A stretch of DNA of 64,000 nt. Source: Agarivorans sp. Alg241-V36 (GTDB taxonomy: Bacteria > Pseudomonadota > Gammaproteobacteria > Enterobacterales > Celerinatantimonadaceae). Shown piece by piece: positions 1-64,000 of the stretch (position 1 is the stretch's first letter; each line of letters starts with the position of its first letter). The notes under the pieces were generated by a model, which was given only the letters and a program-made list of their open reading frames with translations, searched no databases and was not told the origin of the DNA. Location: NCBI RefSeq assembly GCF_900537085.1, contig NZ_UNRE01000001.1, positions 315,163 through 379,162 on the forward strand. The letters are read 5' to 3'. Both the position numbers and the translations under genes were made by a program.

Positions 1-1431
1 GAGTGGTTGGCTGAGCAAATGCAGTTGCCAATCACCCAGCACTTACCTTTAGTATCTAATTATCCTGATCGCGAAGAACCAAACCAAATCAATCGAATTG
101 ATGCATGGTGGAAGGCCTCGCTGAACGCACCGGATCAACTTCGTCAGCGTGTTGCCTTCGCTCTGAGTGAAATTTTTGTGGTATCCGATAGCAACAATGC
201 CTTGCGTGCTGAGCCAGAAGGCATGGCCCATTATCAAGATATTTTGCTAACTCATTCTTTTGGTAACTTTCGCGATTTATTGGAAGATGTCACCTTATCG
301 CCGGTGATGGGTACCTTTTTAAGCCATTTAGGTAATGAAAAAGCTGATGAAGAGCTAAATATTCGTCCAGACGAAAACTATGCTCGTGAAGTTATGCAGT
401 TATTTACCATTGGCCTGGCTGAGCTGAACCAAGATGGTAGCGTTAAACTGGATGGCCAAGGCAATACCATTGCCACTTATAACCAAGATCAAATAGAAGG
501 CTTTGCTAGGGTGTTTACCGGCTGGACCTTCGGCGCTAGCGCACGTTGGACTCGACCAAGTCGTAACTTTACTATTCCTATGGAAGCTTACGCTGATTAC
601 CACTCGCAAAAAGACAAAACCTTGTTAAGTGGCGTGGTGTTAGCAGGTGGGCAAACAGCAGAAGATGATATGCGCGATGCCCTAGATAACCTTTTTGAGC
701 ACCCCAATGTTGCGCCGTTTATCTCTAAGCAGCTGATTCAACGTTTAGTCACTTCTAATCCAACGCCGCAATATGTTGAGCGGGTGGCCAATGTATTTGA
801 TGACAACGGCAGTGGTGAGCGCGGTGATTTAGCGGCAGTAGTCAGTGCAATTTTGCTAGATGACGAAGCCCGACAAAACTCAGGCGTAATTGCCTACTAC
901 GGCAAAATTCGTGAGCCTTTATTGCGTACTGTGCAATTCTGGCGAGAGTTGGATGCAGCAAGCCCAGCTAACTGGTATTTCACTTGGTCGCTTAACGACA
1001 GCCACGGACAAACCCCGCTAGGCTCACCATCAGTTTTCAACTTCTTTAGACCCGACTATCAACCAGCCGATTTACTTGAGCTAGATATTGTGGCGCCAGA
1101 GCTACAAATTGCTAATGATGCTGCACTGATTGGCCAATTTAATAATCAATACAGCGGCTTTTTGTGGAACATTAAAGAGCTAATCTCTGAGCCAAGTGAC
1201 AAACGCATCATGCTTAGCCTGCAAGCGCATGTAGATATTCTTGAGCAGCAGGGCTTAGAAGCCTTACTCGACTACTACGATACCTTGTTTTATAGCGGCG
1301 GCATGAGCGATGACCTTCGCCAGACCCTGCGTGAAGTGCAAGATATTTGGTCGAGTTGGACACCTTATCAGCAGGTGGCCTTTATATTATTTACCGTGTC
1401 GGTATCTCCCGACTACATTGTTCAGCTTTAG
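1..1431 (+). CDS. DUF1800 family protein, 5' end outside window
   Basis: The reading frame is already open at base 1 (codons for E-W-L precede the first methionine), so the N-terminus is missing and only about the last 476 residues are present. The sequence matches the DUF1800 family: an arginine-rich DQLRQRVAFALSE block near the start, a NYAREVMQLFTIGL block, and a GSPSVFNFF motif near the C-terminus. DUF1800 proteins are of unknown function and are typically encoded directly upstream of a DUF1501 protein, as here (9-bp gap). A role as a secreted or cell-surface pair is inferred from family context. The family call is firm, the function is not known. Confidence 0.88.
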   Translation, partial: EWLAEQMQLPITQHLPLVSNYPDREEPNQINRIDAWWKASLNAPDQLRQRVAFALSEIFVVSDSNNALRAEPEGMAHYQDILLTHSFGNFRDLLEDVTLSPVMGTFLSHLGNEKADEELNIRPDENYAREVMQLFTIGLAELNQDGSVKLDGQGNTIATYNQDQIEGFARVFTGWTFGASARWTRPSRNFTIPMEAYADYHSQKDKTLLSGVVLAGGQTAEDDMRDALDNLFEHPNVAPFISKQLIQRLVTSNPTPQYVERVANVFDDNGSGERGDLAAVVSAILLDDEARQNSGVIAYYGKIREPLLRTVQFWRELDAASPANWYFTWSLNDSHGQTPLGSPSVFNFFRPDYQPADLLELDIVAPELQIANDAALIGQFNNQYSGFLWNIKELISEPSDKRIMLSLQAHVDILEQQGLEALLDYYDTLFYSGGMSDDLRQTLREVQDIWSSWTPYQQVAFILFTVSVSPDYIVQL

Positions 1432-1440
1432 GAGCCTGAG

Positions 1441-2787
1441 ATGAATTATAAAAACAGGCGAGAATTTCTATCGCTGTGCATAAAGGGTGGCGTGTCAATG
1501 GCGGCACTTACCAGTATGCAGTTAAAGGCAATGACCAGTTTGGCAACGCCCGCGGCTAATGCCGATGGCTTTAAAGCCTTGGTATGTATCTTTTTGAAAG
1601 GGGGGAATGACTCGTTTAATATGCTGATCCCTCAGCAAGGCGACCCCTTAGCAGCTTATTTAAATAGCCGACAAAACTTGGCAGTGAGCGATTCAATAGC
1701 CATTAATCCAGTTACCGCAGTTGACGGTGGCATCGGCTTAAATCCGGGGTTGTCAGCGATTGAGCCTTTGTTTAATAGTAACAAGCTTGCAGTGGTGTCT
1801 GGAGTTGGTAGCTTAGTTGCGCCAATTACTTTGGAGCAGTACAAAGCTAAAAGTGCCGCGATACCCAATAACTTGTTTTCGCATAACGACCAGCAAGCCA
1901 CGTGGATGCAAGGTCGAGAAAAAGAGAGCATTAACTACGGTTGGGGCGGGCGCATACTGGAGTTGCTAAATCAGCATGACAGCTTTGGTTCAAACATCTC
2001 TTTGTCTGGAAATAACCTCTGGCAAACTGGCCCAAATGCGATTCCCTTTGCGATGAATAAATCGGGCATCACTCGGGTAAATGCTTACAACAGCACCTCT
2101 CAGCGTACCCAAGATTTTAGGCAGCAGCTCGAGCAAATGTTTAGCCGTGCCAGTCACCCCTTAGCTAAAAGTTACAGCGATAAGTTGGATACATCTATTA
2201 GCAACACGGAGCAGCTTAACGAAGCGCTGGGCAGTGCTGAAGAATTCACCGATGTATTTGGCGACGCCAATTTGTCTCAACAACTGTTAGCGGTGGCAAA
2301 AACCTTGTCGGTGCAATCTCAGTTTGGGGTAGGGCGCCAAGTGTATTTTGTGGGCATGGGCGGTTTTGATACTCACGACGATCAAAATGTTAATCACCCA
2401 GCTTTGTTGGCGCAGCTTGCCGAAGCTATGGCTGAGTTTGATGGAGCCATGACTACCTTAGGTTTATCTGACCAAGTAACCACCTTTACCATGTCTGATT
2501 TTGGCCGAACGTTAAGCTCAAATGGAGACGGCACCGACCACGGCTGGGCGGGCAACCAATTAGTGATGGGTGGCGCGGTGAACGGTGGCGAAATTTATGG
2601 TTCGGTGATCGAACAAGCGCTAGACAGTGCTTACGATGTTGGTGGCGGGCGAATGATCCCTCAAGTGGCCAACGAGCAATACTTCGCAAGTTTAGCGCGC
2701 TGGTTTGGCTTAAGTGATAGCGAAGTGCTTGAGCTCTTCCCAAGCTTGAGTAACTTTAACCAAACCCATCTATCGATGTTTAGCTAA
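1441..2787 (+). CDS. DUF1501 family protein with Tat signal
   Basis: A 448-residue protein. The N-terminus contains N-R-R-E-F-L followed by a hydrophobic stretch and an alanine-rich cleavage region (PAANA near residue 40), which looks like a twin-arginine signal, so export of a folded protein is likely. The CIFLKGGNDSFNM block and the late TDHGWAGNQ block are typical of DUF1501 (COG4102), which is distantly related to the sulfatase/alkaline phosphatase fold. An AGGAG ribosome site overlaps the end of the preceding DUF1800 gene, so the two are co-transcribed. Substrate unknown. Confidence 0.9.
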   Translation: MNYKNRREFLSLCIKGGVSMAALTSMQLKAMTSLATPAANADGFKALVCIFLKGGNDSFNMLIPQQGDPLAAYLNSRQNLAVSDSIAINPVTAVDGGIGLNPGLSAIEPLFNSNKLAVVSGVGSLVAPITLEQYKAKSAAIPNNLFSHNDQQATWMQGREKESINYGWGGRILELLNQHDSFGSNISLSGNNLWQTGPNAIPFAMNKSGITRVNAYNSTSQRTQDFRQQLEQMFSRASHPLAKSYSDKLDTSISNTEQLNEALGSAEEFTDVFGDANLSQQLLAVAKTLSVQSQFGVGRQVYFVGMGGFDTHDDQNVNHPALLAQLAEAMAEFDGAMTTLGLSDQVTTFTMSDFGRTLSSNGDGTDHGWAGNQLVMGGAVNGGEIYGSVIEQALDSAYDVGGGRMIPQVANEQYFASLARWFGLSDSEVLELFPSLSNFNQTHLSMFS

Positions 2788-2806
2788 GCCTTTAAATAAG
2801 TAGTAA

Positions 2807-2836
2807 AAAAAAGGCCAGCGGGATGCTGGCCTTTTT
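2807..2836. terminator. bidirectional intrinsic terminator
   Basis: Stem AAAGGCCAGC / GCTGGCCTTT with a five-base loop, flanked by an A-run on the left and a T-run on the right. It lies between the convergent DUF1501 and uracil permease genes and can serve both. Confidence 0.85.
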
Positions 2837-2851
2837 AGTATTAAACTAAGC

Positions 2852-4072
2852 CTATTTAGCTTCAGCAGCTTTCTCTTCTTGTGGTAATACCAAGTTAAGA
2901 ATAATCGCTACAATGCCACATAAACCCACACCTTTGAGGGTAAATTCGCCTACGCCAACCGCCATGCCACCAATACCAAATACTAAGGTTACTGAAACAA
3001 TCACTAGGTTGCGTGGAATGGATAAATCAACTTGCTTGTTAATTAAAGTATTTAAACCAATGGCGGCAATTGCGCCGAATAGCAAACACATAATGCCGCC
3101 CATCACCGGTACTGGAATAGACAGTAATAAGGCACCGGTTTTGCCTACAAAGGCTAGGCCAATTGCAAATACCGCAGCCCAGGTCATGATGATAGGGTTG
3201 TAGGTTTTAAGCAGGCTGACTGCACCGGTTACTTCGCCGTAACTTACCACTGGCGGCGCACCAAAGCTGGCAGCCGTCATGGTGGCTAAACCGTCACCCA
3301 ATAATGAGCGGTGAATGCCCGGCTTTTCTACAAAGTTTTTACCGGTTACGTTGGAAATGGCTAAGATGTCGCCAAAGTGTTCAATGGTAACAATCAAACC
3401 AATAGGGGCAATAAACAGAATGGCCTGCCAATTAAATTCTGGCGTAACAAATTCTGGAATAGCAAACCAAGCCGCTTCGCTTACTGCAGTAAAATCCACC
3501 AAGCCAAAGAACAAACTTAATATATAACCTACCGCTACACCGCTAATGATCGGCATTAGTTTTAGCATGCCTTTGGCAAAAATCGATATCACAATGGTGG
3601 TGAATAAGGCAGCTAGTGAGATAAGAAGCGCGAGATCTTGCTCAACCAATACCGCAGAACCATCACCGGTCTTACCTAAGGCCATGTTTACCGCAACCGG
3701 CGCTAAGCCTAAACCAATCACCATAATTACTGGGCCAACAACAACTGGCGGTAAAAAGCGCTCAATTATTTTAACGCCGCGTACTTTTACCACGGCACTA
3801 ATAATTATGAACATTAAACCTGCGGCCATTAAGCCGCTTAGGGTTGCCGGTAGGCCAAATTGTTGTGTGCCCAAAATAATTGGGCCAATAAAGGCAAATG
3901 AACTTCCTAAGAAAATAGGAATCTGTCGCTTGGTGCAAAACTGAAAGATTAAAGTACCAATACCGGCACCTAATAGTGCGAGGTTAGGGCTTATTCCCGT
4001 TAATAGAGGTACTAAGGTGGTAGCGCCAAATGCAACAAGTAACATTTGTGCCCCAAGTAGTGGGGTGTTCAT
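2852..4072 (-). CDS. uraA: NCS2 family uracil/xanthine permease
   Basis: A 406-residue, very hydrophobic protein with a dozen or more membrane segments. The early GAQMLLVAFGATTLVPLL segment and the SSFAFIGP block match the nucleobase:cation symporter-2 family (UraA/UapA fold). It most likely takes up uracil with protons across the inner membrane; other NCS2 members carry xanthine or uric acid, so the substrate is inferred. A GGGAG ribosome site lies 8 bases before the ATG. It stands alone, with no upp gene adjacent. At 406 residues it is slightly short for the family but complete. Confidence 0.85.
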   Translation of the reverse strand: MNTPLLGAQMLLVAFGATTLVPLLTGISPNLALLGAGIGTLIFQFCTKRQIPIFLGSSFAFIGPIILGTQQFGLPATLSGLMAAGLMFIIISAVVKVRGVKIIERFLPPVVVGPVIMVIGLGLAPVAVNMALGKTGDGSAVLVEQDLALLISLAALFTTIVISIFAKGMLKLMPIISGVAVGYILSLFFGLVDFTAVSEAAWFAIPEFVTPEFNWQAILFIAPIGLIVTIEHFGDILAISNVTGKNFVEKPGIHRSLLGDGLATMTAASFGAPPVVSYGEVTGAVSLLKTYNPIIMTWAAVFAIGLAFVGKTGALLLSIPVPVMGGIMCLLFGAIAAIGLNTLINKQVDLSIPRNLVIVSVTLVFGIGGMAVGVGEFTLKGVGLCGIVAIILNLVLPQEEKAAEAK

Positions 4073-4243
4073 TCGTTATTCTCCCTGAACAAAAAAATTC
4101 ATTTAGTGTAAGCCGAAGGCTGTTATAAAAAAATGATCAAGGTAGTTACTCTTTAAAAAAGGCTTTGTTTTATTATAGTTGCGTGATCTTTTAGACTTAT
4201 GTAGCGGGATAGTTCAAAGTAATACAGAACGCTAGGAGGTAAT

Positions 4244-4588
4244 GTGGCAAAGCAACAGAAACAAAAAAGCTCGGAAGAAACAGTAGCAACGGCAGATGCG
4301 ATAGCAAAAGCCAATCAACGACCGGGGCAAACCAAAGAACAAACCAAATTGATATCGGCAGGTATTCAAAAAGGGATTGAGCAATACAAAAAGCAGCATA
4401 AAGCTAAAATGCGTGAAGCCGACAAAGCCCGTAAAAAGCAGGCTCGCCAGCAAAATGAAACCCAAGTCGAAAACCAAGCGGAGCCGCAAACTGAAAGTGT
4501 AAGTAAGCTGCAGGCGCTACCTTGGATATTGCTGGGCTTGTCGTGGATAGGGTTTGCAGCCTATGTTTATAGTAATTTGCCAGCCTAG
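4244..4588 (+). CDS. DUF2956 family membrane-anchored protein
   Basis: A 114-residue protein starting at GTG, chosen because a perfect AGGAGGT lies just upstream while the overlapping ATG at 4242 is in another frame. The first 85 residues are highly charged and rich in Lys, Gln and Glu (ANQRPGQTKEQTKLI and GIQKGIEQYKKQ blocks), and the C-terminus carries one membrane segment (WILLGLSWIGFAAYVY). This matches DUF2956, a family of unknown function restricted to Gammaproteobacteria. It probably forms an operon with the following acetyltransferase (9-bp gap). Confidence 0.82.
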   Translation: MAKQQKQKSSEETVATADAIAKANQRPGQTKEQTKLISAGIQKGIEQYKKQHKAKMREADKARKKQARQQNETQVENQAEPQTESVSKLQALPWILLGLSWIGFAAYVYSNLPA

Positions 4589-4597
4589 GAGTTAAAG

Positions 4598-5131
4598 ATG
4601 CGAGGCAAGCACGTGCTTATTCGCCCTTACCTACCCAGTGATGTTAGCGCCCATGCGCGGGCAGTGCGCGAAACCGCCATTAGCGGTTGTCGCTGGTTAG
4701 ATTGGATGGAAGAGGATTACCCTGAAGACGAAAGCCGTTCATGGCTGGCCCTAAGCCAAGCAGCCATTGCCAAGAACATTGCTTTTGATATGGGGATCTT
4801 TGCCTGCCAAGGTGGCGAGTTTTTAGGGGCTATTGCGATTAATCGCATCGAATGGAATTACCGCGCTGCCAACCTAGGTTATTGGATAAAAGACAGTGCG
4901 AGCGGCAAAGGCATTGCCACAGAAGCGGTACGTTTAATGGCCGACTATGCCTTTAATGCCCTGCAGCTTAATCGCCTAGAGCTAGTGATAGCCGAAGAAA
5001 ACTTTGCTAGCCGCAGAGTGGCTGAAAAGGCTGGTGCTCAGTTTGAATGCCTAGCACGTGCGCGAGTATTGGATTATGGCAAACCTTGCCACGCGGCGGT
5101 TTATTCAATTATTGCCGAGGACTTAGAATAG
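4598..5131 (+). CDS. GNAT N-acetyltransferase, RimJ/RimL type
   Basis: A 177-residue acetyl-CoA-dependent acetyltransferase. The LIRPYLPSDV opening, the central LGYWIKDSASGKGIATEA segment (acetyl-CoA pyrophosphate loop, GKGIAT) and the RRVAEKAGAQFE segment near the end match RimJ/RimL-like enzymes that acetylate protein N-termini or small amines. An AGGAG site precedes the ATG. The substrate cannot be read from sequence. It follows the DUF2956 gene closely on the same strand. Confidence 0.85.
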   Translation: MRGKHVLIRPYLPSDVSAHARAVRETAISGCRWLDWMEEDYPEDESRSWLALSQAAIAKNIAFDMGIFACQGGEFLGAIAINRIEWNYRAANLGYWIKDSASGKGIATEAVRLMADYAFNALQLNRLELVIAEENFASRRVAEKAGAQFECLARARVLDYGKPCHAAVYSIIAEDLE

Positions 5132-5139
5132 CTAATCAG

Positions 5140-5637
5140 CTAACTGTCTACGCTTTTGAGGGGAGTACGTCCCCGCTGGTTAATAAATTTGAGCATCGAC
5201 TTGCCAAGCAACCAGGGTAGGTCTTGGTTTACCGCTTGATAGCCTAAATGGCTGGCCACATGGTTAGTGAACTGGTTCCAACCAACATTGGCTAATCGCC
5301 ACGCCACACTTTTTTGCTGAGAAGCATCAATAAACAAATGAACAATCGCGCGAAAGCGTGGTGACTCTAAGCTGTCTAACCAAGTTAGGCGTAAGCTTTC
5401 ACGGCTGCTTAAATCCAAATGCTGAATAAAATTTTGCGTTAGTCGGCTATTTACCGCCGAGGTAATTGACTGCAAACTGGGAAAGCATTCATTCAGTTCA
5501 GCGTCGCTAATTCCACATTGGCTAGCGATGTTTTTCATCTCAATTTGCTGCCAATCGCCCTCTAATAAAAAGGCCAATACCTGATCGAGAATACGTTCTT
5601 TGAGCTGTTGCTCGGGTGATAAGTTTACTGGCGTCAT
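5140..5637 (-). CDS. TetR/AcrR-like transcriptional regulator
   Basis: I place the start at the ATG at 5637 (protein begins MTPVNLSPEQQ, 165 residues) because AGGAAG lies about 8 bases upstream; an ATG 33 bases earlier lacks a good site. Residues 10-60 contain a TetR-like helix-turn-helix (IEMKNIASQCGISDAELNECF). The rest is helical with no recognisable ligand pocket. It lies 50 bp downstream of the GDPD gene on the same strand and may share its transcript. The family call rests on the N-terminal domain only. Confidence 0.65.
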   Translation of the reverse strand: MTPVNLSPEQQLKERILDQVLAFLLEGDWQQIEMKNIASQCGISDAELNECFPSLQSITSAVNSRLTQNFIQHLDLSSRESLRLTWLDSLESPRFRAIVHLFIDASQQKSVAWRLANVGWNQFTNHVASHLGYQAVNQDLPWLLGKSMLKFINQRGRTPLKSVDS

Positions 5638-5686
5638 AGCTCGCTTCCTGCGAATTAAGCGCACATCCACAACGCACGCTTAGGGT

Positions 5687-6394
5687 CTATAAAAATCGCT
5701 CAGGAAAGTCACTAATAACCATATCCAGCCATGGCAACAATGCGGTGATTTCGGTGGGCTCATTTACAGTGTATGTAGACAAACGATAACCCGCCAGTTT
5801 GATTTGTTTGGCTTGAGCCACACTGAGTTCTTTATAATTACAGTGGCATGCTACAGCGTTAATATCGGAAAGCTGTTGTTGCCAGTTTTCGGGCGGAGCT
5901 TCATATAGCTGGGCTAAGTCTATTTGGCTGGCATGTTTATGTAAAAACAGCAGAATTTGATGATCAAAACTTGAGACAAGTAAATCACTTAAAGGGAAAT
6001 TGCAGTGTTGGATCTCCGCTAACACCGCCTCAGCAAGTTGTTGCCGAGGTTGCTGATGGTACTTAAGCTCCAAATTAAGTTTTAAACCTAGTTTCTTGGC
6101 GTGAAGCAGGTATTGGCGCAAGCTGGGGATTTGTTGGCCAATAAACTCTGGCGCAAACTTTACTCCGGCATCGATGGTTTGCAATTGATCTAGGCTATGT
6201 TCCGCTACTTTGCCACTGCCATGAGTACAGCGGGCTAAGTCTTCATCGTGAAATACAATGGCTTGGTGATCACTGGCTAAAAAGGTATCAAACTCAACCC
6301 ATTCTAAACCTAGCTCAACTGCTCGGTCTAAACCGGCTAAGGTGTTTTCTGGTGCGCTACCTGCTGCGCCGCGATGCCCTACAATAATCGCCAT
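5687..6394 (-). CDS. ugpQ: glycerophosphodiester phosphodiesterase
   Basis: A 235-residue cytosolic GDPD: no signal peptide, length close to E. coli UgpQ. The catalytic block GHRGAAGSAPENTLAG at residues 6-21, the EFDTFLASD metal-binding segment, VFHDEDLARCT, and LNLELK in the middle of the protein are all intact. It hydrolyses glycerophosphodiesters from phospholipid turnover to glycerol-3-phosphate and an alcohol. No glycerol-3-phosphate transporter genes are adjacent, and I see no Pho box directly upstream. Confidence 0.9.
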   Translation of the reverse strand: MAIIVGHRGAAGSAPENTLAGLDRAVELGLEWVEFDTFLASDHQAIVFHDEDLARCTHGSGKVAEHSLDQLQTIDAGVKFAPEFIGQQIPSLRQYLLHAKKLGLKLNLELKYHQQPRQQLAEAVLAEIQHCNFPLSDLLVSSFDHQILLFLHKHASQIDLAQLYEAPPENWQQQLSDINAVACHCNYKELSVAQAKQIKLAGYRLSTYTVNEPTEITALLPWLDMVISDFPERFL

Positions 6395-6461
6395 ACATTT
6401 ACCGTTAATAAGTTGTCTAATTCAGTGTAGCCCAGCAGACTAATGCCTGAATAATACAGAA

Positions 6462-7295
6462 TTATGATTCTTCTAACAGGCTTGCGCCGCAGTGTTTACA
6501 GTAATCTGCATCGTGGTCGTGACCGGCGCGCTCACAATGTAGGCAGCGGTGCTCACTTTGCTCACGGCGCATTTCATTCACTAGCTCTGCGCCCACGATG
6601 CCAGTGGGCACAGTGATAATGGCAAAGCCGGTGATCATCACAAGGGCTGCTAATGCTTGTCCAAGCGGAGTGGCTGGCGAGATATCGCCATATCCCACGG
6701 TGGTAATGGTAACAATCGCCCAATAAATGCTTTTAGGTATGCTAGTAAAACCGTTAGCTGGGCCTTCTATGGCATACATTAGCGCGCCATAAATAGTGGT
6801 CATTAAGCAGATACAAAACAGAAACACTAAAATTTTGCGTCTTGCCAACATCAGCGCCCGTAGCAATACATTGGCTTCGCTCATGTAACGCACCAGCTTT
6901 AATACCCGCAAAATGCGCAGTATTCTCAGTAAACGGAACAACAACATTACTTGAGCGGCAGGGTAAAGCAGTGCCAGATAAGTCGGTAAAATAGCCAGCA
7001 GATCAACCACCCCGTAAAAACTCTTGGCGTACTCTTTTGGCTGCGGAGAACAATACAAGCGGGCGATATATTCAAGGGTGAAAAATAGCGTAAACACCAC
7101 TTCTATGGCGATAAACCAGGTATGGTAAAGCTGTTCTAATTCACTGACCGAATCGAGAATTACCACTGTTACGCTGGCAATAATGGCAATCACCAATATT
7201 AAGTCAAAGCGCTTACCGGCCTTGCTTTGGTAACCAAAAATAATGTCATACAGCCTTTGTTGAAACGGGCTTTGCTGGGATTGTTGATTAGACAC
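6462..7295 (-). CDS. voltage-gated K+ channel with C-terminal zinc ribbon
   Basis: A 277-residue six-segment ion transporter family protein. S4 carries arginines at every third position (LLRILRILRVLKLVR), and the pore loop has the K+ selectivity filter TTVGYGD. After S6 there is a short cytoplasmic tail with a CLHC ... CKHC zinc-ribbon, an unusual addition for a small KvAP-like channel. The start is GTG, chosen for the AAGGA upstream. It is probably a tetrameric inner-membrane K+ channel. No adjacent gene suggests a specific role. Confidence 0.9.
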   Translation of the reverse strand: MSNQQSQQSPFQQRLYDIIFGYQSKAGKRFDLILVIAIIASVTVVILDSVSELEQLYHTWFIAIEVVFTLFFTLEYIARLYCSPQPKEYAKSFYGVVDLLAILPTYLALLYPAAQVMLLFRLLRILRILRVLKLVRYMSEANVLLRALMLARRKILVFLFCICLMTTIYGALMYAIEGPANGFTSIPKSIYWAIVTITTVGYGDISPATPLGQALAALVMITGFAIITVPTGIVGAELVNEMRREQSEHRCLHCERAGHDHDADYCKHCGASLLEES

Positions 7296-7378
7296 GCAGT
7301 CATCCTTGCTGGTAGTTCTTTATTTAGTATATCGAGAAAAAAGAGCAATGGCAGTTGCAGTGTTTTCTGATCTCTTAA

Positions 7379-8263
7379 TTACGCTTGACTCAGCTTGCAA
7401 TTATCCAAGACAAACTCTCTAAATCGTTGGTTGGCGCGAGACATGTAGGCGTCGCGTCGCCAAGCTAAACCTAATTCTAAGAAAAACGGTGGATTAAAAC
7501 TGAGTGAGTGCAGTGCATCGCCCGGTTGAACCACCATGCTAAGCAGGGTAGTGATGCCGAAGTCTCTGGCAACAATCGATTTAATTAAGGGAATGAGGTT
7601 GGTTTGAAAAGAGACTTGCGGCACTTGCTGTTGCTCTCGGCTGATCTGCTCAATCACTTTATGGTGAAAATAGCCCTCTCTAAACAATACCAACTCATGT
7701 TCTAAAAACTCGCGATGGCTAATGCTGGTTTGTTGGCTAAGCGGGTTGTCTTGGCTGCAACAGGCCAGTAATTCACCTTTATAAATTGGCTCACAATGCA
7801 GCTCTGGGGGCACATCCTGAGTAACCACTATGCCTAAATCTAGCTCGCCACTTAGCAACTTTTTTCGTACCAGCTCTGTGCCCGCATCTATCACCGAAAG
7901 GTTAAGTTGTGGGTATAGGCTTTTAAAGCCCATTAGTAGGGGAGGGAAAAAGTAAGAGCCCATCATACTGGGGATGCCAATGGTTACCGTGCCACTTTCT
8001 AAGCCTACTAAGGATTGCATGGCTTGTTCGGCGTCTTCGGCTTGTTTAAGCAATTGTATGGCGTGTTGGTAAAGTATTTGGCCTTCGGCACTTAGGCTGA
8101 CTTTGCGCTCATTGCGTTGTAAAAGTTGCACCGCCAGCTGCTGTTCGAGCTTTTTTATGGTGGCACTAATCGCCGGTTGAGCGATGCCTAATTGTTTGGC
8201 TGCAGCGGTGAAGCTACCGAGTTCCACAACACTAACAAACTGGCGTAGCTGTCTGAGCTCCAT
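7379..8263 (-). CDS. LysR family regulator of the adjacent MFS gene
   Basis: A LysR regulator of about 294 residues. The N-terminal winged helix-turn-helix (MELRQLRQFVSVVELGSF, then AAKQLGIAQPAISATIKKLE) is followed by a periplasmic-binding-protein-like effector domain. I prefer the second methionine (8263), since GGGAA lies 7 bases upstream of it. It is divergent from an MFS exporter across about 100 bp, the layout of the E. coli ynfL/ynfM pair, and probably controls that gene in response to an unknown co-inducer. Confidence 0.88.
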   Translation of the reverse strand: MELRQLRQFVSVVELGSFTAAAKQLGIAQPAISATIKKLEQQLAVQLLQRNERKVSLSAEGQILYQHAIQLLKQAEDAEQAMQSLVGLESGTVTIGIPSMMGSYFFPPLLMGFKSLYPQLNLSVIDAGTELVRKKLLSGELDLGIVVTQDVPPELHCEPIYKGELLACCSQDNPLSQQTSISHREFLEHELVLFREGYFHHKVIEQISREQQQVPQVSFQTNLIPLIKSIVARDFGITTLLSMVVQPGDALHSLSFNPPFFLELGLAWRRDAYMSRANQRFREFVLDNCKLSQA

Positions 8264-8367
8264 TGCTTTTCCCATAAGTAAAATTTATAGCTGTGATAAT
8301 ACTAATATATTTTATTTATTGGTAGTGGAAGCATAGGATTTAACTATTCCACGATGTCGAGCACGCT

Positions 8368-9579
8368 ATGCAGTATCAGCAAAACAGTAAAGGTTTTTGG
8401 AAAGTCACCGCAGCGGTATCGGCCGCTTCACTGGTAACTTTTTTCAATTTGTATTTGGTGCAACCTTTGCTACCTATGTTTGCCAGTGAGTATCAAGTTT
8501 CTCCGCTGGCGGCTAGCGCGATGTTATCCGCTGCCATGTTAGGCATGGCGTTAGGCTTGTTGTTGTTGGCCTCTTTGTCGGATGCCGTGGGCAGACGCAA
8601 GATTCTGCTGTTGTCTATCGCGTTGGTGCCATGTTTAAGTTTGCTGATTGGTTTAGCACATCCCCAGTCGTTTTATGCCATCGTTGCACTGCGGTTTTTA
8701 CAAGGCGTATGCCTAGCGGGTGTGCCAGCTGTAGCGATTGCTTACTTAGCTGAGCAGTTGGACTCACGTGCTTTAATCAAAGCGGTGGGTATTTTTATTG
8801 CCGCCAACTCTTTAGGTGGAATTGGTGGGCGCTTGCTTGGAGGTTGGAGTGCCGACTTGCTGGGCTCGTGGCAAATGTCGTTTATGCTGGTAGCGATACT
8901 TAGCATGGTGATGGCGGTGTTGGTTATCTTGCTATTGCCCGCCGAACAAAAACAAACTTTAGGTCGCTGGCGTTTATGCCAAAGCCTCACTAACTACAAA
9001 CGGCACATTCGCAACCCGCAGTTAGTATGTGCTTACTTAGTGGGTGGAGTAGGCTTTGGTGTATTCATTAATCAGTTTTCATACTTAACCTTTATTCTGG
9101 CGGAAGCGCCATTTTCTTTGCCTGCTAGTCTTACTTCGCTACTGTTTCTTAGTTATCTAGGCGGCACGTTTACCGCGAGTTCGGCGGGAAGAATTGCTCA
9201 GCGTTATGGCAGTAAACGTTGTATCGTATTGGGTTTATTGGTGATGACCTTTGCCAGCTTTCTAAGTTTGTTTGGCGAGCTTTGGATATTGCTATTGGCA
9301 ATGGTGGTGTCTTCAATGGGCTTCTTTTTCTGCCATGCGCAAGCTAGTGCATGGGTAAATCAGCATGCTACTCACGCTAAGGCCAGTGCTTCAGCGCTTT
9401 ATACCATCAGCTATTACGTTGGTGCGGCAAGTGGTGGCGCTTTAATGCAACCCTTCTTTAGTACTTGGGGATGGCAGGGCATAGTGTTGCTAAGTGTTTG
9501 CTCACTGTCGGTGGTAGCATTTATGGCGCAGCGTTACCTACATGTTGCAGACGGCGAATTACAGATTGCTAAAGCGTAA
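8368..9579 (+). CDS. MFS transporter, YnfM-like
   Basis: A 403-residue major facilitator with 12 predicted membrane segments. The loop 2-3 signature is present as SLSDAVGRRKILL, and the opening FNLYLVQPLLPMFASEY is typical of YnfM-type proton-driven exporters. The substrate is unknown; arabinose-type sugars or drugs are possibilities in the family. The divergent LysR gene is the likely regulator. No terminator is evident in the downstream 60 bp. Confidence 0.85.
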   Translation: MQYQQNSKGFWKVTAAVSAASLVTFFNLYLVQPLLPMFASEYQVSPLAASAMLSAAMLGMALGLLLLASLSDAVGRRKILLLSIALVPCLSLLIGLAHPQSFYAIVALRFLQGVCLAGVPAVAIAYLAEQLDSRALIKAVGIFIAANSLGGIGGRLLGGWSADLLGSWQMSFMLVAILSMVMAVLVILLLPAEQKQTLGRWRLCQSLTNYKRHIRNPQLVCAYLVGGVGFGVFINQFSYLTFILAEAPFSLPASLTSLLFLSYLGGTFTASSAGRIAQRYGSKRCIVLGLLVMTFASFLSLFGELWILLLAMVVSSMGFFFCHAQASAWVNQHATHAKASASALYTISYYVGAASGGALMQPFFSTWGWQGIVLLSVCSLSVVAFMAQRYLHVADGELQIAKA

Positions 9580-9880
9580 GATTATAGCCGTTCATCTCCT
9601 TACTTAAATGTTGTGTGGCGTGGCTATTTTTATTCTTCAGTAGCCAATATTTTGGTTTTTAAAAGTCTAGGTAGCTTCATCAATGGCTGCGCCAACAATA
9701 GTGCTTACATAAGCTAACGTTAGGCTAATTTAGACTAGAGCTTTCACTTCAAAAAACTGTCACTGAGTTGTCACATTTTGTTCGCCATTTTTGTGTTTTT
9801 TTGTCATTAAGTTTCGTCAGGCTAGACCAGTTAATAGCGCCGCTCGGTGCGGCATTCTTATGGTCTCAGGGACGAGTATA
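9580..9880. other. intergenic region upstream of nuclease gene
   Basis: About 300 bp with no gene. The right half carries an 11-bp-phased run of Pho half-sites (9757-9818), a T-rich tract and a small GCCGC/GCGGC hairpin at 9839-9853 in the probable leader. The left half shows nothing I can identify. Confidence 0.6.
9757..9774 (+). promoter_or_regulatory. Pho box (PhoB binding site) upstream of exeM-like nuclease
   Basis: CTGTCAC-TGAG-TTGTCAC: two 7-mers separated by 4 bases, the exact layout of the enterobacterial Pho box (CTGTCAY, 4-nt AT-rich spacer, CTGTCAY), with a single mismatch in the second 7-mer. A further TTGTCAT at 9801-9807 lies in the same 11-bp phase. It precedes the nuclease ATG by just over 100 bp. 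Control by PhoB is inferred. Confidence 0.75.
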
Positions 9881-12865
9881 ATGAAACCCCAAAATGCAAT
9901 TTTAATGGGCTTATGTGCCTTAGGTACTAGCGCTCAAGCTAATGTACTAATCAGTGAATATATAGAAGGCAGTAGCTTTAACAAGGCAATAGAAATTGCC
10001 AACTATGGCAGCGAAAGTGTTGACCTAGCAGCTGGCGACTATCAGCTGCGCTTGTTTTCTAACGGTGCAAGCACTGCCACTAATACCCAAGCCTTAAGTG
10101 GCAACTTAGCGCCAGGGCAAACCTTGGTATTGGTCAATAGCAACGCGGTGATTGGCAATAACGACAATGCGCTTATTGCCCCTGGTGTTGGCATAGAATC
10201 AAGCGTAGTTAATTTTAACGGCGATGACGCAGTAGGCTTGTACGCCAACGATGTATTGCTGGATCGCATTGGCCAAATTGGCGTTCGCCAAACTTGGACC
10301 GATGGCGGTGCTTCAACCAAAGATCAAACGCTACGCCGCCTAGCAGAAAGCAGCCCAGATAATGACAATAGCCAAGAGTTTGTTATTTCATCTCGCTGGT
10401 TTAACTACGCAAAAAACACCGTTGATGGCTTAGGCTGTATTGGCCAAGAAGCTTGCAGCGATGATGGTGGCCCAGTTGATCCGCCTATCTCAGAAATTGG
10501 CCAGTGTGGCGATGCAAGCACGGCTATTCATAACATTCGCAGTGCTAACTTGCTTGACCAAGAAGTGGTGGTTGAAGCAGTAGTTGTGGGTGATTTCCAA
10601 GGTGACGCAAGCAATAATCAGTTGTCAGGTTTTTTTGTACAACATGCCGATGCTAACTGGGATGCCGACCCACAAACCTCAGAAGGCATATTTGTTTATC
10701 ACTATGCCGACGAAGTTGAGCTAGGCCAACGAGTGCGAGTAAAAGCAACTGTTGCTACTTATAGCGGTGGAAACCAACTTAAAGATGTAAGTGGCTTAAT
10801 TGTGTGTGGCGAAGAAGCATTGCCTAGCGCGACTAGCTTAAACTTGCCCTTAGCTGATGCCGATCTTTATTACCTAGAAGGCATGCGTGTTGTGCTACCA
10901 CAAACCTTACACGCCACGCCTGCCTACACCTTCAATCGCTATGGCGAAACGGTGTTATCGCTAGGCAAACGTTTTAAGTCTACTCAAGTTCACCCTGCTA
11001 ATACGCCAGAAGCCGAAGCCTTAGCCCAAGCTAACCAGCTAAACCGTTTGGTGCTAGACGATGGCTTAAGCTCGCAGAACCCTGACGATATAGCTTACTT
11101 CCCTAACTTCTCGGCTTTAAATAGCCTGCGTGCTGGCTCGCAAGTGAGCAATGTAGAAGGGGTGATTAACTACAGTTTTGGTCAGTTTAGAGTGCAGCCT
11201 ACTCAAGTGCCGACGTTTATCGACGCTAACCCAAGAACTGCTGAGCCAGAGTTAAGTGAGCAAGGCAATTTAACCGTTGCTAGCTTTAACGTGCTTAACT
11301 TTTTCACCGATTTAGACATTGATAATGCAACGGATTTTCGTGGTGCTAACACCGCCGAAGAGTTTGAGCGTCAGCGGGCTAAATTGGTATCTGCCATGGT
11401 TGCTATGAACGCCAATGTAATGGGTTTAATGGAGCTACAAAACAATGGCTTTGAGCAAACTAGCGCTATTCAAAACTTGGTTGACGCGGTAAATGCTCAG
11501 CTGCCAGCAGAGCAACACTACACGGTGGTTAAGCCGCTGACAGAGCGTATTGGCGAAGACATGATCACCGTAGGTTTAATTTACCAACCTAGTGTTGTGC
11601 AAGTAGACGGTGATGCCCAGCTGATTAATGCCTATCCCTTTGATCAAGCAACCGCTAAGCACCGTGTTCCTTTAGTGCAAAAATTCAGCATGCTAGCAGG
11701 TGGCGAAAGCTTCTATGTGGCGGTGAACCACTTTAAATCTAAGGGCAGTAATTGTAATGCCTTGGGTGACCCAGACATGGGCGATGGCCAAGGAAACTGT
11801 AATGGCCAACGTACTTTAGCGGCGCAAACTCTTAGCCAGTTTTTTGCTGAAAAACAAAATGTACTACTGCTAGGTGACTTTAACGCTTACGCTAAAGAAG
11901 ACCCAATGTTGGCCTTCGAAAGCGTCGGCTTTACCAACCTAGTGCCGCAGTTTGAAGCCAATAGCTACTCTTACTTCTACGATGAAGAGGCAGGTAGTTT
12001 AGACCATGCATTGGCCGATGCTGCCCTAACTTCACGAGTACTTGATGCTACCGACTGGCATATTAATGCCGATGAGCCTACTGGCTTAGACTACAACACC
12101 GAGTATAAGTCTGACGCACAAATCACTAACTTTTACGCGCCTGATGCCTACCGTGCTTCTGATCATGACCCTGTGATCGTAGCCTTAGATATGCGCAGTG
12201 CTGGCAGCATTAGCTCGGTTTCTCAACTTAGCATTGTTGAGGGTAGCAATAGCCCATTGGTAATTGAGCGCTTAGACGGAGATTACGGCGATGTAGTGCT
12301 TAAGTACCAAGTGATTGCAGGCTCTGCCGATGAGCAAGATCTAGCGCTAATCAGTGGTGAGCTAAGCTGGCAAGATGGCGACATGAGTAGCCGCGAGCTA
12401 AACATCGCTGCCTATGCTGATGAACTAGCAGAAGGTAGCGAGACAGCCTACTTGCAGCTAAGCATTGAGCAAGGTGATGCCAGTGTTGTGGTTCCGCAGG
12501 TAGAACTGCTGATTGAAGACAATACCCCATTAAGTGTGGCGATGCAGTTTGAGCAAATAGAGGTCGATGAATCTGCTGGCAACATTAACATCCCATTAGT
12601 ATTAAATGGGGAAGCCAACAGCACTATCACTGCATGGGCTTTGGTTTTACCGTCGTCAGCCAATTGGTTTGATTACCGCGCATCGTTTATTCAGCGAGTG
12701 CAGTGGAATCAAGGCGAAAGTGGCGTTAAGCATGTGAGTGCCAAAATTGTCGACGACAATCGCAAAGAGGGCAGCGAGCGCTTTAAAGTGTATCTGTTCT
12801 CAGCCTTCCCAGCTCAACTAGGTAACATTACTAGCACTTGGGTAAACATTACCGACAACGACTAG
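9881..12865 (+). CDS. exeM: ExeM/NucH family extracellular endonuclease
   Basis: I start at the ATG at 9881, which gives a clean signal peptide (ALGTSAQA cleavage near residue 20); the longer frame starts inside the Pho-regulated promoter. The 994-residue secreted protein has an N-terminal lamin-tail-like domain (LISEYIEGSSFNKAIEIAN), an OB-like middle region, and an endonuclease/exonuclease/phosphatase domain from about residue 470 (TVASFNVLNFF, MELQNNG, VNHFKSKGSNC, LLGDFNAY, ASDHDPV). Two Calx-beta-like modules end the protein. The usual C-terminal GlyGly-CTERM anchor is absent, so it is probably released. It degrades extracellular DNA for phosphate or to loosen biofilm matrix. Confidence 0.9.
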   Translation: MKPQNAILMGLCALGTSAQANVLISEYIEGSSFNKAIEIANYGSESVDLAAGDYQLRLFSNGASTATNTQALSGNLAPGQTLVLVNSNAVIGNNDNALIAPGVGIESSVVNFNGDDAVGLYANDVLLDRIGQIGVRQTWTDGGASTKDQTLRRLAESSPDNDNSQEFVISSRWFNYAKNTVDGLGCIGQEACSDDGGPVDPPISEIGQCGDASTAIHNIRSANLLDQEVVVEAVVVGDFQGDASNNQLSGFFVQHADANWDADPQTSEGIFVYHYADEVELGQRVRVKATVATYSGGNQLKDVSGLIVCGEEALPSATSLNLPLADADLYYLEGMRVVLPQTLHATPAYTFNRYGETVLSLGKRFKSTQVHPANTPEAEALAQANQLNRLVLDDGLSSQNPDDIAYFPNFSALNSLRAGSQVSNVEGVINYSFGQFRVQPTQVPTFIDANPRTAEPELSEQGNLTVASFNVLNFFTDLDIDNATDFRGANTAEEFERQRAKLVSAMVAMNANVMGLMELQNNGFEQTSAIQNLVDAVNAQLPAEQHYTVVKPLTERIGEDMITVGLIYQPSVVQVDGDAQLINAYPFDQATAKHRVPLVQKFSMLAGGESFYVAVNHFKSKGSNCNALGDPDMGDGQGNCNGQRTLAAQTLSQFFAEKQNVLLLGDFNAYAKEDPMLAFESVGFTNLVPQFEANSYSYFYDEEAGSLDHALADAALTSRVLDATDWHINADEPTGLDYNTEYKSDAQITNFYAPDAYRASDHDPVIVALDMRSAGSISSVSQLSIVEGSNSPLVIERLDGDYGDVVLKYQVIAGSADEQDLALISGELSWQDGDMSSRELNIAAYADELAEGSETAYLQLSIEQGDASVVVPQVELLIEDNTPLSVAMQFEQIEVDESAGNINIPLVLNGEANSTITAWALVLPSSANWFDYRASFIQRVQWNQGESGVKHVSAKIVDDNRKEGSERFKVYLFSAFPAQLGNITSTWVNITDND

Positions 12866-12880
12866 TAAGTTTTAGCAAAC

Positions 12881-12909
12881 AAAAAGGCGAGCACTTAGCT
12901 CGCCTTTTT
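12881..12909. terminator. bidirectional intrinsic terminator
   Basis: Stem GGCGAGC / GCTCGCC with loop ACTTA, flanked by five A and five T. It separates the convergent nuclease and methyltransferase genes. Confidence 0.88.
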
Positions 12910-12925
12910 GCCATCTATGTCGTGT

Positions 12926-13705
12926 TTAGCTCTTGCTTGCCACTATGGCGTAAACCAGCGGTGACTCGTAGTGCTCGTGTTCCTTCACAAACTCATCTTT
13001 GGCGCGCTCTTTTAAGTCTTCAAAACAGTTATAGGGGCTGTAGTCATATTCCTTTAATAGCTCAATCTTTAAACCTGCTTGAATTAGAGCATTTACTACG
13101 TCTGAAATCGGATGACCCCAAGTTAGCATTGGGCTTTCATCACCATCGTCGTTTTCGGTGTAAGTGCCTTCTTCATCAAGATCGGCCTCTTCACGGTGAA
13201 AGTAGCCATAGCCACTTAATAAATCGTGAATCGGGTGAAACTCTGCTAAGCACAACTTACCACCAGCTTTTAAGTTAGCCGCCACTACTTGAGCCCAACG
13301 GTTTATATCGGGTAGCCAACACAGTGCGCCGTAAGAGACAAATACCCAATCATGAATTGCTTGGCTTTGCTCGGCGTAGCCATAAACATCCTTACAAATG
13401 AATTCGGCGCTTAAACCTGTTTTCTCGGCAAGTTCGTTGGCACGTTTAATCGCTTGGCTGGAAAGATCTACCGCGGTTACTTTTGCGCCCAGACGCGCCC
13501 AAGACAAGCTGTCTAAGCCAAAATGACATTGCAGATGTAACAGCTTTTTGCCGTTTACGTCGCCCATTAAGTCACGCTCTATCGACTTAAGTGAACTGTT
13601 GCCAGCGAGAAATCCGTCTACATCATAAAAATCAGAATCTACATGCAGCTCGGTACGTTTATCCCAAGCGGTTTTGTTTAGCGCTAAATAGTCCATGCTC
13701 GCCAC
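12926..13705 (-). CDS. class I SAM-dependent methyltransferase
   Basis: A 259-residue soluble methyltransferase. Motif I is LLHLQCHFGLDSLSWARLGA with the acidic end of strand 2 at AVDLS, and a post-I/motif IV region VFVSYGALCWLPD. The C-terminal third is acidic (a run of Asp/Glu around DEEGTYTENDDGDE). The substrate is unknown; homologues are usually annotated only as class I methyltransferases. It stands alone on its strand, and the start is either of two methionines three codons apart. Confidence 0.82.
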   Translation of the reverse strand: MASMDYLALNKTAWDKRTELHVDSDFYDVDGFLAGNSSLKSIERDLMGDVNGKKLLHLQCHFGLDSLSWARLGAKVTAVDLSSQAIKRANELAEKTGLSAEFICKDVYGYAEQSQAIHDWVFVSYGALCWLPDINRWAQVVAANLKAGGKLCLAEFHPIHDLLSGYGYFHREEADLDEEGTYTENDDGDESPMLTWGHPISDVVNALIQAGLKIELLKEYDYSPYNCFEDLKERAKDEFVKEHEHYESPLVYAIVASKS

Positions 13706-13784
13706 TATCTTAGTAAAGTGAATATGCCAAAAGTTTACCGCAAAGCATCAGTTTAAAGCAGCATTGGCTGACAAATTTACAATT

Positions 13785-16235
13785 CTAGTGGCTGTTTTGG
13801 TGCTCACGGTGTTTAAGCAACATGTCTTCTAACATTATTAAGCCCAAGCAAACCCCATTGGGCCCCGTTACCGCCACCACGGTATAGGGTTGATTAACAA
13901 ACTGCTCGAATAGTTGGTCGAAGGAGGTATCTAAACTTACTTGCAAAAAGTCTTTGCTCATTACCTGATGGGCGCGTTTGTTTAGAGTCATTAAGTCGCG
14001 ATTTTGCTCACCTTTAGTATTTAGGTAGGGGCTAATGGCGGCACTCACATCGCTTTGATGTAGCACGCCCAAGCAGTGGCTATTTTCAATCACCAGCAAA
14101 TGTCTCGAGTTGTGTATTTCAAACTTTTCTAGAGCAATGCCGAGTTTTTGGTCTGGGCCAATTTTTGGAAAATCTCGGCGCATAATGGTTTGTGCGTTTA
14201 CCACGTTCTCTTGGTACAAGTTCTGTATGAGCTTCATATACACAGGGTCGTTACTGTTATTTAGAATTTGTTCTAGGCTGCGAGGTTTACTAAAAATATA
14301 GCCTTGCAGCATATCAGCTTTAATCTTGGAGAGTAGGTAAAGCTCTTGTTGGGTTTCTACACCTTCGGCGATAACCTTTCCTCCCATTTTATGGGTGAGT
14401 TTGCACAGCATATCTATCATTGCGTATTCGTTAGATTCTTCCGTGAGTCCCGAGACAAAAGAGCGGTCAATTTTTACGATGTTCACCGGTATTTGGCGCA
14501 AGTAAGAAAACGAAGAGTAGCCAGTGCCAAAGTCGTCTAAGGCAATGGCAATGTTGCGGGCCTTAAGCTTTTCCAGCCACTCCGCGTGGTAATAAGAATC
14601 ATCAAAGTAGGCTGACTCGGTAAGCTCTAAAGTAATAAGGCCTAAGTCGATATCGCTGGCTTCAAAGATTTTCAAGGTATCTTCCAGGCAGCAGTGGGAG
14701 ACTCTATCATTAACTACCGAGCGATTAATCGACATGCCAATGTTGTCATCGTGGTAGTGGCGTTGCAGCAAGGGTAAATCGTGTAAAGCTTGCTTTGTGA
14801 CCGCCGCATCTATTTGATCAATCCAGTTGTATTCTTCCGCTATTTCAATAAGTTCTTGAACACTATAAGGCAGTTGGGTATCTAATTTTACACGGCATAA
14901 AGCTTCAAATTTAACAATCTTTAGTTCGGGCAGGGCAACGATAGGTTGATAGTAGGCTTCAACTTGGTTAGCGGCGAGAGCTTGCCTAAGTAAGGTAGCT
15001 AAGGTGGCTTTGCGATTAAAGCGTTTAGATAAGCGTCGGTCAAAATAATACAGAGAGGACTCGTCACCTTGGCTATTCGCAATCAGTGCTTGGCTAGCAT
15101 GTGCCAGCATTTGCGAAGGCGATGAAGCATCAATTTGCAATACCGACGCTCCACCGTGCACCGTGGCTGATAGGCCAATATCTTCATAGCTATTGTGGCC
15201 TTCAAGCACATTTAAAGCGTTTTTTAAGGTGTGCTCAATGTCTTCCATTTTTTTGGGCACAACCCAATAGGCTGCAAACATCTTCTCGTTAAGTATGCCC
15301 AAGTGACCGCTTTGACTAAGCTGACTAAAACGCTGTGCCACCAACCATTGGCGCGTCATTGCGCTGGTGGCTTGGGCTAAGCTAACGCTAAATACCAGCC
15401 CCACAATGGTGACTTCATTATTCAGTTGTTTGTAATCGGCATTTAACTTTTTGTTGAACGCATTCTTGTCGGGAACATGCACTTTTGAGCTGGCGTTGGG
15501 GTCGTCTTCGTCCCATAAATCGGTAGAGGTATCAAGGCGGTGGCTTGATGATACATAAACATGTTCTTCGCCTGGTAAATCAATCCGTTGAATACGTGCT
15601 TCGTGGGCATAAATCTCACCTTGCTTAGTTTTTGCTAATAGCTCGCCAGTCCAAATTTTATGCTCATCTATGTGGCTCCAAAGTTTCTGATAAAACGGTT
15701 TAGTATAGCGGCCGCTTTTAAGTATCGAGGCTGGCTGGCCTAATAACTCATGCTCTTGGTAACCCGTGTTGTTACACCATGCCTTGTTCACCAGCAAAAT
15801 GGTGTGATTTAAATCTGCAATCATTAGGCCTTCATTAGATTGAGCAAAAACCTGTTTTAAAAATGCCAGTTCTTGTTGTTTAGTAAGGAAATACTGCTTT
15901 AATTCAATGGTGCCGGTAATTACTTTGTCGTTGGCTGGTAGGGCATTAATGACTATTTCGGCGATATAACGATGCTGATAAGCGTTCAGAATAGCCGTTT
16001 GAATTATCGGCTTACCGGTTTCCATTACTTGTTTAATGTGCTTTTTAAGCAGCGCAAGTTGGGTCTTTTCAAAGGCTGCAAATAGCTGGGAAAGCGTTAA
16101 TACAGATTGAGTAGGATAGCCCAACATCGCAATAAGCTGATGCGGGCAGGTAAAGCTGTTGTTTTGTAAGTCAATTGACCATGCTTGTGGAGCAAAACCT
16201 TTAACTTTTTGAAATGAAGATTCATCAACTATCAT
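13785..16235 (-). CDS. PAS-GGDEF(degenerate)-EAL-CBS cyclic-di-GMP phosphodiesterase
   Basis: An 816-residue cytosolic signalling protein with no membrane segments. Order: N-terminal PAS-like region, second PAS (AQSNEGLMIADLNHTILLVN onward, about 130-240), a GGDEF-fold region lacking any GGDEF motif (about 270-405), an EAL domain (about 410-655) and a CBS pair at the C-terminus. All EAL catalytic positions look intact: FEALCR, SINRS, LELTES, LDDFGTG, VKIDRSF, AEGVET, LQGYIF. It therefore probably hydrolyses c-di-GMP, with input from PAS and from nucleotide binding at the CBS pair. It is monocistronic. Confidence 0.9.
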   Translation of the reverse strand: MIVDESSFQKVKGFAPQAWSIDLQNNSFTCPHQLIAMLGYPTQSVLTLSQLFAAFEKTQLALLKKHIKQVMETGKPIIQTAILNAYQHRYIAEIVINALPANDKVITGTIELKQYFLTKQQELAFLKQVFAQSNEGLMIADLNHTILLVNKAWCNNTGYQEHELLGQPASILKSGRYTKPFYQKLWSHIDEHKIWTGELLAKTKQGEIYAHEARIQRIDLPGEEHVYVSSSHRLDTSTDLWDEDDPNASSKVHVPDKNAFNKKLNADYKQLNNEVTIVGLVFSVSLAQATSAMTRQWLVAQRFSQLSQSGHLGILNEKMFAAYWVVPKKMEDIEHTLKNALNVLEGHNSYEDIGLSATVHGGASVLQIDASSPSQMLAHASQALIANSQGDESSLYYFDRRLSKRFNRKATLATLLRQALAANQVEAYYQPIVALPELKIVKFEALCRVKLDTQLPYSVQELIEIAEEYNWIDQIDAAVTKQALHDLPLLQRHYHDDNIGMSINRSVVNDRVSHCCLEDTLKIFEASDIDLGLITLELTESAYFDDSYYHAEWLEKLKARNIAIALDDFGTGYSSFSYLRQIPVNIVKIDRSFVSGLTEESNEYAMIDMLCKLTHKMGGKVIAEGVETQQELYLLSKIKADMLQGYIFSKPRSLEQILNNSNDPVYMKLIQNLYQENVVNAQTIMRRDFPKIGPDQKLGIALEKFEIHNSRHLLVIENSHCLGVLHQSDVSAAISPYLNTKGEQNRDLMTLNKRAHQVMSKDFLQVSLDTSFDQLFEQFVNQPYTVVAVTGPNGVCLGLIMLEDMLLKHREHQNSH

Positions 16236-16480
16236 TTTGCAGCTCTCAGTGATGCATTAGGTTTGTGCTTGTCATTACAAATAACAATTAGATTGCTCAG
16301 TTAAACTTTAGCAAACACTAAGTAAAGCTTCTAACCAATTGTGAGCTTATCCCCTCATATTTGCTCTAGCTCATATTTGCTCATTTTTTCTGTCAATTGC
16401 TCTATTGCCAAAAAATAACTGATTTTGGCGCTCCCGCTCGGGGTATCATGGCGGTGTATTTAACATTTAAGAAGGTGTGT

Positions 16481-17749
16481 ATGTCATTTGACGCAATAGG
16501 CTTGTGTGATGAGTTGTTACAAGCGGTGCAAGAGCAGGGTTATAGCACGCCATCTCCAATTCAGCTAAAAGCGATACCCCTAGCACTTAGCGGGCGAGAT
16601 TTAATGGCTGTAGCCGACACTGGCACTGGTAAAACCGCTGGGTTCACTTTGCCTATGTTGCAGCTATTGGCAAACGGCACTAAACCACAGCCAAAACAAA
16701 TTCGCGCTTTGGTGCTTACGCCAACTCGCGAGTTAGCCGCTCAAGTGGCTGAGAGTGTTAAAAACTACAGCCAATATATGAAGCTTAGCGTGGCTGCTGT
16801 TTATGGCGGTGTGAGAATCGAGCCGCAAAAAGCTCAGCTATTAGAAGGTGCCGATGTGCTGGTGGCCACGCCGGGTCGTTTAATCGATCTTTATCAACAA
16901 CAAGCAGTGAGCTTTGACCAGCTAGAGATATTGGTATTGGATGAAGCCGACCGCATGTTAGATCTTGGCTTTATTGATGAGATTAGCCATATCCAATCAT
17001 TACTTCCTAAAACGCGCCAAACCTTACTATTCTCCGCTACCTTTTCTAAGCAAATTAAATCGCTGGCTAAAGGCATGTTAATCAATCCGCAGTTGATTGA
17101 AGTGGCCAATCAACAAAACAAGCTAGACAACATCAAGCAAAAGCTTCACCCAGTAGATAAAGCACGTAAAACAGAACTGCTTATTCATCTGTTTAGAAAA
17201 AACAAATGGTCGCAGGTATTGGTATTTAGCCGCACTAAAGTGGGTGCCGATGTATTGGTGACTCAACTAGAAAAAGCCAAAATTAGCGCAGCATCTATTC
17301 ATGCTAACCGAACCCAGCACGCGCGCACCCAAGTGCTAGAGGGCTTTAAAAACGGCAGCATTAAGGTACTGGTTGCCACCGACATTGCCTCACGCGGTAT
17401 TGATGTTGCCCAGCTCCCCTGTGTGATTAACTTTGATCTTCCCTATGAGGCCGAAGACTACGTACACCGTATCGGCAGAACTGGCCGCGCTGGAGCATCG
17501 GGGTTGGCGATTTCTCTGTATAGCAACGATGAAGAAAAGCGGCTACAAGCCATAGAGCGGCTGATTGGTCGCAAGCTTGAAGGCGAAATTATTCGCGGTT
17601 TTTCTCCCAAGCCCAAAGCAGTTTCCCACCCAGCTGATGATGACGAATATGGAAACTTCGAACCCGACCCAGAGCCACAAGGCCGTGGCAAAGGGCGGGG
17701 CGGTCGCAGTGCTAAGTCATCAACTAAAAAAGGCAATAAGCGTAGGTAA
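16481..17749 (+). CDS. rhlE: DEAD-box RNA helicase, RhlE type
   Basis: A 422-residue helicase starting at the ATG at 16481 (GAAGG upstream; residues before it in the longer frame are not conserved-looking). Motifs in order: Q motif (STPSPIQ), motif I ADTGTGKT (the usual Gln before TGTGKT is Asp), PTRELAAQV, TPGR, DEAD, SAT, and HRIGRTGRAG. The C-terminal tail is rich in Gly, Lys and Arg, typical of RhlE proteins that remodel rRNA and mRNA structures, often at low temperature. It is a single gene on a 245-bp divergent promoter region. Confidence 0.92.
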   Translation: MSFDAIGLCDELLQAVQEQGYSTPSPIQLKAIPLALSGRDLMAVADTGTGKTAGFTLPMLQLLANGTKPQPKQIRALVLTPTRELAAQVAESVKNYSQYMKLSVAAVYGGVRIEPQKAQLLEGADVLVATPGRLIDLYQQQAVSFDQLEILVLDEADRMLDLGFIDEISHIQSLLPKTRQTLLFSATFSKQIKSLAKGMLINPQLIEVANQQNKLDNIKQKLHPVDKARKTELLIHLFRKNKWSQVLVFSRTKVGADVLVTQLEKAKISAASIHANRTQHARTQVLEGFKNGSIKVLVATDIASRGIDVAQLPCVINFDLPYEAEDYVHRIGRTGRAGASGLAISLYSNDEEKRLQAIERLIGRKLEGEIIRGFSPKPKAVSHPADDDEYGNFEPDPEPQGRGKGRGGRSAKSSTKKGNKRR

Positions 17750-17869
17750 GCCGCTTCTTTTGTCTTACCTGTAAGCCAGAGTTTAAGCTGTTAATTCAGT
17801 CTTTTTGTTTAGTCGCGTTAATCTACAGCCATCAACGCAACAGATTGTTACTCAATAAAGGCTAACATT

Positions 17870-18883
17870 ATGAACAAGACACTTATCGCACTTACCATCG
17901 CAGCAAGCACTTTCGGCCTTATGCAAACCGCAAACGCCTGTACTACTGCCGCTTATCATAATGGCGAAGCACAAGTAACCATGCGCACCATGGACTGGAA
18001 CGGTTACGACAACGCTACCGTAGTAGGCAAAGGCCGTGGCATAAACAATAGCTACAGCGAAACCAACGGCGTAAGCACTAAAGCAAAATACGCCGCGATT
18101 AAAATTGAATCATTTGGCCATGCCACCGTTGCCGAAGGCATCAATGAAAAAGGCCTAGAAGCACGTATTTTATACCTAGGCACAGACGCAGGAACCCAGT
18201 TCCAGCAAGACACCGCCGAGCTACCCAATGTAGATGCAGGCGAAGTACCTAACTTTGTATTAGACAACTTTGCCACCGTAGCAGAGGCCATAGCAGGGCT
18301 AGAATCAGTAGAAGTTATTCCAACCGGCATCACTGGCATTCCTGGCCACGAAGACGAAGCTATTTACCCACCGGTGCATTTTCAACTGGTAGATGCCTCA
18401 GGTGAAGTCGCAGTAGTGGAATACATTGGCGGCGAAATGAAAGTGTATAGCGAGCATGGCGCTAGCTACATGAGTAACGACCCAGCCTTTGACTACCACC
18501 TAACCTTAGACAAAGAACAAGTTGAGCCAAACGCCACTATTCGCGCTGCCGACCGCCGTTTACGTGCCAAAATTACTACCGAAGATCTGTACCAGCGCAA
18601 CGTGACTAACAGCCAACAAGCGCTAATCTCAATGAAGGCGACCCAAGCTGCCTCATTCTCTGGCTACAACCAACATGACCCGTACTTTGACAACGCCACT
18701 TTTCCAACCCTATGGACAGTATTTACCGACCGCACCAACAAAACCTTAATGTTGGATCGCGCCCATACCTTTGCTACAGAAAGCTACAGCTTCGATATGT
18801 TTGATGTAGCAGCCGCTGAGAGAGTGGTACTAGGTGAAAATCCAACGCCAAATGCGAGCTTTACTAACGAATTAGCGAAATAA
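17870..18883 (+). CDS. secreted linear amide C-N hydrolase (Ntn, choloylglycine hydrolase family)
   Basis: A 337-residue Ntn hydrolase. The signal peptide ends in TANA directly before Cys24, so signal cleavage would expose the catalytic N-terminal cysteine (ACTTAAYHNGEAQVTMRTMDW region). Other family features are the MRTMDW block and a SYMSNDPAFDYHLT segment near residue 200. Gram-negative members of this family act in the periplasm as penicillin V acylases or hydrolyse N-acyl-homoserine lactones. As this genome has an AHL synthase (46.0 kb), quorum-signal hydrolysis is a possibility, but that is inference. Confidence 0.87.
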   Translation: MNKTLIALTIAASTFGLMQTANACTTAAYHNGEAQVTMRTMDWNGYDNATVVGKGRGINNSYSETNGVSTKAKYAAIKIESFGHATVAEGINEKGLEARILYLGTDAGTQFQQDTAELPNVDAGEVPNFVLDNFATVAEAIAGLESVEVIPTGITGIPGHEDEAIYPPVHFQLVDASGEVAVVEYIGGEMKVYSEHGASYMSNDPAFDYHLTLDKEQVEPNATIRAADRRLRAKITTEDLYQRNVTNSQQALISMKATQAASFSGYNQHDPYFDNATFPTLWTVFTDRTNKTLMLDRAHTFATESYSFDMFDVAAAERVVLGENPTPNASFTNELAK

Positions 18884-18896
18884 GCGTTTGAATACA

Positions 18897-18920
18897 AACA
18901 ACGGGCTAGGGCTCGTTGTT
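18897..18920 (+). terminator. probable intrinsic terminator
   Basis: Stem AACAACGGGC / GCTCGTTGTT (one G-U pair) with loop TAGG, followed by CTTGTTT. It lies directly after the amidase gene and ahead of the DUF1295 gene. Confidence 0.6.
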
Positions 18921-18951
18921 CTTGTTTAACTCGAATCAATTGGAGAGCATT

Positions 18952-19599
18952 ATGACAACTCAAGTGGAACAACAAGCCGCTAGTACACAAGTAAGGCACT
19001 TTATTAATGCCCATAAAATTGCCACTCCGTTTGTAGTGCTGGGATTAATGTACGTTTATGATTTTTGGGGCGTATTAGCTTGGGTATACTTAGCCTTGCA
19101 TGGTACTTATTGTGCGCTCTGGATGATCAAGGAATACAGCTTTCGTGATAAGCGATTTGAGCAAGATATTCACCCAGTGGCTGGCGGTATTTTTGTTTTT
19201 GGCATGTTGGGAGCCTACTGGCTCGCCCCATATATTATTATTTCTGAACAACTTAGCGCACCCGCTTGGCTAATGGCCTTTGCTGCTAGCGTCACCATTA
19301 TTGGCATCTTCTTTCACTTTGTTAGCGATGCCCACAAGCATGCGGTGTTAAGCATTAAAAAAGGCTTAATTACAACGGGCTTATTCAGCCGAACGCGTAA
19401 CCCTAATTACTTTGGTGAAATGCTAATTTATGCCGGCTTTGCCATGTTAGCTCAACACTGGGTACCCTTATTAGCATTGGCGTATTGGTGGACTTTCTTT
19501 GTACGAAACATGCTTAAAAAAGACCAATCTATTTCTCGCTATCCAGAGTTCGCCGACTGGAAGAAACGCAGTGGTTTATTGCTGCCAAAGCTTCTTTAA
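18952..19599 (+). CDS. DUF1295 / isoprenylcysteine methyltransferase-like membrane protein
   Basis: The start at 18952 has GGAG 7 bases upstream and gives 215 residues. There are about six membrane segments. The C-terminal block GLFSRTRNPNYFGEMLIYAGF is the SAM/NADPH-binding region shared by the DUF1295, ICMT and steroid 5-alpha-reductase C-terminal families. The enzyme may reduce or methylate a lipid substrate in the inner membrane. No substrate can be named. It follows the amidase gene across a probable terminator. Confidence 0.78.
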   Translation: MTTQVEQQAASTQVRHFINAHKIATPFVVLGLMYVYDFWGVLAWVYLALHGTYCALWMIKEYSFRDKRFEQDIHPVAGGIFVFGMLGAYWLAPYIIISEQLSAPAWLMAFAASVTIIGIFFHFVSDAHKHAVLSIKKGLITTGLFSRTRNPNYFGEMLIYAGFAMLAQHWVPLLALAYWWTFFVRNMLKKDQSISRYPEFADWKKRSGLLLPKLL

Positions 19600-20087
19600 T
19601 TTCGTTGTACATATAGTTAGAGTCAAATTTACTCAATGTCACAAGTCTTATTTTCACATGAATATGCCATTGCGAGTGTGTTTAGCTGGGAGGATTTCGC
19701 CTCTCGGCGACATCATTTTCTTTGAACAGCCAAAGAAAACGAAGCAAAAGAAAGGCTGCCCCGCATTATCTTTTTCCCTTGTTACTCAGTGCCAAGCGCG
19801 CCTGCGCAGCTTGCTATCGACTATGGTGTTTAGTTTCGCCTGTCGGCGACGTCATAAGCTTTGAATAGCCAAAGCTTAACGAAGCAAAAAGAAAGGTCGC
19901 CCTGCATTATCTTATTCCCTCGTTACTCATTGCCAAGCGCGCCTGCGCAACTCGCTGCGCTCAAACAGTGCTTGGCTTAATCGCTTGGCGCTTGCGTGAC
20001 TCGGCGATAATGAAGGGGAAGGAATAGCAACTGCTAGAAAACTCAATTCATTGAGCTTGTTGTTATTTTAGTAAGTATTGTTAGGGT
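19600..20087. other. intergenic region with degenerate direct repeat
   Basis: Nearly 490 bp between the DUF1295 gene and the small orphan gene. It holds two copies of a roughly 120-bp unit (listed separately) and a GC-rich tail with GCGCCTGCGC-type palindromic runs. An open frame crosses the first copy but lacks a convincing start and fits no family, so I do not call a gene. Confidence 0.6.
19695..19957. repeat. tandem direct repeat, two units with 139-bp period
   Basis: Unit 1 (about 19695-19816) and unit 2 (about 19834-19957) share TTTCGCCT-TCGGCGAC, CTTTGAA-AGCCAAAG, AACGAAGCAAAA-GAAAGG and a GCCAAGCGCGCCTGCGCA end. Mismatches are compensatory within an inner hairpin: CTTTGAACAGCCAAAG in unit 1 and AGCTTTGAATAGCCAAAGCT in unit 2. 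This looks like a dispersed intergenic repeat family, but copies elsewhere cannot be checked here. Confidence 0.75.
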
Positions 20088-20171
20088 ATGATTGTTCTTG
20101 GGTTTTTGATGCTTGTTGGTGTTTTTGTACATAGTAACCAAGCTTGCAAGGTCGCAGTAATAAAATGTCAA

Positions 20172-20453
20172 ATGGCGCTTATGAAAAAGATTCTTCCACA
20201 TATAGAAATTGGATATGACCAATACGGTGCTGTAGCCCTTAGTGTCGAAGATTACGAGTTGTTTGATTTTATCTCTGATTATGTCACTGAACAGTGTGAT
20301 TTGGATTGGGAAGATAAAACTCACAAAGAGAATGAACAAGGAGAAGTTCATATAATGTACTTCAGTCAGAAACACTCTATCAAAGACGTTGAAGGTGCTC
20401 TTCTAAAATTATCACCAACAGAAATTAATGATGTATATGCACTCAATAACTAG
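20172..20453 (+). CDS. small orphan protein
   Basis: An acidic, soluble 93-residue protein when started at 20172 (MALMKKILPHIEIGYDQYG...). The frame extends upstream to an ATG at 20088, which would add a hydrophobic stretch, but neither start has a clear ribosome site, so the start is uncertain. I recognise no domain. It lies in an AT-richer stretch with three other small genes on the same strand, suggesting acquired DNA. An antisense frame over the same bases is a shadow. Confidence 0.45.
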   Translation: MALMKKILPHIEIGYDQYGAVALSVEDYELFDFISDYVTEQCDLDWEDKTHKENEQGEVHIMYFSQKHSIKDVEGALLKLSPTEINDVYALNN

Positions 20454-20523
20454 CATGTTGCATTACCAGGAGCATTTAGTAACCGCCTAAGTTGAGGCAG
20501 AAATCAGGCAAGTGAGGCATCAT

Positions 20524-21009
20524 ATGGAAAATCAAGACTGGAAGGCAATGATTCGCTTCCTTGAAGTATTACCAGAATCTGGGGACAAAGAGCTGACATT
20601 GCTCAAAGCGCATTTAGTAATTGAAGAAGTGCTGACGAAAATTCTGGCTAAAGAATGTGTAAATGAAAAATATCTTAATGAAGCCAAATTGCAATTCCAT
20701 CAAAAAGTTAAGCTTGTGCGGGCATTTTACCAACTCACGCACTCAGATTGGATTTGGAAAGCACTTCATAATTTAAATCAAGCTCGAAACCATATGTCAC
20801 ACAACCTAACGAAGCATGAGCTTGAAAATAAAATTAGTGCTTTTACGAATTACGTAGCTTTACACAACACGAATTTGTTTAAAGAGGACAATGCTGGGAA
20901 GTTCTCCGACTTTCACATGGCAACGTTTGCTACATATATTCCCTTGGCTGCGTACGTTAGTTTTGAGCCTACGGTCCCCAATATTAAGACGCTACTAACG
21001 GCGCAATGA
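20524..21009 (+). CDS. HEPN/MtlR-like helical protein
   Basis: A 161-residue helical protein. The start at 20524 is preceded by GTGAGG at 6 bases. Features: a HLVIEEVLTKILAK helix near residue 30 and a LNQARNHMSHNL segment near residue 90. The latter has the R-x4-H arrangement of HEPN ribonucleases and resembles the LNxxRNxxAH core of MtlR-like proteins. Its TGA stop overlaps the ATG of the next gene (ATGA), so the two are translationally coupled. The partner is a decayed nucleotidyltransferase. HEPN assignment is tentative and nuclease activity unproven. Confidence 0.5.
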   Translation: MENQDWKAMIRFLEVLPESGDKELTLLKAHLVIEEVLTKILAKECVNEKYLNEAKLQFHQKVKLVRAFYQLTHSDWIWKALHNLNQARNHMSHNLTKHELENKISAFTNYVALHNTNLFKEDNAGKFSDFHMATFATYIPLAAYVSFEPTVPNIKTLLTAQ

Positions 21010-21453
21010 CACAGAACGAAATGGATGAAATTGTACAACTAATCAAGCAAGACTCAATCAGAGTGAAAGCCTTAAACTGCGTGGCAATTTTAGGCTTGAC
21101 TGAATGCTATATTGCAGCTGGGTTTGTTCGAAACTGTGTTTGGGATTCGTTGCATAATTTTGAAGCATTTACGACCTTGAACGATGCCGATGTCGTCTAC
21201 TTTTAACCTGATGAGTCGAACCACAAGTCTTGTCTTGAGTATGAAGTCTTGTTAAAAAAGCTATACCAGAATTGAATTGGGAGGTTAGAAATCAAGCAAC
21301 AATGCATAGTAGTAACGGAGACTTACTATATTAAAGTACGTTAGATGCTATGAGTTATTGGCCAGAAAAAGAAACTGCGGTTGGTATTCGGCAGGTTGCC
21401 CCAAATCATTGCGAGTGTATTGCTGCATTTGGCTTTGAGTCATTATTCCAATA
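21006..21453 (+). pseudogene. decayed nucleotidyltransferase-fold protein (DUF925/COG3575-like)
   Basis: The intact 5' part encodes 66 residues with IAAGFVRNCVWDSLHNFE and TLNDADVVYF, typical of the COG3575 nucleotidyltransferase family. A TAA stop then interrupts the frame at 21204-21206. Reading on, the family resemblance resumes after a frame change near 21269 (PELNWEVRNQATMHSSNGD), meets another in-frame TAA near 21331, and continues with DAMSYWPEKETAVGIR and AAFGFESLFQ. The gene thus carries two nonsense codons and a frameshift. It starts by ATGA overlap with the HEPN-like gene. Confidence 0.78.
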
Positions 21454-21640
21454 AAGCATCACACATAATCCCAAACGATCACTGGAAATGCTTTAAAGCC
21501 TTGTAAACTCAAAGGGTTAGCTAGCTAGGTCGCTTTCGTTGAGAATCGTGTCATAACAACTGCTTCAGCGCTGCTAGTTTTGCTTCGTTTATAAGCCAGT
21601 TTATCGTGGCGTCAGATCTAGTGAGTAATACGAGAAGAAT

Positions 21641-21886
21641 ATGAAAGTTGGCTCAAAAGTTACCTTAATTACTTTTAACGGCAAATTATCACCTCCAACT
21701 GGTTGCGACTCATCTGAGGACTATTGGGCATTAATCGGGTCAAGCGGAACGATTGCTAAATTAGAGAACAAGCGCGGTAGGTTTCTAGTGCAATTTGATA
21801 CTGATGTAAGCAAATTGGGCTTGCACTGCCACAACGAAATACCAAATAGCTTGCTTATTTTATCAAGCGATTTAGATGAACTTTAA
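21641..21886 (+). CDS. small conserved-looking beta protein, cassette type
   Basis: An 81-residue soluble protein (MKVGSKVTLITFNG...). The pattern of short beta strands with a central IGSSGTIAKLENKRGRFLVQFD suggests a small SH3/KOW-like barrel, and ends in HCHNEIPNSLLILSSDLD. It resembles small proteins common in mobile integron cassettes of marine bacteria, from memory and not verified. A GAAGAA stretch precedes the ATG. Function unknown. Confidence 0.6.
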   Translation: MKVGSKVTLITFNGKLSPPTGCDSSEDYWALIGSSGTIAKLENKRGRFLVQFDTDVSKLGLHCHNEIPNSLLILSSDLDEL

Positions 21887-21900
21887 TTGAATGGACAAGC

Positions 21901-23121
21901 TTAGACAGCTTGCCCCTCACTCCCTTTTGGCAGCGCTACACTAATCACGCAGCATATCGCTAACATGGCAAAGCTTGCCCATAAACAGGCGGCTAGGCCG
22001 GCCATTTGAAATACTACGCCCGACAATACCGTTCCTACTAATCGCCCCATGGCGTTGGCCATGTAGTAAAAACCTACGTCCATAGATACGCCGTCTTCGC
22101 TGGCATAACTCACTACCAGGTAAGAGTGCAGCGAGGAGTTAATGGCAAAGGCGATGCCAAATAGCATTAAACCTACAATAATGGTGGCCTGTGGCTGCCA
22201 GCCTAGTTGCACTAAGTAGGCGAGGATGCCGGTAATAACGCTAAGCAATAATGCCCAAATTAAGGCTGCGCCTCGGCCGGGCACTTTGCCCGATTGGCTG
22301 CCGGTGATTTTGGGAGCTAAGCCTTGCACTACGCCGTAGGCGATCACCCACGCGGCCATAAAGGTGCCGGTTTCGATGTGCGACCAGTTTAAACTGGCGC
22401 CTAAATACACTGGTAGCGCGACCACAAACCAAACATCGCGGGCAGCAAATAAGAATAAACGTGCTGCTGCCAAAATATTGATTTGCGGGCTTTTAGAGAA
22501 TATTTGCGAGAACTTAGGTTTGTTTTTGGCTTTGCCTAAGTCTTTTTCCAGCAGCTTTAAGCTTAATAGCAGCACTACAAACAATACTGCCGCCATGGCT
22601 ATCATCGACAGTTGAAAGCCGATTAAATTTAGCAGCGCACCGCCTAAGAAAAAGCCAAAGCCTTTAAGGGCATTTTTAGAGCCAGTAAGAATGGCCACCC
22701 ACTTGTATAGGCTGTGTTGCTGGTCGCCACTCACCAAACCTTTAATCGAGCTTTTAGCGCTCATTTTGTTTAAGTCTTTAGCAATGCCCGACAGCGCCTG
22801 CGCCGCCATTACCAAAGGAATACTTAAATATTGGCTAGGCAAACCCAGCGCCAGTAAGGCTATGATTTGCATGGCTAGGCCAATATTCATGGTGTGGTTT
22901 AGGCCAATACGTGCGCCTAACCAACCACCAATTAAGTTGGTCACTACCCCAAAAAACTCGTAAAACAAAAACAGCATGGCAATGGCAATAGCCGAGTAAC
23001 CTAGCTGGTGAAAATACAGCACCACTAACATGCGCAATGCGCCGTCGGTAATGGTGAAGTTCCAATAGTTAAAGGTAACTAATAGGTACTGTTTTAGCTG
23101 TTGGGGTAGTGCTTTTATCAT
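21901..23121 (-). CDS. arsJ: organoarsenical efflux MFS transporter ArsJ
   Basis: A 406-residue major facilitator. The N-terminus (LKQYLLVTFNYWNFTITDGALRM... region) and EFFGVVTNLIGGWLGARIGL are characteristic of ArsJ. ArsJ exports 1-arseno-3-phosphoglycerate made by a dedicated GAPDH from arsenate and glyceraldehyde-3-phosphate; the product then falls apart outside the cell. The matching GAPDH gene is upstream on the same strand, but a 281-bp MITE-like element separates them and forms the region immediately before this start codon, where only a weak AGG ribosome site remains. Confidence 0.92.
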   Translation of the reverse strand: MIKALPQQLKQYLLVTFNYWNFTITDGALRMLVVLYFHQLGYSAIAIAMLFLFYEFFGVVTNLIGGWLGARIGLNHTMNIGLAMQIIALLALGLPSQYLSIPLVMAAQALSGIAKDLNKMSAKSSIKGLVSGDQQHSLYKWVAILTGSKNALKGFGFFLGGALLNLIGFQLSMIAMAAVLFVVLLLSLKLLEKDLGKAKNKPKFSQIFSKSPQINILAAARLFLFAARDVWFVVALPVYLGASLNWSHIETGTFMAAWVIAYGVVQGLAPKITGSQSGKVPGRGAALIWALLLSVITGILAYLVQLGWQPQATIIVGLMLFGIAFAINSSLHSYLVVSYASEDGVSMDVGFYYMANAMGRLVGTVLSGVVFQMAGLAACLWASFAMLAICCVISVALPKGSEGQAV

Positions 23122-23127
23122 GTTTGC

Positions 23128-23408
23128 CTAGGGCCTGTTGATCTTTGGTGTTGATCTTTGGTGTTGAAATTTTGTTCGAGATAAGCGGGCTTTAATTGCG
23201 GCGAGCACTTTGAAGCCTAGTGGGCTAAGCGAGAAGTGCTCAACAAAGAGTAAAGTTCGCTTATCTGAACCCTTCGGGCAGCATTTATTGGCCATTTATT
23301 CAGCGTTAGCGAGTGATTATTAAGCTCACTTAAATTCACACTCACTGCCTTGCCTAAATGGCTAATAAACTGCTGCAAAAAACATCAGCAAGGTTCAACA
23401 GGTCCTAG
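23128..23408. mobile_element. MITE-like element inside the ars operon
   Basis: A 281-bp non-coding segment with ends CTAGGGCCTGTTGA and TCAACAGGTCCTAG, inverted repeats matching at 13 of 14 bases. The outer CTAG could be a 4-bp target duplication, as made by IS5-type elements. Inside are a 13-bp tandem repeat (TGTTGATCTTTGG twice, 23136-23161) and nested inverted repeats GATAAGCG/CGCTTATC and GAGCACTT/AAGTGCTC. No transposase is encoded. The right end supplies the stop codon of the GAPDH gene. Confidence 0.7.
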
Positions 23409-24415
23409 CCTTTATCTGCTAAACCAACTTTGCGAATAAGCTCGCTGGTGCGGGTTGCGTAGCCCATTTCGTTGTCGTACCAGGCGTATACTTTAAGCAT
23501 GCGTTTGCCAACCATCATGGTTGATTGCGCATCTACAATACTTGAGCGTTGGTCGCCTTTGTAGTCAATCGACACTAGCGGCTTTTCTTCGTAACCCAGA
23601 ATGCCTTTTAGCTCACCTTCGCTGGCTTGCTTAAATAAGCTGTTCACTTCTTCGGCGGTGGTATCGCGCTCTAGGGTAAACACCATGTCGGTGAGTGAAG
23701 CATTGGCTAGTGGTACGCGCACTGCGTGGCCGTTTAGCTTGCCGTCTAACTCAGGGAAAATGTCGCAAATCGCTTTAGCGCTGCCGGTGGTAGTAGGAAT
23801 TAACGACATGCCACAAGCGCGGGCGCGGCGTAAATCTTTATGCGGGGCATCTAAGATGGTTTGGGTATTGGTTAAGTCGTGAATGGTGGTCATGCAGCCA
23901 GACTCAATGCCTAGGTGCTGCTGAATTACTTTAATCACTGGTGCTAAACAGTTAGTGGTACAAGAAGCCGCGGTAACAATTTGGTGTTGGCTTGGCTCAA
24001 AAATATCGTCATTCACACCCACTACAATGTTGGCCACGCCGTCTTCTTTAACTGGGGCCGATACCACAACGCGCTTAACGCCTTGGGCTAAGTAAGGTGC
24101 TAATTTGGCTTTAGAGCGGTGTACGCCGGTAGACTCTAACACTACGTCACAGCCCGACCAATCAAGCTTGCTTAAGTCTTTTTCTTGAAAGCACTTAATG
24201 GCTTTATTGTTGATAACAATGCCATCGGCGGTGTGCTCAACGCTATGTTCCCAACGGCCTTGCACTGAATCAAACTCTAGCAAGTGGCCTAGGGTTTCGG
24301 CGTTGCCTGCTGCATCGTTAATCATTACAAATTCTAACTCTGGCCAGTTGTATGCGGCGCGAAGGGCTAGGCGGCCAATACGGCCAAAGCCGTTAATTCC
24401 TACTTTAATGGTCAT
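23405..24415 (-). CDS. ArsJ-associated glyceraldehyde-3-phosphate dehydrogenase
   Basis: A 336-residue GAPDH with the NAD-binding [10 protein letters not shown] at the N-terminus and the catalytic [10 protein letters not shown] block around residue 150. In ars operons such an enzyme uses arsenate instead of phosphate to make 1-arseno-3-phosphoglycerate, the ArsJ substrate. Position between the phosphatase-like gene (11 bp) and arsJ supports this role rather than glycolysis. The TAG stop lies in the inverted repeat of the MITE-like element, so the original C-terminus may have been slightly altered. Confidence 0.93.
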
Positions 24416-24426
24416 AGCTATATTCT

Positions 24427-24921
24427 CTATTTGGCAAATTGTTGAATGTAAGTTTGCTGTGCAGGTACGGTGAAGGCATTAGGGCGTACTGCTTTAATTT
24501 TGCTAATGGCGTCGTCTAACTCAAAACCCATTGCTAGCATAATGCGCGCAGCTAATAGCCCAGTGCGACCGCTACCACCTTTACAGTGAATAGTTAGGTT
24601 CATGCCATTGTTTAGTAGCTGTAAAAAGCGTGGTAACAGAGTTTGAAATTGCGCTTCCCATTCTTCGTCTGGCACAGTGTCGTCGGCCAAAGGCAGGTGG
24701 AACCACTGCATGTCGTGAGTCACCGAAGTTTTAGGTAAATCACTTAAGTCGTTGTCGGCTAGTTCTTGCTTGGTCATTAAAGTGATTAGCGCAGGGCTGT
24801 TTTTGTAACAAAGCTGCTGTAACGACGTAGAAAGATCGACACCTTTGGTGCCAGGGCACGGTGTTAACAGTAGTTGAGCATTATCGCTAACATCAACGGC
24901 AAAAATAGGATGTGAAGACAT
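24427..24921 (-). CDS. dual-specificity/tyrosine phosphatase-like protein of ars operon
   Basis: A 164-residue protein with the intact cysteine phosphatase loop [10 protein letters not shown] near residue 110 and a preceding general-acid candidate in [13 protein letters not shown]. It belongs to the dual-specificity phosphatase-like fold, which is separate from the low-molecular-weight ArsC fold. It sits between the ArsC-ArsR fusion gene (9 bp) and GAPDH (11 bp) in one operon. A role in arsenate or arsenylated-metabolite handling is inferred only from position. Confidence 0.85.
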
Positions 24922-24930
24922 AAACGTACC

Positions 24931-25725
24931 TTAATCTTGTTTAACTAATTGAGATTGTAGTTGGGTATTAACTGGCTGCCTGATTCGAGTTAGCGGCTGG
25001 TTAATGTAACTGGGGTTAGCTACTCGCGTAGTAGAGAGGGTTTGCGCAACCCACTCGGGCAGCAGTGGATTTAAATGGTAAAACACCTGCTGGCCTTGGC
25101 GCGTAGTAGACAATAATTGGCATTCGCGAAGTAGCGCCAAATGGCGTGAAACTTTGGGTTGGCTTACTTCTAGGGCAGTACAAAGCTGATTAACACTTAA
25201 GCGTTGCTCGTCTTCAATCAGCATTAAAATTTGTAAGCGAGTATTGTCGCTAAATTGCTTAAATACGTCGATGGGCTCGATTTGCAACGCAGCCTGTGGG
25301 TTGTGATTAAAGCGCACAAACTCGGCTAAACGCAGCTCTAAGTCTGCAAATACTTGTTCAAATAAGGCTAAGCCTTGTTGCTCGGCCGGATCGGGCAAGT
25401 TCCAATGTAAAATGGCCGCGCTGTTTGGCAGTAAGGCACACTCTTGCTTGGCGCTGTCACACAAGGTAATGATGAAATTAAACAAGGCAGGGCGCTGAGT
25501 TTGCTGCTGAATATCTTGCTCAAGCTCGGTAATGGTTTTACTGCGCAAGCCGCTACTAGATAAGCCTTGAGCCTGTAAATGCTTAATGGTGCGAGGGTCG
25601 ATGCCCTTAGGCTGGGTGCCAGCACTATAAGCCACAAAGTGCTCGGCATAGCGTTGGTTAACCAAGGCTTCGGCTAACTGCGAGCGAGCAGCATTTGCGG
25701 TACATAAAAACAATACAGATAACAT
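24931..25725 (-). CDS. ArsC-ArsR fusion: arsenate reductase plus ArsR-type repressor
   Basis: A fusion of about 264 residues. Residues 1-135 are a low-molecular-weight phosphatase-like ArsC with loop CTANAARSQ and the resolving pair TLCDSAKQEC, as in thioredoxin-coupled ArsC. Residues 150-235 are an ArsR winged helix (VSQPKVSRHLALLREC). In classical ArsR the metal site is CVCDLC; here it reads SVNQLC, so two of three cysteines are lost, with another in LREC. I use the ATG at 25725; the frame also allows a TTG 12 bases upstream. First gene of the ars operon, likely autoregulated. Confidence 0.9.
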   Translation of the reverse strand: MLSVLFLCTANAARSQLAEALVNQRYAEHFVAYSAGTQPKGIDPRTIKHLQAQGLSSSGLRSKTITELEQDIQQQTQRPALFNFIITLCDSAKQECALLPNSAAILHWNLPDPAEQQGLALFEQVFADLELRLAEFVRFNHNPQAALQIEPIDVFKQFSDNTRLQILMLIEDEQRLSVNQLCTALEVSQPKVSRHLALLRECQLLSTTRQGQQVFYHLNPLLPEWVAQTLSTTRVANPSYINQPLTRIRQPVNTQLQSQLVKQD

Positions 25726-25735
25726 ATGGTCAACC

Positions 25736-25775
25736 AAATATACGTAAAAGCATATATACGATATTTCATATATCT
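25736..25775. promoter_or_regulatory. candidate ArsR operator
   Basis: Directly upstream of the ArsC-ArsR start lie two ATATACG copies 16 bases apart and an imperfect AT-rich palindrome (CATATATACG ... TCATATATC). ArsR-family operators are similar AT-rich dyads next to the promoter, so this is the best candidate for autoregulation. Confidence 0.5.
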
Positions 25776-25911
25776 CGGTTGCGCAAGAGATATTTCGAAA
25801 ATCTATTACTCAGTTTCATCTAATCAACGTCGATAGAGGGTGTTAATTGGGTATTTGGTCTAGCGGAAGCTGCTAGAGGGGAATAGCTGAAGGTCACTTT
25901 TAGCAACATAA

Positions 25912-25944
25912 AAGCCATCGAAGTAGTGAACTTAACGATGGCTT
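25912..25944 (-). terminator. probable terminator of the lipoprotein gene
   Basis: Nine-base stem AAGCCATCG / CGATGGCTT with a 15-base loop, 20 bp past the lipoprotein stop codon. Only a short T-run follows on the minus strand. Confidence 0.5.
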
Positions 25945-25966
25945 AAAGAGTGATGAATTGTCGGAA

Positions 25967-27196
25967 TTACTTGGTTAAGAAGAGGCCAGATAAGCCCTGA
26001 ATCGTAATGTTTTCACCATTAATTTCGAATGTAGATACAAGATCTGTTCGGTTGTAAATGGCATAGCCTTGTTCGAACTCTTTGTAGCTAACACCTTCCG
26101 ATACTTCTATTTGCTCACCGATTGGTTTACCTAAATCGGTGTGAAAAACATCATAATACTGGTGTGAGTGAATGCTTTGGTCGGGGTAGAGAATATAGCC
26201 ATTGTCAGCAATCACTAGCGTCATTGCTGTAAATAACTCTACTAGTTGGATATTCTCATCGCTTAGGCGCTCTTCATAACCGCCGATATTCCAGGGTTCT
26301 ACAGCAATGACTTTTAGGCCCGATAAGGCGGTATTCCAATAGCTGATTACCTCTTCAATTTCTTCGATTGAACTAGACCCATCTTCTTTATACGTTGGGT
26401 AGCGCGTATCTGTTGTTGCTTTTGCTAACTCAAGGAATACGCCTGAGAGGTACTCGGCAGATGGATCGTTTATCGCCCAGTTGGTATTACCCATGATAAT
26501 AAAGTCTTCGCCCACGGCCGCACGGATTTGTTGGGCAATTTCAACGCGAGCTTGCTGCACTTCTTCATCGGTGAAAAGGTCGTCTTCAGCTCCTGCCCAG
26601 CGTCCATCTGCACCGTTGTGCCACCAATCAAACAGTATGCCGTTACCACCATCGGCTTTGATGTTTGTCGCTTTCTCGACTAGCGAGCTATGTAGCTCGG
26701 GATCAAGAATGTTTAGGTTATAGGCTCGCGCCCAAAGATCATCGCCTTCATGAGGTTGAAACAGCTCATCCATGTAATAAGAAGTACTAGGATCTAAGGT
26801 ATTCCACTGTTCAAACCAATAGTTCCACATAGGCGCAACGATATAGAGGGTATTTGGGTCGGTTGTGTAGCGTTGTATTTGTTCAGCGCTCATGCCACTT
26901 AAAGGGCTAGCAACATCGGTTTTCCAGTTGTTATTCATACCGTGACTTTCACGATTAACCCAAACCATTGCATAGGGTGTTTCAGCGGTATCACAATCCA
27001 TCCAAAGTGTGTCTTGCCCACAGTTGCTGTTGGGGTCTTGATTGGCGCCCCAAGGTGAAAATACTGGAACAGTAGGCTTATTTTGAACTTTTTCAGTAGT
27101 AGTGTAGGTAGTTGTTGGGCTTGTTCCGCCATCACTTCCACCACCACAAGCGGCTAAAAGTGCAGTGCTAATTAGCGCAAGTGTAAGGTGTTTCAT
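25967..27196 (-). CDS. lipoprotein, putative glycosidase-like TIM barrel
   Basis: A 409-residue lipoprotein: signal with lipobox LLAAC, then a Gly/Ser/Thr-rich linker (GGGSDGGTSPTTTYTTT). The mature part is rich in Trp, Tyr and acidic residues, with GNGILFDWWHNGADGRW near the middle, FIIMGNTNWAIND after it, and VIAVEPWNIGGYEER later. Strand-ending acidic residues of this kind resemble uncharacterised glycosyl-hydrolase-like barrels. I do not recognise an established family. It is monocistronic and divergent from ydcH. Outer-membrane location is likely, since Gly follows the lipidated Cys. Confidence 0.55.
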   Translation of the reverse strand: MKHLTLALISTALLAACGGGSDGGTSPTTTYTTTEKVQNKPTVPVFSPWGANQDPNSNCGQDTLWMDCDTAETPYAMVWVNRESHGMNNNWKTDVASPLSGMSAEQIQRYTTDPNTLYIVAPMWNYWFEQWNTLDPSTSYYMDELFQPHEGDDLWARAYNLNILDPELHSSLVEKATNIKADGGNGILFDWWHNGADGRWAGAEDDLFTDEEVQQARVEIAQQIRAAVGEDFIIMGNTNWAINDPSAEYLSGVFLELAKATTDTRYPTYKEDGSSSIEEIEEVISYWNTALSGLKVIAVEPWNIGGYEERLSDENIQLVELFTAMTLVIADNGYILYPDQSIHSHQYYDVFHTDLGKPIGEQIEVSEGVSYKEFEQGYAIYNRTDLVSTFEINGENITIQGLSGLFLTK

Positions 27197-27486
27197 TTAT
27201 GTGTTTTCCTGATAATGAATAAAACTGTGATTAGTCTAGGTTTTCATTTTTTTCAGCACATTAGGTATTCTGTATAAACTTATCAACTGCTTATGTCTTA
27301 TAAATTAGTTAAATATTTCGATTTGAGTTGTTGTTGATTTTGATTTGTTTTCTTTGATGTGCACTTTGGGCCAATTTGCTGACAATCTCGGCTGTTGTTT
27401 TACAAGGGATTTGCTAAGTTTTAAGAACTAGCCAAATTTGGCTAAGGCTGAAACAACATATCGGGTTTAAATGGAAAGGAGTTTTT

Positions 27487-27720
27487 ATGTTAGGTGAAGA
27501 TCATTCTTTGGCAAAAGAGTTTCCAGAGTTGCTAGATAAGATTACTGCTTTAACGGGCAGTGATGAGAAGTTTGCCGCAGACACCAAGCGCTACAATGCC
27601 TTAGATAAAGAAATTCGTGTATTGGAGCTGCGCGGCGGCCCGATAGATGACGAGGCAATGCACCAGCTAAAACATGATAGGGCAGAGCTTAAAGACTCCC
27701 TGTATCACCGCCTTAAGTAG
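27487..27720 (+). CDS. ydcH: YdcH family protein (DUF465)
   Basis: A 77-residue, charged, helical protein starting MLGEDHSLAKEFPELLDKI and ending in HDRAELKDSLYHRLK, the standard DUF465/YdcH pattern and length. It probably forms a short coiled-coil hairpin. Function is unknown, although YdcH-type proteins are abundant under some stress conditions. AAAGGAG lies upstream of the ATG. A strong terminator follows, so it is a single-gene unit. Confidence 0.9.
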   Translation: MLGEDHSLAKEFPELLDKITALTGSDEKFAADTKRYNALDKEIRVLELRGGPIDDEAMHQLKHDRAELKDSLYHRLK

Positions 27721-27778
27721 GTTTTGAACACTCATAAATTAGTTTGCCTTAAACTAGTTTATGTATTGCTAAAACTTA

Positions 27779-27798
27779 GGCCGCCTGAGCGGCCTTTT
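27779..27798 (+). terminator. intrinsic terminator
   Basis: Stem GGCCGC / GCGGCC with loop CTGA followed by TTTT, after ydcH and before the convergent SDR gene. Confidence 0.85.
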
Positions 27799-27804
27799 CG
27801 CTAT

Positions 27805-28578
27805 TTAGTCTATTAAACCCACTAAGCGCTTGGCTTGTTCCGATTTTAATGAGAAGTCGCTGCCCGCAAATTGTTGTCCTTCTGGCCCACACAAAAACGC
27901 TACTGCTTTGGCTGCCCACTCGGCAGGAATATGGCTATTCCAATCGAGTTTACTTACCGCATTAATTTGTGAATCTCGAATGCTGGCCATCATGTCGGTA
28001 GCCACTGTGCCTGGAGATAAACCCACGATGCGAATATTGTGTTCCGCTACTTCCAGTTGCGCGACTTCGGTGAGCTTTTGGCTGGCGGCTTTACTCGAGC
28101 AGTAATGGCTCCAGCCCAAAAGGGCGCTATTTGCCGCGCCAGAACTCAGGTTAACAATTACTCCAGACTTGGCCTTAATCATCTCTGGCAATACCGCTCG
28201 GATCCCATGATTAACCCCTTTGTAATTGATGTCGGCGGCTAAGCCCCACAGTTGTGGGTCACTCTCTACCAGTGTTGTCAAAGGCTCAATTACCCCAGCA
28301 TTGTTAATCAAAAAGTCTATTTGTCCGTGCAGTGTTAAGCAGTAGTCGACCGCATTAAGCAACGAGGTATATTGGCTTACATCGCAAGCGATGGCATCGG
28401 CAATTGCGCCCTGTTGCTTAATCAATTGCGCTTGCTTTTCGACTTCATGCTCATTGCGTGCTGCCAGTACAACCTTGGCTCCAAGGCCTGCGAGCACTTG
28501 AGCTGTCGCAAGACCTATACCGCGGCTTGCACCCATGATCAGGGCGCTTTTACCCAAAAAGTGCTTGTTATTTTGCAT
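27805..28578 (-). CDS. SDR family NAD(P)-dependent oxidoreductase
   Basis: A 257-residue classical short-chain dehydrogenase. It has the nucleotide-binding GASRGIG near residue 17, NNAG in the middle, the catalytic Ser in LSSGAAN, and YCSSK with Tyr and Lys. The R in AARNE after strand 2 favours NADP. AGGAGA precedes the ATG. It is divergent from a LysR gene across about 100 bp, so LysR control is likely. The substrate is unknown. Confidence 0.88.
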   Translation of the reverse strand: MQNNKHFLGKSALIMGASRGIGLATAQVLAGLGAKVVLAARNEHEVEKQAQLIKQQGAIADAIACDVSQYTSLLNAVDYCLTLHGQIDFLINNAGVIEPLTTLVESDPQLWGLAADINYKGVNHGIRAVLPEMIKAKSGVIVNLSSGAANSALLGWSHYCSSKAASQKLTEVAQLEVAEHNIRIVGLSPGTVATDMMASIRDSQINAVSKLDWNSHIPAEWAAKAVAFLCGPEGQQFAGSDFSLKSEQAKRLVGLID

Positions 28579-28677
28579 CTGCTAATCTCCTTAAGTGTTC
28601 GTGTTAGTGAGATTAAGTTGATCTGAATGCACAATAAACTAGGCTATAAGCAAATAATTAATGCGGATATCGCACCA

Positions 28678-29568
28678 ATGGACACTGCTAAGCTGAAGAT
28701 CTTTGTGGCGGTATATCGAGCTAAAAGCTTTGCTGTAGTAGCAAAGCAGCGCAATTTGGCGGCGTCTTCTATTTCTCGCGCTATTGCCGGTTTAGAAGAA
28801 GACTTAGGTTTGCGTTTGTTCCAGCGAACCACCCGAACACTAAAGCCTACCCAGGCAGCTGAGCGTTATTTTTTACGGGTGGAACCTTTGTTAGAAGAGC
28901 TTGATTTAGCCCAGCAAGAGGCCTTAGGTGAAACCGTGCAGCCATCAGGATTGCTGCGAGTGAGCGCGTCTAGCTCGTTTGGTCAACTGGTATTAGCGCC
29001 GTTACTTGGTAAGTTTCAGAAAACCTACCCAAAGATAAAATTGGATTTGGATTTGTCTGACTCTAGGGTTGATCTTATTGCTCAACAATTTGACTTAGTG
29101 ATACGCCATGGCAGGTTAAACGACAGCAGTTTAGTGGCGCGTAAACTGGTGGATGTGAATTATCAATTGGTGGCCAGTAGCACTTACCTAAAACATGCCA
29201 CAAAAATTCGCCAACCCAGTGACATCATCCAACACAACTTGCTGGGCTTTACCTACCGTGACTTAAATAAACAGTGGTTTTTTAGCCAAGGTAATACAAG
29301 CCACAAGCTTGCGATTAACCCATCGATTAGTTTATCGAGTGCCGCTGCGATTAAACAATGTGTGAACAACGACATGGGCTTGGCGTTGTTAGCCGACTGG
29401 ACGGTTCGGGAGGATCTTAAGTCAGGCAAACTGGTGCAGGTACTTAGTGAATGGCAAGTGACAGGCGCAAATAGCGAAAGCGCAATCTGGCTGGTTTATC
29501 CATCCCGCGCGTTTATGCCAAACAAGGTGGTGGTATTTAGTAAGTTTTTGCTAGAACACTTGCAGTGA
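28678..29568 (+). CDS. LysR family regulator
   Basis: Starting at 28678 (MDTAKLKIFVAVYRAKSF) gives the usual LysR N-terminus and 296 residues; an ATG 51 bases upstream would add an unconserved extension, and neither has a good ribosome site. The helix-turn-helix NLAASSISRAIAGLEEDLGL is followed by the effector domain (LRVSASSSFGQLVLAPLL), like CrgA/DsdC-type regulators. It probably regulates the divergent SDR gene. Confidence 0.87.
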   Translation: MDTAKLKIFVAVYRAKSFAVVAKQRNLAASSISRAIAGLEEDLGLRLFQRTTRTLKPTQAAERYFLRVEPLLEELDLAQQEALGETVQPSGLLRVSASSSFGQLVLAPLLGKFQKTYPKIKLDLDLSDSRVDLIAQQFDLVIRHGRLNDSSLVARKLVDVNYQLVASSTYLKHATKIRQPSDIIQHNLLGFTYRDLNKQWFFSQGNTSHKLAINPSISLSSAAAIKQCVNNDMGLALLADWTVREDLKSGKLVQVLSEWQVTGANSESAIWLVYPSRAFMPNKVVVFSKFLLEHLQ

Positions 29569-29669
29569 GATTAAATTCGCTTGTTGGGAACAGATAAATT
29601 CTAAGTTTTCCTTCGTGTTCAGCCGCTTGCTTGGTTATATTAGCCAGCAAATAAGTAAGAGAATCAAAC

Positions 29670-30440
29670 ATGGCTAAAAAGTATTACGTGGTATGGCAAG
29701 GGCGAGACACCGGCATATTTAACGATTGGCCCACCTGTAAACGCAGCATCGATAAGTTTGCTGGCGCGCGTTACAAGTCTTTCCCCACTTTAGCTGAGGC
29801 CGAAGCCGCGTTTGGTGGTAAAGCCAGCGCCAGTGTTAAAGCTGCTGGTGCAGCACCAGCGCGTAAACGTAGCTCGGGGCAATCCGTTAAAACCTATACC
29901 GCGGAAGAGATAAGCAAGCTCGCCGCAGAAGTGAAAATTTATACCGACGGTGGCTGCGAGCCAAACCCGGGAAAGGCTGGATCGGGTTTAGCGTTGTACC
30001 GAAATGAAAAGTTGGCCGAGCTTTGGTATGGCCTATATAACCCTATGGGCACCAACAATACCGCAGAGCTAAACGCCCTCAATCAAGCAATGATTATGGC
30101 GCAGCAAGAGCTTGCCAGTGGTTTGCGAGTAGCAATTTTGTGTGACTCTAAATATTCCATTCAATGTATTACCCAATGGGCTGCCGGCTGGAAGAAAAAA
30201 GGTTGGAAGAAAGCCAGTGGTGAGATTAAGAACTTAGCACTGATTCAAGAAATGTTCGAACGCTACCAAGTGCTTAAAGACAAGCTGCAAATACTGCATG
30301 TAAATGGCCACGTTGGGGTAGAGGGCAACGAGCTGGCAGATCGAATGTCTATCGTGGCTATCGCCGAGAAAAAACAAGCCTTTGTTGCTTATAGCGAAGC
30401 CTTAAATATCCCGGCTATTTTGGCATTAAGGGCAGGCTAA
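29670..30440 (+). CDS. rnhA: ribonuclease HI with N-terminal viroplasmin domain
   Basis: A 256-residue protein. Residues 1-50 (KKYYVVWQGRDTGIF ... YKSFPTLAEAEAAF) are the caulimovirus-viroplasmin/hybrid-binding domain that increases affinity for RNA-DNA hybrids, joined by a Lys/Ala-rich linker to RNase H. The active site is complete: Asp in IYTDGGCEPNPG, Glu in NNTAELNAL, Asp in CDSKYS and Asp in NELADRMS. It removes RNA from RNA-DNA hybrids. The arrangement is common in Bacteroidetes and Firmicutes and in eukaryotes, less so in Gammaproteobacteria. An unknown gene follows after 3 bp. Confidence 0.92.
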   Translation: MAKKYYVVWQGRDTGIFNDWPTCKRSIDKFAGARYKSFPTLAEAEAAFGGKASASVKAAGAAPARKRSSGQSVKTYTAEEISKLAAEVKIYTDGGCEPNPGKAGSGLALYRNEKLAELWYGLYNPMGTNNTAELNALNQAMIMAQQELASGLRVAILCDSKYSIQCITQWAAGWKKKGWKKASGEIKNLALIQEMFERYQVLKDKLQILHVNGHVGVEGNELADRMSIVAIAEKKQAFVAYSEALNIPAILALRAG

Positions 30441-30443
30441 CAG

Positions 30444-30806
30444 ATGGAAGATAAGCCAGAAGCAAACAGCCCAAGTGAGCAACGTTTAATAAAACTGTCT
30501 GATTTAGCTAATGCCGCTCACCTAAGAATTCAGCAAGATTTTGCGCAGATAGACCCGGTGATTGGTATTAGTCGAAATATGCGTAAAAACGGCGTGCCTG
30601 CTGACGTAATGACCATTGATTGCTTAAAAAGCGGTAAGCGCATTATTGTGATTTTGCATGACCAACACCCCGATCAGCTAATGTATAAATTCGCCTTTAA
30701 AGACCAAGATCCCGCTGGCGATTTTAGTCAACTCGCCTTTGCCGAGTTTAACCAGCAAGTATTCTACGATTGGATAAAATCTTACTTTTCTCCAGCAGTA
30801 AATTAA
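30444..30806 (+). CDS. conserved-looking hypothetical protein downstream of rnhA
   Basis: A 120-residue soluble protein of unknown family (SDLANAAHLRIQQDF near residue 20, then ISRNMRKNGVPADVMTIDCL). It starts 3 bp after the RNase H stop, with AGG as the ribosome site, and ends just before a strong terminator, so the two genes form a tight operon. Co-expression hints at nucleic-acid metabolism, but no motif supports this. Confidence 0.7.
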   Translation: MEDKPEANSPSEQRLIKLSDLANAAHLRIQQDFAQIDPVIGISRNMRKNGVPADVMTIDCLKSGKRIIVILHDQHPDQLMYKFAFKDQDPAGDFSQLAFAEFNQQVFYDWIKSYFSPAVN

Positions 30807-30815
30807 GCATAAAAG

Positions 30816-30839
30816 CCAGAGCAAAGGCTCTGGTTTTTT
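30816..30839 (+). terminator. intrinsic terminator
   Basis: Stem CCAGAGC / GCTCTGG with loop AAAG followed by six T, after the rnhA operon. Confidence 0.9.
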
Positions 30840-30995
30840 GTTTAAAATCATCTTAAGCAATATCGAAACTATGGCCTTTGTTTTAACCGCCATCTGATTC
30901 GACGTTTGGCATCGCTTGGTTTGAGAAATGATGCTTAAACAACTCGAGAATAGCTGCTCATGGTTATTTCAATAAAGCCCAATATCGGGATATGG

Positions 30996-31012
30996 TGCAC
31001 CACTGTTGTGCG
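30996..31012 (+). promoter_or_regulatory. NtrC-type enhancer site
   Basis: TGCACCA-CTG-TTGTGCG matches the NtrC dyad (TGCACYA-N3-TGGTGCA) perfectly in the left arm and at 5 of 7 bases in the right. It lies about 105 bp upstream of the sigma-54 promoter of nasA, the normal enhancer distance. Confidence 0.7.
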
Positions 31013-31102
31013 CCATTTGGCTTCAGCTCTCAAAATTCGGCTTTTTCTGCCAATATATCGATTTTTTATACTCCTTAAGTAATAGGTTTTTGCAGGATTT
31101 TA

Positions 31103-31119
31103 TTGGTTCGCCTTTTGCT
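31103..31119 (+). promoter_or_regulatory. sigma-54 promoter of nasA
   Basis: TTGGTTCGCCTTTTGCT: GG and GC exactly 10 bases apart, with TTGG and TTGC flanks as in the consensus TTGGCACG-N4-TTGCA. The expected transcription start is near 31130, about 50 bp ahead of the GTG start codon. Confidence 0.75.
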
Positions 31120-31180
31120 TTGTATCTAAGCATAAATGCGGGCAGTAAAAGCCCTGCAAAGAATAAGGTGAGGAGTTTAC

Positions 31181-33853
31181 GTGGTGTCTCAACAACAATG
31201 GATTAAGACCACCTGCCCATATTGTGGAACGGGCTGTGGCGTTGAAGCAAAAGTAGCAAGCGATGGAGCGGTAGAAGTTCGCGGTGATGCAAGCCACCCG
31301 GCCAACCGTGGCTTATTATGTTCTAAAGGCTCTGCGCTGGGTGAAACGGTGATTAAACAAGGCCGTTTAGAGCATGCCTATATTAAAGGCCATCAAGAAT
31401 CTTTAGATAAAGCATTAAGTTATGTAGCCTCTCGCTTCAGCCAAACCATTGCTGAACATGGCCCTGAATCGGTAGCTTTTTACGTTTCGGGGCAGCTATT
31501 GACCGAAGATTACTACGTAGCTAATAAGCTAATTAAGGGCTTTATTGGTTGCTCTAACATCGATTCAAATTCCCGTTTATGTATGTCTTCTGCGGTTGCA
31601 GGCCATAAACGTGCCTTTGGTGAAGATATTGTGCCGGGGAGTTATGAAGATTTAGAGCATGCTCAGCTAGTCACCTTAGTGGGTTCAAACTTGGCCTGGT
31701 GTCACCCTATTGTTTATCAGCGCTTAAAGCGCGCTAAGCAAGCTAATCCCAATCTTAAAGTTGTGGTGATTGACCCTCGTAGAACCGATAGCTGTGATAT
31801 TGCAGATTTACACCTGCCACTAAACGGCGGTACCGATGTAGCGCTGTTTAATGGTTTATTAGCCTATCTAAGCGAGCATGGAAAACTAGATGCCGATTAC
31901 ATTGCCAAGTTTACCGAGGGCTTTGAGGCTGCAGTGACAAGCGCTGTGGAAGACGCCGGTGATTTAGCTGCCCTAGCTAAAACTTGTGGCTTAGAGCCCG
32001 AAGCGCTACTTCGTTTCTTCCAGTTGTTTGCTAATAACGAGCGTTGTGTGACGGTGTTCAGCCAGGGCGTAAATCAAAGCAGTCAGGGTGTGGATAAAGT
32101 TAATGCCATTATTAACAATCACTTAGCCACGGGTAAGTTGGGTAAACTTGGTGCTAGTGCATTTTCTATTACCGGTCAGCCTAATGCGATGGGCGGACGT
32201 GAAGTGGGCGCTTTATCTAACCTATTAGCTGGTCACTTAGATTATAAACCGGAGCATTTAGATGCCTTAGCTGGCTTTTGGAATACGACTAACTTGAGCC
32301 AAAAGCCTGGTCATAAAGCCGTTGATTTATTTGATAAAGTTGCCAAAGGCGAGATCAAAGCTATTTGGATTATGGGCACTAACCCTGCGGTAAGTTTGCC
32401 GGAGTCTTCAAAAATACGCGAAGCACTGTTGTCTTGCCCAATGGTGGTGGTGTCGGATTGTATTGCCGAAACAGATACCACCCGTTATGCCGATGTATTG
32501 TTACCTGCCGCTGGCTGGGGAGAGCGTGATGGTACAGTGACTAACTCCGAGCGAATGTTATCTCGCCAGCGCGCCTTTGTAGAGGCGCAGGGTGATACTA
32601 AACCTGATTGGTATTTGTTAAGCCAAGTGGCGCAAAAAATGGGTTTTGCTGAGGCATTTTCTTATACCAGCTCGGCCGATATCTTTAGTGAGCATGCGGC
32701 TTTATCTGGCCTATTGGCAGAAAGCGGTGAACGCTTATTTAACATTAGTGAGTTGTCGGGTAAAGATCAGCAAGCCTTTGATGCGATTGAGCCACAGCGC
32801 TGGCCTGTCACTAAACAAGGTGTCGACAATCGTAGTTTGTTCAGTGATGGTCGTTTCTCTACCGCCTCTGGTAAGGCACAGCTTATTGCCGTGACTAATC
32901 AAGCAACTCAGCAAACAATTAACGACGCCTTTCCTTTGGTGTTAAACACTGGCCGCATGCGAGATCAGTGGCACACCATGACACGCACCGGTTTAGCCGC
33001 GCAGTTAAGTAGCCATAGCTCAGAGCCTTTGCTGGAAGTGAATCCACAAGATGCAGCTAACCAAGGCTTGTGTGATAACAGCATTGTGAGCTTATCCAGT
33101 AAAGTGGGTCAGCTAAAAGTACGTATTCAAGTGAGTGAAGGGCAAAAAGCCGGTCACGTATTTATGCCTATTCACTGGACCGAACAGTATTCCAGTGATG
33201 GTTTAGTGAGCCAAGTGGTTGATAGCTCGGTAGACCCACTTTCTGGCCAGCCAGAATCAAAATATACGCCGGTTAAACTGGCGGTTTGGGAGTATGCCAG
33301 CGAAGCGGTATTGCTTACAGCCAAGCCTTTAAGCAAAGCTCAATGCCAAGCCTTACCTGCTGATTATTGGGTGAAACAAGGTTTGGCCGATGGCTTTTTA
33401 TACCGCTTGGCAGATGGCTCTAGCCCTGTTGAACTCGCCGCCAAATTAAAGGGCTTTTTGCTGTCGCAAACCAAGCTGCAAAGCTTAGACTTTGCCGACC
33501 CTATCAAACAGAACTTCCGCAGCGCTTTGGTGATTGAGGGGGAACTCTTCTCTAGCTTTAGCGTGGCGGCTAAGGGCGAGCTTAATGCAAGCTCTTGGTT
33601 GGAGTCTTTGTTGCAGCAACCTATGTCTGACAACATTCGACGTGGCGTTTTAGCTGGCACCAGCCCAGCGCCTGATCTCGGTAAAATAGTCTGCTCTTGT
33701 CATCAGGTTCGTGAACAAACCATTAGCGATGTGATTAGCGAGCATGCTTGTGAGAGCGCCGAGCAAGTGGGTACACATTGTAAAGCGGGAACCAACTGTG
33801 GATCTTGTGTACCTGAGATCAAACGAATGATTAAAACTGTAACCATAGAGTAA
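31181..33853 (+). CDS. nasA: assimilatory nitrate reductase catalytic subunit
   Basis: An 890-residue cytoplasmic molybdopterin enzyme. The N-terminal 4Fe-4S site is CPYCGTGC ... LLCSKG, followed by the bis-MGD oxidoreductase domains and the C-terminal molybdopterin dinucleotide domain. The last 60 residues are a BFD-like 2Fe-2S domain (CSCHQV ... CKAGTNCGSCVPE), as in NasA of Klebsiella. No Tat signal is present. GAGGAG precedes the GTG start. It reduces nitrate to nitrite for assimilation. NirBD, NasF-D transport and NasR/ST genes are absent nearby, so the partners must lie elsewhere. Confidence 0.93.
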   Translation: MVSQQQWIKTTCPYCGTGCGVEAKVASDGAVEVRGDASHPANRGLLCSKGSALGETVIKQGRLEHAYIKGHQESLDKALSYVASRFSQTIAEHGPESVAFYVSGQLLTEDYYVANKLIKGFIGCSNIDSNSRLCMSSAVAGHKRAFGEDIVPGSYEDLEHAQLVTLVGSNLAWCHPIVYQRLKRAKQANPNLKVVVIDPRRTDSCDIADLHLPLNGGTDVALFNGLLAYLSEHGKLDADYIAKFTEGFEAAVTSAVEDAGDLAALAKTCGLEPEALLRFFQLFANNERCVTVFSQGVNQSSQGVDKVNAIINNHLATGKLGKLGASAFSITGQPNAMGGREVGALSNLLAGHLDYKPEHLDALAGFWNTTNLSQKPGHKAVDLFDKVAKGEIKAIWIMGTNPAVSLPESSKIREALLSCPMVVVSDCIAETDTTRYADVLLPAAGWGERDGTVTNSERMLSRQRAFVEAQGDTKPDWYLLSQVAQKMGFAEAFSYTSSADIFSEHAALSGLLAESGERLFNISELSGKDQQAFDAIEPQRWPVTKQGVDNRSLFSDGRFSTASGKAQLIAVTNQATQQTINDAFPLVLNTGRMRDQWHTMTRTGLAAQLSSHSSEPLLEVNPQDAANQGLCDNSIVSLSSKVGQLKVRIQVSEGQKAGHVFMPIHWTEQYSSDGLVSQVVDSSVDPLSGQPESKYTPVKLAVWEYASEAVLLTAKPLSKAQCQALPADYWVKQGLADGFLYRLADGSSPVELAAKLKGFLLSQTKLQSLDFADPIKQNFRSALVIEGELFSSFSVAAKGELNASSWLESLLQQPMSDNIRRGVLAGTSPAPDLGKIVCSCHQVREQTISDVISEHACESAEQVGTHCKAGTNCGSCVPEIKRMIKTVTIE

Positions 33854-33899
33854 TTGAGGTTTTTGTGGCGTAGTTTGTGCATTCAGCTAGTGATTAATT

Positions 33900-35186
33900 T
33901 TGAGCTATGCACTGGTGGTATTGATATGGACAACAAATGCTTTGACTAAGAACCCTTCAAAAGTGGTGAGCTTAAATCAAGCTTTATTGGCAGCTAAGCG
34001 GGCACAACTCAACCCGCTTAGCTACTTTCCACATTATCAACCAATTGTTTACTTGCCTACCGGTGAAATCGCTGGCTACGAAGCCTTAGCGCGCCGCAAT
34101 AACCAAGTGGGCGAGGCGACTAGCGCTGGGGAATTGTTTGCCAACCATCAGTATTCGTTAAGCAATCGTCGCCAAGTGGATCGTTACGTTAGGCAGCAGG
34201 CTTTAGAGCAGTTTGCTCAGTCTCAGCAAGAAGGCTTTCTTACCCTAAACATCGTGCCTGATTGGGTCGATATGTTAGCTGGCGACATTTGCACTCCCAC
34301 CATTTCGATGATTGAAAAAATTGGCATAGACCCTAGCAGGGTAGTGATGGAAATTACTGAAGCCAGCGGCAATATCGATAATTTGCAGCGGGTGGTGAAA
34401 GAGTACCACCAGGCTGGTTTAAAAGTGGCCATTGATGACTTTGGCGCTGGCGCTTCGCAAATAGACCGCATTATCGCACTTGAGCCCGACATCATTAAAT
34501 TGGATATGCGTTTGTTTAAAGATGCCACTAAAGGAGGCTTGTCTGCCGATGTGGTGTTGTCTATTTCTGAGTTGGTACAGCGTGCAGGCTGTGAACTGAT
34601 TTGTGAAGGTGTGGAAACCGAGCAGGAGTTTCACTTTGGCGTTGAGTGTGGTGCGCGTTATATGCAGGGCTGGTTGTTTTATAAAGCCGAGAAGTCCTTT
34701 TTGCCCGCTCAATCTAGTCAAGCCAAAGTTAAAACCTTGCTAGCGAGTTATTTAAAGCGCAAGAGTCAGCGTTCTTTGGCAACGGTAAAACATAATGTTT
34801 CGGTAAAGACCACCGTGCTGGCACTTAAGCATCAATTGCAAAACGGTGGTAACGCCTTAAGCCTAGAGCAGCAGTTAGAGGGGGTTGGCATACTGCGGTA
34901 CTTTTTGTGCCGTACTGATGGCACTCAGGTTTCACCTAATTTTGAAGTGACTGGCTTAGGCATAGAAGAAGACGATAACTTCGTGGGTTTTAACTGGAGC
35001 TTTAGGCCTTACTTTCACGCCTTAATTGCCTTGGATTCGGTAAAGCCACAACAGTTGATCTTGTCGAAAATTTATCGCGATTCCAGCAGCAAAGAAATGT
35101 GTAAAACCTTTAGTACCTACTTAACTAAAGACTTGGTGTTACTAGTGGATTGTAAGGTAGCAGACGATACCTTGTTAGTTGAATAA
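33900..35186 (+). CDS. EAL domain protein with YkuI-like C-terminal domain
   Basis: About 428 residues from a TTG at 33900; TTG at 33942 and GTG at 33963 are equally possible starts, as no ribosome site decides. The EAL domain (about 30-270) has all catalytic positions: GYEALARR, LTLNIV, MEITEAS, IDDFGAG, IKLDMRLF, CEGVETE, MQGWLF. The C-terminal 150 residues resemble the PAS/Cache-like domain of B. subtilis YkuI (YFLCRTDGTQVSPNFE). It should hydrolyse c-di-GMP under control of that domain. It lies 46 bp after nasA and may be co-transcribed with it. Confidence 0.85.
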   Translation: MSYALVVLIWTTNALTKNPSKVVSLNQALLAAKRAQLNPLSYFPHYQPIVYLPTGEIAGYEALARRNNQVGEATSAGELFANHQYSLSNRRQVDRYVRQQALEQFAQSQQEGFLTLNIVPDWVDMLAGDICTPTISMIEKIGIDPSRVVMEITEASGNIDNLQRVVKEYHQAGLKVAIDDFGAGASQIDRIIALEPDIIKLDMRLFKDATKGGLSADVVLSISELVQRAGCELICEGVETEQEFHFGVECGARYMQGWLFYKAEKSFLPAQSSQAKVKTLLASYLKRKSQRSLATVKHNVSVKTTVLALKHQLQNGGNALSLEQQLEGVGILRYFLCRTDGTQVSPNFEVTGLGIEEDDNFVGFNWSFRPYFHALIALDSVKPQQLILSKIYRDSSSKEMCKTFSTYLTKDLVLLVDCKVADDTLLVE

Positions 35187-35207
35187 AGGGCTAGCAGGCT
35201 AGCCCTT
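35186..35207. terminator. hairpin between convergent genes
   Basis: Nine-base stem AAGGGCTAG / CTAGCCCTT with a four-base loop, between the EAL gene and glgC. The T-run is weak on both strands. Confidence 0.6.
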
Positions 35208-35213
35208 CTCGAT

Positions 35214-36467
35214 TTAACTTAGCATTTCACAAGAGACCAAGATAACCCCGCCTGCAGATACGGTAAAGCGACGCTTATCTTCTGTTTCATCGTAGCCAAT
35301 CACGGTGCCATCGGGCACTACGCAATCTTCGGCAATAATTGCTTTACGGATCTTACAGTTTTTACCAATACTGCAACCATTAAGCGCTATTACTTGCTCA
35401 AGCTCGGTGTGCTCTTCTACGCGCACATCTAAAGACAACAATGAGCGATTCACTTTAGCTCCCGATACAATGGTACCTGCTGAAAGTAATGAGTCGGTAG
35501 CATAGCCTCTACGCTCGTCTTCATTAAAAACAAATTTAGCCCCAGGGCGCTGCTTTTGGTCGGTGATTATTGGCCAATCGCGGTCATATAAATCAAGTTC
35601 TGGATTGGGGTCAACTAGGTCCATATTGGCGGCAAAGTACTCGTCAATGTCACCCACATCGCGCCAGTAAGCGGTACGCCCTGGGTGGCCTTTATCGGCA
35701 AATACATAGCCATAAACCTTACGGTTTTTGAGCATGTTAGGAATAACGTTGTGGCCAAAGTCGTGGGAGTAACCCGGTTTTAATAAACCCTTACGCAGCT
35801 CGTCATCTAATACATCCATGTTGAAGATATATATGCCCATAGAGACTAGCGCTTTTTCAGGGTTGTTTGGGTCAGATTTTGGGTGGTCGGGTTTTTCTTC
35901 AAAATCTACGATTCGCCCTTCATCATCCAAACCCATTACGCCAAAAGAGGACGCTTGAGACAGCGGCTTACGAATACAGGCCACGGTAACGTCTGCATCG
36001 TTCTCTGCATGGAAGTTGATCATGCGAGAGTAGTCCATCTTGTAAATGTGGTCGCCACCTAGAATGAGTACGCGGTCATAATGTTCATGGTCGATGATGT
36101 CTAGATTTTGGTATACCGCATCGGCGGTGCCACGGTACCAGTTTTCACCGGTTCGCTGCTGGGCAGGAATAATTGAGACTCGCTCGTTTAAGGCAGGGTT
36201 AAGAATTTGCCAGCCTGACTGGAGGTGCATGATTAAGTCATGTGCCATGTACTGCGTGAGTACCCCAATATTACGCACCCCTGAATTGATACAGTTTGAT
36301 AGGGTGAAATCAATAATTCTATATTTGCCTCCAAAAGAAACAGCTGGCTTGGCAACCTTGTTGGTTAACTCTTTTAAACGAGTGCCTTTTCCTCCAGCAA
36401 GTACCAAAGCAACAGAACGTCTCACTAAGCGGTTACTGGAAGTGTGGGAATAGCGGTTTTCGGACAT
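35214..36467 (-). CDS. glgC: glucose-1-phosphate adenylyltransferase
   Basis: A 417-residue ADP-glucose pyrophosphorylase, the committed step of glycogen synthesis. The N-terminal nucleotidyltransferase signature ALVLAGGKGTRLKELT, the WYRGTADAVYQN and GGDHIYKMDY blocks and the C-terminal left-handed beta-helix (GCSIGKNCKIRKAIIAEDC) are all present. GAGGA precedes the ATG. It stands alone, with no glgA, glgB or glgP next to it. A perfect inverted repeat 61 bp upstream may control it. Confidence 0.95.
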   Translation of the reverse strand: MSENRYSHTSSNRLVRRSVALVLAGGKGTRLKELTNKVAKPAVSFGGKYRIIDFTLSNCINSGVRNIGVLTQYMAHDLIMHLQSGWQILNPALNERVSIIPAQQRTGENWYRGTADAVYQNLDIIDHEHYDRVLILGGDHIYKMDYSRMINFHAENDADVTVACIRKPLSQASSFGVMGLDDEGRIVDFEEKPDHPKSDPNNPEKALVSMGIYIFNMDVLDDELRKGLLKPGYSHDFGHNVIPNMLKNRKVYGYVFADKGHPGRTAYWRDVGDIDEYFAANMDLVDPNPELDLYDRDWPIITDQKQRPGAKFVFNEDERRGYATDSLLSAGTIVSGAKVNRSLLSLDVRVEEHTELEQVIALNGCSIGKNCKIRKAIIAEDCVVPDGTVIGYDETEDKRRFTVSAGGVILVSCEMLS

Positions 36468-36789
36468 ATCGAAAATTTCCTCGTGGGCGTAATAGAAATC
36501 CTATGATAGCGTTTTCATACTGAATGTAACTGTCATTTATGACAGTTTTAGCTTAAATTTTTTATTCGCTAAGCAAAAAAAAGATGATTTTTCTAAAAAG
36601 TGATCTCAAACAGCGAATAAACCTTAATTAGCTAGGTCTTGCTACTATTTTAAAGCTGCTTAATTAATGGGCTGTTAAATTTTTGTTATGGCTATAAAGA
36701 CCAATTTTTATTGTAAAGCTTGTAAAAAATGACGGCTCCAACTCATTTGTCATACAAAGCTGTTATTTTCACTGGTTTAGCCAGTTGAT
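36468..36789. other. intergenic region upstream of glgC
   Basis: A 322-bp AT-rich region. It contains a perfect 20-bp inverted repeat (36528-36547) and several poly-A/T runs. A small ACTGG-TTTAG-CCAGT hairpin near 36770 could end transcription of the solute-binding protein gene. No gene is evident. Confidence 0.55.
36528..36547. promoter_or_regulatory. perfect inverted repeat upstream of glgC
   Basis: Arms AACTGTCAT / ATGACAGTT separated by TT, 61 bp ahead of the glgC start codon, in the expected promoter position. It looks like a dimeric repressor or activator site; the regulator is unknown. Confidence 0.5.
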
Positions 36790-37515
36790 TCATTCTGAAC
36801 GTTTTGCATTTTTATCGCTTACTTGCTTTAGCCCAGCGTTAAATTGGTCACGAATTTGTGGGTCATGAAAACCCAATAGTCGTGGTGATTCTGGAAAAAT
36901 GGAGTGGGTGGTAACCGGTGCAGTTGGTCGTTGCTTATCAATAAGCTTTTGATTTAAGTAGTGGAAGATTCGCTTGTCTAAAACGATAACATCAACTTGG
37001 CCGCGGTATAGGCGCTCTAACTGGGCACTTTGGTTGGCGACTTCGGTATAGAATTTAGCTTGCTCAGTTGCTGTGGAAAATTGCTCGCCTAGGTACTTTT
37101 TGGCATTTTGAAAAGCCATTAAACGAAACTTAGTTAAGTCATCGATGGATTGGATGCTTAGCTGACGAGCAGACAGGCTAATAGCGACGTTTTGATAGAA
37201 GATTACAGGTTCTGATAGATAAGCATGTGAGCCGTTGTTAGGAGCATTTACAATGGCGTCTACGGCGTTTTGCTGCAACATCCGTTCTGCGCGCAAATTG
37301 GAGGTAAAGATAACCTGCTTAACTTGATAACCAGCATTGCTAAAGGCCTGCTTAATAATATCCAGCTGAATACCTGACTGTTGTTCTTTGATGATATAAG
37401 GAGGGATGGACTTGCTGGTGGCCAAGGTAATAGTTTGGGCTTGGCTAAAGCCCATGTAGCTAAAATAGAAAGCTATAAAAGCGATAATCCAATTAGGCTT
37501 TGTGTGTTTGTTCAT
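36790..37515 (-). CDS. periplasmic amino-acid-type solute-binding protein
   Basis: A 241-residue SBP_bac_3-like protein. A signal peptide ends near SQAQ (residues 1-26), followed by ITLATSKSIPPYI, GIQLDIIKQAF and ERMLQQNAVDAIVNAP, the usual domain-1 pattern of type II binding proteins. No ABC permease or ATPase gene is next to it, so it may be an orphan scavenger or act in sensing. Ligand unknown. Confidence 0.8.
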   Translation of the reverse strand: MNKHTKPNWIIAFIAFYFSYMGFSQAQTITLATSKSIPPYIIKEQQSGIQLDIIKQAFSNAGYQVKQVIFTSNLRAERMLQQNAVDAIVNAPNNGSHAYLSEPVIFYQNVAISLSARQLSIQSIDDLTKFRLMAFQNAKKYLGEQFSTATEQAKFYTEVANQSAQLERLYRGQVDVIVLDKRIFHYLNQKLIDKQRPTAPVTTHSIFPESPRLLGFHDPQIRDQFNAGLKQVSDKNAKRSE

Positions 37516-37621
37516 TGGTATACCAAGTCGCCGTTCTATATAAATTATGGCAGATAGAACGACTTTTGCTTACTCATGAGCAGGGATTTTGCCGCTTGGA
37601 GTTTCCGACGAAGCTGGCCAG

Positions 37622-38164
37622 CTAGCTTAGCACCGGAGATTCTTGTTTTTTGGTCGACAGTAGTTGTTTCCAGTGGGCAACTCGCATCGGTAGCTCTGGC
37701 GAAGGTTGGTTGTGGTCCACTAAAGACAGCAGCTCACTCATTGGCACCGGCTTTTTACCTTTAAGAAAAACCCCTCTCACTAAAATAGTGGCGTACAAGG
37801 TATTGTTGCCAATAAAGCGGTGTTCAAAATACCAGTATTTTTCATCCCAACCTAATAGCTTACTGTGCAGCTCTACCTTTGCCATAGGTTTAATTGGGCG
37901 AATGTAGGTGACTGACTGCGCATTAACAACACCTAACCAACGTTTCTCTAAAGCTACCGAGCCGAGCTTGGTTTTTAGCATCATGTCGATGCGCCCTAAA
38001 TCACCAAAACTAAAGTATCGCGAGTTGGTGAGGTGCATATTGGCGTCACAGTCAAAAGGCAGGGCACGCAAGGAAATAACAAAATCGTCAGTGGGATCGC
38101 GTTCTGTTTTTGCGCTAAACCAATGGCGGATAAACATGCTTAATAGGCGGAAATAGTGATTCAT
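37622..38164 (-). CDS. acyl-CoA thioesterase, hotdog fold
   Basis: A 180-residue 4HBT-like thioesterase, THEM6 type. The pattern FDCDANMHLTNSRYFSFGDLGR places the catalytic Asp and the Asn-Ser-Arg-Tyr block typical of the hotdog fold, and SVTYIRPIKPM follows. It probably hydrolyses acyl-CoA in the cytosol. It is separated from the cytochrome operon upstream by a strong terminator, so it has its own transcript. Confidence 0.82.
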   Translation of the reverse strand: MNHYFRLLSMFIRHWFSAKTERDPTDDFVISLRALPFDCDANMHLTNSRYFSFGDLGRIDMMLKTKLGSVALEKRWLGVVNAQSVTYIRPIKPMAKVELHSKLLGWDEKYWYFEHRFIGNNTLYATILVRGVFLKGKKPVPMSELLSLVDHNQPSPELPMRVAHWKQLLSTKKQESPVLS

Positions 38165-38220
38165 AATTTACTTGGTTGTTTTTACAAGTTTTTAACATGG
38201 GAGGTCGGAGGAGTAAAGTG

Positions 38221-38260
38221 AGAAAAATAAAAGTCTTCAAAGTAATGCCTTTGAAGACTT
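38221..38260 (-). terminator. intrinsic terminator of the cytochrome operon
   Basis: Perfect 12-base stem AAGTCTTCAAAG / CTTTGAAGACTT (38231-38260) with a six-base loop; on the minus strand it is followed by a T-rich run (38221-38230). Confidence 0.88.
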
Positions 38261-38276
38261 AAGGGAAGAAGCAAGC

Positions 38277-38843
38277 TTACTCGATAACGATGCGTTTGTG
38301 GGTTAGACCCTGGTGGCAGTCTACGCAGGTTTCACCGCGTGCCGCTATTTGTTGGTGATTTAAACGCGCGCGCTGCGGTTGTTTGCTTAAATCAAAGTTG
38401 TCACCTTGGTGGCAATGTCGGCAGTTGGCGGAGTCATTAGCCTTCATATCTCGCCAAACGGTTTCAGCAAGGGCTGGCCGGTGCTGTTCGAAATTCTCCT
38501 TGGTTATGGTGCCTACCATCATGTGATAAATGTCGGCGGTGGCGGCAATTTTAACCTGTAGCATTTCAAAATATGGATGTGGCACATGGCAGTCGGCACA
38601 GGTGGCGGCGATGTTGCTACCGTCTCCGTAGTGGCTGGATGCTTTGTACTCTTGCACTATGGTGTCCATTTTTAGGTGGCAACTAAAACAAAACTCGTTG
38701 GTACTCGATAGTACCAAGCTGCCTTGCACTGTCGCTAAGCCTAACACCAATACAAACACACCAATTGGTATTCCAATAATGAGCGGCTTTTTAAGCCAAG
38801 CCCATAGCTTTTGCCACCGAGTTTTCTGCTGGTTATTTGTCAT
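38277..38843 (-). CDS. NapC/NirT/NrfH family tetraheme quinol dehydrogenase
   Basis: A 188-residue cytochrome with one N-terminal membrane anchor (IGIPIGVFVLVLGLATVQG) and four CxxCH sites (CFSCH, CADCH, CRHCH, CVDCH). The CHLKMD after heme 1 supplies the Met ligand known in NrfH-type proteins. It takes electrons from menaquinol or ubiquinol and passes them to a periplasmic reductase, here most likely the octaheme cytochrome encoded 49 bp upstream in the same operon. GAGG precedes the ATG. Confidence 0.92.
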   Translation of the reverse strand: MTNNQQKTRWQKLWAWLKKPLIIGIPIGVFVLVLGLATVQGSLVLSSTNEFCFSCHLKMDTIVQEYKASSHYGDGSNIAATCADCHVPHPYFEMLQVKIAATADIYHMMVGTITKENFEQHRPALAETVWRDMKANDSANCRHCHQGDNFDLSKQPQRARLNHQQIAARGETCVDCHQGLTHKRIVIE

Positions 38844-38892
38844 ATCAGCATCCTCTTTTAAAAGAGGGGAGCATGACTGCTCCCATCGGTGG

Positions 38893-40359
38893 CTATTTGC
38901 TTTCGCTTAAGTAACGGGCTTTAAAGGCCGCTTGTGCTTCTTTCCTGGCTTTTTTCACTTCTTCCGGTTCGTTGCCGCTAAACCATGCGTGCTCAGGGCG
39001 GTCTAAAATTTCTGCCAGAATAGCCCGAGCTTTTTCTGCTCCTTCGGTATTGCCATTATGTTCGGCTTTTTCTACTACTTCTAAGAACTGCGGAACTAAC
39101 TCGATGTAGAAGCGTTCTGCCACCTCATACATGCCGTGCCATTGCACGTAGTCTGGCGCTTGCATGGCGGCGCCGTGGCGAGCTCGGCGACCCTCGTGGT
39201 GCCATAGGTAGAACCAGGTCCATTCAATTTCTTCATCAAAGGCGGTTTCGGTGAGCATTTTTTCACTCTTCAACACATCCATTAGCTCTTTACCTGGACG
39301 GGCGAATTTGTCGTTGTACAACACAACCAGTGAATCAAACTGCTGGTAGAAACTGTCGATCATTGACTTAGTATGGCAAGACTCACAAACGTTCATCATG
39401 TCGGCGCGACGCGCTTCCCACGACTTAACTTCTTTGCCCTGAGCCTTCGCTTTGGCATCTATTTTTTCAGAAATCGCAGGGCGCAGAGTCCATGAGATCC
39501 GGTTGCCCACATCGTGAGTAACGGGTAGTTCGCGAGTGGCCGACATGTGGCAAGTAGCACAAGTTGGCGCTGCATCGTAATCTTCACCAACAATCCATTT
39601 GGCCGAGTCGAGGTTCATCCGGTCAACGTTGGCGTAGAAGTTAATGCCGTGTTTAGATTCTTCGTAAATCTCTTTTTGAGGATGATCTGGCCCCAAGTGA
39701 CATTTACCACAGGCCTCTGGTCTACGAGCTTGCACCATAGAAAACTCATGGCGTTGGTGACAGGCAGTACACGCACCTACTGAGCCGTCGGGATTGATTC
39801 GTCCAATACCAGTGTTTGGCCAAGTAGTTGGGTCCAAATCCCCGTTCTCCAGCACTTTTACTTCTGAACCGTGACACTGCCAACAGCCATTAACCGCAGC
39901 AGGAGACTGACCATTAAAGGTGAGCGCACCTTCAACCACTTCAGCTAGGAAATTATCCAGCGAACCGATAATTTGACCAGCTTTTGCATGGTGACTTTTA
40001 GCGAATTCATCCACTTCTTGAGTATGGCAATTGGCACAATCGGCAGGCGAAACAATCACTGAAATAGTGTGCCCTTCGTGAGTGATAGCATCTTTATCTT
40101 CGGGGTTTGCTTGGTGACACTCGTAACAGCCTACGTTGGCTCCGTAGTGCTTAGAACGCCCCCATTGAGCATAAAGAGATGGGTTTTTATCTTTATGACA
40201 GCCTGCGCATTCAGCGCTTTCTTGGCTGAGTTGTTTGAAGGGTTTTAACACCAAGGCTTTTGGCTCCGCGCTACTCGAAAATGACAGTATCAAACACAAA
40301 GCTGCTGCCATGGTGAGTATTGCGGTAATAACACTAGAACGACGGGGATGGTTATCCAT
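38893..40359 (-). CDS. octaheme c-type cytochrome, hydroxylamine oxidoreductase family
   Basis: Started at 40359, with GAGGGT upstream; the longer frame would begin inside a palindromic operator. The result is about 488 residues: an N-terminal signal or anchor (SVITAILTMAAALCLILSF), then eight CxxCH sites (CAGCH, CYECH, CANCH, CWQCH, CTACH, CGKCH, CATCH, CESCH), with the characteristic WHHEGRRARHGAAMQAPDY block downstream. Pairing with a NapC-type partner matches the epsilonproteobacterial HAO set thought to reduce nitrite or hydroxylamine rather than oxidise hydroxylamine. Whether the cross-linking tyrosine is present cannot be settled without alignment. Confidence 0.9.
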   Translation of the reverse strand: MDNHPRRSSVITAILTMAAALCLILSFSSSAEPKALVLKPFKQLSQESAECAGCHKDKNPSLYAQWGRSKHYGANVGCYECHQANPEDKDAITHEGHTISVIVSPADCANCHTQEVDEFAKSHHAKAGQIIGSLDNFLAEVVEGALTFNGQSPAAVNGCWQCHGSEVKVLENGDLDPTTWPNTGIGRINPDGSVGACTACHQRHEFSMVQARRPEACGKCHLGPDHPQKEIYEESKHGINFYANVDRMNLDSAKWIVGEDYDAAPTCATCHMSATRELPVTHDVGNRISWTLRPAISEKIDAKAKAQGKEVKSWEARRADMMNVCESCHTKSMIDSFYQQFDSLVVLYNDKFARPGKELMDVLKSEKMLTETAFDEEIEWTWFYLWHHEGRRARHGAAMQAPDYVQWHGMYEVAERFYIELVPQFLEVVEKAEHNGNTEGAEKARAILAEILDRPEHAWFSGNEPEEVKKARKEAQAAFKARYLSESK

Positions 40360-40417
40360 ATTCGTACCCTCTGTTTGCTTCCTGCTAGAAGTTCTTGTTG
40401 TTCGCTTTTTGAGCAAA

Positions 40418-40442
40418 TTAACCATAGTATAAATATGGTTAA
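40418..40442. promoter_or_regulatory. palindromic operator upstream of cytochrome operon
   Basis: Perfect inverted repeat TTAACCATA / TATGGTTAA with a 7-base spacer, about 60-80 bp before the start codon. It does not match FNR or CRP (spacing) or the NarP 7-2-7 layout. The regulator is unknown. Confidence 0.65.
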
Positions 40443-40473
40443 GAGAGGACGATCTAAATCAATTTTATGTGAG

Positions 40474-41004
40474 TTATTTGTAAAGAGTGTTTTGGTTTTG
40501 TTGAGATAATTGCATAAGCCCTTGTTTTACAGACTTAAAAGCAACTCGCTCAAAAGGGATGTTTTTTAGACTATGCCATTGCCAAGCGGCAACGTCGTCT
40601 CTCGCTTGTAGGGATACTCTGTTGTTTAAATGATAAACAAAGAAGCTGTCGCAGGTGTGGTAAAGCACTTGATTGTAGGAGTATTGATTGGCAAACGAGC
40701 CAAAATAACGAAAGTTTTCGGCGGCAAGTTCAAGCCCAAGTTCTTCATTTAGCTCGCGTTGTAAGCCTTGCTCTAGGCTTTCCCCATATTCGATGAATCC
40801 ACCCGGTAAGTCCCAATAGCCTTTTTGCGGATTAATGGCGCGCTCTACCAGTAATAGTTCATCCTCAAAAATCAGTAGGGCACCGGCGGTAGAAGCCATA
40901 TTGTGAAAGTAGCTAAATTGGCATTGCTCACAAGCCCATTGCTTAACATCAACTTGTTTGAATTTGCTACTGGCACACTGAGGGCAATATCTAAGGCTTG
41001 GCAA
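40474..41004 (-). CDS. Nudix hydrolase with N-terminal zinc ribbon
   Basis: A 176-residue protein started at TTG; an in-frame stop lies just upstream and the zinc ribbon (CPQC ... CEQC, residues 7-33) needs this start. The Nudix box is GGFIEYGESLEQGLQRELNE continuing with E-L-G. Zinc-ribbon Nudix enzymes hydrolyse NADH/NAD or related nucleoside diphosphates. Its exact substrate is not evident. Confidence 0.85.
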   Translation of the reverse strand: MPSLRYCPQCASSKFKQVDVKQWACEQCQFSYFHNMASTAGALLIFEDELLLVERAINPQKGYWDLPGGFIEYGESLEQGLQRELNEELGLELAAENFRYFGSFANQYSYNQVLYHTCDSFFVYHLNNRVSLQARDDVAAWQWHSLKNIPFERVAFKSVKQGLMQLSQQNQNTLYK

Positions 41005-41313
41005 GCTATGTTCGCTTTTTAAGGGTGAGGCTTAGTTAAATACTACCCAGCTTTAAGGCTTAAATGAAGTCAAAGCTTAGAGGCTTGGAGTTATATGGTG
41101 GATTAGTGCAACCATTTAGTTTTAAGCGTTATAGCTAACTGCATATACTCCGCAATTATCTTGCGTACTAGATGATTTTCCTTTGTTTGTATTAAAGTTT
41201 TCATCAGCGTTTAAAATTGGTGTCAGGTCATTTTATGGTCTAGCGCTCTCGCATATACTGCTTTTAGTTATTATTCAATTGCCTATTTAGGCAGCTACTT
41301 ACAAGGATCGTTA
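41005..41313. other. intergenic region upstream of serC
   Basis: A 309-bp region between the divergent Nudix and serC genes. It contains a small perfect palindrome GCCTATTTAGGC at 41281-41292, just before the AAGGA ribosome site of serC. I see no other convincing site. Confidence 0.45.
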
Positions 41314-42429
41314 ATGAAACCGCAGTTAAAACCCAATTGCCCAAACTTTTCATCTGGGCCTTGTGCAAAACGTCCGGGTTATGCCCTTAGCCAGCTGAAC
41401 ACTGATGCGCTGGGGCGCTCTCACCGCAGCAAAATAGGTAAAGCTCAACTTGGCGAAGCGATTCAACTTACCGAGCAATTATTAGAACTACCAGAAGGTT
41501 ACAGAGTGGGCATTGTACCGGGCTCTGACACTGGCGCGATGGAAATGGTGATGTGGTCGCTATTAGGCCCTAAGCCATTGGATATTTTTAGCTGGGAGTC
41601 TTTTGGTAAAGGGTGGTTCACCGATGTGAGCAAGCAACTAAAGCTCGAGCAGGTTAACCATTACAGCAGCGATTACGGCCACTTGCCAGACATGAGCCAA
41701 GCTAACCCAGATAACGATTGCATCTTTACTTGGAATGGCACTACCTCTGGTGTCGCGGTGCCAAATGGCGACTGGATTAGCTCGCAACGCAGCGGTTTAA
41801 CTATTTGTGACGCTACGTCTGCAGTATTTGCCATGCCTATGCCATGGGAAAAACTTGATGTAGTGACTTACAGCTGGCAAAAAGCCCTAGGCGGCGAAGG
41901 CGCTCACGGCGTTATTATTCTTAGCCCGCGCGCAGTAGCTCGTTTAGAAAGTCATCAACCTAGCTGGCCAATGCCTAAAGTATTTCGATTAACCCAAGGA
42001 GGGAAACTCATTGAAGGTATATTCAAAGGCGAAACGATTAACACGCCGTCGATGTTATGTGTGGCGGACTATGTCGACGCCCTCAAATGGGTTCAATCGC
42101 TGGGAGGAGTCTCGGCAAGCATCAGCAAATCCCAGCAAAACCTCGAAGTCATAAAGCAATTTGTTGCCGATAATGCGTGGATTAGCTTTTTGGCTCAGCA
42201 GCCAGAAACCCTATCAAACACCAGTGTTTGTTTAACTCTGGATGCCTCGGCCGATCAGGTTAAAACCATTATTGGCCTATTAGACCAAGAGCAAGTGGCT
42301 TTTGACATTGGCGCATATCGAGATGCACCGGCAGGCTTACGCATTTGGTGTGGCGCTACTGTTGAGCAAGAAGATTTAGCGCGTTTTATGCCTTGGCTAG
42401 CGTGGGCCTACAAGCAGGTGTGTTTATAA
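41314..42429 (+). CDS. serC: phosphoserine aminotransferase, alphaproteobacterial/archaeal type
   Basis: A 371-residue PLP enzyme that converts 3-phosphohydroxypyruvate and glutamate to phosphoserine. The opening PNFSSGPCAKRPGY and the FTWNGTTSGVAVP and VTYSWQKALGGEGAHG (PLP lysine) blocks match the second SerC class, seen in Alphaproteobacteria and some Archaea, not the usual gammaproteobacterial SerC. It is followed by a D-3-phosphoglycerate dehydrogenase gene, so the two serine-pathway steps are paired. This suggests transfer as a unit. Confidence 0.9.
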   Translation: MKPQLKPNCPNFSSGPCAKRPGYALSQLNTDALGRSHRSKIGKAQLGEAIQLTEQLLELPEGYRVGIVPGSDTGAMEMVMWSLLGPKPLDIFSWESFGKGWFTDVSKQLKLEQVNHYSSDYGHLPDMSQANPDNDCIFTWNGTTSGVAVPNGDWISSQRSGLTICDATSAVFAMPMPWEKLDVVTYSWQKALGGEGAHGVIILSPRAVARLESHQPSWPMPKVFRLTQGGKLIEGIFKGETINTPSMLCVADYVDALKWVQSLGGVSASISKSQQNLEVIKQFVADNAWISFLAQQPETLSNTSVCLTLDASADQVKTIIGLLDQEQVAFDIGAYRDAPAGLRIWCGATVEQEDLARFMPWLAWAYKQVCL

Positions 42430-42510
42430 ATTTGAGCTGATTTTAATATTCTATTTTCGTGCTGCAGTTTGTCACGAAAACACCGTAATTGTTGTTTAGG
42501 GAGAAACTGT

Positions 42511-43689
42511 ATGCCGAATATTCGGACTATTAATAACATTCATCAGCAAGGTTTGGCGTGTTTTAATTCGCGCTACCAAGTGGCTGAGGGACAAGCTGCG
42601 CCAGATGCGATTATGCTGCGCAGCGCCAATTTACATGACTACGATTTTCCAAGTGAAGTCAAAGCCTTAGCCCGTTGTGGTGCAGGGGTAAACAATATCC
42701 CAATTCAGCGTTGCTCTGAGCAGGGCATTGTTGTGTTTAATACGCCAGGCGCTAATGCCAATGCGGTAAAAGAGTTGGTATTGGGTGGCATGCTGTTAAG
42801 CGCGCGTAATATTGCAGCTGGTTTAAGCTTTATTGAAGGCTTAAGTGAAGACTTAGACGCTAAGGCACTGCAGCTTAAAGTTGAAGCCGAGAAAAAGGGT
42901 TTTGTGGGCTCTGAGCTTACCGGTAAAACGCTAGGCGTAATTGGTTTAGGTGCAATTGGCGCAGAAGTCGCACACGCAGCACTTAGTTTAGGCATGAAAG
43001 TGGTGGGTTTTGACCCAGCATTAAGTGTACAAGCCGCTTGGCGTTTATCTTCTGAAGTGGAGTGCGCCGATGAGCTAAAAGACTTATTAGCGGCCAGTGA
43101 TTATGTGACCATTCACGTGCCAGCCAATAAACACACCTTAGGCCTCATCAATAGCGACAATTTATCCTCTATCAAACAAGGGGCTGTGCTTTTAAACTTT
43201 GCCCGTGGCAGTATTGTTGATGAAGATGCATTGCTCACGGCTTTAGCTAAGCAACAGTTGTCCCAGTATGTGAGCGACTTTCCCAGCCTTGCTTTGCTTA
43301 AGCATCCTCAAGTCCTTAGTTTGCCACACCTTGGTGCTAGCACGAACGAAGCCGAGCAAAACTGCGCGGTAATGGCGGCGCGCCAGCTAATAGATTTTCT
43401 AGAAAATGGCAATATTCATAATTCAGTGAACTTTCCCAATATTAAGCTAAGCAGGACTGAGGGCTTTCGTATTGCCTTCGCTAACGATAACGTGCCTAAG
43501 GTGTTAAGCAATGTGCTCGCGCTGCTCTCCGACATGGATATTAACGTTATCGATATGCTCAATAAAAGCCGTAACGATATTGCTTATACCCTTATGGATA
43601 TCGCCACGCCAGCGACTAAAGAGTTACTAGATGCTATTGCCAATGTAGAGCATGTATTCCATGTAAACGCGATTGGTGAACACCTTTAA
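42511..43689 (+). CDS. serA: D-3-phosphoglycerate dehydrogenase, short ACT type
   Basis: Start at 42511 with AGGGAG upstream, 392 residues. It has the substrate domain, an NAD-binding LGVIGLGAIGAEVAHAA segment, catalytic ARGSIVDEDAL and LPHLGAST (His) blocks, and a C-terminal ACT domain that likely binds serine as feedback inhibitor (FANDNVPKVLSNVLALLSDM). It lacks the longer ASB domain. With the upstream serC it converts 3-phosphoglycerate to phosphoserine. The gene ends with a 4-base overlap with the convergent TRIC gene. Confidence 0.92.
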   Translation: MPNIRTINNIHQQGLACFNSRYQVAEGQAAPDAIMLRSANLHDYDFPSEVKALARCGAGVNNIPIQRCSEQGIVVFNTPGANANAVKELVLGGMLLSARNIAAGLSFIEGLSEDLDAKALQLKVEAEKKGFVGSELTGKTLGVIGLGAIGAEVAHAALSLGMKVVGFDPALSVQAAWRLSSEVECADELKDLLAASDYVTIHVPANKHTLGLINSDNLSSIKQGAVLLNFARGSIVDEDALLTALAKQQLSQYVSDFPSLALLKHPQVLSLPHLGASTNEAEQNCAVMAARQLIDFLENGNIHNSVNFPNIKLSRTEGFRIAFANDNVPKVLSNVLALLSDMDINVIDMLNKSRNDIAYTLMDIATPATKELLDAIANVEHVFHVNAIGEHL

Positions 43690-44357
43690 GGTTTATGTTG
43701 TTGTTTACGAATTTCCCGGTTTTGTAGCTTGCTAAGTGTGAAGCTGGGAAATCTTAAATCGAGCTCTATGGCTAGCACCCGCAATAGAAATGCTGCACCA
43801 CTGGATAACAATATATTGTAGACCTCGTTTATGCCAAAGTGGCCCAGCACTACGTAAGATAAACTCCCAACAAGACAGGCGGTTACGTAGATTTCGGGCT
43901 CAAAAATAACCAACTTAACTTGTAGCATTAAATCACGAATTGCCGAGCCTAAGGTTGAGCTAATTACCCCCATTAAAATCGCAATCAGCGGTGCAACCTC
44001 ATAGCTCAACGCTTTACTGGTGCCTAGTACTGCAAACAAAGCGATGCCTGCTGCATCCATCCACAATAAGATTCGGTCAATTTTGATCACCCAGTGGGCA
44101 AAGAAATAAGTCATCACCGAGGCGACAATACAAACACTGAGGTAGTTGGGATCGGCTATCCAGAAAATTTGATCGGTTCTTAGCAGTAAGTCGCGGATAG
44201 TTCCGCCACCTATGCCGGTGACAATACCAACAAATACAAAGGCTAAGATGTCTAACTCGCGCTTAGCTGCGGCCAGCGCACCTGTTAGCGCAAATACAAA
44301 TACTGCAATTAAGCCGATTTGGTAAAGAGTGGAGTGAAAGTTTAAATCAAGAGTCAT
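43686..44357 (-). CDS. TRIC cation channel / UPF0126 family membrane protein
   Basis: A 223-residue protein with about seven membrane segments. The duplicated signatures are GIVTGIGGGTIRDLLL in the first half and GVISSTLGSAIRDLML in the second, typical of UPF0126 (YicG), related to eukaryotic trimeric intracellular cation channels. It probably conducts K+ or acts in glycine-related transport; the role is not settled. It is monocistronic. Confidence 0.88.
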   Translation of the reverse strand: MTLDLNFHSTLYQIGLIAVFVFALTGALAAAKRELDILAFVFVGIVTGIGGGTIRDLLLRTDQIFWIADPNYLSVCIVASVMTYFFAHWVIKIDRILLWMDAAGIALFAVLGTSKALSYEVAPLIAILMGVISSTLGSAIRDLMLQVKLVIFEPEIYVTACLVGSLSYVVLGHFGINEVYNILLSSGAAFLLRVLAIELDLRFPSFTLSKLQNREIRKQQHKP

Positions 44358-44445
44358 GCTAGTTAGGGCTGGTGAAAGACAGCTAGATTATAGTGCAAAG
44401 CAGCGGTGATACTTTGATTTCTAACCTTTGAGGCGTTTATTACGC

Positions 44446-45150
44446 TTAGATTAAGCCCATTAATGCCGCTTTTACGGTGGCCGCGGTTTTATTGACTACA
44501 TCGAGCTTGCGCATGGCCTGGCTGATATGAAAATTCACCGTGCGTGCTGTGATATTAAGTATGGTAGCAATCTCTTCAGCTGTTTTCCCGTCTGCGGTCC
44601 ATTTCAGCATTTCTAGCTCGCGCACGCTAAGATCTGGCATCTCGAGTTTTTCTTCGGTAATGCGTGATGCAAGGCCGTGGTGAGTGACTTGAGTTAACCA
44701 CAGCAACTGATAACGGTAGCGCACTAACTCAGCTGGCGTCAGCATCTCTGAGGAGCGCGCTAAAGTTAACATGCCGACCGTGCCATTAGCTTGGCGAGAT
44801 GATTGCGCCCAGCCGTATTCAAGGCCAAATGCACGGGCATCCTCCATTAACTCTGGAGTTTGGGAGAACACTTGGTCACTCCACACAATAGGCAGTTGAG
44901 ACGTCATCCCATGATGGACGGTTGGGTCAACCTTTAAGTAGTTTTTCTCTTGGTAAGTATTCTGCCAAATAGTGGGATAGTTATTGAGCATCTCGGTGCG
45001 AGGAGCAGACAAGGGATATGGAACTCGCAAGCCATAAGCACAAAAGTCGAATCCTAAAGCGTTGGTGATTTTAGATAATTCTTGGAAAAAGGCCTCACTA
45101 GAGCCTTGAGTTTCCAACAAACAGAACTGTTCTTCTAACCAAGCTTCCAT
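44446..45150 (-). CDS. LuxR family AHL-responsive regulator
   Basis: A 234-residue SdiA/LasR-like regulator. The N-terminal autoinducer-binding domain has NYPTIWQNTYQEKNYLKVDP and LPIVWSD, with the conserved Trp, Tyr, Asp and Pro positions of the AHL pocket. The C-terminal LuxR helix-turn-helix (SVRELEMLKWTADGKTAEEI ... NFHI) is complete. The AHL synthase gene and an rsaM-like gene lie adjacent. An imperfect lux box lies in the 155-bp region shared with the divergent rsaM-like gene. Confidence 0.93.
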   Translation of the reverse strand: MEAWLEEQFCLLETQGSSEAFFQELSKITNALGFDFCAYGLRVPYPLSAPRTEMLNNYPTIWQNTYQEKNYLKVDPTVHHGMTSQLPIVWSDQVFSQTPELMEDARAFGLEYGWAQSSRQANGTVGMLTLARSSEMLTPAELVRYRYQLLWLTQVTHHGLASRITEEKLEMPDLSVRELEMLKWTADGKTAEEIATILNITARTVNFHISQAMRKLDVVNKTAATVKAALMGLI

Positions 45151-45224
45151 GAGGGCTTTATCTTCTCCTAGATATGCAATAACTGCGCATAATCATTTTT
45201 CTCGTAGAATTACCAGTATAACGC

Positions 45225-45244
45225 AACTGTTAATGTTGACAATT
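45225..45244. promoter_or_regulatory. imperfect lux box in the luxR/rsaM divergent region
   Basis: AACTGTTAATGTTGACAATT: CTG-N10-CAA, one base off CTG-N10-CAG, with 7 of 10 symmetric positions. The first nine bases match the luxI lux box. It is placed to affect either divergent gene. Confidence 0.5.
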
Positions 45245-45305
45245 GAAGCTTTGGCTTCAGAATGCTTTCATGAGGGAGAGTTCAAATAAATAAAAAAATA
45301 TAATT

Positions 45306-45752
45306 ATGAAAACACAGGCAAGTGTACAGAATATAATCGAATCAACTCGTTATCAGGTTGTCCCTAGTAACGATGGCTTGGTGAGATTATCCGTTGAGCA
45401 GCTTAATGTGCTCGCTTTTAGCCATATCATCTCTGGCTTAGACAATATTAGTGAAGAAGAATTTAATAGTGAGCAGGCAATTTTCAGTGGCTATACCGAA
45501 TGGCTGTTTGAAAATGTGTGCGCTATCACCCTAGGCTGGGACTGGCATTGGCAGTGGCGTAATGGCCGCATGCAATGCCAAGTTAAGGGCCTGCCACGCA
45601 GTAACATTCAGTTGCAAGAAGAGGGCTTTGATGTGAGCCCTCGTCGAAATGATGAACTGTTGTTAGAGGCCATCGAAGCAATGGCTTGGCAAGTAACAAC
45701 AGCGGAAGCGATAAAAAATCGCTACCGTGAATCGCCAATGGTTATGAGTTAA
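45306..45752 (+). CDS. rsaM: RsaM-like quorum-sensing modulator (DUF4902)
   Basis: A 148-residue soluble protein. The FSGYTEWLFE motif and the tryptophan-rich GWDWHWQW are the features of the RsaM/AbaM family, small repressors of AHL synthesis found between luxR and luxI in Burkholderia, Acinetobacter and some pseudomonads. The setting here is identical: divergent from luxR and convergent with luxI (4-base overlap of stop codons). A GAGGGAGAG lies about 26 bases before the ATG, farther than normal. How RsaM proteins act is not known. Confidence 0.78.
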   Translation: MKTQASVQNIIESTRYQVVPSNDGLVRLSVEQLNVLAFSHIISGLDNISEEEFNSEQAIFSGYTEWLFENVCAITLGWDWHWQWRNGRMQCQVKGLPRSNIQLQEEGFDVSPRRNDELLLEAIEAMAWQVTTAEAIKNRYRESPMVMS

Positions 45753-46300
45753 GAAATATCTATGTAGCAGGCGAATAGTGCGTAGCCGTTCACTATTTTT
45801 GGTGGACCGGCACGATGGTAACGAAAACCTGCATTGCGTAGCATTCGCTCAATACCTAGCGGTGAGACCGAAATTAAGCGTTTAGCTCCTTGTTTTTTTG
45901 CGCACTCAATAGAGGCGGTAAGCAAGGCTAAAGCTTCACTCGACATCAGTTGAGTTGGTGCTTGGTTGTGATTGTCAAAGTCTACCGCAGCGAAGCGTGA
46001 TAGCTCCCAAATGTCTTGTTGTTTGGGGCAGGGAAGACCATTTAGCAACTCTGGAAATACTTCTTCCAGTAGGTAAGGCTCGGTGGTGGGCAGTAAACGT
46101 GCACAACCGCTGATGTGGTCTTGGTCGTTTTTAGCGATAACATAAACGGTGTCGTCGCGATCAAATTGGTCTTGCTCTATGCCATCAGGGGTGTCGAGCT
46201 CCCAGCCAAGCATCTCTACAAACACTTGATGACGATAGTGATTTAGATGTTGAAAAGTAGTCGGTGAAAGCTGTTCTGCAACGCCATTAACAAAGTCCAT
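45749..46300 (-). CDS. luxI: acyl-homoserine-lactone synthase, LuxI family
   Basis: A LuxI-type synthase of 183 residues (start at the second methionine, GGGAG with 8-base spacing). Conserved positions are RHQVFVEMLGWEL, DQFDRDDTVYV, GCARLLPTT, EVFPEL and WELSRFAAVD, matching the catalytic Arg, Phe, Trp, Asp, Glu and Arg of the family. It makes an N-acyl-homoserine lactone from SAM and acyl-ACP. A CTG-N10-CAG lux box lies 58 bp upstream, so positive feedback by the adjacent LuxR is expected. The acyl chain cannot be predicted. Confidence 0.94.
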   Translation of the reverse strand: MDFVNGVAEQLSPTTFQHLNHYRHQVFVEMLGWELDTPDGIEQDQFDRDDTVYVIAKNDQDHISGCARLLPTTEPYLLEEVFPELLNGLPCPKQQDIWELSRFAAVDFDNHNQAPTQLMSSEALALLTASIECAKKQGAKRLISVSPLGIERMLRNAGFRYHRAGPPKIVNGYALFACYIDIS

Positions 46301-46357
46301 TAGCATCTCTCCCTTGGTGATGATGCTATGAGTACAATTCAGTGCGAACAGTTTTTA

Positions 46358-46377
46358 AACTGTTAAACCTAACAGCT
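46358..46377. promoter_or_regulatory. lux box of luxI
   Basis: AACTGTTAAACCTAACAGCT: CTG-N10-CAG with arms CTGTTA / TAACAG perfectly symmetric. It lies 58 bp upstream of the luxI start codon, the position for LuxR activation. A second dyad, AACAGTTT / AAACTGTT, partly overlaps it on the left (46347-46364). Confidence 0.8.
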
Positions 46378-46495
46378 AGCTATGACGGTGAAAATCAGCT
46401 ATGGCTTTGTTTTTGTTGGATTTATCAATTGAGCCTTAGTTTTAGCTCTTATATCGCTGCACAAAAAATAAACTTATTATATTTCAGCTAACTAG

Positions 46496-46954
46496 CTAAT
46501 ATTTGAGCAGTTTCTGATGGATCTTTGCGCGGCACTCTTCAATCATGCTATTTGGGAATTGCCGGTAGTCTGGGTAGGGGGTAAATAAAATATTCGGTGC
46601 TAAAAAATTCCATTTTTTTTGATTTGAGGCACTTTTTTCTTCTGGTGCTGTGTCAAATCGTTGCCAGTTAGCCTTTCCTGCCACTAAGTGTATTTTTGCT
46701 GATTTGACTAAATGCTGCTTAAAATTAATTTGCTGTTTAAGCAGTAAATCTTGATGTAAATAGCGTCGCCAATCCTCATCTGGTGCACAAAGCTTAGCGA
46801 ATATAGTTAACACCTTACGCCAGTTATTATTGTTGTTACCTAAAATAGCGTGGCTTAACTCAGCTCCCTTTAGGTCATGATGATTATTTGGTAGAGAGGG
46901 CGTCTGGGTATTGAGATAGAGCACTATTTGCGGTTGTTCGCTACCTAATTGCAC
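46496..46954 (-). CDS. DUF6942-like hypothetical protein
   Basis: A 152-residue soluble protein started at GTG, with AAGGACAG upstream. The NNNWRKVLTIFAKL segment and the KIHLVAGKANW segment resemble the DUF6942 family of Vibrionales and Alteromonadales, from memory. Function unknown. It is divergent from the acyltransferase gene; the Pho boxes lie in the shared 120-bp region and could serve it too. Confidence 0.6.
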   Translation of the reverse strand: MQLGSEQPQIVLYLNTQTPSLPNNHHDLKGAELSHAILGNNNNNWRKVLTIFAKLCAPDEDWRRYLHQDLLLKQQINFKQHLVKSAKIHLVAGKANWQRFDTAPEEKSASNQKKWNFLAPNILFTPYPDYRQFPNSMIEECRAKIHQKLLKY

Positions 46955-46994
46955 TTAACTGTCCTTGTTATTTGTCCACTTCAGGTGTGTGGGT

Positions 46995-47034
46995 GTGTCA
47001 TGCAACTGACACAAATTTGTTGCTTCTTTGTCAT
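46995..47034 (+). promoter_or_regulatory. tandem Pho boxes upstream of the OlsF-like gene
   Basis: Four 7-mers with 4-base spacers: GTGTCAT, CTGACAC, TTGTTGC, TTGTCAT. Three match CTGTCAY at 6 of 7 positions and the third is weak. The 11-bp period is the PhoB signature. The array ends 41 bp before the ATG. The first two 7-mers also form a GTGTCA/TGACAC dyad. Confidence 0.65.
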
Positions 47035-47074
47035 CTTCTGCTTCTAGCCTAACGGCGAATACAGGGAGAGAGCA

Positions 47075-48802
47075 ATGATTTCAGCACAGCAGGTACTTAA
47101 TCAACATTACCCCAGCCTAGCACAGCATCCGCGTCGTTATTCCTTCGCTAGTTGGTTTTTCTCTAAAGTGTTGTTTGAGGAAGAATTTCAAGCCTTTGGC
47201 GAAAAGCATCCTCACTTAAAAGGGGTGGCTTTTATCGACCAAGTATTCACCGAGCTTAATGTCAGTTATCGGGTCAGCCAGAATGAGCGAGAGCGCATTC
47301 CTAGTGAAGGCCGAGTGATTATTGTCGCCAACCATCCAATCGGGTCGATAGATGGTCTTGCTTTGTTGCACCTAGTTAGCCAGGTACGTAAAGACGTTAA
47401 AATTGTTGCTAATGAAATTCTCTCCGCAATTAAGCCTTTGGATGACTTGTTGCTGCCAGTAGATAACATGCATGGTAATAGTCAGCGTAAGCAGCTTAAT
47501 GCCATTAAAGCGCTGTTAGATGAAGAAGGGGCGGTGATTATTTTCCCAGCCGGTGAAGTCTCTCGTTTAAAAGGCATTAAGGTAAAAGATGGAAAGTGGA
47601 CCAAGGGCTTTGTAAGCATTGCTAAGAAAACCAATACTCCCTTGCTGCCCATTTGCGTAAAGGCTAAAAACAGTAAGCTGTTTTACTTTTGCTCTTTTGT
47701 CTATCGACCTTTATCTACTTTGCTATTGGTAAAAGAGCTATTTTTTCACCGTAACAAAGTGTTCTCGATGGTAGTGGGCGAGCAGATCCCGGTAAAGAGT
47801 TTTGGCTTAAGTGGCTTAGATCGCTCCACTCAAGCTCAGTTAATCAAGAAACACCTCTATCGTATTGGTAGTAACAAAAAGGGTTTGTTCCAAACAGAAG
47901 CTGCGATTGCTCATCCGGAGCAGCGTCTGGCCCTTAAAAAGGCAATTAAGCAGCTAGAGATAATAGGTGAGACGCCAGACGGGAAGCAGATTTGCATTTG
48001 TTATGGTAATTCTCAGCCTCTAGTTTTATCTGAACTTGGTCGCTTGCGAGAATTAGCCTTTCGCGCCGTAGGTGAAGGCACCGGTCGACGCACCGATACC
48101 GATAAGTACGATGCAAACTACATGCACCTTATATTGTGGGATGCAGAGCAACTTGAAATTGCTGGCGCTTACCGCTTTGCCGATACCAAACGCTTAATTA
48201 AAGACAAGGGGATTGGCGCTTTGTATAGCCAGTCACTGTTTGAATATGATGAGAAAAACTGTGATTTTTTGGCCTCGGGCATTGAGTTAGGACGCAGTTT
48301 TGTGCAGCCAAAATACTGGGGTAAGCGAAGCCTAGATTACTTATGGCTAGGAATAGGCGCATTTTTAGCGCGCAATCCTCATTATCGATACTTGTTTGGT
48401 CCGGTGAGCATTAGCGCCGCAATGCCAGAAGCTGGCAGAGATTTGTTGATACATTTTTATCAAACTTACTTTCCTTCTAACAAAAGCTATGCGCGTTCGC
48501 GTCAGCCATATCAGCTGGCTAAGCAAATCAAAAACAGTATTCATATGTCTTTCAGCGGTGATGACTATAAAGCTGACTTTGCCCAACTAAAGAGTGCATT
48601 GGCAGCAATGGGCACGGCGGTGCCTACGCTTTATAAGCAATACACCGAGCTATGTCACGCTGGTGGGGTTCAGTTTATTGATTTCAACGTAGATCCAGAA
48701 TTTAACCAGTGTATCGATGGCTTGGTATTAGTCGATTTACATCAGTTGAAAGAGAAGAAAAAAGCCCGTTACATAGACACCCATTTGCTTGATGAAAAGT
48801 AA
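47075..48802 (+). CDS. olsF: bifunctional acyltransferase, OlsF-like (ornithine lipid synthesis)
   Basis: A 575-residue fusion. The N-terminal half (about 40-270) is a PlsC-type O-acyltransferase with NHPIGSIDG and FPAGEVSRLKG. The C-terminal half (about 310-540) is an OlsB-like N-acyltransferase of the GNAT/hemolysin type (GRRTDTDKYDANY, EIAGAYRFAD, IELGRSFVQPKYWG). This is the domain pair of OlsF, which makes ornithine lipids in one protein. The tandem Pho boxes fit replacement of phospholipid by ornithine lipid during phosphate starvation. The first enzyme domain could also use glycine or another amino acid lipid. Confidence 0.85.
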   Translation: MISAQQVLNQHYPSLAQHPRRYSFASWFFSKVLFEEEFQAFGEKHPHLKGVAFIDQVFTELNVSYRVSQNERERIPSEGRVIIVANHPIGSIDGLALLHLVSQVRKDVKIVANEILSAIKPLDDLLLPVDNMHGNSQRKQLNAIKALLDEEGAVIIFPAGEVSRLKGIKVKDGKWTKGFVSIAKKTNTPLLPICVKAKNSKLFYFCSFVYRPLSTLLLVKELFFHRNKVFSMVVGEQIPVKSFGLSGLDRSTQAQLIKKHLYRIGSNKKGLFQTEAAIAHPEQRLALKKAIKQLEIIGETPDGKQICICYGNSQPLVLSELGRLRELAFRAVGEGTGRRTDTDKYDANYMHLILWDAEQLEIAGAYRFADTKRLIKDKGIGALYSQSLFEYDEKNCDFLASGIELGRSFVQPKYWGKRSLDYLWLGIGAFLARNPHYRYLFGPVSISAAMPEAGRDLLIHFYQTYFPSNKSYARSRQPYQLAKQIKNSIHMSFSGDDYKADFAQLKSALAAMGTAVPTLYKQYTELCHAGGVQFIDFNVDPEFNQCIDGLVLVDLHQLKEKKKARYIDTHLLDEK

Positions 48803-48808
48803 CGGTGT

Positions 48809-48829
48809 GAGGCGGAATATCGCCGCCTC
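48809..48829. terminator. hairpin terminator between convergent genes
   Basis: Seven-base stem GAGGCGG / CCGCCTC with a seven-base loop after the acyltransferase gene; only a weak T-run follows. Confidence 0.55.
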
Positions 48830-48868
48830 GTTGTATGCCACACACTAAAAACTGAGTCTTTGTTATAG

Positions 48869-50032
48869 TTAATTTGGCGAACAGCTTTGAATCGCTTTTT
48901 TTAAGCGAATAACTGCCTGCTCTAGCTGTGCTTCTGTTAAGGCGGTAAAGTTTAAGCGAATCGCTTGGTAGTTGGCGGTGTGATTGCTTGGCCAAAACTC
49001 ATCTCCCGGCACTATTGCTACCTTTTGCTGTAATGCCGCCTCCGCTAAAAGAATCGCATTGTGGCGGGTGAGTTTTGCCCAGATAAACATGCCTCCTTGG
49101 GGCACTTCAAAGGTTAATTCACCCTTAAGTTGCTGCTTTAATAGCGCTGCTAAGTAGTCGCGCCGCGCTCGGTAAGTGTTGGTCAACTTGGTTAAGTGCT
49201 CAGCAAACAATGGGTGGCGAACGGTGGCTAATAGCATCATTTGCATGGGCTGGGCAGAGTGTAAGTCGCTTGCTTGTTTTACTTTGTTTAGTGGTTCTAG
49301 CAACGCTTGATTGGCTCTTACATAGCCTACTCGCATGCCGGGTGTGGCTATTTTTGAAAAAGAGCCGAGGTAAAATGCTGCATAACTCGATAGCTCACTC
49401 ACCGTGGGAAGGGGCTCACCTTGATAGCGAAGTTGGCGGTAGGGGGCATCTTCAATAAGGGCAACTTTATATTTGGCTAAGAGGCTGGCAACGGCCTTGC
49501 GTTTGCTTAGGCTCCAGCAATGGCCGCTAGGGTTTTGAAAGTCTGGCACTGCATAAAAAAGCTTTATTTTGTGTTTGGCTAGTTGTTGCTCTAACTGGAC
49601 TAGATTAGGCCCGTCGGATTCCGCTATCACTGTACGTATCTCGGCTTCAGCCAAATCAAACACTTGCAAGGCGCCTAAATAACTGGGCGCTTCACAGAGT
49701 ACTTTATCTCTTGGGTTAAGGTAGCTGCGGGCTATTAAGTCTAAGGCTTGTTGTGAGCCCGTGGTTATCAATACATCTTCGTTTAAGTTGTCGTCGTTAA
49801 GTAGCCATTGGCGAAGCTCAGTTAAGCCTTCGGTAGCACCATATTGAAATATGCTAGGAGATTGAGCCAACTCGGCAGCTGCCTGTGCCAGTATATCTAA
49901 GGGAAACAGTTCTGCATCGGGTAAACCGCCTGCAAGAGAGAGCGTATCGGCTTGCTGAGTTACCTTTAGAATATTGCGTATGTACGAGGGTTTAGTTTGC
50001 TGTACTCGATTACTCACCGTTACCATGGTCAT
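48869..50032 (-). CDS. PLP-dependent aminotransferase, LysN/ARO8 type
   Basis: A 387-residue fold-type I aminotransferase. Key blocks are LAGGLPDAELFP at the start, TGSQQALDLIAR, YAVPDFQNPSGH, and GSFSKIATPGMRVGY with the PLP-binding lysine. It resembles the 2-aminoadipate/aromatic aminotransferase group. No MocR-type DNA-binding domain is fused. Substrate unknown. It is divergent from the AraC gene. Confidence 0.87.
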   Translation of the reverse strand: MTMVTVSNRVQQTKPSYIRNILKVTQQADTLSLAGGLPDAELFPLDILAQAAAELAQSPSIFQYGATEGLTELRQWLLNDDNLNEDVLITTGSQQALDLIARSYLNPRDKVLCEAPSYLGALQVFDLAEAEIRTVIAESDGPNLVQLEQQLAKHKIKLFYAVPDFQNPSGHCWSLSKRKAVASLLAKYKVALIEDAPYRQLRYQGEPLPTVSELSSYAAFYLGSFSKIATPGMRVGYVRANQALLEPLNKVKQASDLHSAQPMQMMLLATVRHPLFAEHLTKLTNTYRARRDYLAALLKQQLKGELTFEVPQGGMFIWAKLTRHNAILLAEAALQQKVAIVPGDEFWPSNHTANYQAIRLNFTALTEAQLEQAVIRLKKAIQSCSPN

Positions 50033-50161
50033 TTACCTACTTAGTGAAAACTGCTCACTATCATTGCAAAAACAACTACGGGGATGCTTTAGCGTTTATG
50101 TGCAATGACTTGTCCATATGTGCTATTTTGAGGAATTGATGATAGGCCGTTAAGGTACTGA

Positions 50162-51055
50162 ATGTCTTTAAGCTCAGATGGAATGCGAGTTAATCGAATC
50201 AACGATGCTTTGTATTATATTCATCAGCATATTGCTGAGCCTTTAAATGCCAAGTTATTAGCCAAAGTAGCAGCTTATTCGCCCCATCATTTTCACCGTT
50301 GCTTTAAGCAGGTTACCGGAGAGAATGTGAATGAATATATTCGTAGAGCGCGCTTGGAACGCTGTGCTAATTTATTGATGTTCTCGCCCGGTTTAACTAT
50401 TCAAGAAGCCTCACACTGTTGTGGTTTTCTGTCTCCCGCATCTTTCTCTCAAGCCTTTAAAAAGCACTTTGCTTGTTCGCCTACTCAGTGGCGAGACAAA
50501 GGATATAGTCAGTTTAGCCAAGCCAATTATCAGCAACATTGGGGTGAAGAGTTACAGCAACGCATGCTCAATGCCAAAACGCTGCAGATGCCTGAGGTTA
50601 AAGTGCAACGTTTGGCTGCCCAGCCAGTTGCTTATGTTAGGCATCAAGGTTACGACCGTTCTATTCGCCAAGCTTACGAGAAGTTGCAGGTCTGGGCCGA
50701 TAGTCAGGGGCTTGCATGGCAAGAAGATAAACTATTAGGTTTATATCACTCCAATCCAGATATTGTGCCAGCTCCGCTGTGTCACTATGTTGCTTGCCTG
50801 GAGGTGGATGGGCCAATAATACGCCGGAGTGGAGTTAGTGCTTTAACCATTCCTGGTGGAATGCACGCCACACTATATGCTGCTGGAGAGTACGGGGAAC
50901 TATTGCCGCTATTGCATAAGTTTTACATGCATTGGTTACCCCAAAGTAGCTATCGCTTGGGTGATACGCCGGCTTATGTTCGCTATTCTCAATGTCAGTT
51001 TCTTGATGAAAATGAGCACTTTGATTTACAACTTTGTATACCGCTAACACTTTAG
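50162..51055 (+). CDS. AraC family regulator with GyrI-like effector domain
   Basis: A 297-residue protein. The N-terminal two helix-turn-helix motifs of AraC/XylS are complete (LNAKLLAKVAAYSPHHFHRC and LTIQEASHCCGFLSPASFSQ), and from about residue 140 a GyrI-like (SOUL/BacmR-type) small-molecule-binding domain follows (VKVQRLAAQPVAYVRHQGY). This is the Rob/SoxS-GyrI type of drug- or stress-responsive regulator. It is divergent from the aminotransferase gene; its targets are unknown. Confidence 0.9.
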   Translation: MSLSSDGMRVNRINDALYYIHQHIAEPLNAKLLAKVAAYSPHHFHRCFKQVTGENVNEYIRRARLERCANLLMFSPGLTIQEASHCCGFLSPASFSQAFKKHFACSPTQWRDKGYSQFSQANYQQHWGEELQQRMLNAKTLQMPEVKVQRLAAQPVAYVRHQGYDRSIRQAYEKLQVWADSQGLAWQEDKLLGLYHSNPDIVPAPLCHYVACLEVDGPIIRRSGVSALTIPGGMHATLYAAGEYGELLPLLHKFYMHWLPQSSYRLGDTPAYVRYSQCQFLDENEHFDLQLCIPLTL

Positions 51056-51237
51056 TTGATTCGTGCTAACAAGTAGATTTCATATATATATCAAATAGCT
51101 GATCATTTTTAACATGCTTATCAATGTAATATTATTGTCATATTTTAGTCATAAAATCGTCGCCCAAATTAGAGCCTAATAGGCTTGTTAGGGATTGCTG
51201 CAGAGCTGGCTATAGCCAATCTGCGAATGGAGATTTT

Positions 51238-53154
51238 ATGCGAGTATCACGATTCTCGAGGCTATCTGCGATAGCATTATTTGCCGTAAGCGCGGTGTTA
51301 ATTGCAGCCTTATATTTATCTCTTGTTGAGCTATCCAGCTCCAATCAGCAGCTACAAAATTACCAATCCCTTAAATCCCAGTTCAATAGCCAATTAGTGG
51401 CTAAGATAAACAACTACCTTAATACCGGTAATGCTTTAGAGCTGAGTGAGGCTGAACGTTTATTGTTTGAACTGGTAGAACGCTCTAATCAGCAGCAACT
51501 TCCGGGCTTGGCTGAGCTACTAAACCAGCTACACAGCGCCTTGCAAGATCGCTATTTAGCACTGGGTAAACTAAGTGGTAACGAACAAGGCTTACTGGTA
51601 AATGCCGAACGCGAAATGTTGGGTTGGGCAGACAGCACTGTGGATTATGGCTTAAGCGCTAGTGGTACTAAGTCACGAGACTATATCCAGCAAGGCAGTG
51701 AGTTACTTAATGCTTTGGTTAATTTATCTATGCAGCGCAGTCGCTACTTTACCGAACCAAATACTAACAGCAAGTCTGCTTACGATGATGCTTTTTCTCA
51801 GGTCAATAAACACGCCAAAGCCATTGATGCGTTGCCATTGTTAGGCGTGATGAGTGAAGTGGAGATTGATGAGTTCGCCTTGGGCGATCCTGAAGAAGCG
51901 GTCGATTTAGCCGAAGAGATAAAAAGTGAGTTAGTTAGCTTAACTAATCGCTATCCAAGAGAGCTGCAATCAACCAATGCCTTAATTGAGCAGCGTATGG
52001 TATTGCGTAGCGCATTGGCAGCAGACATTGAGCTGCTTACTCAACAAATCTCTCAAGCCGAGCAAGGAGTGATTAAGCAGCGAGATGGGGTTACTCAAAC
52101 TGTTGAGCTTACCTTATACAGTGTTGCTGGCTTAATATTGTTGATTGCCATCGTTATGCAAGTGGTGATGCAAAGCACCGTGCTTAAACCCCTGCGTGAA
52201 TTGCGCAATGGTTTTGCGCTACTGGTAGACAATGGCAGTATTCAACAGCTAAAAGTGCGTCGAAAAAATACCGAAATTGGCGAGATCGCGACTTTCTTTA
52301 ACCAACTTCTGGCTAAGCAAGAAGACTTAGAAGAGCTTAAGAATAAGCAACTCTCTGTGGTTTCCAATTCTTTAGATTCGGTGACTAAACAGGTTCGTGA
52401 AGTGTATCTCACTTCTGAGCAAACCGACCACCAAGTGGCCGAGTCACAATTGCTGATGGAGCAGCTTCGCGCATTAACCGAGCAACTCAACCAAGTGTCT
52501 AGTGATGTTGAGAATAACGCCAATGCTACCCAAAGCGCGATGAATGAATCGCAGCAAAATGTAGAGCAGGTAATGAATGCCAGCAAACGGACCAGTACCG
52601 CCGTTACCGAAGGGCGAGAATCACTGGCGACCTTGGTAACAGCCGTTACGGATGTAAGCGCAATTTTGGATGTGATACGCAGCATTGCTGAACAAACCAA
52701 CTTGCTCGCCCTAAATGCTGCTATTGAGTCTGCCCGCGCCGGTGAACATGGCCGCGGCTTTGCCGTGGTAGCCGATGAAGTAAGAACGCTGTCGATGCGC
52801 ACGCAAAGCTCTTTGGAAGAGATTACCGGCATTCTTAATCAGTTAAAGCAATCATCTACTAGCCTTGAATCAAACATTGGCGGGATAGAAGAAGCCAGTG
52901 AACACCAACAGGCTATTTCTTCTAAGCTAATGGAAACCACTCACCAAGTGCGTGAGCAAGCTGAAACCTCAGCTCAAGTTGCCCATCAAGCCAGTGAGTA
53001 TATTCGTGAGCAAAGTGAACACGTGGGTAGCTTTACGTCTAAGATGAGCACCGTGAAAACCCAGGTTGAATCCGCTTACAAACTAGCGACCAAAATTGAA
53101 TCAGATGTGAGCCAACAAGTCTCTACGATTGTTAATGCCTTAAAACCTGCCTAG
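51238..53154 (+). CDS. methyl-accepting chemotaxis protein
   Basis: A 638-residue chemoreceptor. There is an N-terminal membrane segment (residues 10-30), a helical periplasmic sensor of about 260 residues, a second membrane segment ([20 protein letters not shown], about 290), HAMP, and the cytoplasmic hairpin with the conserved tip [24 protein letters not shown] precedes the ATG. The sensor domain resembles four-helix-bundle types, and no ligand can be named. A hairpin terminator follows. Confidence 0.92.
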
Positions 53155-53160
53155 CCAATT

Positions 53161-53182
53161 AAGCCAAGCGCATCTTGGCTTT
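53161..53182 (+). terminator. intrinsic terminator after the chemoreceptor gene
   Basis: Eight-base stem AAGCCAAG / CTTGGCTT with loop CGCAT, followed by a short T-run. Confidence 0.55.
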
Positions 53183-53243
53183 AGCATGTTATACTCGCGC
53201 ATTAGCTCATACGGAGCTTATCGAATCTGAGAAGAGAGAGAAA

Positions 53244-54080
53244 ATGCTAGAAATTGGACGCCTTAATCAACTAGCCGTGATTGAAATGGCTGACTTAGGT
53301 GCCTACCTAGAAGGTGGCGAGTTTGGTGATATTTTGCTGCCGAGCAAAGAGTTGCCGGCTGAGCTGAGCATTGGCGAGCAAATCGAAGTATTTGTTTACC
53401 GCGATAACCAAGGCAACTTGCTGGCCACCTTACAGAAACCTTTAGTGCAAGTTGGCGAGTGCGCTAACTTGCAGGTAAAAGATATTAACGATGTGGGGAT
53501 CTTCCTTGATTGGGGCTTAGATAAAGATTTGTTCTTACCCTTTGGTGAGCAACAACAGCCCATGGAAGTTGACCGTCATTACGTAGTTTATGTTTACTTA
53601 GATAACGAACAACGCATTACCGCCAGCAACAAACTTGACCGTTACATCGATAAGTCTGACCACAAATATAAACGTGGTGACAAAGTAGAGCTGTTAGTTG
53701 CTGGGCGCACCGAACTTGGTTACAAAGCCGTAGTAAACAACAAGCATTGGGGCGTATTGTATTACGACCAAGTGTTTAAGCGTATTCGCGCTGGTTATGC
53801 GGGCACGGGTTATATTCAAAAAGTACGAGAAGACCAAAAGCTCGATGTAAGCCTAGAGCCTATCGGCATCCAAAAAGCCATTGATATTGGCGACACTATT
53901 TTAGCTAAGCTTCGCGAAGAACAGGGCTATTTGGCGATTAGTGATAAAAGCACTCCGCAGGCCATTTCAGCTATCTTTGGTGTGAGTAAAGGTACCTTTA
54001 AAAAAGCCATTGGTCGCCTGTATAAAGATGGCTTAATTACCATTAGCAAAACGGGCATCGTGCTCAACGATAAAGACTAA
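53244..54080 (+). CDS. cvfB: S1-like RNA-binding protein CvfB
   Basis: Start at 53244 with GAGAGAG upstream; residues before it in the longer frame are unconserved. The 278-residue protein has successive S1-like OB modules (ADLGAYLEGGEFGDILLPSKE; ANLQVKDINDVGIFLDWGLD) and a C-terminal winged helix (AISAIFGVSKGTFKKAIGRL). CvfB proteins are cytosolic RNA-binding factors that affect virulence gene expression in Staphylococcus; the role in Gammaproteobacteria is unclear. Confidence 0.9.
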   Translation: MLEIGRLNQLAVIEMADLGAYLEGGEFGDILLPSKELPAELSIGEQIEVFVYRDNQGNLLATLQKPLVQVGECANLQVKDINDVGIFLDWGLDKDLFLPFGEQQQPMEVDRHYVVYVYLDNEQRITASNKLDRYIDKSDHKYKRGDKVELLVAGRTELGYKAVVNNKHWGVLYYDQVFKRIRAGYAGTGYIQKVREDQKLDVSLEPIGIQKAIDIGDTILAKLREEQGYLAISDKSTPQAISAIFGVSKGTFKKAIGRLYKDGLITISKTGIVLNDKD

Positions 54081-54108
54081 GTAACCTTGCTTTTTCCTTC
54101 TATTGATA

Positions 54109-54130
54109 AGCCCGCCTAGCGGGCTTTTTT
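54109..54130 (+). terminator. intrinsic terminator
   Basis: Stem AGCCCGC / GCGGGCT with loop CTA and six T, after cvfB. Confidence 0.9.
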
Positions 54131-54220
54131 GTACCTCTTAACAATCTTGCGTTGGTAAACTTGTGCCTAGTGGTACATGTGTTAGCGTGACTAACTATAT
54201 ATTTTCAATGAGTTAGTGTT

Positions 54221-55120
54221 ATGGCAAATATTCTGGTCGCGGGTTTAGTGAATATAGAAACCACACTTAAAATAGAAGGTTTTCCCCAGCACTATTACCC
54301 GGTTACTTATCCCTTTGACGGTATTCAGAGCAGTGTCTCCGGGGTGGCATACAATGTGGCTAAAGCCCTAGCAACCTTGGGCGATGAAGTAGACTTATGC
54401 ACCCTGTTAGCGCCTGATATGGCCGGGGATCAAGTACAGCAAGCACTAGCAAAAATACCGCGAATAAATGCTTGTTTAGATATGAGCATGCAAAGTACCC
54501 CGCAGTCAGTGATTTTGTATGATCCTCAAGGACAGCGGCAAATTCATGTTGATCTTAAAGATATCCAGCAGCGCAGTTATTCCTCTCCGCAACTAAGCCA
54601 GCGCTTATCAAAGGCTGATGCAGTAGTAATGTGTAACATTAATTTTGCGCGACCGATGTTGGAGCAAGCCAAGCAAGCAGGAAAGTTGATTGCCACAGAT
54701 GTACACACGCTTGGAGATATTGAGGATGAGTACAACCAACAGTTTCTAGCTGCCGCCGATGTATTGTTTCTCAGTGATGAGCAGGTAGAGGGCGATTATC
54801 ACCAGTTCATCTGGCAGCTGGTCGAACGCTATCACAACTCAGTGATTGTTATGGGTTTAGGCAGCAATGGTGCTTTGTTGTTTACCCAGCAGTCTGGGCA
54901 TATTCAGCATTTTCCAGCCATAAACACACGTACCATTGTGAATACCATTGGAGCGGGAGACGCCTTGTTTTCATGCTTTCTACATTACTATGTAGCTAGC
55001 AAAAATGCTGAGCAAGCGCTGCAGCGGGCAATAACTTTTGCCTCTTACAAAATAGGTGAAGCAGGTGCTGCTTGCGGTTTTTTGAACCATCAGCAGCTAG
55101 AGGACTTGCTTGGCAACTAA
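54221..55120 (+). CDS. PfkB family carbohydrate/nucleoside kinase
   Basis: A 299-residue ribokinase-fold protein. Substrate-side GVAYNVAKALATLGD and the catalytic IGAGDALFSCFLHYY with the GAGD anion hole and Asp base are present near residues 45 and 245. It phosphorylates a sugar or nucleoside with ATP. No linked transport or catabolic gene shows which. It is single, with its own promoter region. Confidence 0.87.
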   Translation: MANILVAGLVNIETTLKIEGFPQHYYPVTYPFDGIQSSVSGVAYNVAKALATLGDEVDLCTLLAPDMAGDQVQQALAKIPRINACLDMSMQSTPQSVILYDPQGQRQIHVDLKDIQQRSYSSPQLSQRLSKADAVVMCNINFARPMLEQAKQAGKLIATDVHTLGDIEDEYNQQFLAAADVLFLSDEQVEGDYHQFIWQLVERYHNSVIVMGLGSNGALLFTQQSGHIQHFPAINTRTIVNTIGAGDALFSCFLHYYVASKNAEQALQRAITFASYKIGEAGAACGFLNHQQLEDLLGN

Positions 55121-55160
55121 TTGATAGCTTTCAGTTAGTTGCCAATTCGCTAGAGAGTAA

Positions 55161-56120
55161 CTACAAGCTATAGCGAAGTTTAAGCTCGTTGGGGTGAGGG
55201 GCCAAGTAGGCTTGTTTAGCAACGTAATGATTAGGGTGCTCACGTAAATAATGCTGAATAAGGCTAATAGGCACCAATAAAGGTAATAAACCCTCACGGT
55301 ATTCATGAATTCGTTCGGCTAACTCTTCTCGCTGTTGAGCGGTAATTTCGCGTTTGAAATAGCCCTGCAAGTGCTGCAATACATTACAGTGGTTTTTGCG
55401 GCTGCAGTTGTGTTTCAAAATTCCCATAAAGCCTTCGATATAGCTAGCAAAACCTTCGCTATCATCATTGCCTTTAATGTTGGCTAAAAGAGGTCCAAGC
55501 TCGCGATATTTGGCTGGGTGATGCGCCATTAATAAGTATTTATATTTGGCGTGAAAGTCTTGCACTTTTGCTACGGTAAAGCCTTCATGCTCAAGGGTTT
55601 TCCATTGGTGGTAAGCAAATACACGATTGACGAAGTTCTCGCGCAGAATTGGGTCGTTGAGACGGCCATCTTCCTCAATAGGCAGTAAGGGATAAGCCTT
55701 AATTAACTCTGCGGTAAAGGTGCCAACGCCATCTTTGGTAGCATTGTTTTTAGCTGGTGAATATACGCTGACTCTTTCCATGCCACAGCTGGGCGATTTG
55801 GCACACACTACGTAACCACTGTGGTGAGCGAGTTGAGGTAAGCGACGCTTTGCGTATTCTTGCATTTTTTCGGTCACATCAAAGCTGCCATCACTAGCTT
55901 GTAAGCTAATAATGTCGTCTTGCTCAACTAATCGAATGGTTTTTCTAGGGGTGCCCATGCCAATCGCCATTTCGGGACAGGTGGGTTCAAAGTCGAAATA
56001 TTTGGCTAACTCTATGCGGCAAAAGCGTGATTGCTTGTGGCCGCCATCGTAACGTACTTCTTCGCCTAATAAGCAGCTACTAATCCCTACAGAAATTTTG
56101 TCACTAGAAAATTTATTCAT
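55161..56120 (-). CDS. TudS (DUF523)-DUF1722 fusion protein
   Basis: A 319-residue protein. Residues 1-150 are DUF523, recently shown to be the iron-sulfur TudS thiouracil desulfurase. Its three cluster cysteines are Cys in ISSCLLG, in TCPEMAIGMG and in VCAKSPSCGMERV. Residues 155-319 are DUF1722 (VHQWKT-like ... FMGILKHNCSRK). The fusion occurs as E. coli YbgA-type proteins. A role in removing sulfur from thiolated nucleobases is plausible. GAAGGAG precedes the ATG. Confidence 0.88.
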   Translation of the reverse strand: MNKFSSDKISVGISSCLLGEEVRYDGGHKQSRFCRIELAKYFDFEPTCPEMAIGMGTPRKTIRLVEQDDIISLQASDGSFDVTEKMQEYAKRRLPQLAHHSGYVVCAKSPSCGMERVSVYSPAKNNATKDGVGTFTAELIKAYPLLPIEEDGRLNDPILRENFVNRVFAYHQWKTLEHEGFTVAKVQDFHAKYKYLLMAHHPAKYRELGPLLANIKGNDDSEGFASYIEGFMGILKHNCSRKNHCNVLQHLQGYFKREITAQQREELAERIHEYREGLLPLLVPISLIQHYLREHPNHYVAKQAYLAPHPNELKLRYSL

Positions 56121-56192
56121 GCTGTCAGCTCCTTCGCATTATATTGAGTATAACGTTGCTCAGCGAAATAGGATCACTGTAATTGGGCAGTT

Positions 56193-56978
56193 TTAAGGAT
56201 TGCTACTAAATATTTGATTTAACTTTTTAGCCAAGCGCTGGCCGGCGCGAACTATTTGTAACTCTAGAGTGGGGCGATGTTGAGTCGCGTAGTCATCAGA
56301 TAAGTTTTTATCGGCAAGTTGATAAACCGCAGGCAATAGCGCACGGCTTTGATTTAACCATTCTTGGTAGGAATGTAATTGGTCGTTGCTGGGGTAGCTT
56401 ACTTGAAGGTGCTGGGCATATTCACCTAAAGATCGCTTATTGTTATCAAGTAATTGGCTATCCCACACGCGGTGTAGGTTGGTCGTTTTACCGTACCAGT
56501 TTACTGTGACTTTATTTCCGCCACGATCTTTGGCATAACCCACATGCAAGGGTTGATGAATATCACCGACAAAATGAATATAAAATTTTAGGGCTTGTTG
56601 GCGTTCTAACTTGCTGAGGTGTGCTTGCTTGAGTTGCTGCTCAAAATACTCCAGTTGGCTAAGTACATCTCCTTTAGGATTTCGCTGGCTTTGCTCAAGC
56701 GACTGTCCTTTAGGAATGTTAATGTAGTGCCAGGGGCCGGTGTGCTTCCAAGCATCTTGTTTTCTCGCATAATCTGCCCATATTACAAGTACCACCATGC
56801 TTTTTCCATCAAGTATTTGCTCTATACGTTGTTGGCTTTGCGGCTCGAGCTGCTGCTGAGCTAAATAAGCAATCAGTTGATGCCCTTTCATGCCAAAAGC
56901 AAAACAGCTTTGAGAAAACAAGCAGACCAAAACAATACTAAATCGCACAGAGGTTAAAGTAGTTAAGCGATTTAGCAT
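56193..56978 (-). CDS. secreted S1/P1 family nuclease
   Basis: A 261-residue zinc nuclease. A signal peptide ends at SCFA. Zinc ligands match the family order: GHQ, DYAR, WHYINI, IHFVGDIHQPLHVGYAKD and LHRVWD. The first mature residue, whose amine binds zinc, is usually Trp but here is Phe (FGMKGHQL). It degrades single-stranded nucleic acid in the periplasm or outside, a fit with nutrient-scavenging nucleases such as ExeM at 9.9 kb. It is 17 bp downstream of the peroxiredoxin gene on the same strand. Confidence 0.9.
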   Translation of the reverse strand: MLNRLTTLTSVRFSIVLVCLFSQSCFAFGMKGHQLIAYLAQQQLEPQSQQRIEQILDGKSMVVLVIWADYARKQDAWKHTGPWHYINIPKGQSLEQSQRNPKGDVLSQLEYFEQQLKQAHLSKLERQQALKFYIHFVGDIHQPLHVGYAKDRGGNKVTVNWYGKTTNLHRVWDSQLLDNNKRSLGEYAQHLQVSYPSNDQLHSYQEWLNQSRALLPAVYQLADKNLSDDYATQHRPTLELQIVRAGQRLAKKLNQIFSSNP

Positions 56979-56995
56979 TGCTGATTTACAGGCGT

Positions 56996-57469
56996 TTATA
57001 GCTGACTCAGAATGTGTTCAGCCTTGCTCACTTCAAAGGATTTTGGCGGTTCTACATTTAAGTGAGTCACCTTTAAGTTGTCAATAATCATGGCGTAGCG
57101 TTGTGAGCGAACTCCTCCAAAACTGGCGGTATCCATATCCAAACCTAGCGCTTTGGTAAAGCTTGCATCTCCGTCGGCTAGCATTTGGATATGCTCAGCA
57201 TTTTGGGTTTCGCCCCACGCTTGCATCACAAAAGCATCGTTTACCGAAACACATGCGATCAAATCAACACCTTTGGCTTTAATGTCGTCTGCTAGCACCA
57301 CATAACCCGGCAGGTGAGCTTCGGAGCAAGTAGGGGTAAATGCACCAGGCACCGCAAATAGCACCACTTTTTTGCCAGCAAACAGCTGGTGGCTAGTATG
57401 GTTTTGCATCCCTTGTTGATTTAGCTCAGACAGCGGAGCATCTGGAATTGTTTGTCCTACTTCTATCAT
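56996..57469 (-). CDS. peroxiredoxin, Prx5 type
   Basis: A 157-residue peroxiredoxin. The peroxidatic cysteine is in PGAFTPTCSEAHLPGY, with the proximal Arg in FGGVRSQRY. It is the glutaredoxin/glutathione-dependent Prx5 group without a C-terminal glutaredoxin. It reduces H2O2 and alkyl hydroperoxides in the cytosol. AGGAA precedes the ATG. The nuclease gene follows, so both share a transcript. Confidence 0.9.
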   Translation of the reverse strand: MIEVGQTIPDAPLSELNQQGMQNHTSHQLFAGKKVVLFAVPGAFTPTCSEAHLPGYVVLADDIKAKGVDLIACVSVNDAFVMQAWGETQNAEHIQMLADGDASFTKALGLDMDTASFGGVRSQRYAMIIDNLKVTHLNVEPPKSFEVSKAEHILSQL

Positions 57470-57774
57470 TTCGCACTTCCTAGTTATGGCTAAACGGTAT
57501 CACCGCTTGGTTGGAGGTTTTAGCCTAGAGTGGAATAGGGTTTAGCGCAAGCGGGTATTAGTTGTGGTGTGGGCGGAGCGTAACTCTTGGCAGGTAGCCG
57601 CAATCCAATAAAGGCCACTTATTAAGTGAATAAACGGCCTCGGCGGATTTATTTTGATTGTAAACACCTGCTTTGAAGTAGTGTGGAGTTTAGTTATCGA
57701 CTCAATGCTGCTGCCTGTGCGGTGATTCTTATTGCTAACATTAGTCGCAATGACGTTCTAACTAGATTAAGTCA
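57470..57774. other. intergenic region between peroxiredoxin and lhgO
   Basis: About 305 bp with no gene. A perfect CACTTA-T-TAAGTG palindrome (57617-57629) lies inside a looser AAGGCC-type dyad. Otherwise I see nothing. Confidence 0.45.
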
Positions 57775-58980
57775 CTAAGCTTTGGCCTCTAACTCTTGTT
57801 CTACCTTGTCGCAAATATAGCGACTTATAGGAAAAGCAGAGGTTGCCGCAGGCGAGGGAGCGTTGCACACATGTAAGCTACGCGGACTGTTGGCGAATAA
57901 AAAATCGTGCACTAGGCTGCCATCTTTTAACACAGCTTGGGCACGAATGCCGGCTGGATAAGGGCGTAGGTCATGAATATTTAAACTAGGGCAATATTTT
58001 CTAACCCGCTGCAAATAGCCAGATTTAAACATGGAGTCTTTTGTTTCGCTAAGGCCGCTACGAAAATGCTGTTTAGCCACCTTCCAGAACCCCTTGAATC
58101 CGAGCATTTCTTTGGTATCTGCAAGGTTAAAGGAACCCTTGTTATAACCCTCTCTCGACCAGCCTTGCACGGCATTGGGGCCAACGGTTACGCTGCCATC
58201 AATCATCTTGGTGAGGTGAACACCCAAGAATGGTAAATCAGGATTAGGAATGGGATAGATAAGGTGTTTAATCAGTTGGTTATGGCGAGGTTGTAATTGA
58301 TAGTATTCGCCACGATAAGGAACAATTTGAAAGTCGATATCTAGCTTAAGCATGTTGCATAGGCGATCTGCCATAAGCCCGCCACAGGCAATAAGGTATT
58401 GGCTACTTATTTGACCATGCTGAGTATCGATCAATATTTTGTCGGCTTGTTCGCTCAAGCCTGTCACCTGGTGAGACAGCAAAATCTCGCCGCCTGCTTG
58501 TTGAAATAACTCGGCCAGTTTTTGGCAAATTTGCGGGTAACTAACAATGCCAGTGTCTTTTACCTGCAAAGCGCCTAAGCCAACGATGTTAGGTTCAATT
58601 TCTTGCAGTTGTTTCGCATTAAGCGGTTTTACCGTAATCCCATTTTGTTCACAGCGTACGGCGAGCGCCTGCATATCACTTAATTCTTGTTGATTGGTGG
58701 CCACCAATAGCTTGCCGCATTGTAGGTAGGGAATGTCGTACTGTTGGCAAAAACTAATGGTGTCTAATAAACCCTGCTTACAAAATTGGGCTTTAAGGCT
58801 GCCAGGCTGGTAGTAAACACCGGCATGAATTACGCCGCTATTATGGCCTGTTTGATGAAAGGCGAGTGAGGCTTCTTTTTCTAGCAGCACTACCTTGGCG
58901 CTAGGTTTACGCTTAATCAGTTCTAAAGCGCTGGCAAGGCCAACGATGCCTCCACCAATAATGCTGTAATCGTAGCTCAA
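57775..58980 (-). CDS. lhgO: L-2-hydroxyglutarate oxidase
   Basis: An FAD-dependent oxidase of about 401 residues. I start at the TTG at 58980 (MSYDYSIIGGGIVGLASA), since AAGGAA lies 8 bases upstream; the frame also extends to a TTG at 59010. The FAD-binding GGGIVGLASALEL, HNSGVIHAGVYYQPGSLKA and late HDLRPYPAGIRAQ segments are typical of LhgO. It oxidises L-2-hydroxyglutarate to 2-oxoglutarate and passes electrons to the membrane quinone pool. No csiD or gab genes are nearby. Confidence 0.92.
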   Translation of the reverse strand: MSYDYSIIGGGIVGLASALELIKRKPSAKVVLLEKEASLAFHQTGHNSGVIHAGVYYQPGSLKAQFCKQGLLDTISFCQQYDIPYLQCGKLLVATNQQELSDMQALAVRCEQNGITVKPLNAKQLQEIEPNIVGLGALQVKDTGIVSYPQICQKLAELFQQAGGEILLSHQVTGLSEQADKILIDTQHGQISSQYLIACGGLMADRLCNMLKLDIDFQIVPYRGEYYQLQPRHNQLIKHLIYPIPNPDLPFLGVHLTKMIDGSVTVGPNAVQGWSREGYNKGSFNLADTKEMLGFKGFWKVAKQHFRSGLSETKDSMFKSGYLQRVRKYCPSLNIHDLRPYPAGIRAQAVLKDGSLVHDFLFANSPRSLHVCNAPSPAATSAFPISRYICDKVEQELEAKA

Positions 58981-59133
58981 TGAACCATTCCTTTTACTGC
59001 TGCTGCCCAATTAACTTACACCTTATTCTTGAACAGGAAAATTTCAGCTTAGACTAAAGATAAAAATCTGCTACTGAATAAAGCCTGCGTCAGTGATAAG
59101 GTCAAACTTATCGAAGGGCGAATGAGGCGCTAA

Positions 59134-59892
59134 ATGGATTTCACAATTTATCATGGATTGTTATTACTCACAGTAGGATTATTTGCTGGAGTTATCAATA
59201 CCTTGGCTGGAGGGGGATCGAATCTCACTCTTCCAGCGTTAATGGTAATGGGGATGCCTGCAGAAGTAGCCAATGCAACCAATCGAGTGGGAATATTTTT
59301 GCAGTGTTTAACCGGCGTGATTGGCTTTAAAAAGCACGGTAAGTTGGACACTGAAGATGTTGCGCCTATTTTGTGGCCAACCTTGGTGGGTGGTTTGGTA
59401 GGCGCTGTAGCAGCCTCTTACGCTCCTTCGTGGATCATTAAATATTTGTTACTTGGCGCGATGCTCGCGATGGCGGCATTAATGCTGATTAAACCCAGTG
59501 TTGTTGCCCCTGCTGCTGGAACCTCTGCCCGCAAAATGAAGGATACTCCTTCGGCAAAATGGAGTTTAGCCCTCGCTGGTTTTTATGGAGGATTTGTTCA
59601 AGCTGGTGTTGGCTTTATTTTGATTGCCGCTTTAGCGGGGAGTTTACGCTACGATTTAGTTAGGGCTAATGCGCTGAAATTAGTGTGTACCATAGCTTTT
59701 ACTAGCGTGGCTTTAGTGGTGTTTATCGCTCGGGACCAAGTATTATGGCTGCCGGGTTTAGTATTGGCGGTGGGTTATATTGTTGGTGCGCATTACGCGG
59801 TTAAATTTGCCATAAAGGCTGCCGCCAACACGCTTAAGTGGTTTTTGTTTGTGATGACCTTGGTAGGCTGCGTAGCTGCATTGTGGTTTTAA
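59134..59892 (+). CDS. TauE/SafE family sulfite/anion exporter
   Basis: A 252-residue protein with seven to eight membrane segments. The GLFAGVINTLAGGGSNLTLP block in the first half and GGFVQAGVGFILIAALAG in the second are the two repeats of the TauE/SafE family. Members export sulfite, sulfoacetate or other organic anions. GAGG precedes the ATG. It starts a same-strand run with lipocalin and ferredoxin-NADP reductase genes. Confidence 0.88.
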   Translation: MDFTIYHGLLLLTVGLFAGVINTLAGGGSNLTLPALMVMGMPAEVANATNRVGIFLQCLTGVIGFKKHGKLDTEDVAPILWPTLVGGLVGAVAASYAPSWIIKYLLLGAMLAMAALMLIKPSVVAPAAGTSARKMKDTPSAKWSLALAGFYGGFVQAGVGFILIAALAGSLRYDLVRANALKLVCTIAFTSVALVVFIARDQVLWLPGLVLAVGYIVGAHYAVKFAIKAAANTLKWFLFVMTLVGCVAALWF

Positions 59893-59924
59893 GGTTTTAA
59901 GCGCCAACTTGAAAGGAAAGTAGT

Positions 59925-60464
59925 ATGCAAAAAGTGTTAATGATCATTGCTATGTTAGTACTGAGTGCTTGTAGTTCTAAGCCTGAAGGTATTGAACCGG
60001 TTCAAAATTTTAATCTAGATAAGTACTTAGGCACATGGTACGAAATAGCGCGCTTGGATCATTCTTTTGAACGTGGCATGAGCCATGTTACTGCGACCTA
60101 TGCCCTGCGTGATGACGGTAAAGTATCGGTTCTCAACAAAGGTTTTTCCGAGCAAGACCACCAATGGTTTGAAGCTGAAGGTGTGGCCCAGTTTGTTAGC
60201 GAGCCAAACATCGGGCACCTAAAAGTATCCTTTTTTAGGCCGTTTTATGGCGCCTATGTGGTGTTTGCCTTAGATGAAAAAGACTATCAATATGCTTTAG
60301 TTGCAGGACCAAACCGAGACTACTTGTGGCTGCTGGCTAGAAACCCAGAGCTATCGCATGCTATTCGTGCTGACCTAGTGCATCAAGCTAAAGAACTTGG
60401 TTTTGATACTAGCGAACTGATTTTTGTAGAGCACCACGGTGATGTGATAGCGTCAAAAGAGTGA
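59925..60464 (+). CDS. blc: outer-membrane lipocalin (Blc type)
   Basis: A 179-residue lipoprotein with lipobox LSAC at residues 13-16. The lipocalin signature NLDKYLGTWYEIARLDHSFE follows, then KVSFFRPFYGAYVVFALD and YLWLLARNPEL. Bacterial lipocalins bind lysophospholipids and are made in stationary phase or envelope stress. AAAGGAAAG precedes the ATG. It lies 33 bp after the TauE gene. Confidence 0.92.
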   Translation: MQKVLMIIAMLVLSACSSKPEGIEPVQNFNLDKYLGTWYEIARLDHSFERGMSHVTATYALRDDGKVSVLNKGFSEQDHQWFEAEGVAQFVSEPNIGHLKVSFFRPFYGAYVVFALDEKDYQYALVAGPNRDYLWLLARNPELSHAIRADLVHQAKELGFDTSELIFVEHHGDVIASKE

Positions 60465-60489
60465 AAGGTATTTTACAACAGGAGCAAGT

Positions 60490-61227
60490 ATGTGGACTGA
60501 AGGTAAAGTAATTCAACGTATGGATTGGAATGACGAGCTGTTTTCCTTGCGCATAAAAGCAGACATTGCGCCTTTTGTTGCAGGGCAGTTTATTAAGTTG
60601 TCTGAAATGCGAGACGACAAACGCATTGCCCGCGCCTACTCACTGGTTAACCCGCCCAGCACTGACTATCTAGAAATACTGGCCATTAAGGTGGAAGATG
60701 GGCTGCTGTCACCCAACTTACACTTGCTACAAGCTGGCGACACCATTGAAGTTTCAACAGCGGCTGCAGGGTTTATGGTATTAGACGAAGTTCCTCCTGC
60801 TAAACACCTTTGGTTAATCGGCACGGGCACCGGCATTGGGCCTTTTTTCTCGATGCTGGAAACCGATCAAGCTTGGGAGCGTTTTGACAAAGTTGTACTG
60901 ATTTACGGTGTGCGAAAAACGAAAGACATCGCTTACCAAGAACTGATTGATAAGTACTTAAGTGAGCAAGCGGATAAATTTGTCTTTCAAGCCATGGTAA
61001 CCAGAGAAGATAGCGCTGGCGCATTGAGAAGTAGGATCCCAGCGGCACTGGAGACTGATCAGTTAGAGAATGCGGTAGGGCTTTGTCTTAACGCCGAAGA
61101 CTCACAAGTGATCATGTGTGGTAATCCGCAAATGATCACTGATGCGCAAAGCATTCTCGAAAATAAAGGCTTAAAGAAAAACCTTAGACGAAAGCCTGGG
61201 CAAGTTACGGTAGAGCGTTACTGGTAG
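60490..61227 (+). CDS. fpr: ferredoxin/flavodoxin-NADP+ reductase
   Basis: A 245-residue FNR of the bacterial subclass I type. The FAD-binding RAYSLVNPPS block and NADP-binding LIGTGTGIGPFFSML, MCGNPQMI and the terminal VERYW are present. It moves electrons between NADPH and ferredoxin or flavodoxin, supporting Fe-S biogenesis and oxidative stress defence. An AGGAG site precedes the ATG. Confidence 0.93.
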   Translation: MWTEGKVIQRMDWNDELFSLRIKADIAPFVAGQFIKLSEMRDDKRIARAYSLVNPPSTDYLEILAIKVEDGLLSPNLHLLQAGDTIEVSTAAAGFMVLDEVPPAKHLWLIGTGTGIGPFFSMLETDQAWERFDKVVLIYGVRKTKDIAYQELIDKYLSEQADKFVFQAMVTREDSAGALRSRIPAALETDQLENAVGLCLNAEDSQVIMCGNPQMITDAQSILENKGLKKNLRRKPGQVTVERYW

Positions 61228-61238
61228 TGTGTTTATTG

Positions 61239-61263
61239 AGCGAAAATGTTATTCTTTCGCTTA
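61239..61263 (+). terminator. possible intrinsic terminator after fpr
   Basis: Seven-base stem AGCGAAA / TTTCGCT with a nine-base loop, then an AT-rich tail. Moderate strength. Confidence 0.45.
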
Positions 61264-61399
61264 AATATTTGTCACTTACTTGATGCAATGTTTAACCATT
61301 GGCGCAAAAACTCAGCAATTGTTGTCGGTATTTTTTACAATATGACAATAATAATTTAAATCTATTATTTAAGTTGTTGTATATAAAGAGTTATTTAAC

Positions 61400-61416
61400 T
61401 TGGCCTAGTTTTTGCT
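61400..61416 (+). promoter_or_regulatory. sigma-54 promoter of the PEP-CTERM gene
   Basis: TTGGCCTAGTTTTTGCT: GG and GC with exactly 10 bases between, TTGGC and TTGC intact, so a good match to the -24/-12 consensus. It lies 53 bp upstream of the GTG. Upstream is a TGTCGGTATTTTTTACA dyad, a possible enhancer site for the PrsR regulator of PEP-CTERM systems. Confidence 0.7.
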
Positions 61417-61468
61417 TCTAATCTGATTAGTGATATTAAAGATATACATACTGCTATTTGGGGGCACT

Positions 61469-62209
61469 GTGTTTAAACAAATTTTATTAGTAGCAAGTTG
61501 CGCTGTTTCGTTGTCTGCTTTTGGTTCTACGCAGACTTGGGACTTTAGCACCTTTACCGAAAACGGAAGCGGTGACGGTAATACTTATAGTGGCAACGGC
61601 CTTACGCTATCTGGTTGGTCTAATACGGATTCTCGTGACCAATATATTGAGTCTGGAGAGTTGGATTACGCTAGCGGTTATGGTTTGACATTACAGAATC
61701 GTGATGAAGGGGGAAGCGCTCCTGATCATGCTATCGACAGCTATAACAACAAAGACTGGAAAAAAGACTACGACATGGTTTTACTTAGCTTCGATGAAGC
61801 GGTAAACCTTGCTGGTTTTTCTTTAGGTTGGGCTAAAGAATCAGGTAATAATGAAGCTGATGTTACGGTGCTGGCTTACTCAGGTAACGATACGCCTACT
61901 TTAGCTGGTAGCAATTGGGGCGACGTTGCAAGTGCTTGGTCAACTGAAGCGCAAATTGATGACGCTAACGCTTACGCTTACCAGTCTATCAGCTCAAGCG
62001 CTTCTTCGAAGTACTGGTTAATCGGTGCTTATAACCCAATCTTTGGAAACATGGGCCACTCGATAGGTAACGATGCATTCAAATTAGCTGGCGTTAAAGC
62101 TAACAGCCCGCAAGTGCCAGTAACCAGCGTACCAGAGCCTGGTACAGTGCTAATGTTTGCAGCGGGCCTATTTGGTATCGCATTACGTAGCAGAAAGCGC
62201 CAAGCTTAA
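61469..62209 (+). CDS. PEP-CTERM sorted protein
   Basis: I start at GTG 61469, with GGGGG upstream; it gives a classical signal peptide (FKQILLVASCAVSLSAFGS). The 246-residue protein ends in the PEP-CTERM tripartite signal: VPEPGTVLMF, a hydrophobic helix, and RSRKR. Exosortase would cut the tail and release or anchor the protein. The mature part is Gly/Ser/Asn-rich with few Cys. The sigma-54 promoter and downstream prsT place it in an XrtA-type exopolysaccharide/PEP-CTERM system. Confidence 0.9.
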   Translation: MFKQILLVASCAVSLSAFGSTQTWDFSTFTENGSGDGNTYSGNGLTLSGWSNTDSRDQYIESGELDYASGYGLTLQNRDEGGSAPDHAIDSYNNKDWKKDYDMVLLSFDEAVNLAGFSLGWAKESGNNEADVTVLAYSGNDTPTLAGSNWGDVASAWSTEAQIDDANAYAYQSISSSASSKYWLIGAYNPIFGNMGHSIGNDAFKLAGVKANSPQVPVTSVPEPGTVLMFAAGLFGIALRSRKRQA

Positions 62210-62235
62210 GCAATACTTCCTTTTCCTGTATAAAC

Positions 62236-62270
62236 AAAAATACGAAATACTGTGTATTTCGTATTTTTTT
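62236..62270 (+). terminator. intrinsic terminator
   Basis: Fifteen-base perfect stem AAAAATACGAAATAC / GTATTTCGTATTTTT with loop TGT and a T-run, after the PEP-CTERM gene. Confidence 0.92.
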
Positions 62271-62354
62271 GTCTTTTTTTTACTACCTGTTCATTAGATA
62301 CTGTTTAAGGCTGAACTGACTAGCCCTTGAAGCAACAAGGAATTAGCTTTGATA

Positions 62355-64000
62355 ATGAACAAACTTTTGGTAGCTCTGTGTTTACTGTGTGCCACAAATC
62401 TTAGCTTTGCTGATCAGCAGGCTAATGAGTACGAACTTGCCGTTAAAGCTTTCCATAGTGGGGAAGAGAATGAAGCCTTCATCCATTTAAAAAATGCCCT
62501 AAAAGCTAACCCCGAACACCTCTCCTCAAAACTACTACTCGCAAAAGTATACTTTAACGCGAATAACTTAGGCTCTGCTGAAAAGCAGTTAGAAGAAGCC
62601 TTAGCTTTAGGTGCTGATATTAACTTGGTATTGCCACTTCTAGGTAATATTCTGATGTTGCAGGGTAAAACTAACGAATTGCTGGCCTTTGAAGAGCGAG
62701 TCAATGAGTTTTCAAAAACTACTCAGTTCGAATGGAAGTTATTGCGCGGTCGAATTTACTTACAGAAATCTCAGCCCGAATTAGCACGTAGTGAATTTGA
62801 GCAAGCTACCAAGCTTATGCCAAATAAACCTAGCGCTATGAATACCTTAGCCACTTTATATTTGAGACAAAAAGAGTACGTGCTTGCTGAACAATGGATT
62901 GAACGTTCCTTACAGATAGCTAAGAACAACGAGAGAACTTGGTTATTGAAAGGAGATTTGGCTGCAAACCAGAAAAACCTAACACTTGCCTTGGAGCATT
63001 ATCAAACGGCTTATCAGCTAGACCCACAAGACCCCAAAATTTTGCGCAGCTTAGTGATGACTCACCTTAAGCTTAATCAAACAGAGCAAGCTAAGCGCTA
63101 CTTGAAGCAAATCCAAGAACAAACACCCAATGATCCAACTGCGATATTAATTGGCGCTACCTTGTTTGCGGGTGAAGACAATACCGAAATGGCAGAACAG
63201 GCCTTAGCGGATTTATCCCAAAAGGTCTCTGCGGCAGAAACTGACGAGCTAACCGACGCAAATACCTTACTGTTCATTCAGGGCGCTTCGGAGTTTATTC
63301 TAGAAAACGATGAAAAAGCCCAACAGTACTTGAGCCAGTATTTGCGTCAAAAGCCAAGTGATCTCGGGGCTACCCGGATGCTTTCTAAACTGTATCTTCG
63401 CAACAATGAGTCCTACAAGCTGCAGCTACTTTTGCAAGATCATTTTGACTACATTATTCGTGACTTAGCTTTGTCGGTTCAATTGGTTTATTTGTACATC
63501 GATTCCGGCAGGTTACGTGCTGCCCATCAAGCTTTCGAGCAAATTCGAGCTTACCATAGCGACTCAAATTACATGGTGATTTTAGATGCAGAACTAGCAA
63601 GGGCAAGTGATGAGCCAGAACGGGCATTAAGTTTGTTAAAAGAGCTGCCTTTTACTGAGGAAAACGCACCAATAAAGTGGCTACAGTTGAAAGGTGAGCT
63701 GGCTTTAGAGCTGAACAAGTTTGACCAGGCTAAGCCGGTTATCGAAAGCTTAATCGCCCGGAATATAAACAACGCCAATGCGCAGAACTTGATTGCTGCC
63801 TATTACATTAAAACAGAACAGGCCGAGCTTGCGCTTCGTTACTTAGATGAAGTGTTGGCTAGCAATCCAAATAATATAGGTGCGAGCTTTAACAAAGCGG
63901 TGGTGCTAAGAGCCCAGGGTAGTGCTAAAGACGCACTACAAATCCTAGAGCAGTTACTAGCAGTGAATAAACAGCACACGCCTAGTCATCTATTGGCTGC
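62355..64000 (+). CDS. prsT: TPR protein PrsT of the XrtA/PEP-CTERM system, 3' end outside window
   Basis: No stop codon occurs up to the window edge, so 548 residues are visible from ATG 62355 (a TTG at 62349 is in frame with a better-spaced AAGGA). A signal peptide (LLVALCLLCATNLSFA) is followed by tandem TPRs, with repeated patterns such as AFIHLKNALKANPEH, LARSEFEQATKLMPN, ALEHYQTAYQLDPQD and ALRYLDEVLASNPNN. This matches PrsT, a large periplasmic TPR protein encoded with exosortase loci. The following genes (xrtA, prsK, prsR and polysaccharide synthesis) are expected downstream. Confidence 0.88.
   Translation, partial: MNKLLVALCLLCATNLSFADQQANEYELAVKAFHSGEENEAFIHLKNALKANPEHLSSKLLLAKVYFNANNLGSAEKQLEEALALGADINLVLPLLGNILMLQGKTNELLAFEERVNEFSKTTQFEWKLLRGRIYLQKSQPELARSEFEQATKLMPNKPSAMNTLATLYLRQKEYVLAEQWIERSLQIAKNNERTWLLKGDLAANQKNLTLALEHYQTAYQLDPQDPKILRSLVMTHLKLNQTEQAKRYLKQIQEQTPNDPTAILIGATLFAGEDNTEMAEQALADLSQKVSAAETDELTDANTLLFIQGASEFILENDEKAQQYLSQYLRQKPSDLGATRMLSKLYLRNNESYKLQLLLQDHFDYIIRDLALSVQLVYLYIDSGRLRAAHQAFEQIRAYHSDSNYMVILDAELARASDEPERALSLLKELPFTEENAPIKWLQLKGELALELNKFDQAKPVIESLIARNINNANAQNLIAAYYIKTEQAELALRYLDEVLASNPNNIGASFNKAVVLRAQGSAKDALQILEQLLAVNKQHTPSHLLA

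Follow-up and report, generated by a model that had tools for sequence, protein, structure and literature searches.

A complete luxR-rsaM-luxI locus in Agarivorans: a second conserved lux-box-like element, common promoter spacing and a candidate small RNA under quorum control

Genes of the rsaM type strongly lower AHL in A. baumannii and P. fuscovaginae (PMC8088503; PMC10710839), and mutants in RsaM and AbaM are described as AHL overproducers (PMC10710839). In the case of AbaM, the gene is reported to be induced by quorum sensing and to be preceded by a lux box, and AHL is increased in the mutant (PMC8088503). The route by which these proteins act may differ between species, since BcRsaM is reported to bind neither dsDNA nor AHLs (PMC10710839) and TofM of Burkholderia glumae is described as having no effect on the transcription of tofI; TofM is also reported to bind the tofI mRNA, in which the RBS lies in a predicted hairpin (PMC10783058). 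As for gene order, Table 1 of a 2023 review (PMC10710839) places Agarivorans, Aliagarivorans and Hydrogenophaga in type 3a, in which rsaM lies in between, luxI and luxR are both on the opposite strand and rsaM is divergent from luxR, while Vibrio is given there as type 1.

Here we describe a locus found in a window of 64,000 nucleotides (the whole stretch of DNA that was analysed) from Agarivorans sp. Alg241-V36. It has the type 3a topology, and it agrees in genus, gene order and orientations with the Agarivorans and Aliagarivorans loci of the review (PMC10710839). We read it as a full AHL circuit braked by RsaM, laid out in a way that has been catalogued for the genus before. As regards what is likely to be new here, namely a second conserved box that makes rsaM a likely LuxR target, a promoter geometry shared by several boxes, and a candidate quorum-controlled small RNA, the type 3a entry gives the topology only and none of the three is mentioned for the genus in the parts of the review covered. 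Among the titles and abstract openings listed, in a search mainly of open-access literature, none pointed to a quorum-sensing-controlled small RNA in Agarivorans or to a study of AHLs in this genus; the "agarivorans" passages of PMC4359443 concern Pseudoalteromonas agarivorans, not the genus Agarivorans.

The comparison extends to other genera. As in the locus described here, the rsaM-family gene of the abaR-abaM-abaI locus of Acinetobacter baumannii is flanked by luxR and luxI homologues, and lux boxes precede both it and the luxI-type gene (PMC8088503), AbaM being 33.6% identical to the window RsaM over 74% of the query. In the tofR-tofM-tofI locus of B. glumae, too, the DUF4902 gene (27.8% identity over 86%) stands between the receptor and synthase genes, but its order is type 1, unlike the type 3a of the window, and it is for TofM that mRNA binding has been reported. 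Homology with BcRsaM (BCAM1869, structure 4o2h; E 6.5e-13) spans residues 20-137, with the Trp residues aligned, but that protein belongs to a Burkholderia context.

The positions given for luxR, a DUF4902/RsaM gene and luxI in a preliminary description of this DNA were correct, as judged from the reading-frame coordinates and from Pfam matches that exceed the respective cut-off for all three genes. The luxR gene (44446-45150, minus strand) encodes a receptor/activator of 234 aa with both the autoinducer-binding domain (PF03472, E 4.2e-38) and the GerE HTH (PF00196, E 6.1e-18). AHL-type LuxR proteins contact their ligand through a W/Y/D/P/W set of residues, and those of the window protein align with RhlR variants, which, along with QscR, are its closest solved structures. 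The rsaM-like gene (45306-45752, plus strand, 148 aa) adjoins both luxI and luxR and has a strand and a predicted promoter of its own; the profile search that the preliminary description had proposed for its product returned DUF4902 (PF16245) with E 2.8e-22 and 79.3 bits against a cut-off of 25, and its quartet of Trp 66, 78, 80 and 128 is aligned in 15/15 proteins compared. The third gene, luxI (45749-46306, minus strand), matches PF00765 (E 7.7e-27) and structure 3p2f (E 5.7e-45), and its alignments conserve R..F..W / D..D / R / E..R, the signature residues of LuxI AHL synthases. Its start is more likely the ATG at 46300 (183 aa) than that at 46306 (185 aa), because GGAG sits 8 nt before the former. 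The rsaM and luxI genes meet tail to tail, and the 4-base overlap of their stops that had been noted was borne out as a common TTAA at 45749-45752.

In the whole genome there is one DUF4902 gene, one AHL-type luxR (the sole PF03472 match) and one AHL synthase. The other, weak PF00765 match was rejected as a second synthase, as it is an exosortase-type acyltransferase (TIGR03694, E 9.7e-73). The rsaM leader (45272-45305) is A/T-rich and has no clear Shine-Dalgarno sequence at the ATG, the GA-rich AGGGAGAG lying too far upstream.

DUF4902 was present in 7/7 Agarivorans genomes, that of the window included, and in 9/394 genomes drawn from the order, corresponding to those seven and two of a sister genus within the family, which is probably Aliagarivorans. 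In the draws from the class and the phylum it was found in 2/369 and 6/398 genomes (5 of the latter over the family cut-off), the window's genome being counted in each. The RsaM of Agarivorans sp. Toyoura001 is 75% identical to the query. Since Agarivorans and Vibrio are already in the review (PMC10710839), the marine gammaproteobacterial occurrence, which the preliminary description had considered noteworthy, is not new. The order of a glycine-transporter-like gene, luxR, rsaM, luxI and an OlsF-like gene is kept in 9/9 loci of the two genera, and the 4-bp stop overlap in 7/7 Agarivorans loci, the two sister-genus loci having overlaps of 9 and 45 bp.

The lux box of luxI, CTGTTAGGTTTAACAG, lies at 46360-46375 on the minus strand and was identified by pattern match and by the alignment of relatives. 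A box ahead of luxI had been proposed previously from a CTG-N10-CAG motif at a distance of 58 bp. The box itself stands; counted from the called ATG (46306) the distance is 53 bp, and from the better-placed ATG (46300) it is 59 bp, so that the earlier figure comes near the second. The motif fares worse as evidence: CTG-N10-CAG occurs 10 times in the window, against 16.55 expected from shuffles, and being rarer than by chance it proves nothing alone. The longer form CTGTYANNNTTRACAR, written after the aligned relatives had been viewed and so not an independent guess, matches twice in the window against 0.02 expected (0/100 shuffles reach 2), and both matches are in this locus. The second of them is CTGTTAATGTTGACAA (45227-45242, plus strand), a lux-box-like element in the gap between the divergent luxR and rsaM that overlaps the -35-like hexamer of each; it ends in A and is therefore missed by CTG-N10-CAG, and it had been overlooked before. 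When the 15 window sites within 2 mismatches of the box were ranked regardless of place, these two alone had 0 mismatches. Exact pattern search found both boxes in each of the 7 Agarivorans genomes; of the sister-genus loci, 2/2 have the luxI box and 1/2 the gap box, locus L020 being without the latter. Across the whole 4.7-Mb genome of the window the exact pattern occurs at 3 places, 2 of them at this locus, while the reversed pattern, used as a control, occurs 0 times in that genome and 0 or 2 times in each of the other six Agarivorans genomes.

Further sites were also seen. A palindrome beside the luxI box, AACAGTTT/AAACTGTT (46347-46364), was dismissed because its outer arm varies among relatives. 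The perfect palindrome CTGTCATTTATGACAG (36530-36545), one mismatch from the box pattern, lies 62 bp upstream of glgC (35214-36467), but no convincing -10-like hexamer follows at the spacing of the lux promoters.

The spacing downstream of the boxes is also shared. The predicted luxI -10, TGTACT (46331-46336, minus strand), starts 23 nt after its box and is identical in 9/9 loci; the predicted rsaM -10, TTTCAT (45266-45271, plus strand), stands at the same 23 nt, and in 8/9 rsaM promoters the hexamer there is TTTCAT, TTTGAT or TTTATT (4/6). Both zero-mismatch boxes of the window have at 23 nt a -10-like hexamer scoring 4/6, and the small-RNA unit described below has TTTAAT (5/6) there in 5/5 promoters; as background, 4.5% of all window hexamers score at least 4/6 and 0.46% at least 5/6. 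From the start of the hexamer to the box centre the distance is 31.5 bp in the luxI, rsaM and small-RNA promoters, the transcription starts being predicted only. In class II lux-box promoters the box is centred near -42.5 and abuts the polymerase site, and the predicted geometry fits such a promoter. On the other side of the gap, the predicted luxR -10, TATACT (45215-45220, minus strand), is kept as AGTATA (plus strand) in 8/9 loci. The nine loci come from close relatives, and hence their agreement does not amount to nine independent events.

These data suggest the following circuit, a single and complete AHL quorum-sensing system with an RsaM-type brake, to which we assign a probability of roughly 0.8. 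LuxI would make the AHL, and LuxR-AHL would bind the two boxes of one sequence type at the locus. Binding at the luxI box would activate luxI, giving positive feedback, and binding in the gap would activate rsaM and probably also repress or tune luxR, whose -35 the box covers. RsaM would in turn lower the output of LuxI, so that the second conserved box, by making rsaM a likely LuxR target, would set up an incoherent feed-forward loop and keep signalling low. Elsewhere in the genome, a third box of the same type would drive a likely small RNA that carries part of the response. Against the circuit count the final A of the rsaM box, where a G would be expected, the absence of this box from the sister-genus locus L020, the close kinship of the nine loci, the possible difference between species in how RsaM proteins act, and the lack of a clear Shine-Dalgarno sequence before rsaM. 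With one synthase, one receptor, one RsaM and three exact box matches genome-wide, the locus offers a clean model.

Is the gap element a LuxR site at all? It could instead be no more than a -35 region common to two sigma-70 promoters that are both constitutive, rsaM then acting as a constant brake outside AHL control, a reading that we consider improbable. The right half of the rsaM box doubles as a sigma-70 -35 (TTGACA), and promoter constraint alone could thus preserve that half, to which the terminal A can be added; the CTGTY left half, however, is unneeded for the rsaM -35 and is nevertheless kept in 8/9 loci, and a full match to the rare 16-bp pattern is expected just 0.02 times in a window. 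A promoter scan does return TTGACA, a 16-nt spacer and CAGAAT for rsaM, as well as TTGTCA-16-TATACT for luxR, but the scan gave 2 sites in this region, fewer than in shuffles (mean 5.5), and the -10-like hexamer at the offset seen in the luxI and small-RNA promoters also speaks against this reading.

The only further exact box in the window's genome (G000:C8:169598-169613) reads on both strands and opens a candidate small-RNA unit, L072 1501-1686 (G000:C8, about 169598-169783), recognised from its box, -10, folding and intrinsic terminator. After the box and the -10, about 135 nt extend from the predicted start to the end of the terminator, GCCACTT-loop-AAGTGGC-T8. Orthologues occur in G001, G002, G004 and G005, that is, in 5/7 Agarivorans genomes in total; by eye, no reading frame outlasts the indels of 1, 7 and 12 nt, and in the three of five copies that were folded the folding beats shuffles (z -4.10, -4.03 and -2.82). 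In the G005 copy the flanking genes differ on both sides of the unit. We therefore propose this conserved, terminator-ended non-coding stretch as a candidate AHL-controlled small RNA.

Rfam gave 0 matches up to E 1 for copies L072, L057 and L070, and an RF03164 match in the lux locus was dismissed (20.2 bits against a threshold of 64.5, E 0.66). Against the small-RNA reading, covariation was not demonstrated in an alignment in which L070, the most divergent copy, fits badly in its central part (RNAalifold term +3.14; 2/39 pairs changed on both sides). Pairing with the start regions of luxI, rsaM and luxR was matched by 98, 57 and 85, respectively, of 200 shuffled small RNAs. In G006 the unit is absent upstream of the SEC-C gene and found no match in the stretches examined, in G003 the third box (L058) is followed by sequence that does not match L072, and the other pattern matches L071 (G006), L077 (G005) and L078 (G001) do not match the unit. 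We consider it an even chance that Agarivorans employs a single lux-box promoter design on three occasions, ahead of the synthase gene, the brake gene and an sRNA (about 135 nt) not described before. The sRNA would relay part of the quorum output through base pairing, and its unit could keep box, promoter and terminator amid different flanking genes; these three targets may then form the core of a small regulon directly under LuxR.

As for how RsaM would lower LuxI output in the proposed circuit, binding to the luxI mRNA, as for B. glumae TofM, is the best outside lead by analogy, with no clear support in this sequence. That this takes the specific form put forward for TofM and tofI, with RsaM targeting an RNA hairpin that covers the ribosome site of luxI, we consider improbable. 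The window does hold an inverted repeat, TAGCATC/GATGCTA (46301-46328, minus strand), which flanks that site with the SD in the loop and is itself of doubtful role; in L021 three of the six inner pairs are changed on both sides (alignment, by eye), and a predicted hairpin over the RBS is also described for tofI (PMC10783058). The folding, however, is no better than that of shuffles in the window (z -0.68; -0.44) or in L021 (z 0.21; -0.29), whereas L020 has a different hairpin over the SD (z -2.82 and -2.17 in two runs); the first value of each pair comes from a test of four stretches, of which L014 (z 1.76) was left out as too short for the 5' arm. Moreover, transcription is predicted to start some 6-7 nt downstream of the -10 and hence within the 5' arm, so that the main transcript may lack the hairpin.

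Accessibility tells both ways. The window luxI start codon is predicted to be closed, the least accessible of 55 window genes, and the start codon is unpaired with a value of 0.00-0.06 in 7/7 Agarivorans, in runs that used the start equivalent to 46306 except in L019. Leaders beside rsaM are not more closed in general, the median start-codon unpaired value being 0.70 (n=49) against 0.46 without rsaM (n=15), with start codons assigned automatically from SD matches, some of them perhaps incorrectly. An RBS hairpin was accordingly rejected as a feature typical of luxI genes linked to rsaM. The 49 luxI rows represent 47 distinct loci (L022/L038 are one, as are L111/L112), and 30 of the 49 rows (L023, L079-L107) are from one genus, g414, probably Burkholderia; in one search 45 places matched, of which 30 yielded loci, all of them used. 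The 15 control genes are in 14 loci and derive from the 15 of the 29 loci L027-L055 with stronger matches, among which L038 turned out to bear rsaM. One leader beside rsaM, that of L025 (G955:C10), has a very strong predicted hairpin over the SD and start codon (z -6.81) and is a better place than the window for testing RNA control of luxI.

The least probable alternative is that the convergent, stop-overlapping layout of rsaM and luxI is itself regulatory, read-through antisense RNA or transcription interference restraining luxI even without RsaM protein: the overlap found in all nine loci and the lack of a terminator-like site between the two genes (the only one in 44300-47100 is at 46994) would suit it, but compact tail-to-tail genes are common, the shared stop fixes the overlap through coding constraint, and in characterised RsaM systems AHL is restrained by an rsaM gene that lies on the luxI strand, which is also the arrangement in 38/38 other distinct loci. 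Among the loci with luxI and rsaM (n=49; 47 distinct), type 3a is found in the 9 of these two genera, rsaM and luxI being on the same strand in those other 38.

One further locus, L111/L112 (G1180:C311), has an rsaM gene on either side of its single luxI, all three on one strand, and a divergent luxR; it may represent type 5 of the review, with its two rsaM genes. Beyond luxI, the window carries on the minus strand a DUF6942 gene (46496-46954), which is present in the 7 Agarivorans loci, missing from both sister-genus loci and more weakly conserved than the genes around it, and then, on the plus strand, olsF (47075-48802), encoding the bifunctional ornithine lipid synthase OlsF (NF052615, 844.9 bits against 620). 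An OlsF homologue adjoins the lux locus in 9/9 loci, and the window OlsF matches Acetyltransf_5, as LuxI does.
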